A stretch of DNA of 64,000 nt from Corynebacterium glaucum. Its GTDB lineage: Bacteria > Actinomycetota > Actinomycetes > Mycobacteriales > Mycobacteriaceae. Below the pieces are notes generated by a model. It worked only from the letters and a program-made list of their open reading frames with translations, did no database searches and was not told where the DNA came from. This document shows positions 1 through 64,000 of this stretch, piece by piece. A program made the position numbers and the translations under genes. Where the stretch lies: the NCBI RefSeq assembly GCF_030408855.1, contig NZ_CP047358.1, positions 1,116,001 to 1,180,000 of the forward strand, given 5' to 3'. Each line of letters starts with the position of its first letter. The first letter of the stretch is position 1.

Positions 1-23
1 CCATTCCGAAGACTAACGCCCGA

Positions 24-917
24 TTGAGAATCCGCCACGCTGTGCTCGCGGCGGTGGTTGTGGCTGGGCTGGGCTTGCAGGTTGCGGGGTGTGCTGACTC
101 CGACGACCGCTCCCCGCTGGATCAAGTGATCGCGGTCAATCAATCACGTCACGTCGCGGAGACGTTCGAAGAGCACCCGGTGGTGATTGACGACACCAAG
201 GGCCTTTCAAGTCTGCGTTTGTTCTTTCCTCGGTCCGAGATCCTTGTGGTGAGCGATTCCACTGTCGAGGCCCAGTTGCGCGCCGCGTCGATTGCCGTCT
301 ACGCCCATGCGCCGATGATTGTGTATGACTCCGCGAGGCACCAGGAAATCTCCCAGGAGATTGAGCGGTTGAAGACGCACACGGTGTTGACCGTGGGGGA
401 GGTGAACGTGGCACGCACTACGGGTCGGGTCAACGTTCACCGCGACCCCGGTGGCCTGGACGGGATTGGTCAGATGCTCTCTGTGCAGTTCCGCGAGAAA
501 GTGATCGCAGATCCTGCGGATGCCGCAGAGGTCGTCGCCGTTCTCGACGCAAAGGAGCCGGTGCTGTTGCGCGCCGCGTGGGACACTCCGAAGGTCATGC
601 CTGGAGCGGAAGCGGAACCGTTCCCCATCTCGTCGAGACGAGACGCCGATATGGCCCCCGTGGTGGTAGCAACAAAAGATTCGTCCATTGCGTCAATTGC
701 AAACGCCCGCAGTTTTGGGGCGGCGGTCACCCTGGTGGACAACCCAGATCCGCGGGAGTCGCGATACACACTTTTCACCATGGCAGGTCTGGCTGAGCGA
801 CCCCTGCTCGCACTCGGCGCGCAGTTTGGCGACGACGAAACGCTCGCGGAAAGAATTATGCAAGCGGAAGAATTTTATAGGTCTGCTGAGAGCGACACTG
901 AACAGGCGGGGAACTAA
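24..917 (+). CDS. lipoprotein with cell-wall-binding-repeat-2-like region
   Basis: Predicted secreted lipoprotein of 297 residues. A short basic N-terminus and a hydrophobic stretch lead to a lipobox (VAGC, Cys23), so lipid anchoring on the outer face of the membrane is expected. Residues about 70-130 carry a segment (FPRSEILVVSD followed by LRAASIAVYAHAPMIVYD) that matches in pattern the N-terminal part of the lipoprotein at 3737-5257. Both resemble the cell-wall-binding repeat 2 family. The start is a TTG at 24, chosen because it gives a standard signal peptide; the frame stays open nearly to the window edge, so an upstream start cannot be excluded. It lies upstream of serA with a 56-base gap. 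Its function is unknown. Confidence 0.7.
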   Translation: MRIRHAVLAAVVVAGLGLQVAGCADSDDRSPLDQVIAVNQSRHVAETFEEHPVVIDDTKGLSSLRLFFPRSEILVVSDSTVEAQLRAASIAVYAHAPMIVYDSARHQEISQEIERLKTHTVLTVGEVNVARTTGRVNVHRDPGGLDGIGQMLSVQFREKVIADPADAAEVVAVLDAKEPVLLRAAWDTPKVMPGAEAEPFPISSRRDADMAPVVVATKDSSIASIANARSFGAAVTLVDNPDPRESRYTLFTMAGLAERPLLALGAQFGDDETLAERIMQAEEFYRSAESDTEQAGN

Positions 918-924
918 AGTACTC

Positions 925-950
925 CGGGTAACTGTTCACCCCTTTACCCG
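925..950. repeat. inverted repeat upstream of serA
   Basis: CGGGTAA (925-931) and TTACCCG (944-950) form a perfect 7-base inverted repeat with a 12-base spacer between the lipoprotein stop and the serA start. It could be a weak hairpin terminator or an operator for serA. No T-run follows it, so its role is open. Confidence 0.3.
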
Positions 951-973
951 TTCTGCAGGAGAAGTGAAGTCCC

Positions 974-2557
974 GTGGCTAAACCGGTCGTCCTCATCGCT
1001 GACAAGCTTGCTCAATCCACAGTTGAAGCACTCGGAGACTCGGTGGAGGTGCGCTGGGTAGACGGCCCGAACCGAGAGGAGCTGCTCGACGCTGTTCCGG
1101 AGGCGGATGCACTGCTGGTCCGCTCGGCGACAACGGTGGACCGCGAGGTCATTGAAGCTGCACCGAACCTGAAGATCATCGGCCGCGCCGGCGTCGGCCT
1201 CGACAACGTCGACATCCCGGTAGCCACCGAACGCGGCGTGATGGTGGCGAACGCCCCGACCTCGAATATCCACTCCGCATGCGAGCACGCGATCGCACTG
1301 CTGCTGTCTACCGCCCGCCAGATCCCGGCCGCCGACCAGACGTTGCGCAACGCTGAGTGGAAGCGTTCCGCGTTCAAGGGCGTCGAAATCTTCGGCAAGA
1401 CCGTCGGCATTGTCGGTTTCGGCCACATCGGCCAACTGTTCGCGCAGCGACTGAGCGCGTTCGAAACCACCATCATCGCGTACGACCCGTACGCCAACCC
1501 GGCCCGCGCCGCGCAGCTCGGCGTCGAGTTGGTCGAGCTTGAAGAGCTCATGGCTCGCGCCGACTTCGTGACCATCCACCTTCCGAAGACCAATGAAACT
1601 GCCGGCATGTTCAATGCCGAGCTGTTGGCCAAAGCGAAGGAGGGCCAGATCATTATCAACGCGGCCCGCGGTGGCCTGGTCGACGAGCAGGCACTCGCCG
1701 ACGCGATCAAGAAAGGCCGCATCCGCGGCGCCGGTTTCGACGTCTACGCGACCGAACCGTGCACCGATTCGCCGCTGTTCGGCCTCGAGGAGGTCGTGGT
1801 CACCCCACACCTCGGCGCGTCGACGGTCGAGGCGCAGGACCGCGCCGGCACCGATGTCGCCGACTCCGTGCTGAAGGCGCTCGCCGGCGAGTTCGTCGCG
1901 GACGCCGTGAACATCACCGGTGGCAAAGTGGACGAGGAGGTCGCTCGTTGGCTCGACCTTGCTCGCAAGCTTGGGCTTCTTGCGGGCAAGTTGCTTGACG
2001 ACGCCCCGGTTGCTCTCAACGTCACCGCTCGCGGGGAGCTATCGACCGAAAACGTCGAGTCGCTGGGGTTGTCGGCAGTTCGCGGCCTGTTCTCTGGGAT
2101 CGTGTCCGAGCCGGTGACCTTCGTCAACGCGCCGTCGATCGCCGAGTCACGCGGGCTGGATTACTCGGTCGCCACCGAGACGGAGGCGCGTGCGCACCGC
2201 AGCGCGCTTGAGGTCAAGGCGGTTGCCGCTAACGGCGCAACAGCGACGGTGGTTGGTGCGCTCACGGGACTCGAAGCCGTGGAAAAGATCGTTCGGATCA
2301 ACGGTCGCGGCATGGACATGCGCGCGGCTGGTCGCAACCTCTTCCTGCGATACACGGATGCTCCGGGTGCGTTGGGCAAGGTCGGTGGCCAGCTGGGTGA
2401 CGCTGGCATCAACATCGAGGCTGCCGCGCTGACCCAAGCAGCTAAGGGCGACGGGGCGGTGCTGGTTCTGCGCGTCGAGTCGGAGGTTCCGGAAGCGCTG
2501 GAAGCTTCGATCGCCGAGTCGATTGGCGCGCAGTCGTTCCAGGTTGATCTGGACTAA
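974..2557 (+). CDS. serA: D-3-phosphoglycerate dehydrogenase
   Basis: Catalyses NAD-dependent oxidation of 3-phosphoglycerate, the first step of serine biosynthesis, in the cytoplasm. The 527-residue length fits the long actinobacterial type: substrate domain, central NAD-binding domain (VGIVGFGHIGQ near residue 145), an intervening domain and a C-terminal ACT domain (about 455-527) that usually binds serine for feedback control. The catalytic regions AARGGLVDE and TPHLGAST are present. The GTG start at 974 is preceded by a purine-rich ribosome site (CAGGAGA). It is followed by leuB after a gap of about 118 bases, an order I associate with C. glutamicum. Confidence 0.97.
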   Translation: MAKPVVLIADKLAQSTVEALGDSVEVRWVDGPNREELLDAVPEADALLVRSATTVDREVIEAAPNLKIIGRAGVGLDNVDIPVATERGVMVANAPTSNIHSACEHAIALLLSTARQIPAADQTLRNAEWKRSAFKGVEIFGKTVGIVGFGHIGQLFAQRLSAFETTIIAYDPYANPARAAQLGVELVELEELMARADFVTIHLPKTNETAGMFNAELLAKAKEGQIIINAARGGLVDEQALADAIKKGRIRGAGFDVYATEPCTDSPLFGLEEVVVTPHLGASTVEAQDRAGTDVADSVLKALAGEFVADAVNITGGKVDEEVARWLDLARKLGLLAGKLLDDAPVALNVTARGELSTENVESLGLSAVRGLFSGIVSEPVTFVNAPSIAESRGLDYSVATETEARAHRSALEVKAVAANGATATVVGALTGLEAVEKIVRINGRGMDMRAAGRNLFLRYTDAPGALGKVGGQLGDAGINIEAAALTQAAKGDGAVLVLRVESEVPEALEASIAESIGAQSFQVDLD

Positions 2558-2621
2558 AGCTCAGCCCTAACCGGCTACATCAACGAGCGGGAGTAGACAG
2601 CGAAAATGGGTAGGCGAGGCT

Positions 2622-2650
2622 GATAATCTCTCCTCAACAGCGAGAGTTTG
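2622..2650 (+). promoter_or_regulatory. candidate leuB promoter region
   Basis: TGATAAT-like -10 sequence (GATAAT at 2622-2627, preceded by GCT) in the serA-leuB gap. It is followed by a CTCTC...GAGAG inverted repeat (2627-2631 and 2642-2646) that could be an operator. No convincing -35 element is visible. In C. glutamicum leuB is reported to be controlled by LtbR; here that is an inference. Confidence 0.3.
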
Positions 2651-2675
2651 GCCGGACAGGAAAGGCGACCTAACC

Positions 2676-3692
2676 ATGAAGATTGCAGTGATTGCGGGTG
2701 ACGGCATTGGCACCGAGGTAATGGCAGAGGGGCTCAAAGTGCTCCACGCCGTGCGTGATGACGTTGAAACCACGGATTACGATCTCGGTGCTCGCCGCTA
2801 CCTTCGCAACGGCGAGCTGCTCACAGACGACGATCTGGCCAGCCTCAAGCAGCACGACGCAATCCTGCTTGGGGCGGTCGGCGACCCTGAGCGTGTCCCG
2901 GCCGGCGTGCTCGAGCGTGGTCTGCTGCTGCCGCTCCGCTTCAAACTGGATCACTACGTGAACCTCCGCCCATCGCGGCTGTACCCGACGTCGATAAGTC
3001 CGCTCGCGAAACCGGGTGACATCGATTTCGTGGTCGTGCGGGAAGGCACCGAGGGACTTTACGCGGGCAACGGTGGTGTGCTGCGCCAGGGCACTGACCA
3101 AGAAATTGCTTCCGAGGTCTCTCAGAACACCTACTACGGCGTGGAGCGCGTCGTGCGGTACGCGTTCGAACTGGCCATGACCCGCCGTAAGAAGCTCACC
3201 CTCGTGCACAAAACAAACGTGCTGGTCAATGCAGGCGGCTTGTGGCAGCGCGTCGTGGATGAGATAGCTCCGGAATTTCCTGAGGTCGAGGTCGACTACA
3301 ACCACATCGATGCGGCGACGATCTACATGGTCACTGATCCGCAGCGCTACGACGTGATTGTCACCGATAATCTTTTCGGCGACATCTTGACGGACCTTGC
3401 AGGCGCCGTCGCCGGTGGTGTCGGCCAGGCGTGCTCCGGAAACATCAACGCGGCGCGCGAGATGCCGTCGATGTTTGAACCGGTCCACGGTTCGGCGCCG
3501 GATATCGCGGGCCAGGGTATCGCCGATCCGACCGCGATGATTCTGTCCGTTGCCATGATGCTGCGGTTCTTGGGCGACGAAGACAATGCTTTGCGTATCG
3601 AATCCGCTGTGGAGGCGGATGTCGCGTCTCGGGACGCCACCGCCGTGAAGACGGCGGAGGTTGGTGACCGCATCGCGGCTGCGCTGCAATAG
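2676..3692 (+). CDS. leuB: 3-isopropylmalate dehydrogenase
   Basis: NAD-dependent oxidative decarboxylation of 3-isopropylmalate in leucine biosynthesis. The 338 residues show the family hallmarks: an N-terminal GDGIGTEV, an arginine-rich substrate region ([20 protein letters not shown]), [13 protein letters not shown] for metal and substrate binding, and [20 protein letters not shown] for NAD binding. The ATG start at 2676 has an AGGAAAGG site upstream. leuC and leuD, which complete the isomerase step, lie 20 kb away in this window beside the regulator ltbR. The lipoprotein that follows begins after a 44-base gap. Confidence 0.97.
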
Positions 3693-3736
3693 CTCGAGTA
3701 GGGTGGTGCAGCAACCCTTAGGAAGGATCCCGTTTT

Positions 3737-5257
3737 ATGACCTACCGCCGTTTCCCCGTTAGTGCCGCTGCGATCATTACGGTCGCGACGTTTACGCTAG
3801 CCGCCTGTGGCGAGAGCGGTGACGTGGGCCAGGCGGGCAGCGGTGGCAACGTTGACGGTGCGGATTCTCAGGACTCGGCGAAGTTGGACATGGATGGGGC
3901 GGAGGTTCTTCAGGACGGCAGCGGCAGTGGCGTCGACGTCTCGAAGCGGCTGTTCGAGTCCGCCGAGACCGTGGTCGTGGCGGAACCGAACCAAGCTGAT
4001 CAAATGCAGGCCGCAGCGGTGGCAGTTTCCCTCGGCGCACCAATGCTGGTGCGGCACCCGGAGGCTGTCGACGAGGTAGATGAAGAGATCGCGCGTCTCG
4101 GTGCGGACCGTGTGATCGAAGTACCCGGCGACACAGACGAAGAAGACATCCAGGTGATCGCCGACACCGAGCCGATTGCTCCCGCCGACGGCGAAAGCGA
4201 CATCGATGCCATCGCCGGTCAAGCAGCTGCGCAACCCCTCCCGATACAGCTTCCGCCAGTGCTTGCCACCGGTGAGACCTCTCGCGCCGCGGTTGCGTCG
4301 GCGATCTCGGCGGGTGCCGACGTCCAGGTGCTGGGGATCGCGGATCCAAGGGAGACGTCGGAAAGCATGCGTTTGGTGACCGAACAGGACACGCTGGCGA
4401 TCGGCCAGCAGTGGGGCTCGAACGACGACTACCGTGCCCGTGTCGCACTGGCGAGCAACGGTGAGCTGCCCGGTGGCGGTGGACTCGTGTTCCCCGGCCG
4501 GCGCATGATTGCGCTGTACGGCCACCCGTACGGCCCCGAACTCGGCGTGATGGGGGAGCAGCCGCCTGCTGAAGCTGCGAAGCTGGCTCAGGAGTACGCG
4601 TCCTGGTACGAGGGCCTCGATGAGCAGCCGATTATCCCGGCCTTCGAGGTCATTGTGACCGTTGCCTCCGAATATCCCGGTGACGACGACAACTACTCTA
4701 ACGAGACCCCGGCCGAAGATATCGTGCCGTACGTCGACGCGATCCTGGACGCCGGCGGATATGCAGTGCTTGATCTCCAGCCCGGTCAAGGCAGCTTCCT
4801 TGAGCAAGTGAAGATTTACGAGGAACTGCTGAAGCGACCGAATGTTGGTCTTGCCCTTGATGCAGAGTGGAAGCTGAACCCGGGAGAGGCGCCGCTTTCG
4901 CGCATCGGGAGTGCGTCTGCCGCAGAAATCAACGAGGTTGCTAATTGGCTCGCCGCGCTCGTGCGGGACAACAACTTGCCACAGAAGGCGCTGATTCTGC
5001 ACCAGTTCCAAACGATGATGTACCCGGACCGCGAGAACATCGTGACTGGTCAGCCGGAGCTTGCATGGGTGCTGCACGCGGACGGTCACGGTGTGTCGGA
5101 GCAGAAATTCGACACATGGAACGTGCTGCGCGAAGACCTCGACCCAGAGTTCTTCATGGCGTGGAAAAACTTCATCGACGAGGACACGCCGATGTTCACC
5201 CCCGAGCAAACCTATGCGGACGTCAACCCGCGTCCGTGGTTTGTCAGCTACCAGTGA
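3737..5257 (+). CDS. lipoprotein, CWB2-like region plus barrel-like C-terminal domain
   Basis: A 506-residue predicted lipoprotein (lipobox LAAC, Cys24), followed by an acidic, low-complexity linker. Residues about 70-170 (SAETVVVAEPNQADQMQAAA and on) resemble the cell-wall-binding repeat 2 pattern and the lipoprotein at 24-917. The C-terminal half, from about residue 255 (MIALYGHPYGPELG) to the end, contains strings such as GLALDAEWKLNPGE and LILHQFQTMMYPD. These suggest an alternating beta/alpha barrel of a glycoside-hydrolase-like type, but no catalytic pair can be assigned by eye. A good ribosome site (AGGAAGGATC) precedes the ATG. It is probably a cell-envelope protein of unknown substrate. 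Confidence 0.75.
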   Translation: MTYRRFPVSAAAIITVATFTLAACGESGDVGQAGSGGNVDGADSQDSAKLDMDGAEVLQDGSGSGVDVSKRLFESAETVVVAEPNQADQMQAAAVAVSLGAPMLVRHPEAVDEVDEEIARLGADRVIEVPGDTDEEDIQVIADTEPIAPADGESDIDAIAGQAAAQPLPIQLPPVLATGETSRAAVASAISAGADVQVLGIADPRETSESMRLVTEQDTLAIGQQWGSNDDYRARVALASNGELPGGGGLVFPGRRMIALYGHPYGPELGVMGEQPPAEAAKLAQEYASWYEGLDEQPIIPAFEVIVTVASEYPGDDDNYSNETPAEDIVPYVDAILDAGGYAVLDLQPGQGSFLEQVKIYEELLKRPNVGLALDAEWKLNPGEAPLSRIGSASAAEINEVANWLAALVRDNNLPQKALILHQFQTMMYPDRENIVTGQPELAWVLHADGHGVSEQKFDTWNVLREDLDPEFFMAWKNFIDEDTPMFTPEQTYADVNPRPWFVSYQ

Positions 5258-5311
5258 ATAGGATGCGCTAAACCGCCTCGGCACCGCCGACCTGCACGCT
5301 AATGTGTGTCT

Positions 5312-7171
5312 ATGTCGGTTGAATTGGATGAGGTCTACAACTTCATCGCGTCGCACGAGCCGTTCTCACATCTGCCCGAGGAGACACTTGCGGCGCTCCC
5401 GGCGCAGATGGGCATCACCTATGTCCGTCGCGGCGAAGTCATCGTCCAGCCTGGACAGCGCAACAACACTCTCCACATCATCCGCTCTGGGGCAATTGAC
5501 ATCGTTGGGCAGGACAATCTGCTGCTGGACCGGCGCGAAGCCGGCCTGAACTTTGGCTACTCCACCCTTGTCGGGGAACCCGAATCGCGCTACTACATGG
5601 TGGCGGTAGAAGACAGCGTGTTGTACTTGTTGCCGCGGTCCGCGTTCGAGGCGCTGCTGGCCGAATACCCAGATCTCGACCGGTTCTTTCAAACCGCGTC
5701 CAAGCGCGTGCGGCTGGCCGCAGAGGAAGTGCAGGACACCGCTGCTGCCGATGCGCTGCGTACACCGTTGGCGCAGCTGGTGGCGGGCCGGGAGTTGGTC
5801 ACCTGCGAGCCGGACGCGTCCATCGCGCAAGCCGCCCAAACGATGGATGAGCACAAGATCACTTGCCTCGTGATCTCCGCAACAGAGCCTGGCATCCTCA
5901 CCGACCGTGACCTGCGCTCGCGGGTGGTTGCCAAACGTGTCGACCCAGATTTGCCGGTCTCGCAGGTGATGACGTCACCGGTGCGCACAATCGACCAAGA
6001 CGCGATGGTGTTTGAGGCAATGCTGTTGATGAGTGAATACGGCTTCCACCACCTGCCCATCGCAGGGCCGAACGGGATCGCCGGCGTGGTCACCTCCTCC
6101 GACATCATGCGCCTATTGCAGGCGGATCCGATCTACCTTGCCGCAGAGGTGGACACCGCCACCCTCGAGGAGCTAGACGGCGCCTACAAGCGCGCCGCAC
6201 AGGTTGGGGTGCGGTTCTTTGAGCGCGGCGCCTCGGCTGCCGAAACGCAACGCCTGCTCACGATGATTGCGGACTCGGTGGCCAGGAGGCTGTTTGTCCT
6301 GGCCGTCGATAAGCTTGGGCCTCCTCCTGTGCCTTTTGCTTTTGTGGCTGTGGGCTCGCAGGCGCGCGGTGAGATGGGGCCGGCCTCCGACCAGGACAAC
6401 GCGCTCGTGCTGTCAAACGACTACGACGCGGCCGCGCACGGAGAGTACTTTGCTGAGCTCGCGGAGTTCGTCTGCCAGGGCCTTGCTTGCGCAGGCCAGG
6501 CGTTGTGCCCAGGGGACATGATGGCCTCGAACGCTGCGTGGCGGATGACGGAATCGCAGTGGGATTCCACTTTCCACGGTTGGGTCACAGCGCCCGACGG
6601 CGAAGCGCTCCTGCACGCGCAGGTCTTCTTCGACTTCCGTCCGATCTTCGGCGGGGGAGAGGGCTGGGAGGAAATGGCCGCCCGTGTGCACGACTCGGCG
6701 ATGGTTTCCGCGCACGGTTCGCGCCGCCTGCACACTCACCTGGCCGCGCTGGCGACGTTCCGCGAACCCCCGATCGGTTTTTTCCGCGGCCTTGTCGTCG
6801 AGCGCTCCGGTGAATATGCCGACACCTTAGACATCAAGCGTGGCGGCACCGCGGCGGTGGTGCAAATGGCGCGCCTGTACTCGATTACCGCAGGTACGGG
6901 CGAGGTTGACACGATCTCACGCCTCAAGAAGTCGGCCGGCTCGACGGTGTCCGAGAAGGGCGCTGGCGATCTCCTCGGCGCCTACGAGTACCTGTCCAAT
7001 TTGGCCATGCGCCACCAAGCCGCGCAGGTTAGAGCAGGGGAGCGCCCCAACTACCACATCGACCCGAAGTCTCTGCCCGGGCGCGACCGTGCTGCTCTGC
7101 GCGACGCGTTCGGCGTGATCAAGTCGCTCCAAAACGCGCTGAGCAGCAAGTACCCAACCCGGGCGGTATGA
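5312..7171 (+). CDS. cyclic-nucleotide-binding/CBS/DUF294 nucleotidyltransferase-like signalling protein
   Basis: A multidomain cytoplasmic protein of 619 residues. In order it shows a cNMP-binding beta-roll (about 10-125), a CBS-domain pair (about 150-270, with ILTDRDLRSRVV and GVVTSSDIMRLL), a DUF294 putative nucleotidyltransferase (GSQARGEMGPASDQD near 347) and a DUF294 C-terminal domain. It is likely a nucleotide-sensing regulator; any transferase activity is unproven. ATG 5312 is preferred over GTG 5306 because TAATGT at 5300-5305 would place the transcription start at this ATG (leaderless). The exonuclease gene begins one base after its stop, so the two are almost certainly cotranscribed. 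Confidence 0.85.
   Translation: MSVELDEVYNFIASHEPFSHLPEETLAALPAQMGITYVRRGEVIVQPGQRNNTLHIIRSGAIDIVGQDNLLLDRREAGLNFGYSTLVGEPESRYYMVAVEDSVLYLLPRSAFEALLAEYPDLDRFFQTASKRVRLAAEEVQDTAAADALRTPLAQLVAGRELVTCEPDASIAQAAQTMDEHKITCLVISATEPGILTDRDLRSRVVAKRVDPDLPVSQVMTSPVRTIDQDAMVFEAMLLMSEYGFHHLPIAGPNGIAGVVTSSDIMRLLQADPIYLAAEVDTATLEELDGAYKRAAQVGVRFFERGASAAETQRLLTMIADSVARRLFVLAVDKLGPPPVPFAFVAVGSQARGEMGPASDQDNALVLSNDYDAAAHGEYFAELAEFVCQGLACAGQALCPGDMMASNAAWRMTESQWDSTFHGWVTAPDGEALLHAQVFFDFRPIFGGGEGWEEMAARVHDSAMVSAHGSRRLHTHLAALATFREPPIGFFRGLVVERSGEYADTLDIKRGGTAAVVQMARLYSITAGTGEVDTISRLKKSAGSTVSEKGAGDLLGAYEYLSNLAMRHQAAQVRAGERPNYHIDPKSLPGRDRAALRDAFGVIKSLQNALSSKYPTRAV
6304..6314. repeat. dispersed 11-base motif CGTCGATAAGC (first of at least 16 copies)
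   Basis: Exact copies on the plus strand begin at 6304, 10873, 14468, 20343, 23465, 31838, 46206, 55796, 58879 and 60935. Exact copies in reverse orientation (GCTTATCGACG) begin at 12248, 13555, 30294, 45177, 53711 and 55089. All were found by reading the sequence, so a few could be missed. Variants with C in place of T (CGTCGACAAGC) occur at 22432, 35652, 37790, 45585, 46731, 52331, 61550 and 61889. CGTCGTCAAGC occurs at 1993, 27955, 34303, 43932 and 63985. Copies lie in different reading frames, so protein sequence alone does not explain them. Confidence 0.75.
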
Positions 7172-7172
7172 A

Positions 7173-7754
7173 ATGTTCACACGGATCTTACGGCCCAAGG
7201 GCAGGACGCTTGACGACGGCGCCTTGTTAGCCGTGGATGTCGAAACCACCGGTTTGAAGCCAGGCGTGGATCAGATGGTGTCCATCGGGTGGGTGCCGGT
7301 CAACAGCAACGTCATTGACCTGTCCGCGGCAGAGTATTTCGTGCTTGCCGGCGTGGAGATCGGGGATTCGGCGACCATCCACGGTGTCACAGATGACGAT
7401 GTCGCCCGCTTCGGAAAGAATCCGGCCGAGGTCCTCGCGGCGTTCGAGCGCGCATTTGAGCGTCGGAAATTGCTCGCGCACTTCGCGCAGATGGAAACAG
7501 GATTCATCGGGCAACTGTTTTCCGACGTGCGCCGCGAGCGCTGGCGTCTGCGCGAGGACGAAGTCGTGGACACCATGACCATGGAGCGACGCCACATGGA
7601 GCGCATGGGAACCTACCCGCGGGGTGAGGATCTTCGGCTTGCCCGTGTGCGCCACCGCTACAATTTGCCGCATTACGGCAACCACAACGCGCTCACCGAC
7701 GCGATCGCTTGCGCCGAGCTCTACCTGGCAATCGATGCGAGCCAGCGGCGTTGA
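7173..7754 (+). CDS. DnaQ-type 3'-5' exonuclease
   Basis: A 193-residue DEDDh-family exonuclease. Exo I is AVDVETTGLKPG (Asp22, Glu24), and Exo III lies in the H-N-ALTDAIACAELYL segment near residues 171-176. The protein is a single domain and is shorter than the replicative proofreading subunit's typical context, so it is more likely an accessory exonuclease (dnaQ2-like) than the main epsilon subunit. It is translated immediately after the CBS/DUF294 gene with a one-base gap. C. glutamicum has, as I recall, the same pair followed by the FAH-family gene seen next here. Confidence 0.88.
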   Translation: MFTRILRPKGRTLDDGALLAVDVETTGLKPGVDQMVSIGWVPVNSNVIDLSAAEYFVLAGVEIGDSATIHGVTDDDVARFGKNPAEVLAAFERAFERRKLLAHFAQMETGFIGQLFSDVRRERWRLREDEVVDTMTMERRHMERMGTYPRGEDLRLARVRHRYNLPHYGNHNALTDAIACAELYLAIDASQRR

Positions 7755-7799
7755 GCTGAATGCCCCAAGTCTAAAGTGTGCGCATGTATGCTCAAGCCC

Positions 7800-8591
7800 A
7801 TGCGTTTTGGACGAATTGCAACACCTGAGGGCATGACTTTCGCCGTTATCAACGACGAAGGCACCACCGCGAAAGCTATCGCAGGCACCCCGTTCACGGA
7901 GCCGGAGTACACCGGCAAGGAATACGCGCTTGAGGACGTGCGCCTGCTGGCTCCGACATTGCCCAGCAAGATCGTCGCCGTGGGCCGCAACTACGCCGAC
8001 CACGTCGCCGAGGTGTTCAAGCAATCTTCCGAGCACCTGCCGCCGACAATTTTTATCAAGCCGTCTACGGCTGTGATCGGTCCGGGTGCGCCGATCAAGA
8101 TCCCGGACTTTGCCACAAACGTGGAATTCGAGGGTGAACTGGCGATCGTCTACGGCGTGCCGTGCAAGAACGTTAAAGCAAGCGAGTGGAAGTCCGTCGT
8201 GCGCGGCGTGACCATTATCAACGACGTCTCCTCCCGCGACCTGCAATTTGCCGACGGCCAGTGGGCGCGCGCGAAAGGCATCGACAGCTTCGGCCCGCTC
8301 GGCCCGTGGATTGAGACCGACCTGGACAAGTTCGACTTCACCAACCTGCCGATCAAGGCGCACCTCACGCGCGACGGCAAGACGGAGACGAAGCAAGACT
8401 CCAACTCCAACCAGATGATCATGAGCATCGGGGAGATGGTCGAGTGGGTCACCGCCTCCTTCACCATGCTGCCCGGCGACGTGCAGGCCACCGGCTCACC
8501 TGCCGGTACCGCCGCGATGGTTCCGGGTGACTACATCGAGGTTGAAATTCCGGGCATCGGCCGCTTGGGTAACCCGGTCGAGCGTGCGTAG
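7800..8591 (+). CDS. fumarylacetoacetate hydrolase family enzyme (likely oxaloacetate decarboxylase/fumarylpyruvate hydrolase type)
   Basis: A 263-residue FAH-family protein with a short N-terminal domain and a C-terminal catalytic domain. Metal-binding acidic residues lie in EFEGELAIVYG (near 110), and NDVSSRDLQ, FGPLGPWI and ATGSPAGTA are standard family strings. Start ATG 7800 is favoured over GTG 7776 because TATGCT at 7787-7792 would give a leaderless transcript. The neighbour order (CBS/DUF294, exonuclease, FAH protein) matches my memory of the C. glutamicum region that holds the soluble oxaloacetate decarboxylase gene odx. The assignment to that activity is therefore by synteny and family, not by any unique residue. 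Confidence 0.85.
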   Translation: MRFGRIATPEGMTFAVINDEGTTAKAIAGTPFTEPEYTGKEYALEDVRLLAPTLPSKIVAVGRNYADHVAEVFKQSSEHLPPTIFIKPSTAVIGPGAPIKIPDFATNVEFEGELAIVYGVPCKNVKASEWKSVVRGVTIINDVSSRDLQFADGQWARAKGIDSFGPLGPWIETDLDKFDFTNLPIKAHLTRDGKTETKQDSNSNQMIMSIGEMVEWVTASFTMLPGDVQATGSPAGTAAMVPGDYIEVEIPGIGRLGNPVERA

Positions 8592-8602
8592 TTCGCTCTC
8601 AA

Positions 8603-9742
8603 CTACAGGCTGAGCGCGCGCGAGATCGTGCGCAACTTGGCGGTGGTCTCATCCAGCTCCGACCGGGGGTCGGAGCTCGCGACCAGCCCGCCGCCGGCCC
8701 ACGCGCGGGCCTGGTTTCCTGCGCCATTGACCTCAGCGCAGCGGATCGCCACCATGTACTCACCGTCGCCGCTTGCGTCGGTGTATCCAACCGCGCCCGC
8801 GTAGAAACCGCGATCCGATTCCGTCTGCAGGATCATTTTCGCCGCAATATCCTGCGGCGTTCCGCACACTGCGGGAGTGGGGTAGAGCATCTCTGCGAGC
8901 TCAAGCGCGCTCGGCGCTGGCGTGGTCGGAGATTCTCGCAGGATTCCCGCGATCGGGGTGGCGAGGTGCCACATCTCGTTCGTCTTCTCCAAGATGGGAC
9001 GCGCCGGCACGGTGAGCTCGGTGCAGAAGGGGGCGAGAATGTCGCGGATGTGCTCAACCACGAACCGGTGCTCTTCGAGGTCTTTCGCTGAGGAAGCGAG
9101 CCGCTCGCCGGCTGCCGCGTCCGCAACGGGATCGTCGATTTTCCGCGCCGCGGAACCCGCCAGCGGGTAGGAACTCACGCGCACACCCTGGCGCTTGACC
9201 AGCACCTCAGGGGAAGACCCCACGAGGAAGTGCCCGTCTCGCCCAGCGGGTGAGAGGTCTGCAATGAACCCGTCGCCTGAAGCAGCCAGGTCGATCAGTC
9301 TGGCGGCAACCAACCGGGGATCGACGGGGGGATCAAACGCGATATCAACCGCGCGAGCCAGTACTACCTTTTCAAGGGCCGTGCGGCGGATCTCGTCCAC
9401 AGTAAGAGCAACGCGGCGCAGATGCTCCTCTGGGGACGGATCGACTCCAGCAACCCGGGCGTGGAGAACTGCACCGGGGCCCTCGCGGTAATAAGGGTGC
9501 GGGTTCAGGATCCCTGGTTCCCGGATGATCGAGGCTGGGACTGTGAGCGCCGCTGGCTCTGCTTTGTTGAACGGAAGCGCGCCGACCACCATCTCGACCT
9601 CGCCCCGGGTGAGCGCGGCGGACGCTTCGCGCACATCGGTGAACGTGCGCTCTACGCCCTGCGTCCGGACGGATCCAGAAGTACGCGACAGCAGGAAGTC
9701 TGGTGCGGAGGACGGGCGCGACGGCAGCCGGGAAGATGGCAT
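8603..9742 (-). CDS. isochorismate synthase (MenF/EntC family)
   Basis: Converts chorismate to isochorismate, feeding menaquinone or, in some species, siderophore synthesis. The 379-residue protein has the chorismate-binding fold. Visible markers are FLVGSSPEVLVKR, SYPLAGSAAR, the LEEHRFVVEHIRD helix, and PTPAVCGTPQDIA followed by FYAGAVGY. TACACT eight bases before the ATG at 9742 suggests a leaderless start. It stands alone on the minus strand, convergent with the FAH gene and separated by 11 bases. No other men or ent genes are in the window, so the pathway it serves cannot be decided here. Confidence 0.9.
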   Translation of the reverse strand: MPSSRLPSRPSSAPDFLLSRTSGSVRTQGVERTFTDVREASAALTRGEVEMVVGALPFNKAEPAALTVPASIIREPGILNPHPYYREGPGAVLHARVAGVDPSPEEHLRRVALTVDEIRRTALEKVVLARAVDIAFDPPVDPRLVAARLIDLAASGDGFIADLSPAGRDGHFLVGSSPEVLVKRQGVRVSSYPLAGSAARKIDDPVADAAAGERLASSAKDLEEHRFVVEHIRDILAPFCTELTVPARPILEKTNEMWHLATPIAGILRESPTTPAPSALELAEMLYPTPAVCGTPQDIAAKMILQTESDRGFYAGAVGYTDASGDGEYMVAIRCAEVNGAGNQARAWAGGGLVASSDPRSELDETTAKLRTISRALSL

Positions 9743-9886
9743 GGGGACACAGTGTATCGCTCCGCGAATTTGGCGCGATCATGGGAGTGAAGCCCTGGTT
9801 GTCCCGACGTTGGCCCCGTATTAATGTTCTAGTTTCTGTGGTTGTCGCAGTGACGCATGCGGCGCATTCTGTGGAAGGTAAATGCA

Positions 9887-10870
9887 GTGTTCAAACATGT
9901 GAAGCTCCGTGTGTTGGCCACCGGAGCGGCGATCGCGGTGGCGGTAGGGATCGCCGTAGGCCCACAAGCAGGCGCCCAGGACCTCTCGTCGCAGATCCAG
10001 CGCGATATTGCCTCCGCCGTCGATCAAGCCGCGACCGAGTGGGACAATTTCGTGCGGATGGCAACCGAGTCTCTGGGGAACGGGTCCTCGCTGCCAGTCT
10101 TACCCAACGGCCCAGTTGCCAACGGCCAAAACAGGGAACTCTCTATAAACGGACGTTCTTACCTGGTCTGGGTTCCGGCGAACTACAACCCTTCGCGCCC
10201 GATGCCTGTTGTGGTGGGATACTCCGCCTTGGGCAACTCGACAGAAGACTTCCGCAACTACTCCCGGCTGCGCGAATCCACCGCGGGCCGCGAGGCCATC
10301 ATCGTCTACCCGCGCGCTATCGGAGCCTCTTGGGAGGGTCAGGCGACCGCGGCAACCGGCCCCGGCGAAGACATCGCGTTCGTGCGCGCCATGATCGATG
10401 ATCTCGGCCGCCACTACAACATCGACCGAAACCGCATCTACGCCACCGGAATGTCCGCCGGTGGCGGTATGGCAGCAGTGTCTGCTTGCCACATGGCCGA
10501 TCTCTTTGCTGGTGTCGCCAGCGTGTCCGGGGCCTTTTACACTCCGGTGAACATGAACTGCCAAAACCGGCCGATCGCTTTCTATGCGATCCACGGCATG
10601 AACGATCAGGTCATTCCGTACTACGGCGGTGAGCGCAGGGGCGCCCGCGTGCTCAACTTCCAGGAGGTCTTCTCCTCTTACGAACGCCGCAACCTCTGCG
10701 CCGGCGGCATCGACGTTTCGCCCGCCGCGGTCAATGCTTCCCGTGTCTCTGCCCGCGGCTGCGCCAAGCCAGTGCAGGTTGTCAAGGTCGAAGGCGGGGG
10801 CCACGAGTGGTTCGCGTATCCAAACGCTGCCGAGGAAGTATGGGCTTTCTTGTCTAAGCAGTCCAAATAG
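9887..10870 (+). CDS. secreted esterase, polyhydroxybutyrate-depolymerase-like
   Basis: A predicted exported alpha/beta hydrolase of about 327 residues. The start is the GTG at 9887, seven bases after GGAAGGT; an ATG at 9857 is in frame but lacks such a site. The N-terminus has a signal peptide ending near GAQ. The mature part shows the LpqC/PHB-depolymerase pattern: YLVWVPANYNPSRPMPVVVG, oxyanion region, nucleophile elbow GMSAGGGMA, HGMNDQVIPYYGG and a C-terminal GGHEWFAYP with the likely catalytic His. Four or more cysteines could form disulfides. The natural substrate is unknown. A hairpin follows the stop codon. Confidence 0.85.
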   Translation: MFKHVKLRVLATGAAIAVAVGIAVGPQAGAQDLSSQIQRDIASAVDQAATEWDNFVRMATESLGNGSSLPVLPNGPVANGQNRELSINGRSYLVWVPANYNPSRPMPVVVGYSALGNSTEDFRNYSRLRESTAGREAIIVYPRAIGASWEGQATAATGPGEDIAFVRAMIDDLGRHYNIDRNRIYATGMSAGGGMAAVSACHMADLFAGVASVSGAFYTPVNMNCQNRPIAFYAIHGMNDQVIPYYGGERRGARVLNFQEVFSSYERRNLCAGGIDVSPAAVNASRVSARGCAKPVQVVKVEGGGHEWFAYPNAAEEVWAFLSKQSK

Positions 10871-10900
10871 GCCGTCGATAAGCATCGTGCTTCTCGGCCT
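10869..10900 (+). terminator. hairpin after the esterase gene
   Basis: AGGCCG (10869-10874) pairs with CGGCCT (10895-10900), and an inner AAGCA/TGCTT stem closes a TCG loop. It overlaps the stop codon and contains one copy of the dispersed 11-base motif. No T-run follows, so termination strength is uncertain. Confidence 0.5.
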
Positions 10901-10915
10901 GTAGGGGGCGACCTG

Positions 10916-10921
10916 TAGCAT
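10916..10921 (+). promoter_or_regulatory. -10 element for leaderless gltX
   Basis: TAGCAT ends seven bases before ATG 10929. This spacing puts the transcription start at or next to that ATG, which decides the start over ATG 10920, since 10920 lies inside the -10 box. Confidence 0.55.
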
Positions 10922-10928
10922 GAACCGC

Positions 10929-12431
10929 ATGACTGAAGCCTCGAAAATGCGCGTTCGTTTCTGCCCGTCTCCGACCGGTACTCCGCACGTCGGCATGGTG
11001 CGTACCGCCCTGTTCAACTGGGCGCAAGCGCGGCACGATGGCGGCACGTTTGTCTTTCGCATCGAGGACACGGACGCCGCGCGCGACTCGGAGGATTCGT
11101 ACCAGGCGATCATTGATTCGCTGAACTGGCTGGGCATGTCGTGGGACGAGGGAGTGGTCACCGGTGGGCCGCACGAGCCGTACCGCCAGTCGCAGCGCAT
11201 GGACATCTACAAGGATGTGCTGGACAAGCTCATCGAGGCCGGTGAGGTCTACCCGGCGTACTCCACCAACGAAGAGGTCGTTGAACGCCATAAGGCGGCC
11301 GGCCGCGACCCGCAGCTGGGCTACGACAACTTCGACCGCGACCTCACCCCGGAGCAGATAGAGGCGTACGAGGCGGAAGGTCGCAAACCCGTCTGGCGTC
11401 TGCGCATGCCGGAGCAGGACTGGACCTGGAACGACCTGGTGCGCGGCGAGGTGACCTTCAAGGCGGAGACACAGCCGGACTTCGTGGTGGCGCGTTCCAA
11501 CGGCGCGCCGCTGTACACGCTGGTTAACCCGGTCGACGACGCGTTGATGGGCATTACCCACGTGTTGCGCGGCGAGGATCTACTGTCCTCCACCCCGCGT
11601 CAGATGGCGCTGTACGAGGCGCTCAAGCGCATCGGCATCACCGACTTCACCCCGCAGTTCGGCCACCTGCCGTTTGTGATGGGCCAGGGCAACAAGAAGC
11701 TGTCCAAGCGCGACCCGGAATCGAACCTGTTCAACCACCGCGACAACGGCATCATCCCAGAGGGCATGATCAACTACCTTGCGCTGCTGGGCTGGTCGCT
11801 GTCGTCGGACCAGGACATCTTCACCGTCGATGAGTTCATCAAGGCGTTCGACGTCTCCGACGTGCTGGGCAACCCGGCCCGCTTCGACCAGAAGAAGCTG
11901 GAAGCGATCAACGCGGACCACATCCGCATGCTCGAGCTTGGAGACTTCACGCAGCGCCTGCGCGACTACCTCACCGTGTACACCGACTTCCCGGCCGACT
12001 ACCCGGAGGAGAAGTTCGCTGTTGCGGCCGAGCTGGTGCAGACGCGCATCAAGGTGCTTTCCGACGCGTACGGGCTGCTGAAGTTCCTGGTCACCGCCGA
12101 CGAGGAGCTCGTGTTGGAAGAGAAGGCTGCGAAGAAGAACCTCAAAGAGGCCGCAGTCGAGCCACTTGACGCGGGCATCGCCGCGCTTGAAGCGCTCGGT
12201 GAAGGGGAGTGGACCACGCCCAACATTGAAGCCGCTTTGAACAAGGCGCTTATCGACGACCTCGGGTTGAAGCCGCGCGTCGCCTTCGGCGCGCTTCGTG
12301 TCGGCGTCTCCGGTGAGGCGATTTCCCCACCCCTGTTCGAGTCCATGGAGCTGCTGGGCCGCGATTCCACGCTGGCGCGTTTGCGGGCTGCCCGCGCGGT
12401 CACACCGTACGAGGCTGCGCCAGCTCAGTAG
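10929..12431 (+). CDS. gltX: glutamyl-tRNA synthetase
   Basis: Charges tRNA-Glu, and in Gln-misacylation organisms tRNA-Gln, with glutamate. The class I synthetase of about 500 residues carries the HIGH-type signature [19 protein letters not shown], and the KMSKS-type loop [12 protein letters not shown], followed by the alpha-helical anticodon-binding domain. The start at 10929 is favoured by the leaderless promoter spacing. tRNA-Gln and tRNA-Glu genes lie 134-240 bases downstream under their own promoter, so the enzyme and two potential substrates are neighbours. Confidence 0.97.
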
Positions 12432-12494
12432 CTTCGCTCCGAAGAATCGCACCAGTGTGATTCTCTCGCCGAATTTGGCGCTTAAGCTGGCGAT

Positions 12495-12524
12495 TTGGTG
12501 CGAATCGAGGCCGGTGGTTATAGT
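12495..12524 (+). promoter_or_regulatory. promoter of the tRNA-Gln/tRNA-Glu unit
   Basis: TTGGTG (12495-12500) and TATAGT (12519-12524), spaced 18 bases, about 40 bases upstream of tRNA-Gln. It is a good match to a housekeeping sigma promoter. Confidence 0.6.
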
Positions 12525-12564
12525 AATCAACGTTGTTCAGCGCCCCACGGGCCTGGAAAACGAA

Positions 12565-12636
12565 TGGCCTATGGTGTAATTGGCAACACTACGGTTTCTG
12601 GTACCGTCATTCTAGGTTCGAGTCCTGGTAGGCCAG
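12565..12636 (+). tRNA. tRNA-Gln (anticodon CTG)
   Basis: A 72-base cloverleaf. The acceptor stem TGGCCTA pairs with TAGGCCA, the anticodon arm is ACGGT-TTCTGGT-ACCGT with anticodon CTG, and the T-loop is TTCGAGT. CCA is not encoded. It reads CAG codons. Confidence 0.95.
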
Positions 12637-12670
12637 CTGCAGAGCTTTACTGAAGTTCTGTGTCCTATAT

Positions 12671-12743
12671 GCCCCGTTCGTCTAGCGGCCTAGGACGTCG
12701 CCCTCTCACGGCGGTAACACGGGTTCAAATCCCGTACGGGGTA
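12671..12743 (+). tRNA. tRNA-Glu (anticodon CTC), copy 1
   Basis: A 73-base cloverleaf with acceptor GCCCCGT/ACGGGGT, anticodon loop CTCTCAC (anticodon CTC) and T-loop TTCAAAT. CCA is not encoded. The sequence from 12671 to 12747 is identical, as read by eye, to 19352-19428. It is followed by a strong terminator hairpin. Confidence 0.96.
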
Positions 12744-12751
12744 CAACGAAG

Positions 12752-12784
12752 CTCCCAGTCTGGTCCGACCAGCTGGGAGTTTTT
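12752..12784 (+). terminator. rho-independent terminator of the tRNA unit
   Basis: CTCCCAG (12752-12758) pairs with CTGGGAG (12773-12779) around an inner CTGGT/ACCAG stem, followed by TTTTT (12780-12784). This is a textbook intrinsic terminator. Confidence 0.9.
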
Positions 12785-12829
12785 CCCATCCCGCACCTGG
12801 GTGTGGTGCCTGCGGGGTAAGTTGTTTGC

Positions 12830-14188
12830 ATGTCGAAATTTCCCCGCGTCTTGGCAACGGCGATCTGCGCCGCCGCAGTGTCGTCCACCTTCGTCGCCCC
12901 GGTGACTGCCGGTGCCAGCAGCGGGAGTTCTGTCGCCGACACACTCTCCGCAGTGAACCCGCTGTCATCGCTGCTCACAGGCAACCCCACCGACACCGGC
13001 TCAAGCGTGTACGACGCCTCCAGCATCCCATTTGCAGGACTCAGCCTGTCGTCGAACTTTCCACTGTTTGCAGTCCCAGCCCTAATCCTCGCTACACTCG
13101 GCGGAGGTTTGCTGGGTTCGCAGATGTATCAGCGACTCGGCAGCTCCAACGCGTCGCTCAGCTCTGGCTGGACAGATGCGGCAGACACGTTCCCGGACGA
13201 AGACGCGCAGCCGGCCGAGTTCCGCAGGATCTCGCACGTTGAGAACGACATCTACGAGGTCGTCGTGTGGTCGCACGCCATGGGCCGTGAGGTGAAAAAC
13301 GAGATCATCCTGCCCGGTGGGCCCGACAACACCGAACCCCGCCCCACCTTCTACCTCATGATGGGCGCAGATGGCGCTGCTGGCGGATGGTCCTGGCGCA
13401 ACTCCTCCAACTACCAAGAATTCTTCGCCGACAAGCTCGTCAACGTAGTCACCCCCATCGGCTCCGTCTCGTCCATGCAGGCGGATTGGTACATCGACGA
13501 CCCGGCAACCGGTACGAACAAATGGTTGACGTACTTGACCAAGGAGCTCCCTCCGCTTATCGACGAAATGTTCTCGGGCACCGGACGCGATGGCATCGCC
13601 GGAATCTCTATGTCCGGAGGACCTGCGATCTCTATCGCCTCCTATGACCCCGATCGTTTTGTCGCAGCAGCGTCCTACTCGGGGTGCCCTTCGACAACGG
13701 GTGTGGTTGGCGGGCTCTACACCTCCTCGGCGGTGAAGATGAACGGCGGTGACCCGGTGAGGATGTGGGGCTACCCCGGCGACGAGGCGTGGGCTGCCCA
13801 CTCGCCAGTCCTACACCTCGACGCGCTGCGTGATACCGAATTGTTCATCGCCGCTGCCCAGGGAGTCCCCGGTGAAATCGACGGAATCAAGCATTCTTCG
13901 GAACGCCTTGGCCCGCCGGCGATGATCGAGGCCGCGTCGTACGCGTGCTCGAAATACTTCGTGGATACCGCGCGTGCTGCCGGCCTGGACGTGAGCTGGT
14001 ACCCGCTTGTCGAAGGCACGCACAGCTGGGGGCTGTTTGAGGACTCCATGCGCGAAAGCTGGCGCCGCCTCGGCCCAGCGATGAACGTGAAGCCCTATCA
14101 CCGCGCAACTCCGATCACGTCCGAGCCGCCAACATCTGAGGCCCCGCAGCCGCTGGATCGCGAAAACAGCAGCGCAAGCAGCCGCTAA
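12830..14188 (+). CDS. trehalose corynomycolyltransferase (antigen 85-like), copy 1
   Basis: A secreted esterase-D/antigen-85-family enzyme that moves mycolic acids between trehalose and cell-envelope acceptors. The 452-residue protein has a signal peptide (basic MSKFPR, then a hydrophobic run ending around TAGA). The catalytic domain has AGISMSGGPAIS near residue 256, holding the likely nucleophile Ser, and EGTHSWGLF near 395 with the catalytic His. A low-complexity tail rich in Ser, Pro and Thr ends the protein. TAAGTT six bases before the ATG suggests a leaderless start. It is followed by a second family member in the same orientation. Acceptor preference is unknown. Confidence 0.92.
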   Translation: MSKFPRVLATAICAAAVSSTFVAPVTAGASSGSSVADTLSAVNPLSSLLTGNPTDTGSSVYDASSIPFAGLSLSSNFPLFAVPALILATLGGGLLGSQMYQRLGSSNASLSSGWTDAADTFPDEDAQPAEFRRISHVENDIYEVVVWSHAMGREVKNEIILPGGPDNTEPRPTFYLMMGADGAAGGWSWRNSSNYQEFFADKLVNVVTPIGSVSSMQADWYIDDPATGTNKWLTYLTKELPPLIDEMFSGTGRDGIAGISMSGGPAISIASYDPDRFVAAASYSGCPSTTGVVGGLYTSSAVKMNGGDPVRMWGYPGDEAWAAHSPVLHLDALRDTELFIAAAQGVPGEIDGIKHSSERLGPPAMIEAASYACSKYFVDTARAAGLDVSWYPLVEGTHSWGLFEDSMRESWRRLGPAMNVKPYHRATPITSEPPTSEAPQPLDRENSSASSR

Positions 14189-14256
14189 TCTGCATGCCAC
14201 CCGGTAGCATTTGCGCCAAGAATTCACGTTTCGGGGGAAAGTTTGAGAGGAAGAGC

Positions 14257-15387
14257 ATGCTTAACCGCCGCATCGCCGGAGCAGTATTCGCTACATCGCT
14301 GACGCTCGGTGCTGCCACTGCACCATCGGCCACTGCAGAGCCCGATGTTCCGGGCCCGCTTAACGACGGGCGGAGTAGCTTGAGCAGCTCGCCGATCGCA
14401 GCCGGGCCAGCGATGGTGATGGGCAGCCTGATGGGCGGTGTGTTGGGCAAGGCGCTGTTCGGGGGATCGTCGATAAGCAACAATGCCCAACCGGTGACTC
14501 CCAATACTGACGGGCCGATCGGTGAGCTGCGCGGCGTTGAGCAGATCTCGACAACGGTGTGGCGGGTGACCGTGTACTCGCCGTCGATGGACAAAGAGAT
14601 TGTCAATGAGGTGATTGCTCCGGTCGGTGGCCCGGACAACCTGACGCCGCGGCCGACGTACTACATGCTCGGTGGCGCGGGCGGCACGCCGTGGACCGAT
14701 TACGACGGGACGGTGGAGTTCTTTGCAGATAAGAACGTGAACGTCGTCTCGCCGCGGGGCACGCGCGGCACCATGGTCACCGACTGGAATGTGCCGCACG
14801 ATGAGTTCGGCACGCTGAAGTGGGCGACGTATCTGTCTCACGAGCTGCCGCCGGTGATCGACGAGGTGTTCCACGGAACCGGGCGCGACGCGATCGCCGG
14901 CGCCTCAGCACATGGCGGGCCGGCGCTGATGATCGCGACGATGTCGGACCGGTTCGTTGCAGCAGGCACGTATTCGTCGTGCCCGTCGACATCCGGGTTG
15001 GTGGGGAAGCCCTTCGCGCGACTCGGCGTGCGGTTCTACAACGGCGATCCCTCCAAGATGTGGGGCGGCCCTTTCAGCTCCGGATGGGAAGCGAACTCTG
15101 CGGTGAACAACCTTGACGCGCTGCGTGGAAAGCAGCTGTTCCTCACTGCGTCTCGCGGCATTCACTCGGAACACGACGACCGCATGACCGACTCTCCCGA
15201 CTTCCTCCTCGTACCTGACGAGCAGGTGGCGTACGTATGCTCGCGACACTTCATGGCGCGCGCGGATGCCAAGGATGTCGACTACGACTGGTATGAGCTC
15301 ACCGAAGGCACGCACAACATGGGCACGTTCAAGCGGCAGTTGCCGCTCACGTGGGAAACTGTCGGGCCGGCCCTCGGCGTGGAGTGA
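14257..15387 (+). CDS. trehalose corynomycolyltransferase (antigen 85-like), copy 2
   Basis: A second mycolyltransferase-family protein of about 376 residues. The ATG at 14257 is chosen because GAGAGGAAG lies just upstream and it gives a clean signal peptide ending at ATAEP. The fold markers match copy 1, including GPDNLTPRPTYYMLGG, the DEVFHGTGRDAIAG helix and a nucleophile elbow AGASAHGGPALM near residue 215. The elbow differs from the usual SMSGG: the Met and second Ser are replaced by Ala and His. The catalytic His lies in EGTHNMGTF near 349. The 68-base gap after copy 1 suggests one transcript or a local duplication that has diverged. Confidence 0.9.
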   Translation: MLNRRIAGAVFATSLTLGAATAPSATAEPDVPGPLNDGRSSLSSSPIAAGPAMVMGSLMGGVLGKALFGGSSISNNAQPVTPNTDGPIGELRGVEQISTTVWRVTVYSPSMDKEIVNEVIAPVGGPDNLTPRPTYYMLGGAGGTPWTDYDGTVEFFADKNVNVVSPRGTRGTMVTDWNVPHDEFGTLKWATYLSHELPPVIDEVFHGTGRDAIAGASAHGGPALMIATMSDRFVAAGTYSSCPSTSGLVGKPFARLGVRFYNGDPSKMWGGPFSSGWEANSAVNNLDALRGKQLFLTASRGIHSEHDDRMTDSPDFLLVPDEQVAYVCSRHFMARADAKDVDYDWYELTEGTHNMGTFKRQLPLTWETVGPALGVE

Positions 15388-15514
15388 CGACACCGCTAGC
15401 GTTGCGGATAAGCCCCGGATAAAGGGTCTTTACTTCGCGTGTTTTTGTTGCCCGGCGCGGGTGAACTCCCAGTGCTATGGTTGGCGCGATCTTAAGCGAA
15501 GCTAAGGAGACGCA

Positions 15515-16600
15515 TTGTTTACCGCACGAAAGACCTCGCCCGTCATTGCCCTTCTGGGTGCCACCGCTATCGCCCTTGCCGGTTGCTCGGAACCGCCAGA
15601 AGAAACTCCCGAAACCACTGCGGCAGACAACGGCACCGCCACCTCCGCAGCTCGCGAAGGCGATAGAGCCGGTGCTGGCGAAGCTGCATCTTTGACCCTT
15701 TACACCTCCGAGCCGGAGGAAAAGGTCGATGAGATCATCAAGGCCTTCAACGAGGAGCACCCCGACATTGATGTTCAGGTCCACCGCGCGGGCACCGGCG
15801 AGCTGAAGGCTCGAATTGAGGCCGAGCGCAGCTCCGGCGCGGTCGAGGCGGACTTGATCTGGGCCGCCGACGCTCCGACGTTCGAGGAGTTCAAGTCGAA
15901 CGACCTTCTGGCCAAGTTTGAGAATGTGGACTCCGACGATGTCCTTGAAGATGCGGTTGACCCGGATTCCTTTTACGTGGGAACCCGCCTCATCCCGACA
16001 GTAATCGCATATAACACCCAGGTCATCGACGAGGCAGATGCTCCGCAGTCGTGGACGGACCTCACGGACGAACGCTTCCTGGACAAGATCGTGCTGCCGG
16101 ACCCGGCCGTGTCTGGTGCGGCCGCATACAACGCGACCGTGTGGATGAACGACTCTCAGCTCGGCGAGGAGTGGATCACCGCGCTCGGCGAGAACAACCC
16201 GATGATCGCCGCCTCAAACGGCCCGACCTCGCAGGAGATTGCGGGCGGCGGTCACCCGGTCGGCATCGTCGTGGATTACCTCGTGCGTGACTTGGCCGAC
16301 AAGGGCTCTCCGATCAAGGAGGTCTACGCCTCCGAGGGATCGCCGTACATCACTGAGCCGATCGCGGTGTTCAAGGATTCCCAGAACCAGAAGGCTGCGG
16401 AGCTCTTCATCAACTTCATCCTGTCCCAGAAGGGCCAGGAGTTAGCGGTCGAGCAGAACTACCTCCCGGTGATCGACGGAGTCGGCACCCCGGGTGACGC
16501 GCCTGAGCTCAAGGACATCAAGCTGATGGAAGCTGACCTGAAGACGCTGACCGATGACCGGACCCGCTCGGTCGAGTTCTTCCAGAACGCGCTGCAGTAG
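15515..16600 (+). CDS. ABC importer substrate-binding lipoprotein, ferric-iron family
   Basis: An extracytoplasmic solute-binding lipoprotein of 361 residues: lipobox LAGC (Cys24), an acidic linker, then a periplasmic-binding fold starting LTLYTSEPEEKVDEI. Strings such as KARIEAERSSGAVEADLIW, TVIAYNTQVI and AVFKDSQNQKAAELFINF are typical of the FbpA/FutA ferric-iron cluster. Related proteins bind phosphonates, thiamine or polyamines, so the ligand is not certain. The start is TTG at 15515 with AAGGAG seven to eight bases upstream. TGCTATGGT near 15473-15481 is a possible extended -10. It is the first gene of a three-gene importer. Confidence 0.85.
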   Translation: MFTARKTSPVIALLGATAIALAGCSEPPEETPETTAADNGTATSAAREGDRAGAGEAASLTLYTSEPEEKVDEIIKAFNEEHPDIDVQVHRAGTGELKARIEAERSSGAVEADLIWAADAPTFEEFKSNDLLAKFENVDSDDVLEDAVDPDSFYVGTRLIPTVIAYNTQVIDEADAPQSWTDLTDERFLDKIVLPDPAVSGAAAYNATVWMNDSQLGEEWITALGENNPMIAASNGPTSQEIAGGGHPVGIVVDYLVRDLADKGSPIKEVYASEGSPYITEPIAVFKDSQNQKAAELFINFILSQKGQELAVEQNYLPVIDGVGTPGDAPELKDIKLMEADLKTLTDDRTRSVEFFQNALQ

Positions 16601-16611
16601 GTAACGGGGCA

Positions 16612-18231
16612 GTGGCACGGGGCAAAGAAGGACTCACCTTCGGGCTCCGCTTGGCGCACCTTGGTGTCTGGCTTGTCGCAATCGGGGTGTTCGCTGCCCC
16701 GCTAGCGTTAGTCATTTCGCTCGCGCTGGGAGGCAACCAGTTCCCCGTGCTTATTGAGCAGGGGCTGGGAAGGGCGACCTGGAACTCGATTTACACCACG
16801 GTGCTGTCATCCGTCGGCGCCGTGATCATTGGCGGGACGGTCGCAATCCTGCTGGAGCGAACCGACGTGGGCGGTACAACTGGCCTGCGCCTCTTCCTCC
16901 TCTCTCCGTTGCTCGTTCCGCCGTTCGTCGGCGCCATCTCCTGGTTGCAACTTTTCGGACGGAACCAGGGGCTCAACGCGGTGTTCGACCGCCCGATCTG
17001 GGACCTCTACGGTGCCGACGGCATCGTCTTCCTGATGACGCTGCACTCTTACCCGGTCGTGTACGTCATCGTCTCTGCGGCGCTTCGTTCAATCCCATCC
17101 GATTTGGAGCTCGCCGCAAGGGTAGGAGGCGCATCCAGCGGCACCGCCCTTCGCACCGTCACCATCCCTCTCCTCGGGCCAGCGTTTCTCAGTGCGTTCA
17201 CGTTGACCGCCGTGTCCAACCTGGCGGACTTCGGCATCCCTTCGATTCTCGGTTCGCCGGTGCGGTTCGAAACCTTGGCCACCATGGTGTACCGGATGAT
17301 GGAATCCGGGACCGTCTCAAACCCGCTGCAGGTTGTCTCCACCGTCGGTGCTGTGCTCATGCTGCTCGGCGTCGCGGCGGTCGTTGCCGATTACGTTATC
17401 TCGCGGCACGAGACATCCACCGTGACCGGCGGTGGCACGATGAAGCTCGCCCTCGGTACTGCCAAACTCCCAGTCACCATCGTGACTTGGGTACTCGCAC
17501 TCGCCATCACCGTCGGGCCGCTGCTCGGCTTAACCTACCGCGCACTCCTTCCCGCTCCTGGAGTGCCGTTTAATGCCGAAAACATCTCCTTCGACAACTT
17601 CTCGAAAACGTTGGGTAACCCCCGGGTAGTCGACGGGTTCACCAACTCCGTCATCCTCGCCGGCGGGGCCGCCCTGCTGTGCGGACTACTCGGATGGGCA
17701 ATCGGCATCTTGGTCACCCGCACCCGCTCGCGGATGAACACGCCGCTTTCCCTGCTCACGCTGCTCCCTGCAGCGCTGCCAGGCCTGATCATCGGCGTCG
17801 GCTGGGTCATCTTCGGCCGCTACACCGGCATTTACAACACGCGCTGGGTGATTTTGCTCGCCTATGTCTGCGCATTCACCGCCATGGTGCTGCAGGCCGT
17901 GCGCGCGCCGCTGGCGAAGACCCCGGACGCGGTCGAGGAAGCAGCGCAGATCTCAGGCGCTGGCCGGCTGCGCGCGATCTGGGACACCAGTGGACGCATG
18001 GCTCTGCCTGCTGTGTTCTCCGGCGCCGTGCTAGTGGCTGTGACCGCAGTGCGCGAGCTCACTGTCTCCATTTTGCTCGTCGCACCTGGCACCACAACTA
18101 TCGGCGTGCAACTGTTCAACCTGCAGCAATCCGGCAATTACAACCAGGCCTCCGCCCTCGCTTTGATGTTCGCGATCATCGGCATTGTCGCGCTGGCGCT
18201 GACGGTTCGGGGTCCCTCCAAGGAGTCTTAG
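16612..18231 (+). CDS. ABC importer permease, FbpB type (two fused membrane domains)
   Basis: A 539-residue integral membrane protein with about twelve predicted membrane segments arranged as two copies of the binding-protein-dependent permease domain. EAA-type loops are visible around ELAARVGGASSGTALRTV and EEAAQISGAGRLRAIWD, which contact the ATPase. Duplicated single-chain permeases are the rule in the ferric-iron family. The start is GTG 16612, 11 bases after the binding-protein gene. The stop codon directly abuts the ATPase start, so the three genes form an operon. Confidence 0.88.
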   Translation: MARGKEGLTFGLRLAHLGVWLVAIGVFAAPLALVISLALGGNQFPVLIEQGLGRATWNSIYTTVLSSVGAVIIGGTVAILLERTDVGGTTGLRLFLLSPLLVPPFVGAISWLQLFGRNQGLNAVFDRPIWDLYGADGIVFLMTLHSYPVVYVIVSAALRSIPSDLELAARVGGASSGTALRTVTIPLLGPAFLSAFTLTAVSNLADFGIPSILGSPVRFETLATMVYRMMESGTVSNPLQVVSTVGAVLMLLGVAAVVADYVISRHETSTVTGGGTMKLALGTAKLPVTIVTWVLALAITVGPLLGLTYRALLPAPGVPFNAENISFDNFSKTLGNPRVVDGFTNSVILAGGAALLCGLLGWAIGILVTRTRSRMNTPLSLLTLLPAALPGLIIGVGWVIFGRYTGIYNTRWVILLAYVCAFTAMVLQAVRAPLAKTPDAVEEAAQISGAGRLRAIWDTSGRMALPAVFSGAVLVAVTAVRELTVSILLVAPGTTTIGVQLFNLQQSGNYNQASALALMFAIIGIVALALTVRGPSKES

Positions 18232-19275
18232 ATGAGCGATATCGCAATCGACAACCTCTCCGTCGTGTTCCCCGATGGCACCGTCGGCCTCGACGAAGTG
18301 AGCCTCACCGTCAACAGCGGCGAGTTCGTTGCCCTCGTCGGTCCATCGGGGTCCGGCAAGACGACGCTCTTGCGATCGGTAGCTGGTTTCATCGAGCCGT
18401 CGTCAGGCTCAATTGCCCTCGACGGCACCGACGTCTCCTTAACCCCGCCGGAGAAGCGCGACATGGGCATGGTGTTTCAGCAGCACGCAGTCTGGCCGCA
18501 CATGAGCGTCGCGCAAAACGTGGCCTACCCGCTACAGCGCCGCGGGGTGGGGAAGCAGGAGCAGCGACAGCGAGTCGAGGCCACGCTCGAGCAGGTTGGC
18601 CTTGCGGGCTACGGCAAGCGCCGGCCGTCGACGCTTTCCGGCGGCCAGCGCCAGCGCGTCGCCCTCGCGCGTGCGATCGTCTCCACCCCGAAAGTCTTGC
18701 TTCTCGACGAAGCGTTGTCCGCCCTCGACGAGCCGTTGCGCGATTCGCTGCGCCGGGAGCTGGTGACCCTCACGCGCGAATCCGACCTCACCACCGTGCA
18801 CGTCACGCACGACCGCAAGGAAGCCATCGCCATCGCCGACCGCATCGCACTCCTCCGCGACGGCCAACTTGAACAGTTCGACACCCCGCACACGATTGTC
18901 ACCCGCCCAGCCACACCTTGGGTCGCATCGTTCATCGCGGATGCCACGCTTCTCGACGGTCGCGTGGAAGACGGCCAAGTGATCACGGAAGACCCAGCAT
19001 TCGCTTGGGATCTCAGCGAAGTCGAAATGATCGGAGATCCGACATCGCAGGTCACCGTTGCAGTGTTGCCGGGGGCAGTGACCGTCGGGTCGGAGTTGGG
19101 CCCGCAGTCCCGGCGCGGCGAAATTACCTCTGTGCTCTTCGAGGTCACCGGCTACTCGGTCAATGTGCAGGTTGGCAGCGTGGTGTTCCGCGCCCGCACC
19201 TCGACCGCGATGCGACCTGAAGTGGGCCAAGCAGTGGCGGTTTCTATCGCCCGCCCGCTCGTCTACCCGATGTAG
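18232..19275 (+). CDS. ABC importer ATP-binding subunit, FbpC type
   Basis: A 347-residue ATPase energising the importer encoded just upstream. It shows Walker A GPSGSGKTTL, a Q-loop in MGMVFQQHAVWPH, signature LSGGQRQRVALARA, Walker B VLLLDEALSALDE and a switch His in THDRKEA. A C-terminal TOBE-like region follows (about 240-347). The ATG begins in the base after the permease stop, with AAGGAG inside the end of the permease gene. A tRNA-Glu lies 76 bases downstream. Confidence 0.93.
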   Translation: MSDIAIDNLSVVFPDGTVGLDEVSLTVNSGEFVALVGPSGSGKTTLLRSVAGFIEPSSGSIALDGTDVSLTPPEKRDMGMVFQQHAVWPHMSVAQNVAYPLQRRGVGKQEQRQRVEATLEQVGLAGYGKRRPSTLSGGQRQRVALARAIVSTPKVLLLDEALSALDEPLRDSLRRELVTLTRESDLTTVHVTHDRKEAIAIADRIALLRDGQLEQFDTPHTIVTRPATPWVASFIADATLLDGRVEDGQVITEDPAFAWDLSEVEMIGDPTSQVTVAVLPGAVTVGSELGPQSRRGEITSVLFEVTGYSVNVQVGSVVFRARTSTAMRPEVGQAVAVSIARPLVYPM

Positions 19276-19298
19276 CGAAGTCGTCGCCAGCTGGGGAT

Positions 19299-19328
19299 TT
19301 GTCGTTGGGCTGATCAATCTTTTATGAT
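19299..19328 (+). promoter_or_regulatory. promoter of tRNA-Glu copy 2
   Basis: TTGTCG (19299-19304) and TATGAT (19323-19328) with an 18-base spacer, 23 bases before the tRNA. This is a reasonable housekeeping promoter. Confidence 0.55.
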
Positions 19329-19351
19329 TACCAAGTCGCAAACGCGTACGC

Positions 19352-19424
19352 GCCCCGTTCGTCTAGCGGCCTAGGACGTCGCCCTCTCACGGCGGTAACA
19401 CGGGTTCAAATCCCGTACGGGGTA
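19352..19424 (+). tRNA. tRNA-Glu (anticodon CTC), copy 2
   Basis: Same 73-base tRNA as at 12671-12743, and the identity continues four bases beyond it. Flanks differ on both sides. It has its own promoter and is followed by a 12-base-pair hairpin that abuts the next start codon. Confidence 0.96.
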
Positions 19425-19443
19425 CAACTTGGAAATAATAGGT

Positions 19444-19473
19444 GCAGCCCAGCTTTGACATAAGCTGGGCTGC
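19444..19473 (+). terminator. 12-bp perfect inverted repeat abutting a start codon
   Basis: GCAGCCCAGCTT (19444-19455) and AAGCTGGGCTGC (19462-19473) are separated by six bases. The right arm ends on the base before ATG 19474. It could end the tRNA-Glu transcript, although only CCTTTA follows rather than a T-run. It could instead be an operator or a 5' hairpin controlling the next gene, which has no visible ribosome site. Confidence 0.55.
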
Positions 19474-20457
19474 ATGCCTTTAACTGAAAAGTCTCCCGCG
19501 TCACCCGATTACCTTCCAGGTGGGTTGCTCAGCGCCATCGGGAACACCCCGCTCGTGGATTTGTCCGCGGGCTTCGACCATTCCGCCACCGACGTCGTTG
19601 AGGTGTGGGGCAAGCTCGAATCCTTCAACCCCGGAGGCAGCGCCAAGGATCGCACTGCGCGCGCACTGGTCGCCGACGCAACCGAGAAGGGCATTCTCTA
19701 CCCAGGCGCCATCGCCGTCGAGTCGAGCAGCGGCAACCTCGGTGTGGCTCTGGCCCGCGAGGCTGTCACGGGTGGGTGGGAGTTCCACTGTGTAGTGGAC
19801 CAGCGCACCAACGGCGCCACCGTCGCCATGATCGAAGCGCTCGGCGCCACCTTGCACCCGGTCACCGAACCGGATCCGGAGACCGGCGACTGGCTCGCCG
19901 CGCGCCGCAAGAAGGTCGCCGAGCTCAAGGACGAACTGGGCGCGGTGAACTTGGACCAGTACTCCAACCGCGCGGCGTTCGACGCCCACGATTTCGGCAC
20001 GATGGCTGAGATCGTCGACCAGCTCGGCCACGCCCCGGAAGTCCTCGTAGTTTCGGTGAGCACCACCGGCACCGTCGGCGGGTGCCTACGTCACATCCGC
20101 GAACACAACTACGACACTCAGGTCATCGCAGTCGATGCGGAGGGCTCAGTGCTTTTCGACGGCACCCGCGGCGAGCGCATCCTCCCGGGCTACGGCGCCG
20201 GGGTGGTGCCCGAACTCTCGAACGAAGTTGAACCGGACCGCGTGATCCGCGTCACCGCCAAAGACGCGGTCGCAGCCGCGCGCGGTTTGGCGCGCTCCAC
20301 TGGATTTGTGCCGGGGGCTTCGGGCGGGGCGGTTGCTCATGCCGTCGATAAGCTTGCGCGCGAAGGCGCGCGCGAGATCGCCGCGATTTTCCACGACGAC
20401 GGCCGCGCGTACCTCGATACCGTCTACAACGATGAGTGGGTGCAGCAATGCGTGTAG
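19474..20457 (+). CDS. cysteine-synthase-family PLP enzyme (SbnA-like)
   Basis: A 327-residue fold-type II PLP enzyme. It contains AIGNTPLVDLS, the PLP lysine in PGGSAKDRTA, the substrate loop ESSSGNLGVALA and the phosphate-binding VSTTGTVGG. The long insertion with EPDPETGDWLAARRKKV is more like SbnA-type enzymes, which join O-phosphoserine with an amine donor to make 2,3-diaminopropionate precursors, than like housekeeping CysK. This is an inference from pattern and context. The ATG at 19474 has no ribosome site and directly follows a 12-bp inverted repeat. Its 3' end overlaps the next gene by ten bases, so the two are coupled. Confidence 0.82.
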   Translation: MPLTEKSPASPDYLPGGLLSAIGNTPLVDLSAGFDHSATDVVEVWGKLESFNPGGSAKDRTARALVADATEKGILYPGAIAVESSSGNLGVALAREAVTGGWEFHCVVDQRTNGATVAMIEALGATLHPVTEPDPETGDWLAARRKKVAELKDELGAVNLDQYSNRAAFDAHDFGTMAEIVDQLGHAPEVLVVSVSTTGTVGGCLRHIREHNYDTQVIAVDAEGSVLFDGTRGERILPGYGAGVVPELSNEVEPDRVIRVTAKDAVAAARGLARSTGFVPGASGGAVAHAVDKLAREGAREIAAIFHDDGRAYLDTVYNDEWVQQCV

Positions 20458-23207
20458 CGATTATCGGTGCTGGTCCGCGCGGGCTCTGGGCCGCTGAAGC
20501 ACTCATGGAACGCGCGCGCCAACGCGGCGCCGCCATCGAGCTCGCGGTGTTCAACGACGGCCCCATCGACACGGCGTCCGGCAACGGCGCGTTCCAGGAA
20601 TCCCTGCCTGACGAGTGGTTGCTCAACGTGCCCGCCCACGTCATCGAGACCCAGCTCGGCAGCTTCAACGATTGGCGCGGCGCCACCGACTCCTTCCCGC
20701 CGCGCAACACCGTGGGCAGGTTCCTCCAGGCCTCGTGGCGCGCGCTCGAACAGCACCTTCCGCCGCGCTGCTCGCTTGAATTCAGGTCAGAGCAGGTCAC
20801 GGAGCTTTCGCTTGACGACGCCCACGTGCTCCTCGAAGGCGAGCCTTTCGAGGAAGTCCTGCTGGCCACCGGCCACGCGCAACACTGGCCCGGGTCGTTG
20901 GCAGGTGCAGAGATTGCCGGACTGCCCGTGATTGCGCCGGCGTACCCCGCGTCGCAGCTCGACTCGGTGGGGGAAGATGACATCGCTTTGGTCCGTGGCG
21001 CCGCGCTCACGTTCATCGACGTGACCCGCTACGCCAAAGCTAAGGTGTTCTTCCCGGTCACGCGCACGGGACGGTTCATGGAGGTCAAGGCATACCCGGA
21101 TGATGCGGTGGCGCGCGAACTCGCTCCGGTGATTGCATCTGCATCCGAGCAGATCCTCGACAGCGGCAGCTTTGACGAACTGGTCGCTATTCTCGCGGAC
21201 TGCGCCTCCCAGGTGCTCAGCATCGTGGGCGGCGAGGGCAGCGAGTCGGACATCAGCGCTGTGCTTGCCGGCGAGGACTTCTCCGGCGATCCGGTGGCAG
21301 AACTGCGCGCCTCTCTTGCCGCGGCAGAAGGTGAGCGGCCGTGGACCCCGGCACTTGCGGTGGCGCTCGCGTTCCGCGATACGTACCCGGCCATCGTTGA
21401 GCGCGTCTCCTTCGGTGGGCGTGAAACCCTTGGCGGGCAGCGTTTCGACGCGCTGACCCGCACCCTTGAGCGCGTCGCGTTCGGCCCGCCGCCGGCATCC
21501 GCCCGCGATCTGCTCGCGATGCTCGATGCTGGCCGGATCCGCACCGACGTTTTCAGCCGTGGCGACGAGGACTTGGCCGCCCTGGCCAAGGAGGTCGGCG
21601 CGACCGTGGTCATCGACTCGGTGACCGCGCCCGCAGGCGTCGTCGAAGGCACGCTGGTCGGCGATCTTGTCGAGCGCGGCATCGGCACCCGCTACGCCGA
21701 CACAGATGCGCTGCACATCGAGCGCGATGGCACCCTGGTCGGCCAGACCCGCATCGCAGCGGCCGGCCGCATGAACGAGGGTCTCATCCTCGGCCACGAC
21801 ACACTGCGCCGCGACAAGCACGACGTGATCGAGCGCTGGGCGGATCGCGTCAGCGCGGCCGCGATGGACAACCCCGACCGAGTTCACGGCCTGCCCCCGC
21901 TCGTACCGCGCAGCTTCGACTGGTCGGAAGCGCTGCTCGCCGACCCGGAAGAAGCGCAGCGCCTCATCGATGCCTTCGGCAGCCCGGTGAACGTGCTCAA
22001 CCCGGGTCCGATGGAGGCGAACATCGCCGAGCTCGTCGCCGCGGGCGAGAACATGGGCGTGGAGACGAAGATCTTCTACGCCCGCAAGGCGAATAAGGCC
22101 CTTGTCTTCGCAGACACCGTGCGCGATACGGACCACGGCGTTGACGTCGCCAGCGAGAACGAGCTGCGCCAGGTCCTCGAGCATGGCATGCCGGGCCACC
22201 GCATCATCTGCTCCGCCGCGATCAAGCCGGCCCCGATGCTGCAGCTCGCGATCGACAACGGCGTCGTCATCTCGGTGGACACCCGCGCAGAGTACGAACG
22301 CATCCGCGCCCTCGCCGAAGCAGCCGGCACGCAGGCCAAGGTCGCCCCGCGCCTCGCGCCGGATCCGGGCACCATGCCGCCGACGCGCTTCGGTGAACGC
22401 CTGCGGGATTGGGATCGGCATTTGCAAGAGCCGTCGACAAGCGTGCGTGTGGTTGGGGTACATGCCCACTTGCACGGATACGCTGCGGCCGACCGTTCGA
22501 GCGCACTGCGCGAGTGCATGGAGCTGATCGACCGGCTGCGCGACGCCGGGCACGCGCCAGAATTCATCGACATCGGCGGCGGCGTGCCCATGCGCTACCT
22601 GGAGCACGAGTCGCAGTGGCGTGACTATCAGGCGGCGATCGACGCGCAGCGCGAAGGTTACGCCGCGCCGTTCACCTGGAAATCCGACCCGCTGCGCAAC
22701 ACCTACCCCTACTGGCAAGAACCGACGCGCGGCGCGTGGCTCGAGCAGGTGCTCGGCGATAGCGTCGCGGAGGCCATGCAGGCACGCGGCTTGCGGTTGC
22801 ATCTCGAGCCGGGCCGTTCGCTTCTCGACGGCTGCGGCGTCATCCTCGCCCAGGTGGCCTTTGTCAAGACACGCTCTGACGGGCTTCCACTCGTTGGGCT
22901 GGCGATGAACCGCACCCAGTGCCGCACCACGTCGGACGACTACCTCACCGATCCGATCTTGCTCAAACGCGGCGCAGATTCGGAGCCGATGGAGGCGTTC
23001 TTGGTCGGCGCGTACTGCATCGAGGACGAGGTGATTCTGCGGCGCAGAATCCGCTTCCCCCGCGGCGTGGCGGCGGGCGACATCATCGCGATCCCGAACG
23101 CGGCCGGCTACTTCATGCACATTCTGGAAAGCGCGTCGCACCAGATCCCGCTGGCGAAAAACGTCGTCTACCCGCCGGGCGAACTCGACGCGATCGACCA
23201 GCGCTAG
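20448..23207 (+). CDS. fusion: FAD/NAD(P)-binding module plus PLP-dependent decarboxylase
   Basis: A 919-residue two-part enzyme. The N-terminal part (1 to about 450) has a dinucleotide-binding GAGPRGLWAAEAL at 7-19, PDEWLLNVPAHVIE and VLLATGHAQHWPG, typical of FAD-NAD(P)-binding proteins of the NAD_binding_9 type. The C-terminal part (about 480-919) is a fold-type III decarboxylase like DAP/ornithine decarboxylases or SbnH: PLP lysine in FYARKANKA near 544, HLHGYAA near 669, IDIGGGVPM near 709, LEPGRSLLDG near 785 and CRTTSDDY near 823. It may belong to the Y4yA-like group. ATG 20448 overlaps the previous gene's stop. The likely joint role is a small amino-acid-derived metabolite; the product is unknown. 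Confidence 0.82.
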   Translation: MRVAIIGAGPRGLWAAEALMERARQRGAAIELAVFNDGPIDTASGNGAFQESLPDEWLLNVPAHVIETQLGSFNDWRGATDSFPPRNTVGRFLQASWRALEQHLPPRCSLEFRSEQVTELSLDDAHVLLEGEPFEEVLLATGHAQHWPGSLAGAEIAGLPVIAPAYPASQLDSVGEDDIALVRGAALTFIDVTRYAKAKVFFPVTRTGRFMEVKAYPDDAVARELAPVIASASEQILDSGSFDELVAILADCASQVLSIVGGEGSESDISAVLAGEDFSGDPVAELRASLAAAEGERPWTPALAVALAFRDTYPAIVERVSFGGRETLGGQRFDALTRTLERVAFGPPPASARDLLAMLDAGRIRTDVFSRGDEDLAALAKEVGATVVIDSVTAPAGVVEGTLVGDLVERGIGTRYADTDALHIERDGTLVGQTRIAAAGRMNEGLILGHDTLRRDKHDVIERWADRVSAAAMDNPDRVHGLPPLVPRSFDWSEALLADPEEAQRLIDAFGSPVNVLNPGPMEANIAELVAAGENMGVETKIFYARKANKALVFADTVRDTDHGVDVASENELRQVLEHGMPGHRIICSAAIKPAPMLQLAIDNGVVISVDTRAEYERIRALAEAAGTQAKVAPRLAPDPGTMPPTRFGERLRDWDRHLQEPSTSVRVVGVHAHLHGYAAADRSSALRECMELIDRLRDAGHAPEFIDIGGGVPMRYLEHESQWRDYQAAIDAQREGYAAPFTWKSDPLRNTYPYWQEPTRGAWLEQVLGDSVAEAMQARGLRLHLEPGRSLLDGCGVILAQVAFVKTRSDGLPLVGLAMNRTQCRTTSDDYLTDPILLKRGADSEPMEAFLVGAYCIEDEVILRRRIRFPRGVAAGDIIAIPNAAGYFMHILESASHQIPLAKNVVYPPGELDAIDQR

Positions 23208-23239
23208 TCCAGCGCTAATTCGGCGCTAAGCCAGTGCTG
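23200..23239. repeat. four AGCGCTA-like units at 11-base spacing
   Basis: AGCGCTA at 23200 and 23211, GGCGCTA at 23222 and AGTGCTG at 23233. The units are exactly 11 bases apart and span the convergent 3' ends of the fusion gene and the ltbR-like gene. Confidence 0.5.
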
Positions 23240-23918
23240 CGGACAGCTCCTCGGCGGCGGCCGTGAGCGCCTTGCCCACCTTCGCAGCGGGGCTCGGTCC
23301 GAGACGCTCCGCGGGGCCGGACACCGAGAGCACAGCGACGACGCGTCCGTCTGCGTCGAAGATCGGTGAAGAGGCGGAGGCGAGGCCGACCTCGCGTTCC
23401 GCGACGGATTCTGCGAGGCGGAATTTCTTCACGTCGGCGAGTTCTTCGGGGCGGAAGGGGGAGGCGTCGATAAGCGAAAATGCCCCGAAAACCCGAGCGG
23501 CGGAGCCTGCGGCGAGGGTGAGATGGGAGCCGACGGGGACGGTGTAGGTGAGGCCGGACTCGGGCTCTTCGGAGGCGATGCAGGTGCGGGTGTCGCCGGT
23601 GAGCTCGTAAAGCTGGACCGATTCGCCGGTAGTTTCGACGAGCTGGCGCATGATTGGGCCGGCAGCGGTGATGAGCCTCGGCGGAGTGCCGGAGGCAAAG
23701 TGGGCGAGTGCCGGGCCGATGGTCCACGCACCGTCGGCGGTGCGCGCGAGGATGTGGTGGACCTCGAGGGCCGTGGCGATGCGATGGGTGGTGGCGCGCG
23801 GCAAACCGGTATCCTGGCTGAGGCTGGCCAGCGACTTGTCGCCCCTGGCAACGGAACGCACGATGGCAACGGATCGGTCGAGGACCTTGATCCCGGAGTC
23901 TTCGCTATACTGTCTCAC
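23226..23918 (-). CDS. ltbR: IclR-family regulator, LtbR-like (leucine biosynthesis)
   Basis: A DNA-binding repressor of about 230 residues. It has an N-terminal winged helix ([12 protein letters not shown] to [14 protein letters not shown]) and a C-terminal IclR effector domain ([52 protein letters not shown]). It is divergent from leuCD, the position of LtbR in C. glutamicum, where it represses leu genes. GTG 23918 is preferred because TAGTAT on the minus strand (23926-23931) lies seven bases before it, giving a leaderless transcript. An ATG at 23942 would add eight residues. The symbol is assigned by family and synteny. Confidence 0.88.
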
Positions 23919-23941
23919 AGCATGGATACTATCATCTCGCA
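23906..23941. promoter_or_regulatory. ltbR-leuC divergent control region
   Basis: It holds TATACT (23906-23911, plus strand), TAGTAT (23926-23931, minus strand) and two direct repeats TCTCACA (23913-23919) and TCTCGCA (23935-23941), 22 bases apart, or two helical turns. The repeats are candidate half-operators for the divergently encoded IclR protein. No binding motif was verified. Confidence 0.45.
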
Positions 23942-23965
23942 TTCTGGAACCAAGGAGGAGTTGCG

Positions 23966-25396
23966 GTGGCTGATCAACCCTTAACGCTCGCGGAGAAGGT
24001 GTGGCGCGACCACGTCGTCACCAAAGGCGGGAACGGCGAGCCGGATCTGATCTACATCGACTTCCAGCTCCTCCACGAGGTGACGTCGCCGCAGGCGTTC
24101 GACGGGCTGCGCATGGCAGGTCGCGCGATGCGCCACCCAGAGCTGCACTTGGCAACCGAAGACCACAACGTGCCCACTGTGCCCACCGCGGGCATAGTGG
24201 GCGGCAACCTGCTTGAGATCGCCGAGCCGACCTCGCGCACCCAGGTGGAAACCCTGCGCAAGAACTGCGAGGAGTTCGGCGTGCGCCTGCATCCAATGGG
24301 TGATGTGAAGCAGGGCATCGTGCACACCGTAGGCCCGCAGCTGGGCATCACCCAACCGGGTATGACCATCGTCTGCGGCGACAGCCACACCTCAACGCAC
24401 GGCGCGTTCGGCTCGATCGCGTTCGGCATCGGCACCTCCGAGGTCGAGCACGTCATGGCGACGCAAACGCTGAGCCTCAAGCCGTTCAAGACTATGGCCA
24501 TCGAGGTCTCCGGCGAACTGCAGCCGGGCGTGACTGCGAAGGACCTGATTCTGGCCATCATCGCCAAGATCGGCACCGGCGGCGGTCAGGGTTACGTTAT
24601 CGAGTACCGCGGCGAGGCCATCGAGAAGCTCTCGATGGAAGCGCGCATGACCATCTGCAACATGTCCATCGAGGCGGGTGCGCGAGCCGGCATGGTCGCG
24701 CCGGACCAGAAGACCTTCGACTATGTGGAGGGCCGCGAGTACGCGCCGAAGGGTTCCGATTGGGACGACGCGGTGGCCTACTGGAAAACGCTGCCCACTG
24801 ACGACGGAGCGCAGTTCGACGCAGTCGTGGAGATCGACGGCTCCGCGCTCACCCCATTTGTCACCTGGGGCACCAACCCCGGCCAGGGCCTGCCGCTCAG
24901 CGAAAACGTGCCGCACCCGGAGGACTTCACCGACGCCGCCGCCAAGCAAGCCGCGGAGAAGGCCATCGAGTACATGGACCTCACCCCGGGCACCCCGCTG
25001 CGCGACATCAAGATCGACACCGTGTTCCTCGGCTCCTGCACCAACGCCCGCATCGAGGACCTTCGTGCAGCCGCCGAGGTGGTCAAGGGCAAGCACATTG
25101 CCGACGGCACCCGGATGCTGGTTGTCCCATCCTCCACCATGGTGAAGCAGCAGGCGGAGGAAGAGGGCCTGGACAAGGTCTTCACCGAATTCGGTGCCGA
25201 GTGGCGCACTGCGGGTTGCTCCATGTGCCTCGGTATGAACCCGGACCAGCTGGCGCCGGGGGAGCGCTCGGCATCCACAAGCAACCGCAACTTTGAAGGC
25301 CGCCAGGGACCGGGTGGGCGCACACACTTGGTTTCCCCGCTGGTCGCCGCCGCGACCGCAATCACCGGCCACCTCGCAAGCCCCGCCGACCTGTAA
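23966..25396 (+). CDS. leuC: 3-isopropylmalate dehydratase large subunit
   Basis: The iron-sulfur subunit of isopropylmalate isomerase in leucine synthesis, 476 residues. Family strings include [33 protein letters not shown] and [10 protein letters not shown]. The three cysteines for the 4Fe-4S cluster are in SCTN and in CSMC. The GTG start at 23966 follows AAGGAGGAG. leuD starts 10 bases after its stop, so the two subunits are made together. Expression is probably controlled by the divergent IclR regulator. Confidence 0.97.
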
Positions 25397-25406
25397 AGGA
25401 GCAACC

Positions 25407-25997
25407 ATGGAGAAGTTCACCACCCACACCGGTGTCGGCGTGCCGCTGACCCGCACGAACGTGGACACCGACCAGATCATCCCCGCGCGCTACCTGAAGC
25501 GCGTCTCCCGCACCGGCTTCGAGGACGGGCTGTTCTCCAATTGGCGCGAAACTGAACCCGGGTTCGTGCTGAACCAGGACGCTTTCAAAGACGGCACGGT
25601 GCTGTTTGCCGGCACCGACTTCGGCACCGGCTCCTCCCGCGAGCACGCCGTATGGGCGCTCATGGACTACGGCTTCCGCGCCGTGTTCAGCCCCCGCTTC
25701 GCAGACATCTTTCGCGGCAACTCCGGCAAGGCCGGCCTGCTAGCCGGGATCATGGACGAGGCCGACATTGAGTTGATCTGGAAGCTCCTCGAGCAGGAAC
25801 CAGGCCAGGAAGTCACCGTCTCTCTCGAAGATCGCACCGTGCGAGTCGGGGAGAACCTCTTCCCCTTCGACATCGACAACTACACCCGTTGGCGGCTCAT
25901 GGAAGGCCTCGACGATATCGGGCTGACGCTTCGCGACGAGGGTGCGATCACTGAGTTTGAGGCACAGCGACCGTCCTTCAAGCCAACGGTTTCTTAA
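25407..25997 (+). CDS. leuD: 3-isopropylmalate dehydratase small subunit
   Basis: The swivelling partner of LeuC, 196 residues. It shows [31 protein letters not shown] and FGDI-type region [16 protein letters not shown], all normal for LeuD. The ATG at 25407 has AAAGGAG upstream and gives the usual family length. It is the last gene of the leuCD unit; an unknown gene follows after 17 bases with its own -10-like box. Confidence 0.96.
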
Positions 25998-26014
25998 GCG
26001 CTTAGCATTGCGGT

Positions 26015-27046
26015 ATGGCCGATGATCCGCGCGCCGCGCGACTTCAGGAGCAGATGCAGCTCGAACGCGTCCGCCACCACCAAGCAATGAACCGTGCGCA
26101 AGCGGAGATTCAGCGGCTGCAAGCTGAGGTGCGGGACTACCGCATCCAGGCGAACAACGCGACGCGCGAGATGACCAACCTGCGGCGTGAACTACTTGAG
26201 CTGCGCAACCAACCAGCAAACCGCAATCCCCAACTGGAGCGCGAAGAACTCGAGTCGAAGCTCAAGACCGAGCGCATGGAAGCAGAAACCGCCCGCAACG
26301 AAGCGAGACGGCTTCGGGAAGCGACGCGCCTGCTTGAAAACGAACTTCTCCTGCTTGCCACGGACTCGAATGCCGCACGAGTCTCCGGGCAGGAAGCTTG
26401 CATCGCGGAGCCTGGTGCGGGCCGGTCAAACACGATCCACCGCGTCGGGATGATCGGTGGAGAGTCGGCACAAGCTCTCACTGGGGCTCCGGTCGCAGGG
26501 AAAGGCCCCTACCCGGTGCTCGCCCATGTGCTCAACGGTCAAGCGATCAGGCTACTCATAGACATGTCCCACGGAGTCGACGGTGTCACCGTGCCCGTGG
26601 ATAGGTTTGCAAAGCTCAGCAAACTGGAGGAGCAGCGCGCTATCGATGAGCGGGTGCGAAAACAATCAGTTCGGGCGCTTGTGGCAGCACTCCAAGAGGC
26701 CACCGAGCGGCTTCGACGCTATGAAAACGCCGAGATCGCACAAACGGTCACCGAGGGAGTGCCGGAGGCAAACCCGTACGAGAAGAACCCAGACGGGTTC
26801 TACCGGATCGGCGCGGTCGGCACCGATGTCGAGGTGATCATCAGCGACACCGCGGAGATCCCCACGCTCGACACTGTCGAACACACCGGCAAAGGCGGGT
26901 TCGTGGACACCAACTACGGCATGACCATCGCGGGGATCGACGGTGGCATCCACCCGATCTACGGCGAGTTCAAGGACGGCTTCTTGTTCCGCGTAGTTAT
27001 TGACCTCACCGAGGATTTTCGCCGCGACGGGCTACTCAGCGATTAA
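26015..27046 (+). CDS. coiled-coil protein of unknown function
   Basis: I do not recognise this 343-residue protein. Residues about 5-115 are a charged, heptad-like coiled coil rich in Arg, Gln, Glu and Ala. A globular part follows, with GPYPVLAHVLNGQAIRLLID, a second short helix (EEQRAIDERVRKQSVRALV) and a C-terminal domain containing GFVDTNYGMTIAGIDGGIHP and FRVVIDL. No signal peptide or membrane segment is seen. TAGCAT six bases before the ATG suggests a leaderless start. Its 3' end overlaps the convergent YbjN gene by four bases. Confidence 0.7.
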   Translation: MADDPRAARLQEQMQLERVRHHQAMNRAQAEIQRLQAEVRDYRIQANNATREMTNLRRELLELRNQPANRNPQLEREELESKLKTERMEAETARNEARRLREATRLLENELLLLATDSNAARVSGQEACIAEPGAGRSNTIHRVGMIGGESAQALTGAPVAGKGPYPVLAHVLNGQAIRLLIDMSHGVDGVTVPVDRFAKLSKLEEQRAIDERVRKQSVRALVAALQEATERLRRYENAEIAQTVTEGVPEANPYEKNPDGFYRIGAVGTDVEVIISDTAEIPTLDTVEHTGKGGFVDTNYGMTIAGIDGGIHPIYGEFKDGFLFRVVIDLTEDFRRDGLLSD

Positions 27047-27501
27047 CCGAGCTTCTGGTCGATCTGTTCAAGGACCTCCGGGGCGAACGCGCCGAGGAAA
27101 TCGCGCGACGCGTTGACCACGCCCTCGATTCCGGAGCTGATATGTGCCTCGAACTGCTCGTCGGAGTAATCCCAGCTCCGTGGCAGTGAGTAATTCACGC
27201 CGAGGATGGCTCGGTTGTACTCCGGATCCTCCAGCGCGGTAGCACTGGGGTATGCGTTGAAGTTGTTGTAGCTCTCCACCCATAGCAGGAGGTCGTCAAA
27301 GCGGTCGAGACCCACGGAATCTATCGCCACGGTGCTCACGATCGCCAGCGCGGGATCAAACGAACGAATCTGCATGCCAATGCCGGAGAACCCGGTGGCC
27401 AGCGTCTTGCCGCCCTCGAGGATGTCGTAGCGCCATCCGTGCTTGTCAAAGAGTTCCTGCACGCGCGGGATGGAAATCGGTTTCAGTTCTGGGGTGCTCA
27501 T
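27043..27501 (-). CDS. YbjN domain protein, downstream copy
   Basis: A 152-residue protein of the YbjN family (proposed sensory or chaperone-like adaptors, type III secretion chaperone-like fold). It has the conserved layout of a helix, WRYDILEGGKTLATGF, a beta-meander and LLLWVESYNNFNAYPSA. It begins four bases after the stop of a second YbjN gene, so the pair is cotranscribed. The sequences are clearly diverged. No catalytic residues are expected in this family; the molecular role is unknown. Confidence 0.75.
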   Translation of the reverse strand: MSTPELKPISIPRVQELFDKHGWRYDILEGGKTLATGFSGIGMQIRSFDPALAIVSTVAIDSVGLDRFDDLLLWVESYNNFNAYPSATALEDPEYNRAILGVNYSLPRSWDYSDEQFEAHISSGIEGVVNASRDFLGAFAPEVLEQIDQKLG

Positions 27502-27504
27502 GGG

Positions 27505-27942
27505 TTACGCCTCCAATTCGTCCACAATGTGCGGCAGGTGCCCACGCATTTGCTCAGCGACGTAGTGGATGCCGGAGAAGTAGAAGCTGAGCATCTGGCG
27601 CAACTGCTGATCGGTCACCCCGGCAGTGGTGAAAAACGGTGCCTCGATGAGTAGCACTGCGGTCTCGTCCTCGCGCACAATCGGGTGGAGCCGGATCAGC
27701 ATCATCATCTGGTTCAGCGTGTTGGACTCATAACGCAGCGTTTCAATGTCGTTGTCAGTGCGCGCGGTGGCCAGCCAGCGGGTGGAAACCTTGAATCCGA
27801 AGTCCTCGATCTGGAAGAACACCACAAGGCCCGGAAACGCGGTGCGCGTCGTGCCGTCTTCGCCGCGGAAGTACATCAGGTCGAACTCATCTAACACCGT
27901 CTCGATGCGTTCTTGGTCGACTGGTGCGAAGGTTTGGGTCAT
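27505..27942 (-). CDS. YbjN domain protein, upstream copy
   Basis: A 145-residue YbjN-family protein with VLDEFDLMYFRGEDG, VVFFQIEDFGFKV and a long C-terminal helix. The ATG at 27942 has an AAAGGA site (minus strand) at good spacing. A longer reading with an upstream start would add low-quality sequence and is not supported. It probably acts with the YbjN protein encoded three bases downstream. Confidence 0.75.
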   Translation of the reverse strand: MTQTFAPVDQERIETVLDEFDLMYFRGEDGTTRTAFPGLVVFFQIEDFGFKVSTRWLATARTDNDIETLRYESNTLNQMMMLIRLHPIVREDETAVLLIEAPFFTTAGVTDQQLRQMLSFYFSGIHYVAEQMRGHLPHIVDELEA

Positions 27943-27985
27943 CGTCGGTCCTTTCGTCGTCAAGCGAAAAAGCTCTCTTGCTCGG

Positions 27986-28990
27986 CTAGTGCACGGGCAG
28001 TGCAGTGGGGATGTAGTCCGCGCCGGTGAGTTGGCCCTCGCGGAAGTGCAGCACCCACACCGAGCCCTTTTTGGCGTTGATTTCGGTGTCGATCGGGAGG
28101 GTCCCCTGCGAGGAGAGCCAGGCGACCATGTGGGGGATGATTTCACCTTGCGCGCAGATCACGCTCACCCCGCCGAGGGCAACGATATCCATGAACGCCT
28201 GCTGGGCATCGACCATGTTCTCCAGCCAGGCGTGATCGCCAAAGCGGGCATCGACGGTGACATCCAAGTTCAGCTCGTCCGCAAGCGGGGCGACGGTGGC
28301 CTGGCAGCGGTCCGGCTCCGCTGAAAACACGCGCGTCGGCGCGAAGGGGGCGAGCATCGGCACGAGCATCTCGGACTGGCGCAGGCCCTTCTTGTCCAGC
28401 GGGCGTAGGTTATCGTCGCCGGTCCACTTCTCGCGGTCGTGGGCGCGGGCGTGGCGCACGTACAGCACCCGCGCGTCCGCCGGAGTGTGGAAGCGTTTTT
28501 GTGCCTTCGCCAGCACCTCGCGGTCCAGGTCGTAGCTGAGCAGCCCTTTGGCCTCGTCGATAGGCAGCCAGCGGATCTCGTCGACCTCGTCGTTGGGTGT
28601 GAACTCCCCGCCGGTCACCTCACCCGTCCAGTAGTAGACCACCTTCGTGGTGTTCTTCACCGGATACACCGTCTTGCCAATCAGCTTGCCCAGGCGGACC
28701 TTGTACCCGGTCTCTTCTGCAATTTCGCGCACAGCAGCCACCACGAGCGACTCGCCCGGATCGAGCTTGCCCTTGGCCAGCGACCAGTCGTCGTAATGCG
28801 GGCGGTGGATCACCGCCACCTCCAGCGACTCCGGAGCGCTTAAGTCACCGCGCCACAACACCGCTCCCGCGGCAAGGGTGGTGCGGGGGAACTCATTTTG
28901 CGGCTTGACGGGCACTTCCTGGTGCCGGCCGGTGATGAACATCTCGCCGGACGTGTCTTTGTCTTGCTCGTGGAGCTCGGAAGTAGCCAT
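27986..28990 (-). CDS. Nudix hydrolase with C-terminal histidine-phosphatase domain (MutT1-like)
   Basis: A two-domain protein of about 334 residues. The Nudix domain carries the complete box at about 74-96 (GKLDPGE, then REIAEETGY). A histidine-phosphatase domain follows, with VRHARAHD near 178-185. Mycobacterial MutT1 has the same arrangement and cleans 8-oxo-dGTP/GTP and dinucleoside polyphosphates; a similar house-cleaning role is likely. ATG 28990 is chosen because homologues start close to the Nudix core. ATG 29026 is in frame but its GGGAGG lies directly against it. It is divergent from gpsA. Confidence 0.85.
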   Translation of the reverse strand: MATSELHEQDKDTSGEMFITGRHQEVPVKPQNEFPRTTLAAGAVLWRGDLSAPESLEVAVIHRPHYDDWSLAKGKLDPGESLVVAAVREIAEETGYKVRLGKLIGKTVYPVKNTTKVVYYWTGEVTGGEFTPNDEVDEIRWLPIDEAKGLLSYDLDREVLAKAQKRFHTPADARVLYVRHARAHDREKWTGDDNLRPLDKKGLRQSEMLVPMLAPFAPTRVFSAEPDRCQATVAPLADELNLDVTVDARFGDHAWLENMVDAQQAFMDIVALGGVSVICAQGEIIPHMVAWLSSQGTLPIDTEINAKKGSVWVLHFREGQLTGADYIPTALPVH

Positions 28991-29067
28991 GGGATCTATT
29001 GTGTCGTAGAGCTTCGCCCACTGCATCCTCCCACGCGCCAGCAGTAGTCAGGTGTTAGCGTTGTCGC

Positions 29068-30066
29068 ATGGTTAACGTGGCAGTCATGGGTGCCGGATCA
29101 TGGGGTACCACCTTGGCAAAGGTCTTCGCCGACGGCGGCAACGCAGTGCAATTGTGGGCACGCCGTCAAGAGTTGGCGGACATCATGGCCACCACGCGGG
29201 AGAACCCTGATTACCTGGCAGGCATTGAGCTGCCGGAGGCGATCACCCCGACTTCGGACGCCCACCAAGCGCTAACACCAGCAGACATCGCGATCTTCGC
29301 TGTGCCCAGCCAGACCATGCGTGAGAACCTCACCGACTGGACGCCGCTGCTGCGTTCAGACACCACGCTGCTGTCCATTTCCAAAGGCATCGAGACCGGT
29401 ACTCACATGCGCATGAGCGAGATCATCGCCGAGGTGACCGGTGCCGACCCCAGCCGCATTGCGGTGCTCTCCGGGCCGAACCTAGCGCGCGAGATCGCCG
29501 AAGAGCAACCGGCAGCAACGGTCATCGCCTGCGAGGATGAGAACCGCGCAAAGCTGGTCCAAGCCGCCTGCGCGACGAACTACCTGCGGCCGTACACCAA
29601 CACCGATGTCATCGGCTGCGAGATCGGCGGCGCCACCAAGAACGTCATTGCGCTCGCCTGCGGCATGGCGGCTGGCCAGGGCCTGGGAGAGAACACCCTC
29701 GCCACTCTGATCACCCGCGGCCTCGCCGAAATCACCCGCCTTGGCCTCTCGCTCGGCGCCGACGCCCGCACGTTCGCGGGCCTCGCCGGGATGGGTGACT
29801 TGGTGGCTACCTGCTCCTCGCCACTCTCGCGCAACCGCACGTTCGGCGCGGCACTCGGCGCGGGCGCCACGATGGAAGAAGCCAAAGCTTCGACGAAGGG
29901 CCAGGTCGCCGAGGGGGTAACGTCCTCGCGCAGCATCTTCCAGCTCGCCGAATCGCAGGGCGTCGACATGCCAATCACCGCAGCCGTGCACGCGGTATGC
30001 CACGGAGATTTCAAGGTCAGCGACACCGTCGCCGCGCTCATGGGCCGCTCCAAGAAGGCTGAGTAG
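29068..30066 (+). CDS. gpsA: glycerol-3-phosphate dehydrogenase (NAD(P)+)
   Basis: Reduces dihydroxyacetone phosphate to sn-glycerol-3-phosphate for phospholipid synthesis, in the cytoplasm. The 332-residue protein has the N-terminal [15 protein letters not shown] dinucleotide site, [18 protein letters not shown] and the C-terminal [12 protein letters not shown] with SRNR-type residues. TAGCGT six bases before the ATG suggests leaderless initiation. ddl follows after 19 bases, the common actinobacterial gpsA-ddl pairing. Confidence 0.97.
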
Positions 30067-30085
30067 CCCCGGGTACGCTCGACGT

Positions 30086-31150
30086 GTGATTCGCATTGCC
30101 GTGATTTACGGTGGCCAGTCCACCGAACATTCGATTTCCTGCATCTCCGCCGGCGCCATCATCGCCGAGCTCCCCAAAGACACCTACGAGGTCTACCCAG
30201 TCGGCATCACCCGCGACGGTACCTGGGTCGAAGGCTCACTCGACCCGGTTGGGGGAGCAGCATTGCCCGAGGTCGCCCCAGGCAGGGCCATTTGCTTATC
30301 GACGGCACCTTCAACCCGCGGTACCTTCACCGATGCCGCAACCGGCGAGGCGGTGGCCGAAGTGGACGTGATCTTCCCCGTGCTGCACGGAAAGTACGGT
30401 GAAGACGGCACGATCCAAGGCATGTTCGAGCTTTCCGGGATCCCGTACGTCGGCCCCGGCGTGCTGGCCTCCGCATGCGGAATGGACAAGGAGTACACGA
30501 AGAAGCTCGTCGCCGCGGAGGGCATCCCGGTGGCCCGCAGTGTCATTGTGCGCGAGCGTGGTGCGACAGTCAGCGAGGCGGACAAGCAGCGCCTCGGACT
30601 GCCGGCATTTGTGAAGCCAGCCAACGGTGGCTCCTCCATCGGCGTCTCCAAGGTCGAGCGCTGGGAGGACTTGGACGCCGCACTCGAACTCGCCTTCGAG
30701 CAGGACGGGAAGGTACTTGTCGAAGGCGCGCTGATCGGCGACGAAGTCGAACTCGGCGTCCTCGAGCACCCAGACGGCAGGCTCGAAGCATCGTTGCCAG
30801 CAAAACTCAACGGCACCGAGGATTCAGACGAGGGCTTCTACGGCTTCGAAACGAAGTACCTGGACGACCACGTCACCGCCACCATCCCCGCGCCCTACGA
30901 CGCCGCAACGGTGGCCACCCTGCAATCCATGGCCATCACCGCGTTTCAGGCGCTGAACTGCAAGTCGCTGGCGCGCGTGGACTTCTTCATGACGGATGCC
31001 GGGCCCGTGCTCAACGAGATCAACACCATGCCAGGCTTCACCCCGATCTCGATGTATCCTCAGGTCTGGTTCGCCAGCGGCATCTCCTACGGAGAGTTGC
31101 TTAACGTGCTGGTCACTGCCGCTATTGCGCGGGCACAGCCTCAGCGATGA
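30086..31150 (+). CDS. ddl: D-alanine--D-alanine ligase
   Basis: An ATP-dependent ligase making D-Ala-D-Ala for peptidoglycan. The 354 residues have the ATP-grasp fold: GGQSTEHSISCIS at the N-terminus, FPVLHGKYGEDG, the lysine-containing FVKPANGGSSIGVSKV, the serine/omega-loop region and C-terminal FFMTDAGPVLNEINTMPGFT. The start is GTG 30086 after TACGCT with six bases between, consistent with a leaderless start. The last 29 bases overlap the 3' end of the DUF3515 gene on the other strand. Confidence 0.97.
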   Translation: MIRIAVIYGGQSTEHSISCISAGAIIAELPKDTYEVYPVGITRDGTWVEGSLDPVGGAALPEVAPGRAICLSTAPSTRGTFTDAATGEAVAEVDVIFPVLHGKYGEDGTIQGMFELSGIPYVGPGVLASACGMDKEYTKKLVAAEGIPVARSVIVRERGATVSEADKQRLGLPAFVKPANGGSSIGVSKVERWEDLDAALELAFEQDGKVLVEGALIGDEVELGVLEHPDGRLEASLPAKLNGTEDSDEGFYGFETKYLDDHVTATIPAPYDAATVATLQSMAITAFQALNCKSLARVDFFMTDAGPVLNEINTMPGFTPISMYPQVWFASGISYGELLNVLVTAAIARAQPQR

Positions 31151-32036
31151 AGTCGGAGAGGTTGGTGATGATCTCGTTCGACCCGGTAATCGGGAACGTC
31201 GCCGCCACATCCGCAGCTCGCCCCAGGGCGTAGTACACGGTCGTTGCATCCGCCTCGTCCTGGAACCAGGGGATCTCGTTGACCTGGGTCAGCGCGGCAC
31301 CTGCGTCGTAGCCGGGTGGCAGTGCCACGCCGCAGCGCAGCACGACAGGTTCGAAGCCGGGCTTGATCCACACCAAGGTGTCCTCACGGTCCACGTGGAC
31401 ATTGACAAAGCCGTCCGCGATCTCGTTAGGCGCTGCCTGCTCCAGGTCCCCGCACGCGGCGGTGTCGCCTTCGGCAAGCGTGGAGGTAGGCGCTGGAGTC
31501 GGCTGCGCGTCGCTCTGCGGCAGCGAAGCTGCGTCGATCTCCTCCACCGGCGGTTCGTCGACGAGCTCGGTGTCCGCGGTGACGGCCAGAACAGGGGAGC
31601 GGTCGACGCTGAACCAGGTCGCCATCGTGGACGCCGGGTCGTTCACCTGCAGCCATTTCACCCCGTCGAGCTCCGTGATCATGAATTCCTCGGCGTACTC
31701 GTTGTACTGCAACGGCAGGTCGACGCCACAGCGCAGGGTGACGCGCTCGGTCGAAGACTTCTGCCACGCTGCGCTTCCGGATGGAGCCGGCTCCGCCAGC
31801 TCTGCTCGGGGATAGGTGGCGATCTTGGACGGGAGGCCGTCGATAAGCTGAGTGCACTCCGGCGAATCAGCCATGGGTGCGGGAACTGGCGCCATGGCTA
31901 CCGGCTGCAGCGCGACTTGGTTGAAGAAGTACCGCGAGCCGAACAGGACGCCCGCGACCAACGCGACGGCGAGCCCCAGGATGATGTAGATGGGTGTCCG
32001 GTTAATCTTGTACGTGTCCTGCGCTGTGGAGCTCAT
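31122..32036 (-). CDS. membrane-anchored DUF3515 protein with duplicated domain
   Basis: A 304-residue protein with one N-terminal membrane segment (about 15-37) and an extracytoplasmic part. Two related DUF3515-like units are visible. The first runs from Cys61 through LRCGVDLP (101-108) and VKWLQVND. The second runs from Cys195 through LRCGVALP (233-240) and IPWFQDE. Each has one pair of cysteines spaced about 40 residues apart. They are joined by an acidic Pro/Thr-rich linker. Most family members I know of have one unit. TAGACT eight bases before the ATG suggests a leaderless start. Its position between ddl and thiL is usual in this group. Function is unknown. Confidence 0.78.
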   Translation of the reverse strand: MSSTAQDTYKINRTPIYIILGLAVALVAGVLFGSRYFFNQVALQPVAMAPVPAPMADSPECTQLIDGLPSKIATYPRAELAEPAPSGSAAWQKSSTERVTLRCGVDLPLQYNEYAEEFMITELDGVKWLQVNDPASTMATWFSVDRSPVLAVTADTELVDEPPVEEIDAASLPQSDAQPTPAPTSTLAEGDTAACGDLEQAAPNEIADGFVNVHVDREDTLVWIKPGFEPVVLRCGVALPPGYDAGAALTQVNEIPWFQDEADATTVYYALGRAADVAATFPITGSNEIITNLSDFIAEAVPAQ

Positions 32037-32071
32037 GGCGGCTCAGTCTATTTGAAAGGCCCTGTCAGATC

Positions 32072-33037
32072 GTGATTCACACCGGATTCCCGGAAACCGG
32101 GCCGACCTTGGGGGAGGTGGGGGAAGCCGGCGTGATCCAGGCGATCTTTTCCGCCGCGCCCTCCACCATTAACGGCGACGATGCCGCGGTGCTGACACCG
32201 TCCACGCCGAACTCGCGAGTGGTGGCCAGCACGGACATGCTGGTGGACGGCCGCCACTTCAGCGCCGACTACACCACGCCGTTTCTCGTCGGGCGCAAGG
32301 CGGTCGTGCAGAACTACGCCGACATCGAGGCGATGGGGGCGCGTCCGCTAGCTGCGTTGCTCGCCATCTCCGCGCCGCCCGAAACCCCGGTTGCCGTGGT
32401 GGAGGAGCTCGCGCGCGGCCTCGGCTCGATGACCCAGGAGTGGGCCTCCGAGCTGGTTGGCGGCGACGTGACCTCGGGCGAGAAACTGGTGATCTCGGTG
32501 ACCGCGATCGGTTCGCTCGGCGGCAACCTCGACGCGCTGCGCCTGGACCGCGCGCGGCCGGGACAGCGCGTGGTGGCGCACGGCCACCTGGGATACTCCG
32601 CAGCAGGGCTCGCACTGCTGCAATCGGGCGTGCGCATTCCGGCCTCACTTGAACCGTTGGTGCAAGCCCACCAAGTACCGGAGATCATCCCGGGCCGAGG
32701 CGTGGTGGCGCGCTCCGCGGGAGCGACCGCCATGACCGACAACTCGGACGGCCTAATCTGCGATCTGTCCACAATGGCGCGAATGTCCGGCATCGGCATT
32801 GATCTGTCCTCCGTGGCCATCAAACCGGACCGGCTGTTGGAAGACGCGGGGCTGCTTCTGGGCATCGACCCCTGGAAGTGGGTGCTCACCGGCGGGGAGG
32901 ACCATGCGCTCATCGGCACCTGCGATGGCTCGGCGCCGGTCGGTTTCCGCTCCATCGGCACAGTGATCCGCCAGCAGGGCGTGCGGGTTGACGGCAAGGA
33001 GCCGGCCTACACCGGCGGATGGGAGAGCTTCGCATGA
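32072..33037 (+). CDS. thiL: thiamine-monophosphate kinase
   Basis: Phosphorylates thiamine monophosphate to thiamine diphosphate. The 321-residue PurM-like fold shows [31 protein letters not shown] for metal-nucleotide binding, GGDVTSG and TDNSDGL. The start is GTG 32072 with AAAGG nearby. It is the first gene of a compact unit, and its stop overlaps the ung start as ATGA. Confidence 0.95.
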
Positions 33038-33678
33038 GTCTGCCGGTGCACGAATCCTGGATGGGCGCGCTCGGGCCCGTCGAAAAGCAAATCCACGACA
33101 TGGGTGACTTCCTGCGAGCGCAAGACGCGTACCTTCCGCGGGGCAACGACATCCTGCGCGCGTTCCAGCAACCCTTCGACGAGGTGCGCGTGCTCATCGT
33201 GGGCCAAGACCCGTACCCCACGCCGGGGCACCCCATGGGGCTGGCGTTTTCGACGCAGCCAGGGGTCGCGCCGCCGCGCTCGTTGGTCAATATTTACAAA
33301 GAGCTTCACGACGACCTGGGCATCCCGCCCCGGCAAGACGGCGACCTGTCGGCTTGGTCGAACCAAGGGATTCTGCTGCTGAACCGCGTGCTTACGGTGC
33401 GTCCCGGCACACCGGGTTCACACCGCGGCAAAGGATGGGAGGCCGTGACCGAGGCCGCGATCCGGGCGCTCGCGGAACGGGAGGCACCGCTGGTGGCAAT
33501 CCTGTGGGGCCGCGACGCGCAGACCGCCAAGGCGTTCTTGGGGAAGACTCCGGTGATCACCTCGCCGCACCCCTCGCCGCTGTCGGCATCGAGGGGGTTC
33601 TTCGGCTCGCGTCCGTTCTCGCAGGCGAATGAGGCGCTGATCGCCCAAGGGGCAGAAGCTGTGGACTGGTCGTTGTAA
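33034..33678 (+). CDS. ung: uracil-DNA glycosylase
   Basis: Removes uracil from DNA in base-excision repair. The 214-residue family 1 enzyme has the water-activating loop [17 protein letters not shown], the uracil-pocket region [10 protein letters not shown] and the C-terminal [21 protein letters not shown] 33034 overlaps the thiL stop by four bases, which argues for it over the GTG 15 bases upstream. It is translationally coupled to thiL. Confidence 0.97.
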
Positions 33679-33689
33679 ACTACACCCTC

Positions 33690-35243
33690 ATGGCCACACC
33701 TTCCGCTTTCGATGGTGCGCAGCTCATGGCGTGGGCGCGTCGCGCAGCTGGCGAGCTGAACCGTCGGCGGATGGAAATCAACAAGCTCAACGTCTTTCCG
33801 GTTCCGGATGCGGACACTGGATCGAACATGGCGCACACTATGGCAGCAGCTGTGGAAGAGGCGGAGCAGCTTGGCACCGACGCGGATGTGCGACAGGTGG
33901 CAGAGGCCCTTGCCGTCGGAGCTGTCAAAGGTGCCCGCGGCAACTCCGGCGTCGTGTTGTCGCAGGTCATGCGCGGTATTGCTCAAACCGTTTCTGAGGA
34001 CACCCCCGGCGGCGCGGTGATTGCGGATTCGCTCGCCGCGGCCGTGACCTTCGTCGACCGCGCGATCGCGGACCCCGTCGAGGGCACCGTCATCACAGTG
34101 CTGCGCGCTGCCTCAGTCGCAGCCGCTGAGGCCGTGACTTCTGCGGCCGATCCGACCAACCCAGGTATCGATGAGGTCGCCCAGGCCGTCACCGAAGCCG
34201 CCCGCGTGGCGCTGGCCAGCACCCCCTCCCAGCTCGAGGTGCTGCGCGAGGCAGGGGTGGTCGACGCCGGCGGCACCGGCCTCGTGGTCTTGCTCGAGGC
34301 ATTGCTTGACGACGCCACCGTGCAACCCACCGAACCCATCGACCTCGAACCGGACGCCCCGGTTGCCCACGGCACCACCGGCAACCTCGAAGTGATGTTC
34401 ATGTTCGCCGGCGACGTCGACGTTTTGGAGCGCGAGCTCAGCGGGATGGGGGACAGCCTGGTTATCGCGCGCCTCGATGGCTCCGCGAAGGTCCACATCC
34501 ACTCCCACGACGCTGGCGCGGTGATCGAGCGTGCCTACGCCCTCGGCGAGGTCAGCGAACTGCGGCTGGAGATCCTGCCCGCAGATCCCACCACCCACGC
34601 TCCCGAGCGCGTCATCGTGGCCGTCACGCCTCCCGGTGCGCTGACCAGGCTCTACGAACTTGCCGGCGCGGTCGCGGTACAGCCAGGCGAGGACGTTGTC
34701 GCGCGGATCCTCGCCACTATCCGCCGCTCCGAGGCCAGCGAGGTCATCCTTTTACCGAACGGGTTGCTGAACCGCCGCAACCTCGCGGCCGTCGAGAAGG
34801 CAGCGCGCGCCTTCGAGCAGACCGTGACGCTGCTGCCCACCGTGCGCCTCGTCTCCGGCATCGCGGCGCTGACGGTTCACGACCCATCCCAGCCGCTCGC
34901 TACCGCCGCATTCACCATGTCCGAGGCTGCCGGCGAGATGCGCACCGCCGTCGCCCACCGCGCTCCCCGCGCTGGTCTGATTCAGGGCGGGCCGGTGGCA
35001 AAAGGCGACGTTGTAGTCACTTCCCACGGCGAGACCGTGCTCATCGCGGACGACCCGATCACTGCCGTCGAGCGCACTTGCTCGCGCCTCCTCGCCCACG
35101 GCGGCGAGCAAGTAGCCATTTTCTTCGACCCGGAGGAATTCGACCGTGCCGAGCTTGACGCACTCGAAGACACCCTTGGGGTGGCGATCATGTCCTACCC
35201 AGCAGACAACCTGGGCGCGATCGCGGAGATCGGGGTGGAGTAG
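33690..35243 (+). CDS. DAK2/DhaL-domain kinase-like protein (YloV/FakA family)
   Basis: A 517-residue protein with an N-terminal DhaL/DAK2 domain. VFPVPDADTGSNM carries the aspartates that chelate Mg-ATP, and KGARGNSGVVLSQVMRG is also present. It has the middle and C-terminal domains found in FakA/YloV proteins. In Firmicutes this family phosphorylates fatty acids with a FakB partner; no FakB/DegV gene is in this window, so the substrate is open. TAAACT eight bases before the ATG suggests its own leaderless promoter. recG begins four bases after the stop, as in other actinobacteria. Confidence 0.88.
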   Translation: MATPSAFDGAQLMAWARRAAGELNRRRMEINKLNVFPVPDADTGSNMAHTMAAAVEEAEQLGTDADVRQVAEALAVGAVKGARGNSGVVLSQVMRGIAQTVSEDTPGGAVIADSLAAAVTFVDRAIADPVEGTVITVLRAASVAAAEAVTSAADPTNPGIDEVAQAVTEAARVALASTPSQLEVLREAGVVDAGGTGLVVLLEALLDDATVQPTEPIDLEPDAPVAHGTTGNLEVMFMFAGDVDVLERELSGMGDSLVIARLDGSAKVHIHSHDAGAVIERAYALGEVSELRLEILPADPTTHAPERVIVAVTPPGALTRLYELAGAVAVQPGEDVVARILATIRRSEASEVILLPNGLLNRRNLAAVEKAARAFEQTVTLLPTVRLVSGIAALTVHDPSQPLATAAFTMSEAAGEMRTAVAHRAPRAGLIQGGPVAKGDVVVTSHGETVLIADDPITAVERTCSRLLAHGGEQVAIFFDPEEFDRAELDALEDTLGVAIMSYPADNLGAIAEIGVE

Positions 35244-35247
35244 GCCA

Positions 35248-37350
35248 ATGCTCGGGTTCGATGACACGCGCCCGCTCAACCTCGTGGTGCCGCTGAAGCA
35301 GGCCAGGGCGATCTCGAAACACCTGGAGATCGAGACCTGCGGCGAACTCCTGCGCTACTACCCACGCCGCTACCTGCACTACGGCACCGGCGAAGACCTC
35401 ACCGGGCTCAAAGACGGCGACACCGTCACCGTCATGGGCACCGTCACCGGCTCGCGCAGCATCCCAAACCGGAAGCAACCAAAACGACCCATCTACAAGG
35501 TCGACATCTTCGACGGCCGCACCACCTTCACCGCCACCTTTTTCGGCTCCGCGTACGCGTCGCGCGTGCTCAAAGAGGGTCGCCGCGCCATGTTCACCGG
35601 TAAGGTCTCGTGGTTCAACGGTGCGGCCCAGCTCCAGCACCCGGACTTTGTGCTTGTCGACGGCCCCACCGACGCGACCGGCTCGCTCCGCCAACTCTCA
35701 CACTTCGGCGACCTGGAGGAAATTCTTTCCGGACGCGAATGGCTGCCCATCTATCCCGCCACCAAAATGGTGAGCACCTGGACCATCATGGGCGCCGTGC
35801 ACGCGGTGTTGAAGTCACTGCCGCAAATCGAAGAACCACTCGGATTCACACCGATCGGCTTCCTTCCGCTCAACGCCGCAGTGCGCCAAATCCACGAACC
35901 CGGCCCGAAGGGCCCGGAGGCCGCACTTGAGCGCCTGAAGTACGACGAGGCGCTCTCGGTCGCGCTCGCCATGGGGGTCCGCCGCGCGGACGCCGCGCAC
36001 CACAGCGCCCCGGCGCTGCGACGGGTTGAGGGACGCGACCAGGACACCCTCCTGCGCCACCTGCCGTTCCCGCTGACCAAAGGCCAGAACGAGGTGCTCA
36101 CAGAAATCAGCGCCGACATGAGTTCCACGCAGCCGATGAGCCGGTTGCTCCAGGGCGAGGTCGGCTCCGGGAAGACGATTGTTGCGCTGCTCGCCATGCT
36201 GCAAGCGGTGGACAACGGCGCGCAGTGCGCCTTCCTCGCGCCTACCGAGGTGTTGGTGATGCAGCACGCGCGCTCGCTGACCAACACGCTCTTGCGCGCC
36301 GGTGTGCCGGTGCGTGTGGTGGCTCTGACCGGGTCCATGGGGGCCGTCGCAAAGCAAGAAGCCCTGTTGAAGATTGTCTCGGGTGAGGCGGACATTGTGG
36401 TGGGTACCCATGCCCTGATTCAGGAAGGAGTGGAGTTCTTCCGTCTCGGCATGGTGGTGGTCGACGAGCAGCACCGGTTCGGCGTGGAGCAGCGCGACCA
36501 GCTTCGCGCGAAAGCGGGGGAGACCACGCCGCACCTGCTGGTGATGACGGCGACGCCGATCCCGCGCACCATCGCGATCACCGTCTTCGGCGATCTTTCC
36601 GTATCCACTCTGAAAGAGCTGCCGGGAGGCCGCAAGCCCATCCAGTCTTCGGTCGTGCCGGAGTTCAAGCCGAAGTGGGTGGCGCGCGCTTGGGAGAAGA
36701 TCCGCGAAGAGGTCGGCGCTGGTCATCAGGTCTACATCGTGTGCCCGCGCATCGACGGCGACGGGGGAGTCACTGATACCGCAGCCGCCCTGGCGCAGGG
36801 CGAGCTCCAAGGCCTTGAGATCGCCGTCCTCCACGGACGCATGAAGGGCGAGGAGAAAGACGAAGTGATGGGTGCTTTCGCCGCTGGCGCCGCCGACGTG
36901 CTCATCTCCACGACCGTCATCGAGGTCGGTGTCGACGTCCCGAACGCGACGGTGATGATGGTGCGCGAGTCCGAGCACTTCGGCATCTCCCAGCTGCACC
37001 AGCTGCGCGGGCGCGTCGGCCGCGGCGGCAACCAGTCGCTGTGCCTGTTCCACACCTTCGCCGAAGAGGGCACGCCCGCCTTCGAGCGCGTGAGCCAGGT
37101 CGCCGCCACACTCGACGGCTTTGCGCTGGCGGAACTCGACCTACTCAACCGCCGCGAAGGCGACGTGCTGGGCAAGGAGCAATCCGGCATTGGCCGCACG
37201 CTGCGCCTAGTCAACCTGGTCGACGATTACGCGATAGTGAAGCGCGCCTACGACGACGCGGCGAATATTGTTGCCAATAACCTCGAGTTCGCCCGCGCCG
37301 CGACGGCCAACTTCGCGCCGGAGGACTTCGAATACCTGGACAAGAGCTAG
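35248..37350 (+). CDS. recG: ATP-dependent DNA helicase RecG
   Basis: Branch-migration helicase that remodels stalled forks and Holliday junctions. Its 700 residues have an N-terminal wedge/OB domain (DTVTVMGTVTGSRSIPNR), Walker A GEVGSGKT, a DEQH box in VVDEQHRFGVEQ, TATPIPRT, and the C-terminal QLRGRVGRGG with the TRG motif region. ATG 35248 lies four bases after the DAK2 stop and gives the usual family N-terminus. It is part of the thiL-to-TauE run. Confidence 0.97.
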   Translation: MLGFDDTRPLNLVVPLKQARAISKHLEIETCGELLRYYPRRYLHYGTGEDLTGLKDGDTVTVMGTVTGSRSIPNRKQPKRPIYKVDIFDGRTTFTATFFGSAYASRVLKEGRRAMFTGKVSWFNGAAQLQHPDFVLVDGPTDATGSLRQLSHFGDLEEILSGREWLPIYPATKMVSTWTIMGAVHAVLKSLPQIEEPLGFTPIGFLPLNAAVRQIHEPGPKGPEAALERLKYDEALSVALAMGVRRADAAHHSAPALRRVEGRDQDTLLRHLPFPLTKGQNEVLTEISADMSSTQPMSRLLQGEVGSGKTIVALLAMLQAVDNGAQCAFLAPTEVLVMQHARSLTNTLLRAGVPVRVVALTGSMGAVAKQEALLKIVSGEADIVVGTHALIQEGVEFFRLGMVVVDEQHRFGVEQRDQLRAKAGETTPHLLVMTATPIPRTIAITVFGDLSVSTLKELPGGRKPIQSSVVPEFKPKWVARAWEKIREEVGAGHQVYIVCPRIDGDGGVTDTAAALAQGELQGLEIAVLHGRMKGEEKDEVMGAFAAGAADVLISTTVIEVGVDVPNATVMMVRESEHFGISQLHQLRGRVGRGGNQSLCLFHTFAEEGTPAFERVSQVAATLDGFALAELDLLNRREGDVLGKEQSGIGRTLRLVNLVDDYAIVKRAYDDAANIVANNLEFARAATANFAPEDFEYLDKS

Positions 37351-37367
37351 ATAGGACTGGGACCGAC

Positions 37368-37955
37368 ATGTCACTGACCCGCATCATCGCCGGCGAGGCC
37401 CGGGGCCGAAAGATCAAGGTCCCGCCAGAGGGCACCCGCCCCACCTCCGACCGCGCCCGCGAAGGACTCTTTTCCTCGCTCCAGGTGCGTTTCGGTTTCG
37501 CTGGCCAGCGGGTCCTGGACCTCTTCGCCGGTTCGGGCGCGCTCGGTCTCGAGGCCGCCTCCCGCGGCGCGGAAGAAATCGTCCTCGTGGAAAACGACCC
37601 GAAAGCCGTCCAGATCATCGAGCACAACGCCTCCGTCGTCGGCCACCCGAACGTGCGCATTGAGCCGGTCAAGGCCTCCGCCTACGTCGCCCGCGCCCCG
37701 CGCAAGCACTTTTCCATGGTGCTCGCCGACCCACCCTACGACCTCGCGGACGAGGCAGTCGCGGAAATGGTCGAAGCACTCAAGCCATTGCTTGTCGACG
37801 GCGCCGTGGTCGTTGTCGAACGCCATCGCGAGAGCCCCGAAACCGCTTGGCCCCCGGAGTTCACCCCAACCGGCCAGAAGTTGAAGAAGCGGCTGTACGG
37901 TATCGCCAGGATGGATATGGCCGTCTACTCGGATCCGGATGAAGGAGATGACTAA
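37368..37955 (+). CDS. rsmD: 16S rRNA (guanine(966)-N2)-methyltransferase
   Basis: SAM-dependent methylation of G966 in 16S rRNA. The 195 residues show RIIAGEARGRKIKVP, RPTSDRAREGLFSSL, the SAM site DLFAGSGALGLEAASRGA and the catalytic DPPY. It lies 17 bases after recG, and its stop codon is directly followed by the GTG of coaD, a widespread rsmD-coaD pairing. Confidence 0.95.
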   Translation: MSLTRIIAGEARGRKIKVPPEGTRPTSDRAREGLFSSLQVRFGFAGQRVLDLFAGSGALGLEAASRGAEEIVLVENDPKAVQIIEHNASVVGHPNVRIEPVKASAYVARAPRKHFSMVLADPPYDLADEAVAEMVEALKPLLVDGAVVVVERHRESPETAWPPEFTPTGQKLKKRLYGIARMDMAVYSDPDEGDD

Positions 37956-38432
37956 GTGACTACCGCAGTGTGCCCCGGTTCGTTCGATCCGATCACGAAC
38001 GGCCACCTTGACATCGTCACCCGCGCCACCCGCCACTTCGACGAGGTCATCGTGCTGGTCACCGGCAATCCCACCAAAACCTCGGGGCTTTTCACTATCG
38101 ACGAGCGCGTGGACCTGATCCGCGAAGTCACCGCCGACAACCCCAAGGTTCGAGTTGACCATTGGGGCGGCCTGCTCGTCGATTACACCACAGCGCACCA
38201 CATCACCGCGCTGGTCAAGGGGCTGCGGTCCTCGTTGGACTACGAGTACGAGCTTCCGATGGCGCAGATGAACCGCCGCCTCAGTGGCGTGGACACGTAC
38301 TTCCTGCTTACGGACGAGAAGTACGGCTACATTTCGTCCTCGCTCACCAAAGAGGTAGCGAAGTACGGCGGGGACATCACGGGGCTGGTTCCCGACATCG
38401 TTCGCGAGGCGATTGCGAAGAAGTTCGGGTGA
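37956..38432 (+). CDS. coaD: phosphopantetheine adenylyltransferase
   Basis: The fourth step of coenzyme A synthesis (4'-phosphopantetheine to dephospho-CoA). The 158-residue nucleotidyltransferase has PGSFDPITNGHLDI (HxGH-type motif as TNGH), GLRSSLDYEYELPMAQMN and ISSSLTKEVAKYGGD. The start is GTG 37956, immediately after the rsmD stop. The next step's enzyme, coaE, is also in this window at 50639. Confidence 0.96.
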   Translation: MTTAVCPGSFDPITNGHLDIVTRATRHFDEVIVLVTGNPTKTSGLFTIDERVDLIREVTADNPKVRVDHWGGLLVDYTTAHHITALVKGLRSSLDYEYELPMAQMNRRLSGVDTYFLLTDEKYGYISSSLTKEVAKYGGDITGLVPDIVREAIAKKFG

Positions 38433-39178
38433 GCTTGACCCTTGCCGGTGTCGGCGCATCGGTCGCGCTCGGCGCCGCACTGCAACGCATCTCCGGCATG
38501 GGCATGGGGCTCATCGCCGCGCCCATCCTCGCGCTCCTACTCGGGCCTATTGACGGAGTGTTGGTGGTCAACGTCATCGCCGTCATCAACGCTGCTCTGA
38601 ACACCCGCAGCATGCGTGCGGACATCGACTGGAAGAAGTTCGCACCGATCGCAGCAGCTTTGATCCTCGGCGTGATTCCGGGCACCTGGGTGATCCCACG
38701 TGTGTCCACCGACGCACTCCAGGTGCTCATCGGTGTACTTCTGATCATCGCGCTCAGCGTTGTCACCCTTGGCAAACGCAAAGTGCCCAACGTCGAGGGC
38801 GTGGTGCCCGCGGCGATCGCCGGCGCGGTCGGGGGTTTCATGAACACGCTGTCCGGCGTGGCCGGGCCCGCGATCACCGTCTACGCCCAGGCCGCGCGGT
38901 GGGATCAACGCATGTACGCGGCGACGCTGCAGCCGATCTTCTTGGTCGCCGGGTCGCTGTCTTTCGCCGGCAAGGAAATCTCCGGCGCCGCCGATATCGG
39001 TACTATCGACCCCGCCATCTGGGTCGGTACCCTCGCTGGCCTTGTGGTTGGCGTAATCGTCGGCAAGCAATTGGCTCCGAGGGTGCCGAAAGAGCGAGCC
39101 CGCCGGATCGCGCTCAGCTTGGCGTTCCTCGGCGGGCTTACCGCGCTGGTGCGCGGCGTCATCGGGCTGGCTAGCTAG
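38429..39178 (+). CDS. TauE/SafE-family membrane permease
   Basis: A 249-residue integral membrane protein with about eight hydrophobic segments. The two-repeat TauE/SafE layout is visible, for example GAALQRISGMGMGLIAAP and GGFMNTLSGVAGPAITVYA. The family moves sulfur-containing or other small anions across the membrane; the substrate is unknown here. GTG 38429 overlaps the coaD stop by four bases (GTGA), which fixes the start and implies cotranscription. Confidence 0.85.
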   Translation: MSLTLAGVGASVALGAALQRISGMGMGLIAAPILALLLGPIDGVLVVNVIAVINAALNTRSMRADIDWKKFAPIAAALILGVIPGTWVIPRVSTDALQVLIGVLLIIALSVVTLGKRKVPNVEGVVPAAIAGAVGGFMNTLSGVAGPAITVYAQAARWDQRMYAATLQPIFLVAGSLSFAGKEISGAADIGTIDPAIWVGTLAGLVVGVIVGKQLAPRVPKERARRIALSLAFLGGLTALVRGVIGLAS

Positions 39179-39952
39179 TTAGAACAGGGTCGAGAGGAAC
39201 GCCTGCGTGCGCTCGTGCTGCGGGTTGTCCAGCACCTCGGCGGGGGCGCCCTGCTCGGCGATGTGGCCGTCCGCCATGAACACCACGTGGTCCGCCACCT
39301 CGTGGGCGAACGCCATCTCGTGGGTGACCACCAACATGGTCATGCCCTGAGCTGCGAGGTCCTTCATCACTCGCAGAACTTCCCCGACAAGCTCGGGGTC
39401 GAGGGCGGACGTGGGTTCGTCGAAAAGCATGAGCTTCGGGTCCATGGCAACCGCACGAGCGATTGCCACGCGCTGCTGCTGACCGCCTGAAAGCTGGATC
39501 GGGTACGCATCCGCCTTCGACTCGAGTCCGACCATGGCCAGCAACTCCATCGCGCGCTGCTTGGCCTGCGCCACCGGCTGTCCCTTGACGTGCACGGGGG
39601 CTTCGATGATGTTCTCCAGCACCGTGCGATGGCCAAACAGGTTGAAATTCTGGAACACCATGCCAATGTCGCGGCGCTGCTTGGCGGCATCCTTCTCACT
39701 GATCTCGTGGAGGATGCCGCCGCGCTCGTGATAACCGATGAGCTCGCCGTCGACGTAGAGGCGACCGGCAGTGACCTTCTCGAGGTGATTGACGCAGCGC
39801 AATAACGTGGACTTACCGGAACCGGACGGGCCGATGATGCAGGTCACTGTGCCGGGCATGACCTCGAGGTCGATGCCCTTGAGCACGTCGAGATTGCCGA
39901 AGGATTTCCAGACGTCGACCGCCTGAACCATGGGAGTGTGCTTCACGGTCAT
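39179..39952 (-). CDS. polar amino-acid ABC importer ATPase (GlnQ-like)
   Basis: A 257-residue ATPase with Walker [16 protein letters not shown]-loop [12 protein letters not shown], signature [14 protein letters not shown], Walker [15 protein letters not shown] and switch His in [10 protein letters not shown]. The start ATG 39952 has AGGA upstream on the minus strand and lies four bases after the permease stop. It is the last of three genes (binding protein, permease, ATPase) on the minus strand. Confidence 0.93.
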
Positions 39953-39956
39953 GTTC

Positions 39957-40886
39957 CTAGCGTCCTTTCTGCTGGGGCTCATCGACAATCTGCACGTTCT
40001 GGGGGATCGTGCCTTCCGCGTCCGCGAGGCTGGCCAGCTGGCGCCTGGTGAGCTGGCGAGTCGCGCCCTTTTCAAAGTGCTGTTCTAGGTAGTGCTGGCC
40101 CACCATCAGGAGCGAGGTGATGGCCAGGTACCAGGTCGCGGCGACCAGCAACATCGGCACCGGCTCGAAGAGTGCGGCGGCGATGTCCATGGAGCGGCCG
40201 TACAGCTCCAGGGAGTATGGCACGGCGACGACAAGCGATGAGGTCTTCAGCAGCGAGATGAACTCGTTGCCGGTGGGCGGGATGATGATGCGCATCGCCT
40301 GTGGAAGCACCGTGCGGCGCATGGTCTGGGACCAGCTCATGCCCAGTGCCTTCGACGCCTCTACCTGGCCTTCCGGCACCGACGAGATGCCCGAGCGCAC
40401 GATCTCGGCCATGTACGCCGCCTCGTTCAGGCCGAGGCCCACAACGGCGAGCATGAACGCCGACGACGTGAACGGCTCGAGCGAAACTTCGGCGAAACCC
40501 AGGTTGATCGAGTCGTAGATCGCGCCGAGCAGACCCCAGAACATCAGCTGCACGTACACCGGTGTGCCGCGGAAGACCCAGAGGAAGATCCACGCAATGG
40601 ATTTGAACACCGGGTTCGGGCTCATCCGCATGACAGCCAAGATCACGCCGCCGATCACACCAATGATCATCGCGAGAACGGTGATTGCGATCGTGTGGCC
40701 GGCGGCCGTTGCGATGCGGGTGTCAAACAGGTACTGGAAGTAGGTGTCCCACCCGTACGCCTCGTTTCGGGCGGCGCCGATGACGAACCAAACCGCCAGT
40801 GCGATCAGCACTGTGGCGAGGATCCAGCGACCGGGGTGGCGCAGCGGCTTAGCCTCGATGCGCTCGGGGCGTGTGCGGGTACTCAT
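39957..40886 (-). CDS. polar amino-acid ABC importer permease (HisM/ArtQ type)
   Basis: A 309-residue membrane protein with an extended N-terminus before the His/Glu/Gln/Arg/opine-family permease domain. Markers are [32 protein letters not shown] and the EAA loop [14 protein letters not shown] followed by [15 protein letters not shown]. About five to six membrane segments are visible. Its ATG overlaps the binding-protein stop by four bases. Confidence 0.92.
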
Positions 40887-41800
40887 TGCGTTGCCTCCCT
40901 GTACGGCTGCTCATTGATCATGGCCTCGTCGAGGAGGCCGCTTTCTACGTTCCATTGGTCCAAGATTCGCTGGTACTCCCCGGTGTCGATAAGGTGTTGC
41001 ATCGCCGCCGCCATCGCTTCGGCGAGGCCGGAGTCTTTCTGCACCGCGAAGCCATACGGTGCGGCATCGAACATTTCCCCAACCAGCTCTAGCTCACCGT
41101 CGGAGCGCTGCGCAGCCCACGCCGTCGCGGGGGAGTCGGCGCTCAACGCATCGGCGCGTCCCACAAGCGCGGCCAGCGCAGCGTTGTCAGACGTGTCGAA
41201 AGACAACACGGTGAGCGGCTCCTCGCCGCGCGCGATGCACTCATCGTTCTTCGGGCGGACATCGTCGGTTTCCGAGACAGTGGTGCGCTGCACTGCAACA
41301 ATCAACCCGCACGGATTCTCGGGGTCAACCCCGCTTCCTGGTTGCGAGGCCCACTGGATACCGGCGTAAAGGAAGTTGACAAAGTCGAAGCTCTCGCGGC
41401 GCTCCTCGGAGTCGGTGAACCCTGACATCCCCGCGTCAATGCTGCCCGCCTGCACGGCTGGCATAATCATCGCAAAATCCATCTCAGAAGGCTGGAACTC
41501 CAAGCCCATCACGCTCGCCAGAGCGCGCCCCAGATCCATCTCCAGGCCGATCAGAGCACCCTGCGAGTCCTTGAACTCAAACGGAGCGAACGGCGGATTC
41601 GTCCCCGCCGTCAGCGTGCCCTTCGCCGCCACCTCAGGCGGCACCATCGCGGCGATCTCCGGCACGGCATCAGGAGTGGCTGGTTCCCAGCCCTCAGGGT
41701 TTCCGCCCTCGGCGTTGGTCACACACCCAGACAGCAGCGCAGCGGCCGCCACACACACCGCGGCCACCCGTCGCCGAGGTGCTCCAAATGTCAACTGCAT
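40883..41800 (-). CDS. amino-acid ABC importer substrate-binding lipoprotein
   Basis: A solute-binding lipoprotein of about 305 residues: arginine-rich start, lipobox LSGC (Cys26), then the SBP_bac_3 fold with TNPPFAPFEFKDSQG, IGLEMDLGRALASVM and DAGMSGFTDSEERRESFDF. The ligand is probably a polar amino acid. ATG 41800 is chosen over an in-frame TTG 18 bases upstream because it gives a normal signal peptide; the ribosome site is weak either way. It is the first gene of the importer operon. Confidence 0.88.
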   Translation of the reverse strand: MQLTFGAPRRRVAAVCVAAAALLSGCVTNAEGGNPEGWEPATPDAVPEIAAMVPPEVAAKGTLTAGTNPPFAPFEFKDSQGALIGLEMDLGRALASVMGLEFQPSEMDFAMIMPAVQAGSIDAGMSGFTDSEERRESFDFVNFLYAGIQWASQPGSGVDPENPCGLIVAVQRTTVSETDDVRPKNDECIARGEEPLTVLSFDTSDNAALAALVGRADALSADSPATAWAAQRSDGELELVGEMFDAAPYGFAVQKDSGLAEAMAAAMQHLIDTGEYQRILDQWNVESGLLDEAMINEQPYREATQ

Positions 41801-41952
41801 ATTTTTCTCTCGAGTCAATAAATTCGTCTTCCTGCATCGTAAACCCCAATCGGGAGGTCGGAAAATTCGCCATTGCTTAACGACGGATTCCGCGTCGCAG
41901 AATCACCTCGTCCTCAGCCTTGTAGCGCGCTGCCAGCCCGCCGAGCAGACAT

Positions 41953-41968
41953 ACGCACATATGTTCGA
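41953..41968. promoter_or_regulatory. candidate LexA (SOS) box upstream of the HNH gene
   Basis: ACGCACATATGTTCGA matches the actinobacterial LexA palindrome TCGAACATATGTTCGA at 14 of 16 positions. It lies 76 bases before ATG 42044. REP13E12-type HNH genes of mycobacteria are known LexA targets, which supports the call. Confidence 0.6.
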
Positions 41969-42043
41969 ACGCTTAGATGGCTTTGTTGGAGTCAAGTTCT
42001 ATGCTGGCGACACGTTCAACTCAATTGGGGGAAATTTGCCGTC

Positions 42044-43486
42044 ATGACTACCACGCTTGCCAGCCCACCTGATTCCCGTGGACGCCTGATTGTCGCTCAA
42101 ATCAAGCACAACCACCGGAAATCAAACACTGTTCGCGCTGAACTCCTCGACCTGATCGCCGATTTCGATGAGTTGGATCTCGCGAGATCATTCGGTGCGA
42201 GCAGCACGGCCAGCTGGCTAGAGCGTGAGCTGAGGTATCCCACATCCACGGCATACGAGTACGTTTCCGTTGCCAGAAAACTACGGGTCTACCGGGGTCT
42301 TTTTCACTTCTTCCGGGCCGGAGTGATCGATTACACCACAGTGCGGTTTCTGCTTCGCTACGTCAACCACGAGAACCAGGACCAGCTCATCGAACTCGCC
42401 ACAACTCTCTGCTTCGCGGAACTCGAGAAGGCGCTCGCCGGAGGGGAAACCGACAAAGATAAACCCGATGCCCCATTCTTCAATGCCCGCAAACGCAAGG
42501 ATGGGTGTCTCGAAGGCGACTTCCTGTTGCCACCCGTAATCGGTGAAGCGTTGCTTGCCGCGTTGAAGATCGCGCAGCTCGCCGCAGAGGGCATCACTGA
42601 TAGCGGAGAAGCCATCGACAGTGATGCCTTCATTGCCGAACTGGTTAACGCATTGAATGGGGCGGAATCCGATGATCCAGACACTGACGGCGAAGAACCA
42701 GAAAAGGAACCAGAAGAAGCCGGCGGTTTTGATATCGGCTTCGATGACTTCGAAACAGATGCTGCGGGAGACGACCAAGAGAGCTGGAGTGAAGAGGTAA
42801 ACCTGGGCCCTGGCCCAGAAATCGAGGAAGCCTGCCCCGGTGAACAGACGAAACGCTCCAGCGAGATCTCACTTCGCACAATTCGCGGATTGCCCTCGCG
42901 TTACGGTCCGCCAGTCAAAGCTGATATGTATGACGCGTTCGTCACCATGATCAACATGGTCCGCACCTTCCCGCATCCGGCAACTCGGGCACCCGGGGCT
43001 CAAGTGACCGTCATGCTCACTGAAGACGGCAAAGCATGGATGCCGTCAAACCCGCAGGCCCCGTCGAAGGTGGTACAGAGCTACGTCGCCAATGCGATGG
43101 TCCGCGGGCACCTGTTGGACTCCAGGGGCCTGACCATGCACTTCGGACGCTCGCGCCGGTTTGCCAGTGACGGTCAAATTCAAGCGCTGCTTTCAGTATG
43201 GGGGCACCAATGCGCGATGCCGGGGTGTACCCACTCCAGATTCCTCGAGATCCACCACATTCGCGAATGGGCGGAAGGCGGCAAAACTGATATCAGCAAC
43301 CTGATTCCGCTGTGCTCGAGTTGCCACTCCAAAGTGAGTCACGGCATTGCCAGGATCGTTGAAAACGGACCGGTGCTCGAGTTCAGCTTTCTTGACGGCT
43401 CCAGGTTCATCTCCACCAATCGGAGCCTGCCCGAATCGGCATCATTCGAACTCATCGAGCATCGCGACGACCCCTCGTTCGCGTAG
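42044..43486 (+). CDS. DUF222/HNH endonuclease domain protein (REP13E12-like)
   Basis: A 480-residue protein with an N-terminal DUF222-like helical region (LIADFDELDLARSFGASSTA, YVSVARKLRVYRGLFHFF). A long acidic insert lies around residues 205-270. A C-terminal HNH domain spans about 389-433, with paired CxxxxC zinc ligands, a DNA-cutting LEIHHIREWAEGG core and LCSSCHSKVSH. The ATG at 42044 is preceded by GGGGAAA. A candidate LexA box upstream suggests DNA-damage induction. Such genes are common, often multicopy, in actinobacteria. Their biological role is not settled. Nuclease activity is inferred from the intact HNH motif. Confidence 0.85.
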   Translation: MTTTLASPPDSRGRLIVAQIKHNHRKSNTVRAELLDLIADFDELDLARSFGASSTASWLERELRYPTSTAYEYVSVARKLRVYRGLFHFFRAGVIDYTTVRFLLRYVNHENQDQLIELATTLCFAELEKALAGGETDKDKPDAPFFNARKRKDGCLEGDFLLPPVIGEALLAALKIAQLAAEGITDSGEAIDSDAFIAELVNALNGAESDDPDTDGEEPEKEPEEAGGFDIGFDDFETDAAGDDQESWSEEVNLGPGPEIEEACPGEQTKRSSEISLRTIRGLPSRYGPPVKADMYDAFVTMINMVRTFPHPATRAPGAQVTVMLTEDGKAWMPSNPQAPSKVVQSYVANAMVRGHLLDSRGLTMHFGRSRRFASDGQIQALLSVWGHQCAMPGCTHSRFLEIHHIREWAEGGKTDISNLIPLCSSCHSKVSHGIARIVENGPVLEFSFLDGSRFISTNRSLPESASFELIEHRDDPSFA

Positions 43487-43496
43487 TTTCCGCGGC

Positions 43497-43538
43497 GCAG
43501 AAAATTCTGCGAGGCAGAAAAAGTTCTGCGAGGCGGAA
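43497..43538. repeat. alternating GCAGAA/TTCTGC half-site array
   Basis: GCAGAA (43497), TTCTGC (43505), GCAGAA (43514), TTCTGC (43524) and GCGGAA (43533) alternate in orientation between two convergent genes. They form overlapping hairpins. TTCTGCGAGGCAGAA recurs after 19 bases with one change. It may act as a bidirectional terminator or as a protein-binding cluster. Confidence 0.5.
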
Positions 43539-43559
43539 TTGGAATCCAAGCGGGGGAGC

Positions 43560-44039
43560 CTAACGCTGAACGGTTCGCAAACCGCGCATGAGCAGCTCGA
43601 TGAGCTGGCCAACGACCATGGAGCCGATTGCGATAGTCAGCATGACCGAGGTTGCCTGGCTCGAGCCGCGAGAGCTCTGTGCCCAGTCGCCTTCGGTGAG
43701 GCCGTTGAACATCATCGACGAGCCTTGCAGTTCTTGTTTGCTCAGTTCGATCGGGTTGACCGTGTTCGGGATCGACGACCCGCGTGCCCAAGCAATGGCA
43801 GCGTCGCGAGCTGGACCCGGTTCCATGCCCTTAGCGAGGTCGAGGAACATGTCGGAGCTGCTCACGGCCTGCAGTGGGTTGCCTTCCGGGTTGGTGCTAA
43901 GCGGATCATTCGTCGGATCCAGCTTCAAGTCGCTTGACGACGACGCCTCCTTAGTCTGCGCCGAAGCCACTGGCAGGGCGGTAACAGAGGAGGCGATGAG
44001 TGCCGTGGCAACGATGCTGGAAACGAAAGATTTACGCAT
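43560..44039 (-). CDS. small secreted protein with C-terminal hydrophobic segment
   Basis: I do not recognise this 159-residue protein. It has a signal peptide (MRKSFVSSIVATAL, likely cleaved after ASA), a polar Ser/Asp/Asn-rich middle and a C-terminal hydrophobic stretch (ATSVMLTIAIGSMVVGQLI) followed by RGLRTVQR. That arrangement suggests anchoring in the membrane by the C-terminus, a layout seen in several corynebacterial envelope proteins. TATCAT seven bases before the ATG suggests leaderless initiation. Confidence 0.68.
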   Translation of the reverse strand: MRKSFVSSIVATALIASSVTALPVASAQTKEASSSSDLKLDPTNDPLSTNPEGNPLQAVSSSDMFLDLAKGMEPGPARDAAIAWARGSSIPNTVNPIELSKQELQGSSMMFNGLTEGDWAQSSRGSSQATSVMLTIAIGSMVVGQLIELLMRGLRTVQR

Positions 44040-44207
44040 AGCCGAAATGATATCCGGCTAGGTCCGAAATCGCTGAATCCCTCAACGGCCCGCATCCATT
44101 GCTCGGAGCATTTGCTAAACGACGGCTGGTCCGTAGTGCCTGCCTCGCGGATTTTCGCCAGGGGGTACGCGGTGCTGACCTCCCCGAACCCCAGAACGCG
44201 CAGGCGA

Positions 44208-44237
44208 TTACGCGGGTTCCGGGCGCTGCGCTAAACT
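44208..44237 (+). promoter_or_regulatory. promoter of the tRNA-Leu gene
   Basis: TTACGC (44208-44213) and TAAACT (44232-44237) with an 18-base spacer, 11 bases upstream of the tRNA 5' end. Confidence 0.5.
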
Positions 44238-44248
44238 CTTTTGCCATT

Positions 44249-44325
44249 GCCCCAGTAGCCCAATTGGCAGAGGCAACGGATTCAAAACCCGTCCAGTGTG
44301 AGTTCGAGTCTCACCTGGGGCACCA
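44249..44325 (+). tRNA. tRNA-Leu (anticodon CAA) with short variable loop
   Basis: The acceptor stem GCCCCAG pairs with CTGGGGC, the D-loop contains AATTGGCAGA, typical of leucine tRNAs, and the anticodon loop is TTCAAAA (anticodon CAA). The T-arm is GTGAG-TTCGAGT-CTCAC. The variable loop is only CCAGT (5 bases) instead of the long arm expected for tRNA-Leu, and position 31-39 is an A-C mismatch. CCA is encoded (44323-44325), unlike the other tRNAs in this window. It reads UUG codons. Confidence 0.88.
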
Positions 44326-44415
44326 ACAGTTTCCCCTACCGCTCGCGCGTTGTTCGTGGTTGACTTTTCGTGGCTGAGTGATGCCCGATATAGAAGCACC
44401 GGAAGGCGGGGAGCC

Positions 44416-45141
44416 TTGACAGTTACGGAAACGAATCGCCGCGAGCTGCAAGCTGGGCAGGTCGAGCGTACATACATCGTCGCGGACCGCGGGGAGCGTC
44501 CGGTGACACGCGGGTGGTTCCACGTCGGTGCGACGATCGCGTTCGCCCTCGCCTCGACCGTGTTGATTACGTTTGCCTGGATGACGCTACGGTGGCCAGA
44601 GGCGCTCGGCGTGACCATCTACGGCGCGGGCATCATCACGCTATTCGGGGTCTCCGGGATGTATCACCGCTGGCCGTGGCGTTCAGCATCCACGGTGCAG
44701 TGGTGGCGCCGCACCGACCATGCGACCATCGCCGTCTTCATCGCGGCGACATATACGCCGCTGTGTGTGATCGCCTTCGAACCGCGGACCGCCGGGATCA
44801 TGCTTGCCGTCGCCTGGGGCGGTGCGATCCTCGGCGCGATCCTCAACTTGGTGTGGATCAATCACCCGCGCTGGCTCGACCTCGTGGTCTACATTGGCCT
44901 CGGCTGGATCATTGTGCCGCTCGTGCCCACCCTGTGGGCTGGAACTGGCCCGGTGGTGGTCACCCTGATCTTCCTCGGCGGGGTGATCTATACCCTCGGC
45001 GCGCTGGTCTACGGCTTTAAATGGCCTGGCCGCCAAGCGCGCTACTACGGCTACCACGAGCACTTTCATACCGCGACCATCGTTGCCGCGATCTTGCACC
45101 TTGTCGCTATCTGGATGGTGGTTGTCGCGGCAAGCAACTAG
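44416..45141 (+). CDS. hemolysin III family membrane protein (YqfA/PAQR-like)
   Basis: A membrane protein of about 241 residues with seven hydrophobic segments. It has the family's conserved His/Ser/Asp/His pattern: GVSGMYHRWPW (Ser and His), RRTDHATIAVFIAATYTP (Asp) and a C-terminal GYHEHFHTATIVAAILH. PAQR relatives bind zinc with these residues. The start is taken at TTG 44416, because GGAAGGCGGGG precedes it; a longer reading from 44350 would run into sequence that looks non-coding. Its true activity in bacteria is unknown despite the name. Confidence 0.82.
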   Translation: MTVTETNRRELQAGQVERTYIVADRGERPVTRGWFHVGATIAFALASTVLITFAWMTLRWPEALGVTIYGAGIITLFGVSGMYHRWPWRSASTVQWWRRTDHATIAVFIAATYTPLCVIAFEPRTAGIMLAVAWGGAILGAILNLVWINHPRWLDLVVYIGLGWIIVPLVPTLWAGTGPVVVTLIFLGGVIYTLGALVYGFKWPGRQARYYGYHEHFHTATIVAAILHLVAIWMVVVAASN

Positions 45142-45156
45142 CTAGACTGGTCGGCC

Positions 45157-47802
45157 ATGACCACTAAGCGCCTCCTGCTTATCGACGGCCACTCAATGGC
45201 CTTCCGAGCCTTCTACGCCCTGCCGGTGGAAAACTTCTCCACTTCGGGCGGCCAGCACACGAACGCCGTTTACGGCTTCCTTTCCATGCTGGCCAACATC
45301 CTCGCGGAGGAGCAACCGACTCATATGGCGGTCGCCTTCGACGTTGGGCGCAAGACCTTCCGCACAGAGAAGTTCCCCGAATACAAGGCCCAGCGTGAGG
45401 CCGCACCGCCGGAGTTCAAGGGCCAGGTGCCGATTATCGAGGACCTGCTCGGCAACCTCGGCATCGTCACGCTCAGCAAGGAAAACTACGAAGCCGACGA
45501 CATCCTCGCCACCCTCACAACAGAAGCCAAGCAGGAGGGGGATTTCGAAGTCATCATCGTCACCGGAGACAGGGATTATCTTCAGCTTGTCGACGGCTCG
45601 ACCACCGTGCTTTACCCAACCCGCGGCGTCTCAACCCTTACCCGCTTCACACCGGACGAGGTTGAAAAGAAGTACGGCCTGACGCCCGCGCAGTACCCGG
45701 ATTACGCCGCGCTGCGCGGGGATCCGTCGGATAACCTGCCCGGCATCCCGAAGGTGGGGGAGAAGACCGCGGCGAAGTGGATCACACAGTACGGGACTCT
45801 CGACGGCCTCATCGAGCATGCGGACGAGATCAAGGGCATGGCTGGTGAGAACTTCCGTGAGCGCATTGACCAGGTGCGCTTAAACCGCGAGCTGACCCAG
45901 ATGGTGACGGATGTTGAGCTGCCCGTGGGGCCGAACGAGCTGCAGATGAAGCCGGCTGAGGTGGGTGTGGTCGCGGAGGCGTTCGACAGCCTCGAATTCG
46001 GCACCAATCTGCGTGAGCGTGTGCTGGCGTCCGTCGAGACGACCGGCGAGGTGCCCGAGAACGCCGACACCGTCGAGCTGCCGGACGTGGTCGTCGAGGA
46101 TGCGCCGCTTGATGAGTGGCTCGCCGCCCGGGAGGGCGAAGGACTCGCTCTGTATCTTTCCGGCACTCCGACGCCGGGGCAGGGGGATGTCGTGGCGCTC
46201 GCAGTCGTCGATAAGCAACGAAAAGCTCTGCAACGAGATGCGAGCGACCTTTCTCCGAGCGAGGATGCGGCGCTGAAAGCGTGGGCGGAGTCGAATGCGC
46301 CGAAGTTCCTGCATGAGGCGAAGGCGGCGTTTCATATGCTGCAGGGACGTGGGATTACGCTGCACGGCATTGCGCACGACACGGCGATTGCGGCGTATTT
46401 GCTGCGGCCGGGGCAGCGCACGTACGCGCTCGAGGATGTGTACCAGCGGCATTTGAAGAAGCAGCTGGTCATCGGCGGCGATCAGCTGAGCCTGCTGGGT
46501 GATACGTCGTTGACTGATGCCGCGGCCGCGGTGATGGAGCTTTCGGCGGCGTTGGCTGAGCAGCTGCGTGAGATCGACTCCTATGAGCTGTACGCCGACC
46601 TCGAACTGCCGCTGATCAGCATTCTTGCCGAGATGGAGCACGCCGGCATCGCAGTCAACCTCGAGGTGCTTGAGGGGTTGCACAAGGACTATGTGCACAA
46701 GGTCGCGCAGGTCGAGGAGGAGGCTCGCTTGCTTGTCGACGAGCCCACGTTGAACCTCTCCAGCCCCAAACAGCTCTCGGTGGTGTTGTTTGACAAGCTC
46801 GACCTTCCGAAGACGAAAAAGACGAAGACTGGGTACTCGACGGCCGCGGGCGAAATCGAGGCGCTGGCGGAAAAGCACCCGCACCCCTTCCTGGATCACT
46901 TGCTGGCGCACCGCGAGTATCAGAAGATGAAGTCCACGATTGAGGGCTTGATCAAGACGGTGCAACCGGATGGGCGCATCCATACGACGTTCAATCAGAC
47001 GGTGGCTTCTACTGGGCGTCTGAGCTCCGCTGAGCCGAACCTGCAGAATATTCCGGTGCGTACGGAAGCGGGTCGGATGATCCGCTCGGCGTTTGTGGTG
47101 GGTGAGGGGTACGAGTGCCTGCTGACGGCTGACTACAGCCAGATCGAAATGCGTGTGATGGCGCACCTGAGCCAAGACGCGGGGCTGATCGAGGCCTACC
47201 GGGCGGGGGAGGACCTGCACAACTTCGTGGGCTCGCGTGTGTTCGACGTGCCGATTGACCAGGTGACGCCGGAGCTGCGCCGTCGCGTGAAAGCGATGTC
47301 CTACGGCCTGGTGTACGGGTTGTCGGCGTTTGGTTTGTCGAACCAGCTGAACATCCCTGCGGGCGAGGCGAAGCAAATTATGGAGGCGTACTTCGAGCGC
47401 TTCGGTGGAGTGAAGCGCTACCTGGACGAAGTGGTGGAGCAGGCGCGCCGCGACGGCTACACCTCGACGGTGTTCGGGCGCAGGCGCTACTTGCCTGAGC
47501 TCACCTCGGACAACCGGATCGCACGCGAGAACGCGGAGCGCGCGGCGTTGAATGCACCGATTCAGGGCACGGCGGCGGACATCATCAAGGTGGCGATGAT
47601 CCGGGTCGATCAAGCGCTGCGCGGGTATGCATCACGCGTGCTGCTTCAGGTGCACGACGAGTTGGTCGTGGAGGTTGCGCCCGAGGAGTTGGATGAAGTG
47701 CAGGCGATTGTAGAGCGCGAAATGGACGGTGCGATCGATCTGCTTGTCCCGCTCGAAGTGTCCGCCGGCACCGGGTCGAACTGGGACGAGGCCGCGCACT
47801 AA
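45157..47802 (+). CDS. polA: DNA polymerase I
   Basis: An 881-residue repair and Okazaki-processing polymerase. The 5'-3' exonuclease domain (1 to about 290) has DGHSMAFRAF, FDVGRKTFR and GDPSDNLPGIPKVGEKTA. The middle 3'-5' exonuclease-like domain (about 310-460) appears to lack the usual catalytic acids, as in other actinobacterial enzymes. The polymerase domain carries DYSQIEMRVMAHLS (motif A), RRVKAMSYGLVYGLSAFGL (motif B) and QVHDELVVEV (motif C). TAGACT eight bases before the ATG suggests a leaderless start. A 14-bp hairpin follows the gene. Confidence 0.97.
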   Translation: MTTKRLLLIDGHSMAFRAFYALPVENFSTSGGQHTNAVYGFLSMLANILAEEQPTHMAVAFDVGRKTFRTEKFPEYKAQREAAPPEFKGQVPIIEDLLGNLGIVTLSKENYEADDILATLTTEAKQEGDFEVIIVTGDRDYLQLVDGSTTVLYPTRGVSTLTRFTPDEVEKKYGLTPAQYPDYAALRGDPSDNLPGIPKVGEKTAAKWITQYGTLDGLIEHADEIKGMAGENFRERIDQVRLNRELTQMVTDVELPVGPNELQMKPAEVGVVAEAFDSLEFGTNLRERVLASVETTGEVPENADTVELPDVVVEDAPLDEWLAAREGEGLALYLSGTPTPGQGDVVALAVVDKQRKALQRDASDLSPSEDAALKAWAESNAPKFLHEAKAAFHMLQGRGITLHGIAHDTAIAAYLLRPGQRTYALEDVYQRHLKKQLVIGGDQLSLLGDTSLTDAAAAVMELSAALAEQLREIDSYELYADLELPLISILAEMEHAGIAVNLEVLEGLHKDYVHKVAQVEEEARLLVDEPTLNLSSPKQLSVVLFDKLDLPKTKKTKTGYSTAAGEIEALAEKHPHPFLDHLLAHREYQKMKSTIEGLIKTVQPDGRIHTTFNQTVASTGRLSSAEPNLQNIPVRTEAGRMIRSAFVVGEGYECLLTADYSQIEMRVMAHLSQDAGLIEAYRAGEDLHNFVGSRVFDVPIDQVTPELRRRVKAMSYGLVYGLSAFGLSNQLNIPAGEAKQIMEAYFERFGGVKRYLDEVVEQARRDGYTSTVFGRRRYLPELTSDNRIARENAERAALNAPIQGTAADIIKVAMIRVDQALRGYASRVLLQVHDELVVEVAPEELDEVQAIVEREMDGAIDLLVPLEVSAGTGSNWDEAAH

Positions 47803-47818
47803 CTGAGCCGGGAAATGC

Positions 47819-47865
47819 TTCGAGGCGGGTAGCCGCGGACCCGGTCCCGCACTACCCGCCTCGAA
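47819..47865 (+). terminator. large hairpin downstream of polA
   Basis: TTCGAGGCGGGTAG (47819-47832) pairs perfectly with CTACCCGCCTCGAA (47852-47865), a 14-bp stem with a 19-base loop. No T-run follows, so it may end or stabilise the polA transcript. Confidence 0.55.
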
Positions 47866-48120
47866 TGCGGCTACCCACCCAGATGCCGCACCCCCGGTAC
47901 TTCCTATTCACTTTTCCCTCAGGTCTCCCTCCCGAGGCGGCTCCGGATCCGCGCGGTGTTCCGTAGCTAGTGTGAATGCTAAAGAGACCATAAGAATCTG
48001 TCTATCGGAGGCTGAGGATGTCCCGTATGTAGGTCGGGTTAGGCTCGCCGGAAAAGTTATGAATTAGCAGGGTTAACGTAATCGTTTCGTGATGTTGGAA
48101 GGGGGTAAAAATCGGGGGGT
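47866..48120. other. gene-free gap between polA and methyltransferase 3' ends
   Basis: With the preceding hairpin this makes a 318-base non-coding stretch between convergent genes. I see no convincing open frame. It contains TCGGGTTAGGCTCGCCGGA at 48034-48052, which matches the DtxR box consensus at 13 of 19 positions although no gene start is nearby. It also contains AT-rich segments near 47980-48000 and 48055-48100 that could hold a small RNA. Nothing else is evident. Confidence 0.5.
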
Positions 48121-48876
48121 CTAGCCAGAGTTGAAAGTTACGAAAATTGCGGTACCTGGGAAGAGGGCGCCGCGCTCGGGGGACCACTGGCCCCAGGTTG
48201 TGGCGAGTTCCGCGGGCCACTGCGGTTCGATGACATCGGCGAGCCAGAACCCCGCCATGCCGAGCGCGCGCACCCAGTCGCCGAAGGTGCGGTGGTACTC
48301 CGCGTAGGTGAGCTGGCCCGCCTCATTGTGCTCCTCGTAGACGCGGTCAAAATAGCTGATCTCGGCGGTCAGGGAGGTTGGATCATCGGGGAAGATCCAG
48401 CGCATTGGGTGAGTGACGGAGAAGACGAACCGCCCGCCGGGGCGCAGTACACGCGATACTTCGGCAAATGGTGCGTGAATGTCCGGAACGAAGGGCAGCG
48501 CACCGAACGCCGAGAATGCTACGTCGAAAGCGTTGTCGCGAAATGGCATCTGCAAAACATCTGCTTGGACCAGGGCGGGACCGGCGTCGGCGCGGCGGAG
48601 CATCTCGGCCGAAATGTCGAACGCTGCGACAAACCCGGCGCCGTCTCGAACGAGCCATGAGGCGCAAGGGGCGGAACCGCAGCCGATTTCAAGGACCGCG
48701 GCGGAGGAGACGTCGCCAAGCAAGCGGAGCTCCTGCTCGCTGAGCATTTCCGGCGACCAGTAGAAGCTGCTGAGATACTCTGAATGCTCCGCGTGGTAGC
48801 GCTGGGCATCGGCATCCCAGAACGCGCGATTCGCCTGGGATGGTGAGCGACCGAAACTGCTGCTTGGCTCGGACAT
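48121..48876 (-). CDS. class I SAM-dependent methyltransferase
   Basis: A 251-residue Methyltransf_11-type enzyme with SAM motif I VLEIGCGSAPCASWL, motif II FDISAEMLRRA, AFSAFGALPFV and VLRPGGRFVFSVTHPMRW. The N-terminal SQANRAFWDADAQRYHAEH is typical of small-molecule methyltransferases found in actinobacteria. Substrate unknown. The ATG at 48876 has AAGGAG upstream, at somewhat long spacing. It is divergent from rpsA. Confidence 0.87.
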   Translation of the reverse strand: MSEPSSSFGRSPSQANRAFWDADAQRYHAEHSEYLSSFYWSPEMLSEQELRLLGDVSSAAVLEIGCGSAPCASWLVRDGAGFVAAFDISAEMLRRADAGPALVQADVLQMPFRDNAFDVAFSAFGALPFVPDIHAPFAEVSRVLRPGGRFVFSVTHPMRWIFPDDPTSLTAEISYFDRVYEEHNEAGQLTYAEYHRTFGDWVRALGMAGFWLADVIEPQWPAELATTWGQWSPERGALFPGTAIFVTFNSG

Positions 48877-49087
48877 CGGCGCGCCGGAACTCCTTCGAAC
48901 TTGTTTTGCTTTAGCTGGGAAGATTCACTACTCTTTCAGGGGCGTATCTATGCGTCGGGGTGGCTAAAGCCGTAATAGGAGGGCTTTGCTGTTCCAGTCG
49001 TGAGATCGTATCCCGAGGTTAAGCTTAGGTTCGAAAGATGCGCTTCTGTCAATCACGATCTCCTATTTCTTCGGAGCACATACACTT

Positions 49088-50566
49088 ATGCGCACATCCA
49101 ACGCACCACAGGTAGCCATCAACGATATCGGTGGCCCTGAGGAATTTCTCGCCGCAGTTGACGAGACCATCAAGTACTTCAACGATGGCGACATCGTCAC
49201 CGGCACCGTGGTCAAGGTTGACCACGATGAGGTGCTGCTCGACATCGGTTACAAAACCGAGGGCGTCATCCTCACCCGTGAACTTTCGATCAAGCACGAC
49301 GTCGACCCGGATGAGGTCGTTGAAGTCGGCGACGAGATCGACGCACTTGTCCTGACCAAGGAGGACAAGGAAGGCCGCCTCATGCTGTCCAAGAAGCGTG
49401 CGCAGTACGAGCGCGCGTGGGGCACCATCGAGGAGCTGCAGGCCAACGACCAGCCGGTTACCGGTACCGTCATCGAGGTTGTCAAGGGCGGCCTCATCCT
49501 GGACATCGGCCTGCGCGGCTTCCTGCCGGCATCGCTGGTGGAAATGCGCCGCGTGCGCGACCTGGATCCGTACATCGGCCAGGAACTCGAGGCGAAGATC
49601 ATCGAACTGGACAAGCACCGCAACAACGTGGTCCTGTCCCGCCGTGCCTACCTGGAGGAGACCCAGTCTGCGGTCCGCTCCGACTTCCTGCACCAGCTGC
49701 AGAAGGGCCAGGTCCGCAAGGGCGTCGTGTCCTCCATCGTCAACTTCGGTGCCTTCGTGGACCTTGGCGGTGTTGACGGCCTGGTGCACGTTTCCGAGCT
49801 GTCCTGGAAGCACATCGACCACCCGTCCGAGGTTGTCACCGTTGGCGACGAGGTCACCGTCGAGGTGCTCGACGTCGATCTCGACCGCGAGCGTGTGTCC
49901 CTGTCGCTGAAGGCGACCCAGGAGGATCCGTGGCGCGTCTTCGCACGCACCCACGCTGTGGGCCAGATCGTGCCGGGCAAGGTCACCAAGCTCGTGCCGT
50001 TCGGTGCATTCGTGCGCGTCGAAGAGGGCATCGAGGGCCTCGTCCACATCTCCGAGTTGGCTCAGCGCCACGTTGAGGTGCCGGACCAGGTTGTCAATGT
50101 CAACGAAGAGGTCATGGTCAAGGTCATCGACATCGACCTCGAGCGTCGTCGTATCTCCCTGTCGCTGAAGCAGGCGGACGAGGACTACAACGAGGAGTTC
50201 GATCCGTCCCGCTACGGCATGGCAGACTCCTACGACGAGCAGGGCAACTACATCTTCCCGGAGGGCTTCGACCCGGAGACCAACGAGTGGATGGAAGGCT
50301 TCGAGGAAGCTCGCCAGGAGTGGGAAGCACGCTACGCCGAGGCAGAGCGTCGCCACCAGGCCCACACCGCGCAGATCGAGCGTCACCGTGCCGCCGCCGC
50401 AGAGGCAGCAGAGCAGGGTGGTGCAGCAGAGCCGACCGAGTACTCCTCTGAGACCGGTGCCGCAGCTCCGTCGGCATCCGGCGAGGGCAATGAAGCTGCA
50501 CAGGGCGGTTCTCTCGCATCCGACGAGCAGCTCGCCGCACTTCGTGAGAAGCTCGCAGGCAACTAG
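49088..50566 (+). CDS. rpsA: 30S ribosomal protein S1
   Basis: A 492-residue RNA-binding ribosomal protein that helps recruit mRNA. Four S1/OB repeats are visible (about 34-105, 122-188, 208-277 and 294-364), such as DGDIVTGTVVKVDHDEVLLD and GQIVPGKVTKLVPFGAFVRV. A conserved acidic segment follows (YGMADSYDEQGNYIFPEGF), then an Ala/Glu-rich tail. The ATG at 49088 follows TTCGGAGCAC. The 211 bases upstream are non-coding, with an unresolved promoter. A strong terminator follows. Confidence 0.97.
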   Translation: MRTSNAPQVAINDIGGPEEFLAAVDETIKYFNDGDIVTGTVVKVDHDEVLLDIGYKTEGVILTRELSIKHDVDPDEVVEVGDEIDALVLTKEDKEGRLMLSKKRAQYERAWGTIEELQANDQPVTGTVIEVVKGGLILDIGLRGFLPASLVEMRRVRDLDPYIGQELEAKIIELDKHRNNVVLSRRAYLEETQSAVRSDFLHQLQKGQVRKGVVSSIVNFGAFVDLGGVDGLVHVSELSWKHIDHPSEVVTVGDEVTVEVLDVDLDRERVSLSLKATQEDPWRVFARTHAVGQIVPGKVTKLVPFGAFVRVEEGIEGLVHISELAQRHVEVPDQVVNVNEEVMVKVIDIDLERRRISLSLKQADEDYNEEFDPSRYGMADSYDEQGNYIFPEGFDPETNEWMEGFEEARQEWEARYAEAERRHQAHTAQIERHRAAAAEAAEQGGAAEPTEYSSETGAAAPSASGEGNEAAQGGSLASDEQLAALREKLAGN

Positions 50567-50581
50567 AGCGTTCGCTTAGCG

Positions 50582-50616
50582 ACGGCCCGGGTCCCCGCAG
50601 TGGGGCACGGGCCGTT
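50582..50616 (+). terminator. rpsA terminator
   Basis: ACGGCCCG and CGGGCCGT arms around an inner CCCC/GGGG stem, followed by TTTGCCTTT. It sits 15 bases after the rpsA stop. Confidence 0.75.
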
Positions 50617-50638
50617 TGCCTTTGCTAGCGTTGCCGCC

Positions 50639-51235
50639 ATGAAGCGAATCGGACTCACGGGCGGCATCGGCAGCGGTAAATCGACGGTGGCGGCAATGCT
50701 CGCCGACGCTGGGTTCACCATCGTGGATGCGGACCAGATTGCACGCGACATTATGGCCCCGGGGTCTCCCGAGCTAGCGCGGGTGGCCGACGAGTTCGGC
50801 CACGACCTGCTTGACGCCGATGGCGTGTTAGATCGTGCCGAGCTTGCCCGCCGAGCGTTCGGGTCGGAAGAAGCGACGCAGCGGCTCAACTCGATTACGC
50901 ACCCCGCTATCCGGGAGGAAGCGCAGCGGCAGTTTGTCACTGCGGAGGCGCGCGGGGATGAGGCAGCGGTGTACGACATGCCCTTGCTGGTGGAGCAGGG
51001 GCTGCACGAGCTTATGGATCTCACCGTCGTAGTAGATGTCGATCCGGAAGAACGCGTACGCCGTCTCGTTGCTTCTCGCGGACTCGACGAGGCGGACGCA
51101 CGTGCGCGCATCTCGCGCCAGTTCGACGACGCCACGCGGCGCGCCGCCGCGGACGTGGTCATCGACAACAACGGTCCGAAGGACGCGCTTGCTCCGCAGG
51201 TCGAGGCGTTGATCGCGCAGGCCCGTGCAGAATGA
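50639..51235 (+). CDS. coaE: dephospho-CoA kinase
   Basis: Last step of coenzyme A synthesis. The 198-residue P-loop kinase has RIGLTGGIGSGKSTVA at the N-terminus, DADQIARDIMAPG, NSITHPAIREE and VYDMPLLVEQG. TAGCGT seven bases before ATG 50639 points to a leaderless start and away from the longer in-frame reading at 50600. The length is normal for a stand-alone kinase without the GrpB-like extension found in some mycobacteria. Confidence 0.96.
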   Translation: MKRIGLTGGIGSGKSTVAAMLADAGFTIVDADQIARDIMAPGSPELARVADEFGHDLLDADGVLDRAELARRAFGSEEATQRLNSITHPAIREEAQRQFVTAEARGDEAAVYDMPLLVEQGLHELMDLTVVVDVDPEERVRRLVASRGLDEADARARISRQFDDATRRAAADVVIDNNGPKDALAPQVEALIAQARAE

Positions 51236-51247
51236 GCAAAAGCTGGA

Positions 51248-51267
51248 TTGCAAACAATAGTTTGCAA
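51248..51267. promoter_or_regulatory. 8-bp perfect palindrome, candidate operator
   Basis: TTGCAAAC (51248-51255) and GTTTGCAA (51260-51267) with a 4-base spacer in the gap between coaE and the DUF4259 gene. There is no T-run, so an operator is more likely than a terminator. Confidence 0.4.
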
Positions 51268-51347
51268 CCTGAAGTGTTTGTTTTGGACCAACGACATTTA
51301 CCGGAGCTTTAAGTTCTATTCACTTCCGGGTTCTACAGTCCCCGCCT

Positions 51348-51701
51348 ATGGGAACGTGGGACACCGGACCGTTTGATAACGACCCCGCTGCTGAGGCCGT
51401 CGCAAAGCTTGCAGACGGCACGTTCCGCATGGACCAGTTCCGATTCGAGTGCGGCCGCGGTCCGCTGGGCACAGATGAGGCGGAGTCGGTCATCGCGCTT
51501 GCGGCGGTGCTGAATGGCCATATTCCGGCTGAAGATGCGGCCGGTGCGCTCGACTTCCCGTTCTCGGTCGACGACCGCCGCTGGATTCGGCGCCACGCGG
51601 CGAAGGTCACGTCCCCGGGCGGCTCTGAGCTCTACGAGCTGTGGGCCGAAGCCGGCGAGCTTGAGGAGTGGCTGGAGGCCACCCGCAAGTACGCCAGCTA
51701 G
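51348..51701 (+). CDS. DUF4259 family protein
   Basis: A 117-residue soluble protein beginning MGTWDTGPFDNDPAAE, the conserved opening of DUF4259. It continues with helices and ends SELYELWAEAGELEEWLEAT. No enzymatic motif is visible and the family's function is unknown. TACAGT eight bases before the ATG suggests a leaderless start. uvrB begins 36 bases downstream with its own -10 box. Confidence 0.82.
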   Translation: MGTWDTGPFDNDPAAEAVAKLADGTFRMDQFRFECGRGPLGTDEAESVIALAAVLNGHIPAEDAAGALDFPFSVDDRRWIRRHAAKVTSPGGSELYELWAEAGELEEWLEATRKYAS

Positions 51702-51737
51702 TTTTTCTGATCACGTTGTTCTCCTAGACTGAGCTGC

Positions 51738-53843
51738 ATGGCTTTTGCTGCAGAACACCCCGTGCTCGCGCATTCAGAGTTCCGCCCGGTCGGCGAGATC
51801 GAACGGCGCGAGAAACGGTTCGAGGTCATCTCCGAGTACGAACCGTCGGGGGACCAGCCGGCGGCCATCAAAGAGCTCGACGCGCGCTTGCGCCGCGGTG
51901 AGGAGGATGTCGTGCTTATGGGTGCCACCGGTACCGGTAAGTCCGCGACCGCGGCGTGGCTGATCGAGCAACAACAGCGCCCGACCCTGGTGATGGCGCC
52001 GAACAAGACCCTCGCCGCGCAGCTGGCCAACGAGCTGCGGCAGCTACTGCCCAACAACGCCGTCGAGTACTTCGTCAGCTACTACGACTACTACCAACCC
52101 GAGGCCTACATCGCGCAGACCGATACCTACATCGAGAAGGACTCGAGCATTAACGACGACGTCGAGCGCCTCCGCCACTCCGCGACGTCAGCGCTGCTCA
52201 GCCGCCGCGATGTCGTGGTGGTTGCCTCAGTCTCGTGCATCTACGGCCTGGGCACCCCGCAGAGCTACCTCGATCGCTCCATTGTGCTTCGGGTCGGCGA
52301 GGAGGTTGAGCGGGACAGGTTTTTGCGCTTGCTTGTCGACGTCCAGTACGAACGCAATGACATCGACTTCAAACGCGGTGCGTTCCGCGTCAAAGGCGAC
52401 ACCGTCGACATCATTCCCGCGTACGAAGAGGTTGCGGTGCGTGTGGAGTTCTTCGGCGATGAAGTGGATTCCCTGTATTACATCCACCCGCTGACGGGCG
52501 ACGTCATCAGCCAGGAGGATGAGGTCCGTATCTTCCCGGCGACGCACTACGTAGCCACCGACGACCGCATGGAGCGCGCCATCGAAGACATCAAACTCGA
52601 GCTGGCGGACCGTCTAGAAGAGCTGGAGAACCGCGGCAAGCTGCTCGAGGCGCAGCGCCTCCGCATGCGCACCGAGTACGACCTCGAAATGATCCAGCAG
52701 GTCGGCTTCTGCTCCGGCATTGAGAACTACTCGCGCCACATGGATGGACGCCCGGCGGGCTCGGCACCGGCAACGCTCATCGACTACTTCCCGGAAGACT
52801 TCCTCACCATTATCGACGAGTCCCACGTGACGGTTCCCCAGATCGGCGGCATGTATGAAGGCGATATGTCCCGCAAGCGCAACCTCGTCGAGTTCGGCTT
52901 CCGCCTGCCAAGCGCAGTGGACAACCGGCCGCTCACCTTCGACGAGTTCGAGGCGCGCGTGGGTCAGACCGTCTACATGTCCGCGACCCCGGGTGACTAC
53001 GAGCTCGAGGCCTCCGGAGGCGAGTTCGTCGAGCAGGTGATCCGCCCGACCGGTCTGGTGGACCCGAAGGTCACGGTGCGCCCGACGAAGGGCCAGATCG
53101 ACGACCTGATTCACGAGATCCGCGAGCGCGTGGAGCGCGACGAGCGCGTCCTGGTCACTACCTTGACCAAGCGCATGGCCGAGGATCTCACCGACTACTT
53201 CTTGGATAACGGGATCAAGGTCCGCTACCTGCACTCCGACATCGATACCCTCCAGCGCGTCGAGCTCCTGCGTCAGCTGCGCCTAGGCGAGTTCGACGTG
53301 CTCGTGGGCATCAACCTGCTCCGCGAGGGCCTCGACCTGCCGGAGGTCTCGCTGGTGGCGATCCTCGACGCGGACAAGGAAGGTTTCCTACGTTCCACGA
53401 AGTCGCTGATCCAGACGATCGGCCGCGCCGCACGTAACGTGTCCGGCGAGGTCATCATGTACGCCGACAGCGTCACCGAGTCGATGCAGGAAGCGATCGA
53501 CGAGACGGAGCGCCGCCGCGAGAAACAGCTGGCGTACAACAAGGAGCACGGCATCGATCCGCAGCCGCTGCGCAAGGCCATCGCGGACATCTTGGACCAG
53601 GTCTACGAGTTCGAGGGTGGCGAAGCCGACGCCAAGGCTGGGGGAGATGGCGCTGAACGGATCGTCGAAAAGCGAGACGCTTCGAACATGGCTTCCGACG
53701 AGGTGCAGAAGCTTATCGACGACCTGACTAACCAGATGGCTGCTGCCGCCCGCGAGCTGAAGTTCGAGCTTGCGGGGCGGCTGCGCGACGAGATCGCGGA
53801 CCTGCGCAAGGAACTGCGTGGTATGAAAGAAACTGGCAACTAA
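51738..53843 (+). CDS. uvrB: excinuclease ABC subunit B
   Basis: The DNA-damage verification helicase of nucleotide excision repair, 701 residues. Walker [12 protein letters not shown], the beta-hairpin region [30 protein letters not shown], helicase motifs SATPGDYE and [19 protein letters not shown], and a C-terminal UvrC-binding UVR motif ([19 protein letters not shown]). TAGACT seven bases before the ATG indicates leaderless transcription. uvrA is 5.2 kb downstream in this window. No LexA box is visible. Confidence 0.97.
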
Positions 53844-53866
53844 AACGCAGGAAAGCTGGTGTTCTC

Positions 53867-54325
53867 ATGCACTCTTACACATCGATCGCCGTAGGCACGG
53901 ACGGCTCGGAAACCTCGCTGGTGGCGGTGCAGACGGCGGCAAGCCTAGCGCGGGTTTACGGTGCGACGTTGACCATTATCTGCGCGTATTATTCCGCGTC
54001 TGGCTCGATGCTCAACTCCACCAACGCGGAGATCACCCAGATTGACACCGTGTCCGAGGCGGGCGCGCGGGAGATTCTGGCCCGCGCGAGGGAGATCGCC
54101 GAGCAGGAGCAGGCGCCGAGCATCAAGCTGGATGCGAAGGCTGGTCAGCCGGCGAACGTCCTCGTGGAATCTGTAGCGGAGCACGAGGTTGACTTGCTGG
54201 TGGTTGGTAACCGGGGCATGCGCTCCCTTGCGGGCCGTGTGTTCGGCAACGTTCCTGGCAACGTGGCCAAGAAAGCCCCGGTTGACGTGATGCTGGTGGA
54301 TACCAGGGTGGAGGGACACAACTAA
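53867..54325 (+). CDS. universal stress protein, copy 1
   Basis: A 152-residue UspA-domain protein with an N-terminal AVGTDGSETSLVAVQ and the C-terminal ATP-binding GNRGMRSLAGRVFGNVP (G-2x-G-9x-G-S/N type). It binds ATP in related proteins and responds to stress; its target is unknown. The ATG at 53867 has a GGAAAG site. A second, clearly related family member follows after 66 bases. Confidence 0.9.
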   Translation: MHSYTSIAVGTDGSETSLVAVQTAASLARVYGATLTIICAYYSASGSMLNSTNAEITQIDTVSEAGAREILARAREIAEQEQAPSIKLDAKAGQPANVLVESVAEHEVDLLVVGNRGMRSLAGRVFGNVPGNVAKKAPVDVMLVDTRVEGHN

Positions 54326-54391
54326 CCCCGACGGACTACACTCAGATTCGTCCTTAGTACATATTCACTACCCGGAAAGGTCTTTGACGAC

Positions 54392-54838
54392 ATGGGTTCT
54401 TACTACAACACCATCGTGGTCGGTTCGGACGGCTCCAAGTCCTCGTTCCTCGCCGTCGAGCGTGCCGCCAAGATGGCCGAGGCGTTTGGTGCCACGCTGG
54501 TGATCGGCACCGCGTACTACCGCTCCGAGGAGGACGCGTCGAAGTCCCTGCGACAGGACTCCGTGACCATCCTGGGCGATGACGAGGCGCTGAAGAACCT
54601 CGAGGCCGCTGCTGACCACGCCCGCGCCGCTGGTGCGAAGGACGTGGAGACCGCAACCCGCCCGGGCACCCCGGTCGAGGCGCTTATGGCGATTGTGAAC
54701 GACAACAACGCTGAGCTGCTCGTGGTGGGTAACCGTGGAATCAACTCCCTGACCGGCCGCCTGCTCGGCTCCGTGCCGGCCGATGTCGCACGTCAGTCCG
54801 ACTGCGACGTGATGATCGTCCACACGGTTACGGAGTAA
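54392..54838 (+). CDS. universal stress protein, copy 2
   Basis: A 148-residue UspA-domain protein with VGSDGSKSSFLAVERA and GNRGINSLTGRLLGSVPADV. The same fold and motifs as the copy upstream suggest a tandem duplication. CGGAAAGG is found upstream of the ATG. Its last 11 bases overlap the convergent HelD/HelR-type gene. Confidence 0.9.
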   Translation: MGSYYNTIVVGSDGSKSSFLAVERAAKMAEAFGATLVIGTAYYRSEEDASKSLRQDSVTILGDDEALKNLEAAADHARAAGAKDVETATRPGTPVEALMAIVNDNNAELLVVGNRGINSLTGRLLGSVPADVARQSDCDVMIVHTVTE

Positions 54839-57023
54839 GCTCCCCAATCACCGACAGGGTCTGCGTGGCCCGGGTGACTGCAACGTAGAGGTCTTGCCAC
54901 CCTTGTGGCGAGGCCTCAACGATTTTCTGAGGGTCGACCACAATCACATGGTCGAACTCGAGGCCCTTCATTTCCGCGACATTCTCCGCCGAAATAATCG
55001 CGGTCAGTCGGCCATCCAGGCCCGCACGCACCGTCTCTGGGTCGGTTCCAAGGGGGAAGTGGGCCACAGGAACGCCAGTAGAGCGGATGCTTATCGACGA
55101 GCTCTTGGCAGCGCCACTTTGTTCCAGCACCGCATCGGCGTACTCCATGATCTCCGCGGGGGTGCGGTAGTTCACCGTGAGTTCGTGGAGCCGGTAGCGT
55201 TGCGCCACGAAGGGCTCGAGGGTGGTGCCCCAATCGTCGGTACCGGCAGGCGACGAGGTCTGGGCGATGTCGCCGACCAACGTCATCCAGCGCGACGGGC
55301 AGCGCCGGAAGACCATACGCCACTCCATCGGCGAGAGTTCTTGGGCCTCGTCCACGATCACATGACCGTACGCCCACGTCTGATCTTCGCGTGCGCGCTG
55401 CGCCGTGGAGCGGATGTCCCGCACCCGCTGGCGCGACGCGAGCGTCTCAGCGTCGATCACGTCTGCTGCCGAGAGAATCTCGGCCTCGAACTGGTCGTCA
55501 TCGTTGTCGGTTGCTTCTGAGGACGCGAGAATGTCCAGCGCGTCCTCCGCCTCGGCGACCTGACGGCGCCATTCCTCTTCCTCGCGACGGCGCGTTTCCT
55601 CCGCGTCGTCGATACCGATGAGCACCGCGAGCTCATCGATGAGAGCAGTGTCCGAAGGAGCGAAAGGCTCGCCGGGCGCGCGGTAGAGCGCGTTTTGCGT
55701 GTAGTCGTCGTAGTCACCCGCGGCCTCGACGATCCGGTCGTGATCGGTGAGTAGCGAATCGAGCACTTGGGTTGGGGAGAGCAGTGGGAAGTGGTCGTCG
55801 ATAAGCACTTGCACCTGCGGGTGCTCTGTTAGGTCGTCGTGCAGCTGGTCAACGTCAGCGGCGGACAGCAGGTTTGCGCCGCCAAGCGGGTCTTCGCCGA
55901 TGCGAACAGCGAGGGCTTCGGCCAAGAGCTGGGTGAGTTCCTCCGCGAACACCGCGCGAGCGGGATTGTGCGGTTTGCGCGAGCGGCGCGTACGGGTGCG
56001 GGCGGCCTTGACCATGGCGGGCGTGGCTTCGATTTTGACGCCGTCGATGTCGAGGGGCACTGGGTGCTGCGGAACCGTCTGGTACGCCTGCACGGCGCGC
56101 TTGAGAATGGTCACCATCTCCGCAGACCCCTTCACCTCGCGGGCGGCGGCGGACTCCGCGCTCCGCAGCGCGCGCGGGGTGAAGCCAGGCACGAGGTTTT
56201 CCAGTGTCGAGAGCACGACGCCGGTCTCACCGAGTTCAGGCAAAACCCTGGAAATGTAATCCAAGAACGTGTCGTTGGGGCCGATAATGAGGACACCCGT
56301 GCGTGAGAGCTGTTCGCGCCACGTGTAGAGCAGGTACGCGACGCGGTGCAGGGCGACCGCAGTCTTGCCGGTGCCGGGCCCGCCTTGGACCACCATCACG
56401 CCGCGGGTGGAGTCGCGGATGATTTCGTCCTGCTCGCGCTGGATAGTCTCCACAATGGATTGCATGTGACCTGTGCGAGCCTGGTTCATCGCGCGGCGGA
56501 GCGCAGCCTCGGAGCCGACGTTGGTCTCTAGCGGTTCAGTACCGTCACCAGAGAGCACCTCATCGTCGACCGCAGTGACGGCGCGCCCGCGCATCCGGAT
56601 GTTGCGGCGGGTTTCCACACCTTCAGGGTTCGCGGTCGTGGCGAGGTAGAACGGGCGAGCCTGTGGCGCGCGCCAGTCCAGGAGTAGGGTGCGGTAGTTG
56701 TCGGCGCGGTCATCGATGCCCATCCGGCCGACGTATCGCCGGTCGAGGTCGACCCGGTCTGGAACTGGGTTGGACGGATCCTTATCCGCGACATCGACGC
56801 GGCCGAACACAAGCCCGATCTCGGCAATTCCGAGCTGGTCGAGTTTCGCGTTCAAGGAGTGGTACTCCGTCTCGCGCCGCACAAGCGCATCCGCGTCGGG
56901 GTTATCGGGGTCTACGTCGGCCTGCACCGCAGCGAGTTTTGCCCGGGCAGACTCGACCTCGGCGCGGAGGTGATCGAAGAGCACGTCGACGTAGGCCTGT
57001 TCTTGCTCTACCGGATTCGTCAT
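54828..57023 (-). CDS. HelD/HelR-type RNA polymerase-associated helicase
   Basis: A 731-residue superfamily I ATPase. The N-terminal segment (about 1-110) has the antiparallel helix and DLDRRYVGRMGIDD region that enters RNA polymerase in HelD proteins. Walker A GGPGTGKT lies at 214-221. DEAQELSPMEWRM (motif II) and C-terminal ISAENVAEMKGLEFDHVIVV and TRATQTLSV complete the helicase core. Actinobacterial HelR removes stalled or rifamycin-bound polymerase and can give tolerance; that role here is by family. The ATG has AAGGAG upstream. Confidence 0.88.
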   Translation of the reverse strand: MTNPVEQEQAYVDVLFDHLRAEVESARAKLAAVQADVDPDNPDADALVRRETEYHSLNAKLDQLGIAEIGLVFGRVDVADKDPSNPVPDRVDLDRRYVGRMGIDDRADNYRTLLLDWRAPQARPFYLATTANPEGVETRRNIRMRGRAVTAVDDEVLSGDGTEPLETNVGSEAALRRAMNQARTGHMQSIVETIQREQDEIIRDSTRGVMVVQGGPGTGKTAVALHRVAYLLYTWREQLSRTGVLIIGPNDTFLDYISRVLPELGETGVVLSTLENLVPGFTPRALRSAESAAAREVKGSAEMVTILKRAVQAYQTVPQHPVPLDIDGVKIEATPAMVKAARTRTRRSRKPHNPARAVFAEELTQLLAEALAVRIGEDPLGGANLLSAADVDQLHDDLTEHPQVQVLIDDHFPLLSPTQVLDSLLTDHDRIVEAAGDYDDYTQNALYRAPGEPFAPSDTALIDELAVLIGIDDAEETRRREEEEWRRQVAEAEDALDILASSEATDNDDDQFEAEILSAADVIDAETLASRQRVRDIRSTAQRAREDQTWAYGHVIVDEAQELSPMEWRMVFRRCPSRWMTLVGDIAQTSSPAGTDDWGTTLEPFVAQRYRLHELTVNYRTPAEIMEYADAVLEQSGAAKSSSISIRSTGVPVAHFPLGTDPETVRAGLDGRLTAIISAENVAEMKGLEFDHVIVVDPQKIVEASPQGWQDLYVAVTRATQTLSVIGELTP

Positions 57024-57072
57024 CTCATGCTCCTTACTTTGTCAGCCGGATATTCCACCGTACTCATGCGAA

Positions 57073-57112
57073 ACGGCCCCGTCCGCTGGGGTATTCCCAG
57101 GGGCGAGGCCGT
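57073..57112 (-). terminator. terminator of the DoxX-repeat gene
   Basis: ACGGCC (57073-57078) pairs with GGCCGT (57107-57112) around an inner CTGGG/CCCAG stem. On the minus strand it is followed by TTT, consistent with termination of the gene ending at 57140. Confidence 0.6.
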
Positions 57113-57139
57113 CGGTGTGCCGCGAGGCGAACCCGGCGC

Positions 57140-58264
57140 TTAACCGAGCTTCTTCTGTGCCTTCTTCACTGCCTTCTTGGCCTTGCGCTCAGCCTTGTTG
57201 ACCTTGCGCTTCCACTTGCGGCGCTGGTACCAGCTGGGGGACGCGTCGAGCTTGTCCCAAGCGTGCTGGAGGTTATCCACTGCATCTTGTGCGTTGCCCT
57301 GGACCTTGGAGGTCGCCTTGTTCACCTTGCGCTTCGCCTTGAACTTGTCCAGGCCGGACGGGCCAAGATCGTCGAGGGTGTCCTGCAGATCGCCCACGAC
57401 GGAGTTGACCTGGCGCTTCGCCTTGAACTTCTGCACGCGGGACGGGGTGATCTCGTCCCACGCATCGGAAGCCCAGTCGCGTAGATCGTCGGCTGCACCG
57501 GATGCCTTGCGCTTTGCCTTGAACTGGTCCAGCTTGCTCGGCTTCAGGTCGTCGTAGGAGTCCTGCAGCTCACCCGTTGCATCGTCGAGCCAGTCGCCAG
57601 CGTTGGACAGGAACTTCGAAGTCTGCTTGCGTGCGTCGCCGATGAAGTCCTGGGCGGCGCCGCCAGCCTTGGAAGCAGCCTTCTTCCAGTCACCCTTGTT
57701 GTCGTCGATGTACTCGCCGACCTGGTCGGTGGTGTCAGAGAACCAGCCGCCTGCCTTGGACAGGGCCTTCTCGGTCTCGGACTGGGTCGGCAGCGCCTGC
57801 TGAACGTTCTTGCGCGCGACCTTTGCGGCGTTCTGTGCGCGCCACTTCATATCCGGCTTACCAGCGGTATCGACGGTTGCCAGCAGCACGCCACCGGTCA
57901 GGGCGAGGTCGGTCAGTGCGCCGGCCTGACGGCGAGCCTTCTCATCTGCGTCATCGGTGTCCCAGAAGGCGTTGCGGCCTGCAAGGGAAGCAACGGAGGT
58001 TGCGGTGAGCAGCGCTGCCGCGGTGCGCGGGGCCTTGCCCAGGGCGAACAGGGAGCCGGCACCAGCCTTCACACCGCCGATGATCTGCGCCGCGGTCTCC
58101 GGATCCTTCGGGATGAAGGCGCGGTACTGGCGGGGCAGCGCAGCGCGAACCTGGGTGAGCACGCTTTCGGCACTCTCTTTCTGGCCAGCGGGGTTGAGCA
58201 CCGTGCTCACGCCGTCGATGATGAACACCGACGCGAGCATCGGGCGCGCGATCTTGCGAATCAT
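57140..58264 (-). CDS. DoxX-family membrane protein with C-terminal basic repeats
   Basis: A 374-residue protein. Residues 1 to about 140 form a DoxX-like membrane domain (ASVFIIDGVSTVLNPAG, AGAGSLFALGKAPRTAAALL, ALTGGVLLATVDTAGKP). The rest is hydrophilic. From about 238 it has four related segments starting near 238, 270, 298 and 340, each like D-x-x-PS-x-x-x-x-F-K-A-K-R-K-V-N, and a Lys/Ala tail resembling histone H1. This tail could bind DNA, acidic polymers or a membrane surface. It faces the cytoplasm if the usual DoxX topology holds. The start at 58264 gives a normal DoxX N-terminus. Confidence 0.82.
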   Translation of the reverse strand: MIRKIARPMLASVFIIDGVSTVLNPAGQKESAESVLTQVRAALPRQYRAFIPKDPETAAQIIGGVKAGAGSLFALGKAPRTAAALLTATSVASLAGRNAFWDTDDADEKARRQAGALTDLALTGGVLLATVDTAGKPDMKWRAQNAAKVARKNVQQALPTQSETEKALSKAGGWFSDTTDQVGEYIDDNKGDWKKAASKAGGAAQDFIGDARKQTSKFLSNAGDWLDDATGELQDSYDDLKPSKLDQFKAKRKASGAADDLRDWASDAWDEITPSRVQKFKAKRQVNSVVGDLQDTLDDLGPSGLDKFKAKRKVNKATSKVQGNAQDAVDNLQHAWDKLDASPSWYQRRKWKRKVNKAERKAKKAVKKAQKKLG

Positions 58265-58372
58265 TCTCTAACCAATCCTTTTCATCGAAACGTGGCAGTT
58301 TTGAAAAGCCACTACGCCGTCCACTGTAGACATTTCCTTCTGTCATCGTGGGAAGAGTTGCGCCGGGATGTG

Positions 58373-58984
58373 TTACCAGCGGCGCTCCCACCACTCATCG
58401 AGGTGTGGCCGCTCGGCGCCAATCGTGGTCGGCTTTCCGTGGCCGGGGCGAACGACGGTTTCGTCCGGGAAGCGGTCGAAGAACTTTTCTTTCACATCAG
58501 TGAAAAGCCGGACGAAGTCACCTTCGGAAGAGGTCTTGCCGAGCCCACCCGGAAACAGCGAGTCGCCGACGAAGAGGTTCGGCTCGCCGTCGATGAGCGC
58601 GGCAACGCACGCACCCCCCGGAGTGTGGCCCCGCAAGATGGCCACTGGCAACCGCTCACCGGCGAAGGCGATGTAATCGTCGTCCTTGAGCTCGTGGTCG
58701 ACCGGAGCCGGCAGGGCCGGTGCGTCGAGGTGAGATGCCCAGTGCGTTGCGTTGGTCGCCGCGAGGACCTCCTCGAGAGCCCTCGTGTGGTCGTGGTGGC
58801 GATGCGTGGTCAAGACGTCTGTGATGGTGACACCGTTGTCGGCCGCGAGTGACAGAAGTGCTGGGGCGTCGTCCGCGGCGTCGATAAGCAATCCTTGCTC
58901 TCCCGAGATGAGGAGGTAGCAGTTGTTGTCCATGCTGGAAACCGCGACGTGGGCCATCTGGAAGCTGGGGGGAGAGGTCTTCAT
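58373..58984 (-). CDS. metallo-beta-lactamase-fold hydrolase (glyoxalase II-like)
   Basis: A 203-residue MBL-fold enzyme with the zinc-binding THRHHDH motif, RGHTPGGACVA, FVGDSLFPGGLGKT and C-terminal VRPGHGKPTTIG. Its length and NNCYLLISG opening fit small glyoxalase-II-like thioesterases. The substrate is unknown. ATG 58984 is preferred because TAACGT lies seven bases upstream and homologues start close to SFQMAHVAV; the longer upstream reading overlaps the uvrA 5' region and looks non-coding. Confidence 0.86.
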   Translation of the reverse strand: MKTSPPSFQMAHVAVSSMDNNCYLLISGEQGLLIDAADDAPALLSLAADNGVTITDVLTTHRHHDHTRALEEVLAATNATHWASHLDAPALPAPVDHELKDDDYIAFAGERLPVAILRGHTPGGACVAALIDGEPNLFVGDSLFPGGLGKTSSEGDFVRLFTDVKEKFFDRFPDETVVRPGHGKPTTIGAERPHLDEWWERRW

Positions 58985-59087
58985 GCAGCCCACGTTAGTC
59001 ACGCGGAATACCTCGGGGGCGGGCCACGTTGGTAGGTTCATTGGGGGCGAACATGGGATGAACTGACAAGTAAGGACGTAAACCTTC

Positions 59088-61943
59088 GTGGCTGAGCGGC
59101 TCACAGTGCGCGGTGCGCGCCAACACAACCTCAAAGGCATCGACGTTGACCTGCCTCGCGACAAAATGGCCGTGTTCACGGGCCTGTCCGGCTCCGGCAA
59201 GTCATCCCTGGCATTTGACACCATCTTTGCGGAGGGCCAGCGACGCTACGTTGAGTCCCTGTCGTCGTACGCGCGCATGTTTCTCGGCCAGATGGACAAG
59301 CCCGATGTGGATTACATCGACGGGTTGTCGCCGGCGGTGTCGATCGATCAGAAGTCGACGAACCGCAACCCGCGCTCGACGGTGGGCACGATCACGGAGA
59401 TCTACGATTACCTTCGTTTGCTGTATTCGCGCGCCGGCACGCCGCACTGCCCGGTGTGCGACGCGGTGATCGACCGTCAAACGCCGCAGCAGATTGTGGA
59501 TCAGGTGCTGGAGCTAGAGGAACGCACGAAGTTTCAGGTGCTCGCGCCGATCGTGCGCAAGCGCAAAGGCGAGTTCGCCGACCTGTTCAAGGACCTTGCG
59601 GCGCAGGGGTACTCGCGTGTCAACGTCGACGGTGAGACCTACCAGCTCACCGAACCGCCGAGGTTGGAAAAGCAGGTCAAACACAATATCGACGTGGTGA
59701 TCGACCGCCTCACCGTGAAGGCGAGCCAGAAGCAGCGCCTGACCGATTCCGTGGAGACGGCACTCAAGCTTGCCGACGGCCTCGTGGGCTTCGATTTTGT
59801 CGACCTCGATGCCGATGATCCGGATCGCGTGCAGATTTTCTCCGAGAAGATGGCGTGCCCGAACGGCCACAAGTTGGACGTGGAGGAGTACGAGCCGCGC
59901 GCCTTCTCATTCAACTCTCCGTTCGGCGCCTGCCCGGCGTGCGACGGGCTCGGCGTGCGCAAGGAAGTGGACATCGACCTTGTGATCCCGGATCCGGACG
60001 CGCCGGCAGTCGACGCGTTTCAAATCTGGAACTCCAGCCCGAACAAGGGCTACTTTGCCAAGCTCATCGAAGCCCTGGCGAAGGAGGAAGGTTTTGACGC
60101 CAACGCGCCGTTCAGCTCGCTGACCAAGACGCAGCAGAAGCACCTCGTGTACGGCTCGAACACGAAGGTGAGCGTGCGCTACAAGAACCGCTACGGCCGA
60201 CAGCGTTCCTTCACTGCCGCGTACGAGGGCGTGATTGGCTACCTCGAGCGCAAGATGGAGCAGGCCGAATCCGACGCGCAGAAGGAACGCCTGCTGGCGT
60301 ACACCCGCGAGATCCCGTGCCCGACGTGCAACGGCGCGCGTCTGAAGCCGGAGATCCTGGCGGTGCGCCTGGATTCCACCACGCACGGCGAGAAGTCTAT
60401 CGCGGGGTTGACGGAGCTCTCGATCGAGGACGCTTCTGAGTACCTGGACAACTTGGTGTTGGGCTACCGCGAAGAAATGATCGCCGGCGCGGTGCTGCGT
60501 GAGATTCAGGCGCGCCTGCGCTTCCTCCTCGACGTGGGCCTTAATTACCTCACGCTCGCGCGCTCCGCGGGCACGCTGTCCGGCGGCGAGGCGCAGCGCA
60601 TCCGCCTGGCCACCCAGATCGGTTCCGGCCTGGCGGGCGTGCTTTACGTCCTCGACGAACCGTCGATTGGCTTGCACCAGCGCGACAACCAGCGCCTCAT
60701 CGCGACGTTGAAGAAGCTCCGAGACCTGGGCAACACCCTCGTCGTGGTTGAACACGATGAGGACACCATCCGCGAGGCGGACTGGCTCATCGACATCGGC
60801 CCGCGCGCCGGCGAGTACGGCGGGGAAGTGGTCTACCAAGGTGAGCCGGCCGGCATCGAGAAGGCGAAGGATTCGCTGACCGGGGATTACCTGTCGGGTC
60901 GGAAGAAGATTGAGGTTCCTGAGGAACGACGCGGCGTCGATAAGCAACGAAAGCTCCGTGTTGTCGGCGCGCGCGAGAACAACCTGGACAACGTGAGCGT
61001 GGACATTCCGCTGGGTGTGCTGGTGGCGGTGACCGGAGTGTCCGGGTCCGGTAAGTCGACGCTGGTGAACCAGATTCTGGCCAAGAGTCTGCAAAACCAG
61101 CTCAACGGGGCGCGGCAGGTGCCGGGCCGCGTGAAGAAGATCGAGGGCCTGGAGCACCTGGACAAACTGGTGCAGGTCGACCAAAGCCCGATCGGGCGCA
61201 CGCCGCGCTCGAACCCGGCGACATATACGGGCGTGTTCGACAAGATCCGCAACCTCTTCGCAGAGACACAGGAAGCGAAGGTGCGCGGATACAAGGCCGG
61301 GCGCTTCTCCTTCAACGTCAAGGGCGGGCGCTGCGAGGCGTGCCGCGGCGACGGCACCATCAAGATTGAGATGAACTTCCTGCCGGACGTTTACGTCCCG
61401 TGCGAGGTGTGCCACGGTGCGCGCTACAACCGCGAGACCCTCGAGGTGCGCTACAAGGGCAAGAACATCGCCGAGGTGTTGGAGATGCCGATCTCGGAGG
61501 CCACCGAGTTCTTCGAGCCGATCACCTCGATCCACCGCTACCTGCAGACGCTTGTCGACGTCGGCTTGGGCTACGTCCGGCTCGGCCAGTCCGCAACGAC
61601 GCTGTCCGGCGGCGAGGCGCAGCGCGTCAAACTCGCGGCCGAGCTGCAGAAGCGCTCCAACGGCCGCACGATCTACATCCTCGACGAGCCGACCACCGGC
61701 CTCCACTTCGAGGACATTCGCAAGCTCATGCTCGTGCTCAACGGCCTCGTTGAAAAGGGCAACACCGTGCTGGTCATCGAGCACAACCTTGACGTAATCA
61801 AGTCCGCAGACTGGATCATCGACATGGGCCCGGAGGGTGGATCCGGCGGAGGCACGGTCGTGGCGCAGGGCACCCCAGAGGAAGTTTCGCTTGTCGACGG
61901 ATCCTTTACCGGCCAATTCCTGGCGGAGGTACTGGCCCGGTAG
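59088..61943 (+). CDS. uvrA: excinuclease ABC subunit A
   Basis: The damage-recognition ATPase of nucleotide excision repair, 951 residues. Two ABC halves: Walker [10 protein letters not shown] (32-40) and GVSGSGKST (second half), with two LSGGEAQR signatures. Zinc modules are visible as CPVC, CPTC and the CEAC/CEVC group, plus the insertion domain. The start is GTG 59088. The 3' end overlaps the convergent DUF2339 gene by 38 bases. Only a poor half-match to a LexA box lies upstream. Confidence 0.97.
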
Positions 61944-63789
61944 GTAGCGGCATCGGCGTCGTGGCTCGGCTGCGCGCCCGCAGCACAGAGACTGCGATAA
62001 GTAACAGGCCGGAAACGATGAACGCGAGCACGCGCGGGATGCCGCCGAGTGTAGAGAGGTCGAAGAGGACGAGCTTCAACGTGGCCGCGATTGCCAAGAT
62101 GAGGCCGACAAGGAGATCTCCGTTTTCCCCGAAGAAGTCGCGGTGGGAAAGGAGAATCCACGCCGCGAGAGCAATCCACGTGATGGAAATCAGGGCGTGT
62201 CCGGCGTAGAACCCGGTTGTGGCCGCTTCCGGATTCTGGGGAGCAAGGATGCTCGCGGTATAGCTGGTCAGCGGGACTACCACCATCATGGAAAGTGGCA
62301 GGAGAGCGAGCGCCGCGGCGACGGTGAGCGGTTGGTTGAACCGCTTGATCTGGTTCCGCTGCAATAGGCACAGTCCCATAACTGCTGCGACGATGAGCGC
62401 TTGGACGGCATACGTCCAGTGTTCGAGGAATCGACGGTTGGCACCGGTCGATGCAGCGAGGAGTCCAGCAGAGGCGACAAAAGTGCCGTACACCCACACC
62501 GTGAACACGATGCCGTCGTTACGTGGACGGCGGCTAAGCATGAAGGAGACGGCGACGAAAGCAACCGCATAGGCGGCGAGGATTGAGAGCATCCGAATGA
62601 GCGCTTGGTCGGCAATGAACTGCATCGTCTGGCGCATATCAAGGATGCTGAGCGCGAGGGCGATCATCCACACCGCGCGAAGCGGGTCGACAACGGCGTG
62701 CGGGGCGCGGCGTGCGGGCGCACACTCGTACACCGCCCAAAGTATTGCAACGCACGCGGGTGTAAACCATCGCGCCCATCCGTCGAAGATAGACATTGAG
62801 ACGCCGACGATGACGAGCGGAGCGATCAGGCCGCAGAACCAGTAAGACACCTTTGCCCAGCTGGAAATTTGCAGCTCTTGACGAGGGTAGAACGCCTCGC
62901 CAACAACGAAAGCCGCAGCGGCAAAGACAAAAAGGAGTGCGCGGAGGTGCTGGAACGGGTCGTCGACGAAGTAGGTCAACAACGTCCACCCAATCGCGTA
63001 CACACAGATATTCAGCGCACCGAGCGCACGTATTGTCGCGGCGTCGCGTGGGTGGCGGGCGATGGGAAAGAACCAGGTGAGGCACGCCGCCGTGACCGGC
63101 GCGAGGAGAGTGAGGATGCCTGTGGGCAAGGGTGGGCCGAGAAAAGCCCAGTGGTAGGGCAGGATGACCACGAGCATGATCTTGAGCAGGTTTGGGATGC
63201 GGTGCCAGACGGCGATACCTGCAAAGGTGGCGAAGATCGCCACAACTGTGAATTCGGTGACTAGGTCGTCTGCGAACCACTCCAGCGGTGGATTGGATGC
63301 GTAGAAGGTCACGATCGTAGCGGTGATGAACCCGGTTGCGTATAGCGCGGTCACGCCGGCGGTGGCAGCTTGACGGTGGAACGCGAAGTAGCCGAGCGCG
63401 GTAAGGCCGACCGCGAGGATGTATCCCAACACCGCGATGCCCGCAGGACCAAGCAGCCCCGACTGGTAGGCAAGAGCGACTGCGAGGCTGACACCGATCA
63501 CCGTAATGAGGGATCCAAGCACAGCGACCGTGCGCAGGACATTGCGCTCGCGTTGCTCCGGACGTGCGGGTGGTTTTGCGACCGGCTGCATGTTCTGGGG
63601 GGCCGGTTGGGCCGGCCGCGGCCCGGGTGGCGGCGGGGGAGCCGCCTCCCGCAGGGAGCGTTCGGTGAAATAGATGCGGTAGCGAAGGTCGTCGATACGC
63701 GATTGCAGCTCGCTGTAGGATCGTTGCAAGTCACCCAGCTCGCGCCGAGCACTGACGAGCCACTCTTCCTGGGGATTGCGTTCCGCCAT
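61906..63789 (-). CDS. DUF2339 multi-spanning membrane protein
   Basis: A 627-residue protein with a short N-terminal coiled coil ([20 protein letters not shown]), a Pro-rich linker and fourteen or more hydrophobic segments (for example [37 protein letters not shown]). This is the DUF2339 pattern; function unknown, possibly an envelope transporter. ATG 63789 is used because TAAATT lies five bases upstream and the in-frame alternative at 63816 has no promoter or ribosome site. The C-terminal end overlaps uvrA. Confidence 0.82.
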
Positions 63790-64000
63790 ACGGCAATTTA
63801 ATCGCACCCCGGCCAATTGTGTCGGCTGATTTGGTTCAGCGAGGCAAGTGCGGTACCTTTAAATGCACTACCGCCCAGTGCACCTCCTCCAGGTGTGCGG
63901 GCTGCAAGTGGAGTTCATCCCACCCCACGCCGCCACCCGGCATAGTTCGAGTGGTTGGATACGGGTAAAGGTAGGGGGCGTAATCGTCGTCAAGCGAAAA
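63790..64000. other. non-coding window edge
   Basis: 211 bases without a supported gene, upstream of the DUF2339 gene. It includes TGCACT (63864-63869) and AGTGCA (63877-63882) as a small inverted repeat, and one variant copy of the dispersed motif (CGTCGTCAAGC at 63985-63995). The same 16 bases occur at 27955-27970. The next gene lies outside the window. Confidence 0.4.

Follow-up and report, generated by a model that had tools for sequence, protein, structure and literature searches.

The question raised by two overlapping genes of Corynebacterium glaucum is what compound could be made by an enzyme of the SbnA type together with a flavoprotein fused to a decarboxylase. The genes lie in a 64,000-nucleotide stretch of DNA, the whole of which is referred to here as the window. 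In Staphylococcus aureus, the precursor route of staphyloferrin B consists of SbnA, SbnB, and SbnH. The initial annotation of the window had proposed a route of beta-substitution, a redox step, and decarboxylation, which fits the three enzyme activities of the pair. These activities probably form a compact set in which phosphoserine and an amino acid are joined, a nitrogen is oxygenated, and CO2 is removed to give a small compound. We favor, with moderate confidence, a reading in which the two genes alone provide a three-step pathway that includes an N-oxygenating flavin step and a decarboxylation. No published description of an SbnA–flavin–decarboxylase triad was recognized in a literature search covering mostly open-access papers.

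The two-gene unit with its 10-base overlap and 919-residue second product stands exactly as initially described when the second gene is read from the ATG at 20448; its frame extends four codons further upstream to a GTG at 20436, which gives 923 amino acids. In this 923-residue frame, the Pfam families NAD_binding_9 (residues 8–147) and Orn_Arg_deC_N (residues 538–743) bear out the joining of an FAD/NAD(P)-binding module to a fold-type III PLP decarboxylase. AlphaFold models the whole fusion with confidence (mean pLDDT 91.5, pTM 0.88), and the chain is therefore unlikely to have originated from a frame artefact. The ATG of gene 1 at 19474 abuts a hairpin, and the true start may therefore be positioned further downstream.

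Table 1 Features of the locus and its surroundings in the window.
Feature	Positions	Strand	Remark
ABC importer: binding protein (15515–16600), double permease (16612–18231), ATPase (18232–19275)	15515–19275	+	Neighbor, judged outside the unit
tRNA-Glu (CTC)	19352–19425	+	Boundary between importer and pair; outside the pathway
Perfect 13-pair terminator-like hairpin, 3' of the tRNA	19443–19474	.	T-rich tail on the minus strand
Gene 1, SbnA-type PLP enzyme	19474–20457	+	327 aa; start codon uncertain
Fusion, N-terminal half: FzmM/CreE-type N-oxygenating flavin monooxygenase-like module	20448–21866	+	Boundary approximate
Fusion, C-terminal half: fold-type III PLP decarboxylase of the Y4yA-like group (NMO-partner clade)	21867–23207	+	

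The product of gene 1 matches the Pfam family PALP (178 bits), and its best match in the PDB is 5d84 (E 3e-52), with the best non-SbnA match at E 4e-42. According to PMC12414870, Arg132, Tyr152, and Ser185 are the residues by which SbnA selects O-phosphoserine; in checked numbering they correspond to R144, Y163, and S196 of gene 1. The genome encodes a separate CysK, adjoining a gene that reads by eye as CysE, and this CysK has A, F, and G at the three positions, which contradicts a CysK identity of gene 1 and sustains its description as SbnA-like. Residue tests and trees are based on a subset of 20 SbnAs and 22 decarboxylases from NMO-type triads; both the R/Y/S trio and the catalytic K58 are conserved in all 20 SbnA rows. 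The protein falls short of the SbnA equivalog cut-off of 350 bits with a score of 299.8 and is therefore called SbnA-type rather than SbnA. Four of the six SbnAs from triads that were scanned pass this cut-off (L087, 358.1; L117, 384.6; L109, 350.9; L126, 361.4), and two fail it (L154, 338.8, and that of the window). We infer that gene 1 encodes an O-phosphoserine-dependent C–N bond former.

In the decarboxylase half, the PLP lysine, histidine, Gly-loop, Glu and Arg of the EPGR motif, cysteine, and tyrosine are each present in 22 of 22 NMO-partner rows. The enzyme had been likened to SbnH; however, a profile search ranks the diaminopimelate decarboxylase 3vab (E 6e-39) above 6knh (E 1e-27), a "probable diaminopimelate decarboxylase protein" which we take to be SbnH, so that LysA-type enzymes score better in this comparison. 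Against the lysA equivalog TIGR01048 (cut-off 297.9 bits), the half scores only 119.4 bits. A second decarboxylase-like match in the genome (29% over residues 509–725) is presumably LysA.

Searching the PDB with the flavin half as a single sequence returned nothing useful; the profile search alone gave an FzmM-type match, which spans the full length of the half, including the FAD, NADP, and helical substrate domains. The fold with its three domains, the cofactor sites, and the catalytic Asn agree with those of the solved FzmM-type enzyme; FzmM/CreE are aspartate N-hydroxylases of Streptomyces. The oxime-forming PcxL, also from Streptomyces, is grouped with these enzymes; the comparison here was made with the solved FzmM-type enzyme alone. 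N60, conserved in all 51 flavin halves, corresponds to the catalytic Asn62 located atop the flavin C4a in FzmM. By contrast, the aspartate site is partly replaced: the position of Arg412 is Y or F in 51 of 51 halves, that of Asn413 is P in 32 and N in one, that of Arg416 is V or I in 49 and R in two (Tessaracoccus), and Arg276 aligns with a variable position. Therefore, the substrate and the outcome may differ from those of FzmM. To our knowledge, NAD_binding_9 proteins are mostly uncharacterized, and similarity to FzmM is no proof of N-oxygenation; this activity is predicted. TIGR03944 (SbnB) is absent among the four NCBIfam families that match the fusion at E ≤ 1e-3. An SbnB-like redox half was rejected in view of this absence and of the FzmM-type matches and fold, and the module is regarded as FzmM-type N-oxygenase-like, not as a counterpart of SbnB by descent.

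In the proposed pathway, with NADPH and O2 as cosubstrates, the flavin module would oxygenate a nitrogen in the product of the first step, as its fold, cofactor, and catalytic residues suggest. A secondary amine would be converted to a hydroxylamine or nitrone, and hydrolysis of the nitrone could yield 2-oxoglutarate and N-hydroxy-diaminopropionate. The fused PLP decarboxylase would strip the alpha-carboxylate, resulting in an N-oxygenated ethylenediamine-type product, and the fusion may pass the labile N-oxygenated intermediate directly to the decarboxylase. The last two steps may also run in the reverse order, and the product named is a candidate. More tentatively, there may be a widespread, assembly-line-free family of pathways that converts O-phosphoserine and glutamate to an N-oxygenated diamine or aminopolycarboxylate, such as N-hydroxy-N-(2-aminoethyl)glutamate or N-hydroxyethylenediamine, with flavin N-oxygenation replacing dehydrogenation of the SbnB type; host-associated, marine, and soil bacteria could share such a product as a small metallophore or as a diffusible signal. 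The aminopolycarboxylate metallophores EDDS and EDHA of Amycolatopsis contain an ethylenediamine unit that is built from a serine-derived carbon pair without an NRPS. They resemble the unit described here, by the general description of their pathways rather than by their genes, in the NRPS-independent ethylenediamine; we know of no N-oxygenase in these pathways.

It is possible, with a minor share of the probability, that the flavin half functionally replaces SbnB as a dehydrogenase or oxidase. The SbnA product would then be converted to L-diaminopropionate and 2-oxoglutarate, and decarboxylation would give ethylenediamine, a product without an N–O bond. SbnB scores above its cut-off in just one of 242 genomes of the genus, and related Y4yA-type units indicate that the third slot can take a dehydrogenase. 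Like the unit described here, they encode an SbnA-like enzyme, a redox partner, and a Y4yA-type decarboxylase together; however, the partner is an annotated ornithine cyclodeaminase (OCD; Rhodococcus, Aureimonas, M. avium, and Agrobacterium vitis) or octopine/nopaline dehydrogenase (ODH; rhizobia and Nitratireductor). The gene order is y4yA–cysteine synthase–octopine dehydrogenase–IucA/IucC in rhizobia; plasmids of actinobacteria and alphaproteobacteria carry OCD–Y4yA–cysteine synthase units. In trees for which the tool warns that long branches meet, the SbnA-like proteins and decarboxylases with OCD or ODH partners are placed outside the NMO-partner clade. All six of these SbnA-like proteins keep Arg132; Tyr152 and Ser185 are both absent in the two with ODH and in three of the four with OCD partners, and the fourth (L178) keeps Tyr152 and lacks Ser185. 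Because of the separate clades and differing residues, OCD/ODH units are not simple swaps for the flavin half, which has the fold and catalytic Asn of oxygen-activating class B monooxygenases. An unlinked SbnB-like dehydrogenase could conceivably assist the route, since matches below the SbnB cut-off are present in 166 of the 242 genomes, including two in that of C. glaucum (best about 95 bits against 326.9).

It is very unlikely, in our view, that the flavin half hydroxylates the nitrogen of aspartate, forming nitrosuccinate or nitrite, and that the other two enzymes use the reactive nitrogen. The full-length match to FzmM and the Arg416 of Tessaracoccus fit such a role, and a review (PMC7347517) describes an alanosine cluster that pairs the FzmM/CreE-like AlnM with diaminopropionate. 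However, Arg412, Asn413, and Arg416 are replaced in 51, 50, and 49 of the 51 halves, respectively, and the half is not classed with the aspartate N-hydroxylases on this ground. Unlike FzmM/CreE, the flavin half is fused to or encoded with an SbnA and a decarboxylase, and, with no neighboring gene constant, no linked nitrosuccinate lyase is seen in the loci examined. The NMO-type triad has no constant extra gene beside it, and its neighbors vary by locus; at eight scanned loci they are a catalase, a radical SAM protein, DUF3891, a glycine transporter, a sulfate permease, a host-attachment/baeRF protein, and two proteins without a Pfam match. Since no exporter, receptor, or regulator is constantly linked to the triad in the loci examined, no role can be read from its context. 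The link to metal or metabolite genes, the absence of which the initial annotation had named as speaking against its reading, is largely absent for the NMO-type triad in the loci examined; it holds for units with OCD or ODH partners, which have IucA/IucC, MATE, or iron ABC genes nearby.

That the pair serves a classical staphyloferrin-B-like siderophore, the ferric form of which is imported by the upstream ABC importer, is highly improbable. The SbnA-like enzyme and the IucA/IucC genes adjoining Y4yA-type decarboxylases in rhizobia and Nitratireductor speak for it. However, searches of the complete genome turned up neither IucA/IucC (NIS synthetase), detected by the same search in two of 14 control genomes, nor an NRPS condensation domain; an SbnI-like query, run without a positive control, also had no match there. 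The unit further differs from the staphyloferrin B route, with which it shares the OPS-selecting residues, fold-III decarboxylase, and three-step logic, in its lack of a linked SbnB, its fused flavin module, and its decarboxylase, which in a profile search is closer to the LysA type. The importer itself is real; its iron type is not established, because none of the three proteins reaches the curated cut-off of any NCBIfam model among the matches listed (ATPase, best 25 of 188). The best of these models are PhnS2 for the binding protein and PhnU2 for the permease, both of the 2-aminoethylphosphonate type, and potA and PhnT2 for the ATPase. The tRNA-Glu and the hairpin, both missing from the initial annotation, separate the importer from the pair. 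The hairpin may terminate the tRNA transcript; no T run follows it on the plus strand, the scan assigns it to the minus strand, and the scanned stretch has three terminator-like sites against 6.2 in shuffles. Among 41 neighborhoods (the window and 40 chosen stretches from relatives in the genus, each of at most 20 kb, so that genes at the edges can be missed), with genes called by a simple script, the importer is complete near the pair in four, two of which are from this species. It is partly present in two more, one of them (L069) cut inside the permease by the edge of the stretch. The importer was therefore rejected as a member of the unit, and a link between it and the pair is not supported. 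Consensus strings for DtxR, Zur, and McbR sites have no clear excess over simple letter shuffles in 45 upstream regions, and iron or zinc regulation of the pair was rejected.

A set of housekeeping duplicates, comprising an ordinary cysteine synthase, a diaminopimelate-type decarboxylase, and an accessory flavoprotein, would agree with superfamily membership, but its probability is close to negligible given the separate CysK, the SbnA-type residues that contradict it, the missed lysA cut-off (119 versus 298 bits), the presumed LysA elsewhere in the genome, and the patchy presence across the genus.

Strong matches (best E ≤ 1e-60), some of them broken copies, are present in 115 of 242 Corynebacterium genomes as counted by hand; five genomes with E values from 1e-37 to 1e-48, and those with weaker matches, are outside this tally. 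A scan keyed on one flavin-half motif, and showing linkage within that subfamily only, returned 68 loci and reveals the triad in no fewer than four further phyla; four of 65 complete loci were set aside from the correlation analysis owing to stops or short matches, and species history is uncorrected in it. A viral home of the pair was rejected, with no relatives among viral contigs. If the preferred reading of an N-oxygenating pathway is correct, a unit of this distribution makes an N–O compound without NIS or NRPS machinery, and genome-mining tools keyed on such machinery may therefore overlook it. It also raises the question of what FzmM-type chemistry does when a partner supplies the SbnA product instead of aspartate. 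Within the genus, the relatives listed, full-length or partial, have identities between 97% (same species) and about 45%, or lower still.

The two genes of the pair encode an SbnA-type PLP enzyme and a fusion of an FzmM/CreE-type N-oxygenating flavin monooxygenase-like module to a fold-type III PLP decarboxylase. The initial annotation's positions for both, their ten-base overlap and the 919-residue length of the fusion are borne out by the coordinates; an alternative GTG start of gene 2 at 20436, four codons upstream, would give 923 residues. The structure of the fusion is predicted confidently along its whole length (pLDDT 91.5, pTM 0.88), and the joining of the two halves suggests the hand-over of an unstable N-oxygenated intermediate.

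Features of the pair and its surroundings (window positions)
Feature	Position	Strand	Details
tRNA-Glu(CTC), first copy	12671-12744		identical to second copy, 74/74 bases
ABC importer genes	15515-19275	+	
tRNA-Glu(CTC), second copy	19352-19425		identical to first copy, 74/74 bases
Gene 1	19474-20457	+	327 aa; Pfam PALP
Gene 2	20448-23207	+	ATG start; 919 residues; Pfam NAD_binding_9 and Orn_Arg_deC_N
IclR-type regulator and apparent leuC-leuD	23226-25997		directly downstream of the pair

The closest solved relative of the gene 1 product is SbnA (E = 3e-52), in which Arg132, Tyr152 and Ser185 confer selective binding of O-phosphoserine and glutamate is the second substrate, according to a FEBS J. 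2025 paper (PMC12414870). The three residues align with R144, Y163 and S196 of gene 1 and are kept in all 20 SbnAs examined from triads of SbnA, flavin module and decarboxylase; the CysK of the same genome has A, F and G at these positions. The SbnA-like character claimed for gene 1 thus holds. Its score against the SbnA equivalog model is 299.8, below the cut-off of 349.95; therefore, by this test, it is not SbnA proper. Four of six triad members scanned pass the cut-off. In Sulfitobacter sp. F26169L, a small gene (locus L113, 6500-6964) directly upstream of the triad SbnA gene, and overlapping it, matches ParB-like proteins of the NGR234 (E = 7e-17) and Aureimonas (2e-20) units. It has no Pfam match, and its resemblance to proteins of solved structure is weak, with a hypothetical protein reaching 2e-6, a free serine kinase 7e-5 and SbnI 1e-3. 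These similarities point independently to O-phosphoserine. A catalase gene lies 3' of the same triad.

In a profile search, the decarboxylase half matched diaminopimelate decarboxylases best (E = 6e-39), with 6knh, which we take to be SbnH, at 1e-27. The half falls below the lysA cut-off (119 vs 298 bits). Its plasmid relatives are annotated as 'Y4yA family'. The fold-type III catalytic residues checked are present in all 22 triad decarboxylases. These make up one side of the tree with strong support (100/99), and the Y4yA proteins partnered with ornithine cyclodeaminase (OCD) or octopine/nopaline dehydrogenase (ODH) lie outside it; 20 triad SbnAs group likewise (95/98), both trees carrying a tool warning that long branches meet.

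Matches at E ≤ 1e-60, some of them broken copies, occur in 115 of 242 genus genomes (counted by hand). The halves are separate neighbouring genes in a subset of Corynebacterium (tuberculostearicum, dentalis, suicordis, striatum, falsenii and others) and fused elsewhere. A scan of named genomes with one flavin-half motif yielded 68 loci, from Corynebacterium, Propionibacteriaceae, Micropruina, Kocuria and Nitriliruptoraceae to Rhodobacterales, Planctomycetota, Verrucomicrobiales and Acidobacteriota. The order SbnA, flavin module, decarboxylase on one strand is conserved in 65 loci, the other three being interrupted by a contig end. Among 396 genomes sampled evenly across the phylum, the flavin half was found in this genome and six others, only three of which go beyond E = 1e-10; the distribution is therefore broad but sparse. 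The pairwise distances of each of the three proteins correlate with those of the others (r 0.84-0.89; 61 loci; 0 of 1000 permutations), partly through shared ancestry. No constant extra gene was seen beside the triad in the neighbourhoods inspected. Flavin-half matches in G002, G033, G091, G095, G154 and G187 each contain one in-frame TAG and are degenerate copies.

The enzyme families, intact catalytic residues, O-phosphoserine-type site and conserved order, as read from sequence and model, are best interpreted as a pathway. O-phosphoserine and glutamate, or another acidic amino acid, would yield an N-substituted diaminopropionate, which the flavin module would N-oxygenate and the fused decarboxylase relieve of a carboxylate; we infer the amino-acid nucleophile, the nitrogen attacked, the step order and the product. 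Alternatively, the flavin module may simply free diaminopropionate, a reading kept alive by related units whose redox partner is OCD or ODH. Under the N-oxygenation pathway, SbnA-type diaminopropionate chemistry would proceed with an N-oxygenase-like module in the place that SbnB occupies in the SbnA-SbnB-SbnH type of route. Each enzyme comes from a known superfamily; the combination was not found described in the literature searched.

The proposed tie between the pair and an iron-type importer is not supported. The two are separated by a tRNA-Glu gene and by a hairpin of 13 perfect base pairs (terminator-like sites in general are not enriched in the stretch scanned, 3 vs 6.2 in shuffles). Among 41 neighbourhoods (the window and 40 chosen genus stretches), a complete importer is close to the pair in four, two of them from this species, and a partial one in two more, one truncated by the stretch edge. 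The importer is probably not part of the unit, family models leave its substrate undecided, and no metal-regulator site stands out in 45 upstream regions. No siderophore synthetase was noted in the window, and in the whole genome (one 2.53 Mb contig, estimated 100% complete) neither IucA/IucC nor a condensation domain was found. The SbnB cut-off is passed in one of 242 genus genomes, whose match to the fusion is only E = 6e-4; with weaker SbnB-like matches the count is 166, this genome included. A study of nasal commensals reports that, of the Corynebacterium species it tested, just one made siderophores (PMC11296517), which bears weakly on the triad.

The two tRNA-Glu copies bracket two esterase-family genes and the importer, a segment that looks as though a tRNA had been the site of the insertion or duplication that produced it. 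Because leuC is present in 23 of the 41 neighbourhoods, the pair often occupies a variable spot beside the IclR/leuC-leuD block. At four loci (L040, L041, L050 and L069, from G099, G053, G116 and G091), two large ABC2-type membrane proteins are encoded in a block that either separates one copy of the pair from another, partial copy or interrupts the pair; all except L050 also have a purple-acid-phosphatase-like and a PhoD-like gene there. A plasmid unit of OCD, Y4yA-like and SbnA-like genes, seen among loci L092, L177, L178 and L179, is possibly another uncharacterised small-molecule route. In Rhodococcus and Aureimonas a MATE gene follows it, which is not the case in Agrobacterium vitis; the order in M. 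avium is SbnA-like, OCD, Y4yA, MATE, and an iron ABC importer adjoins the unit in Aureimonas.
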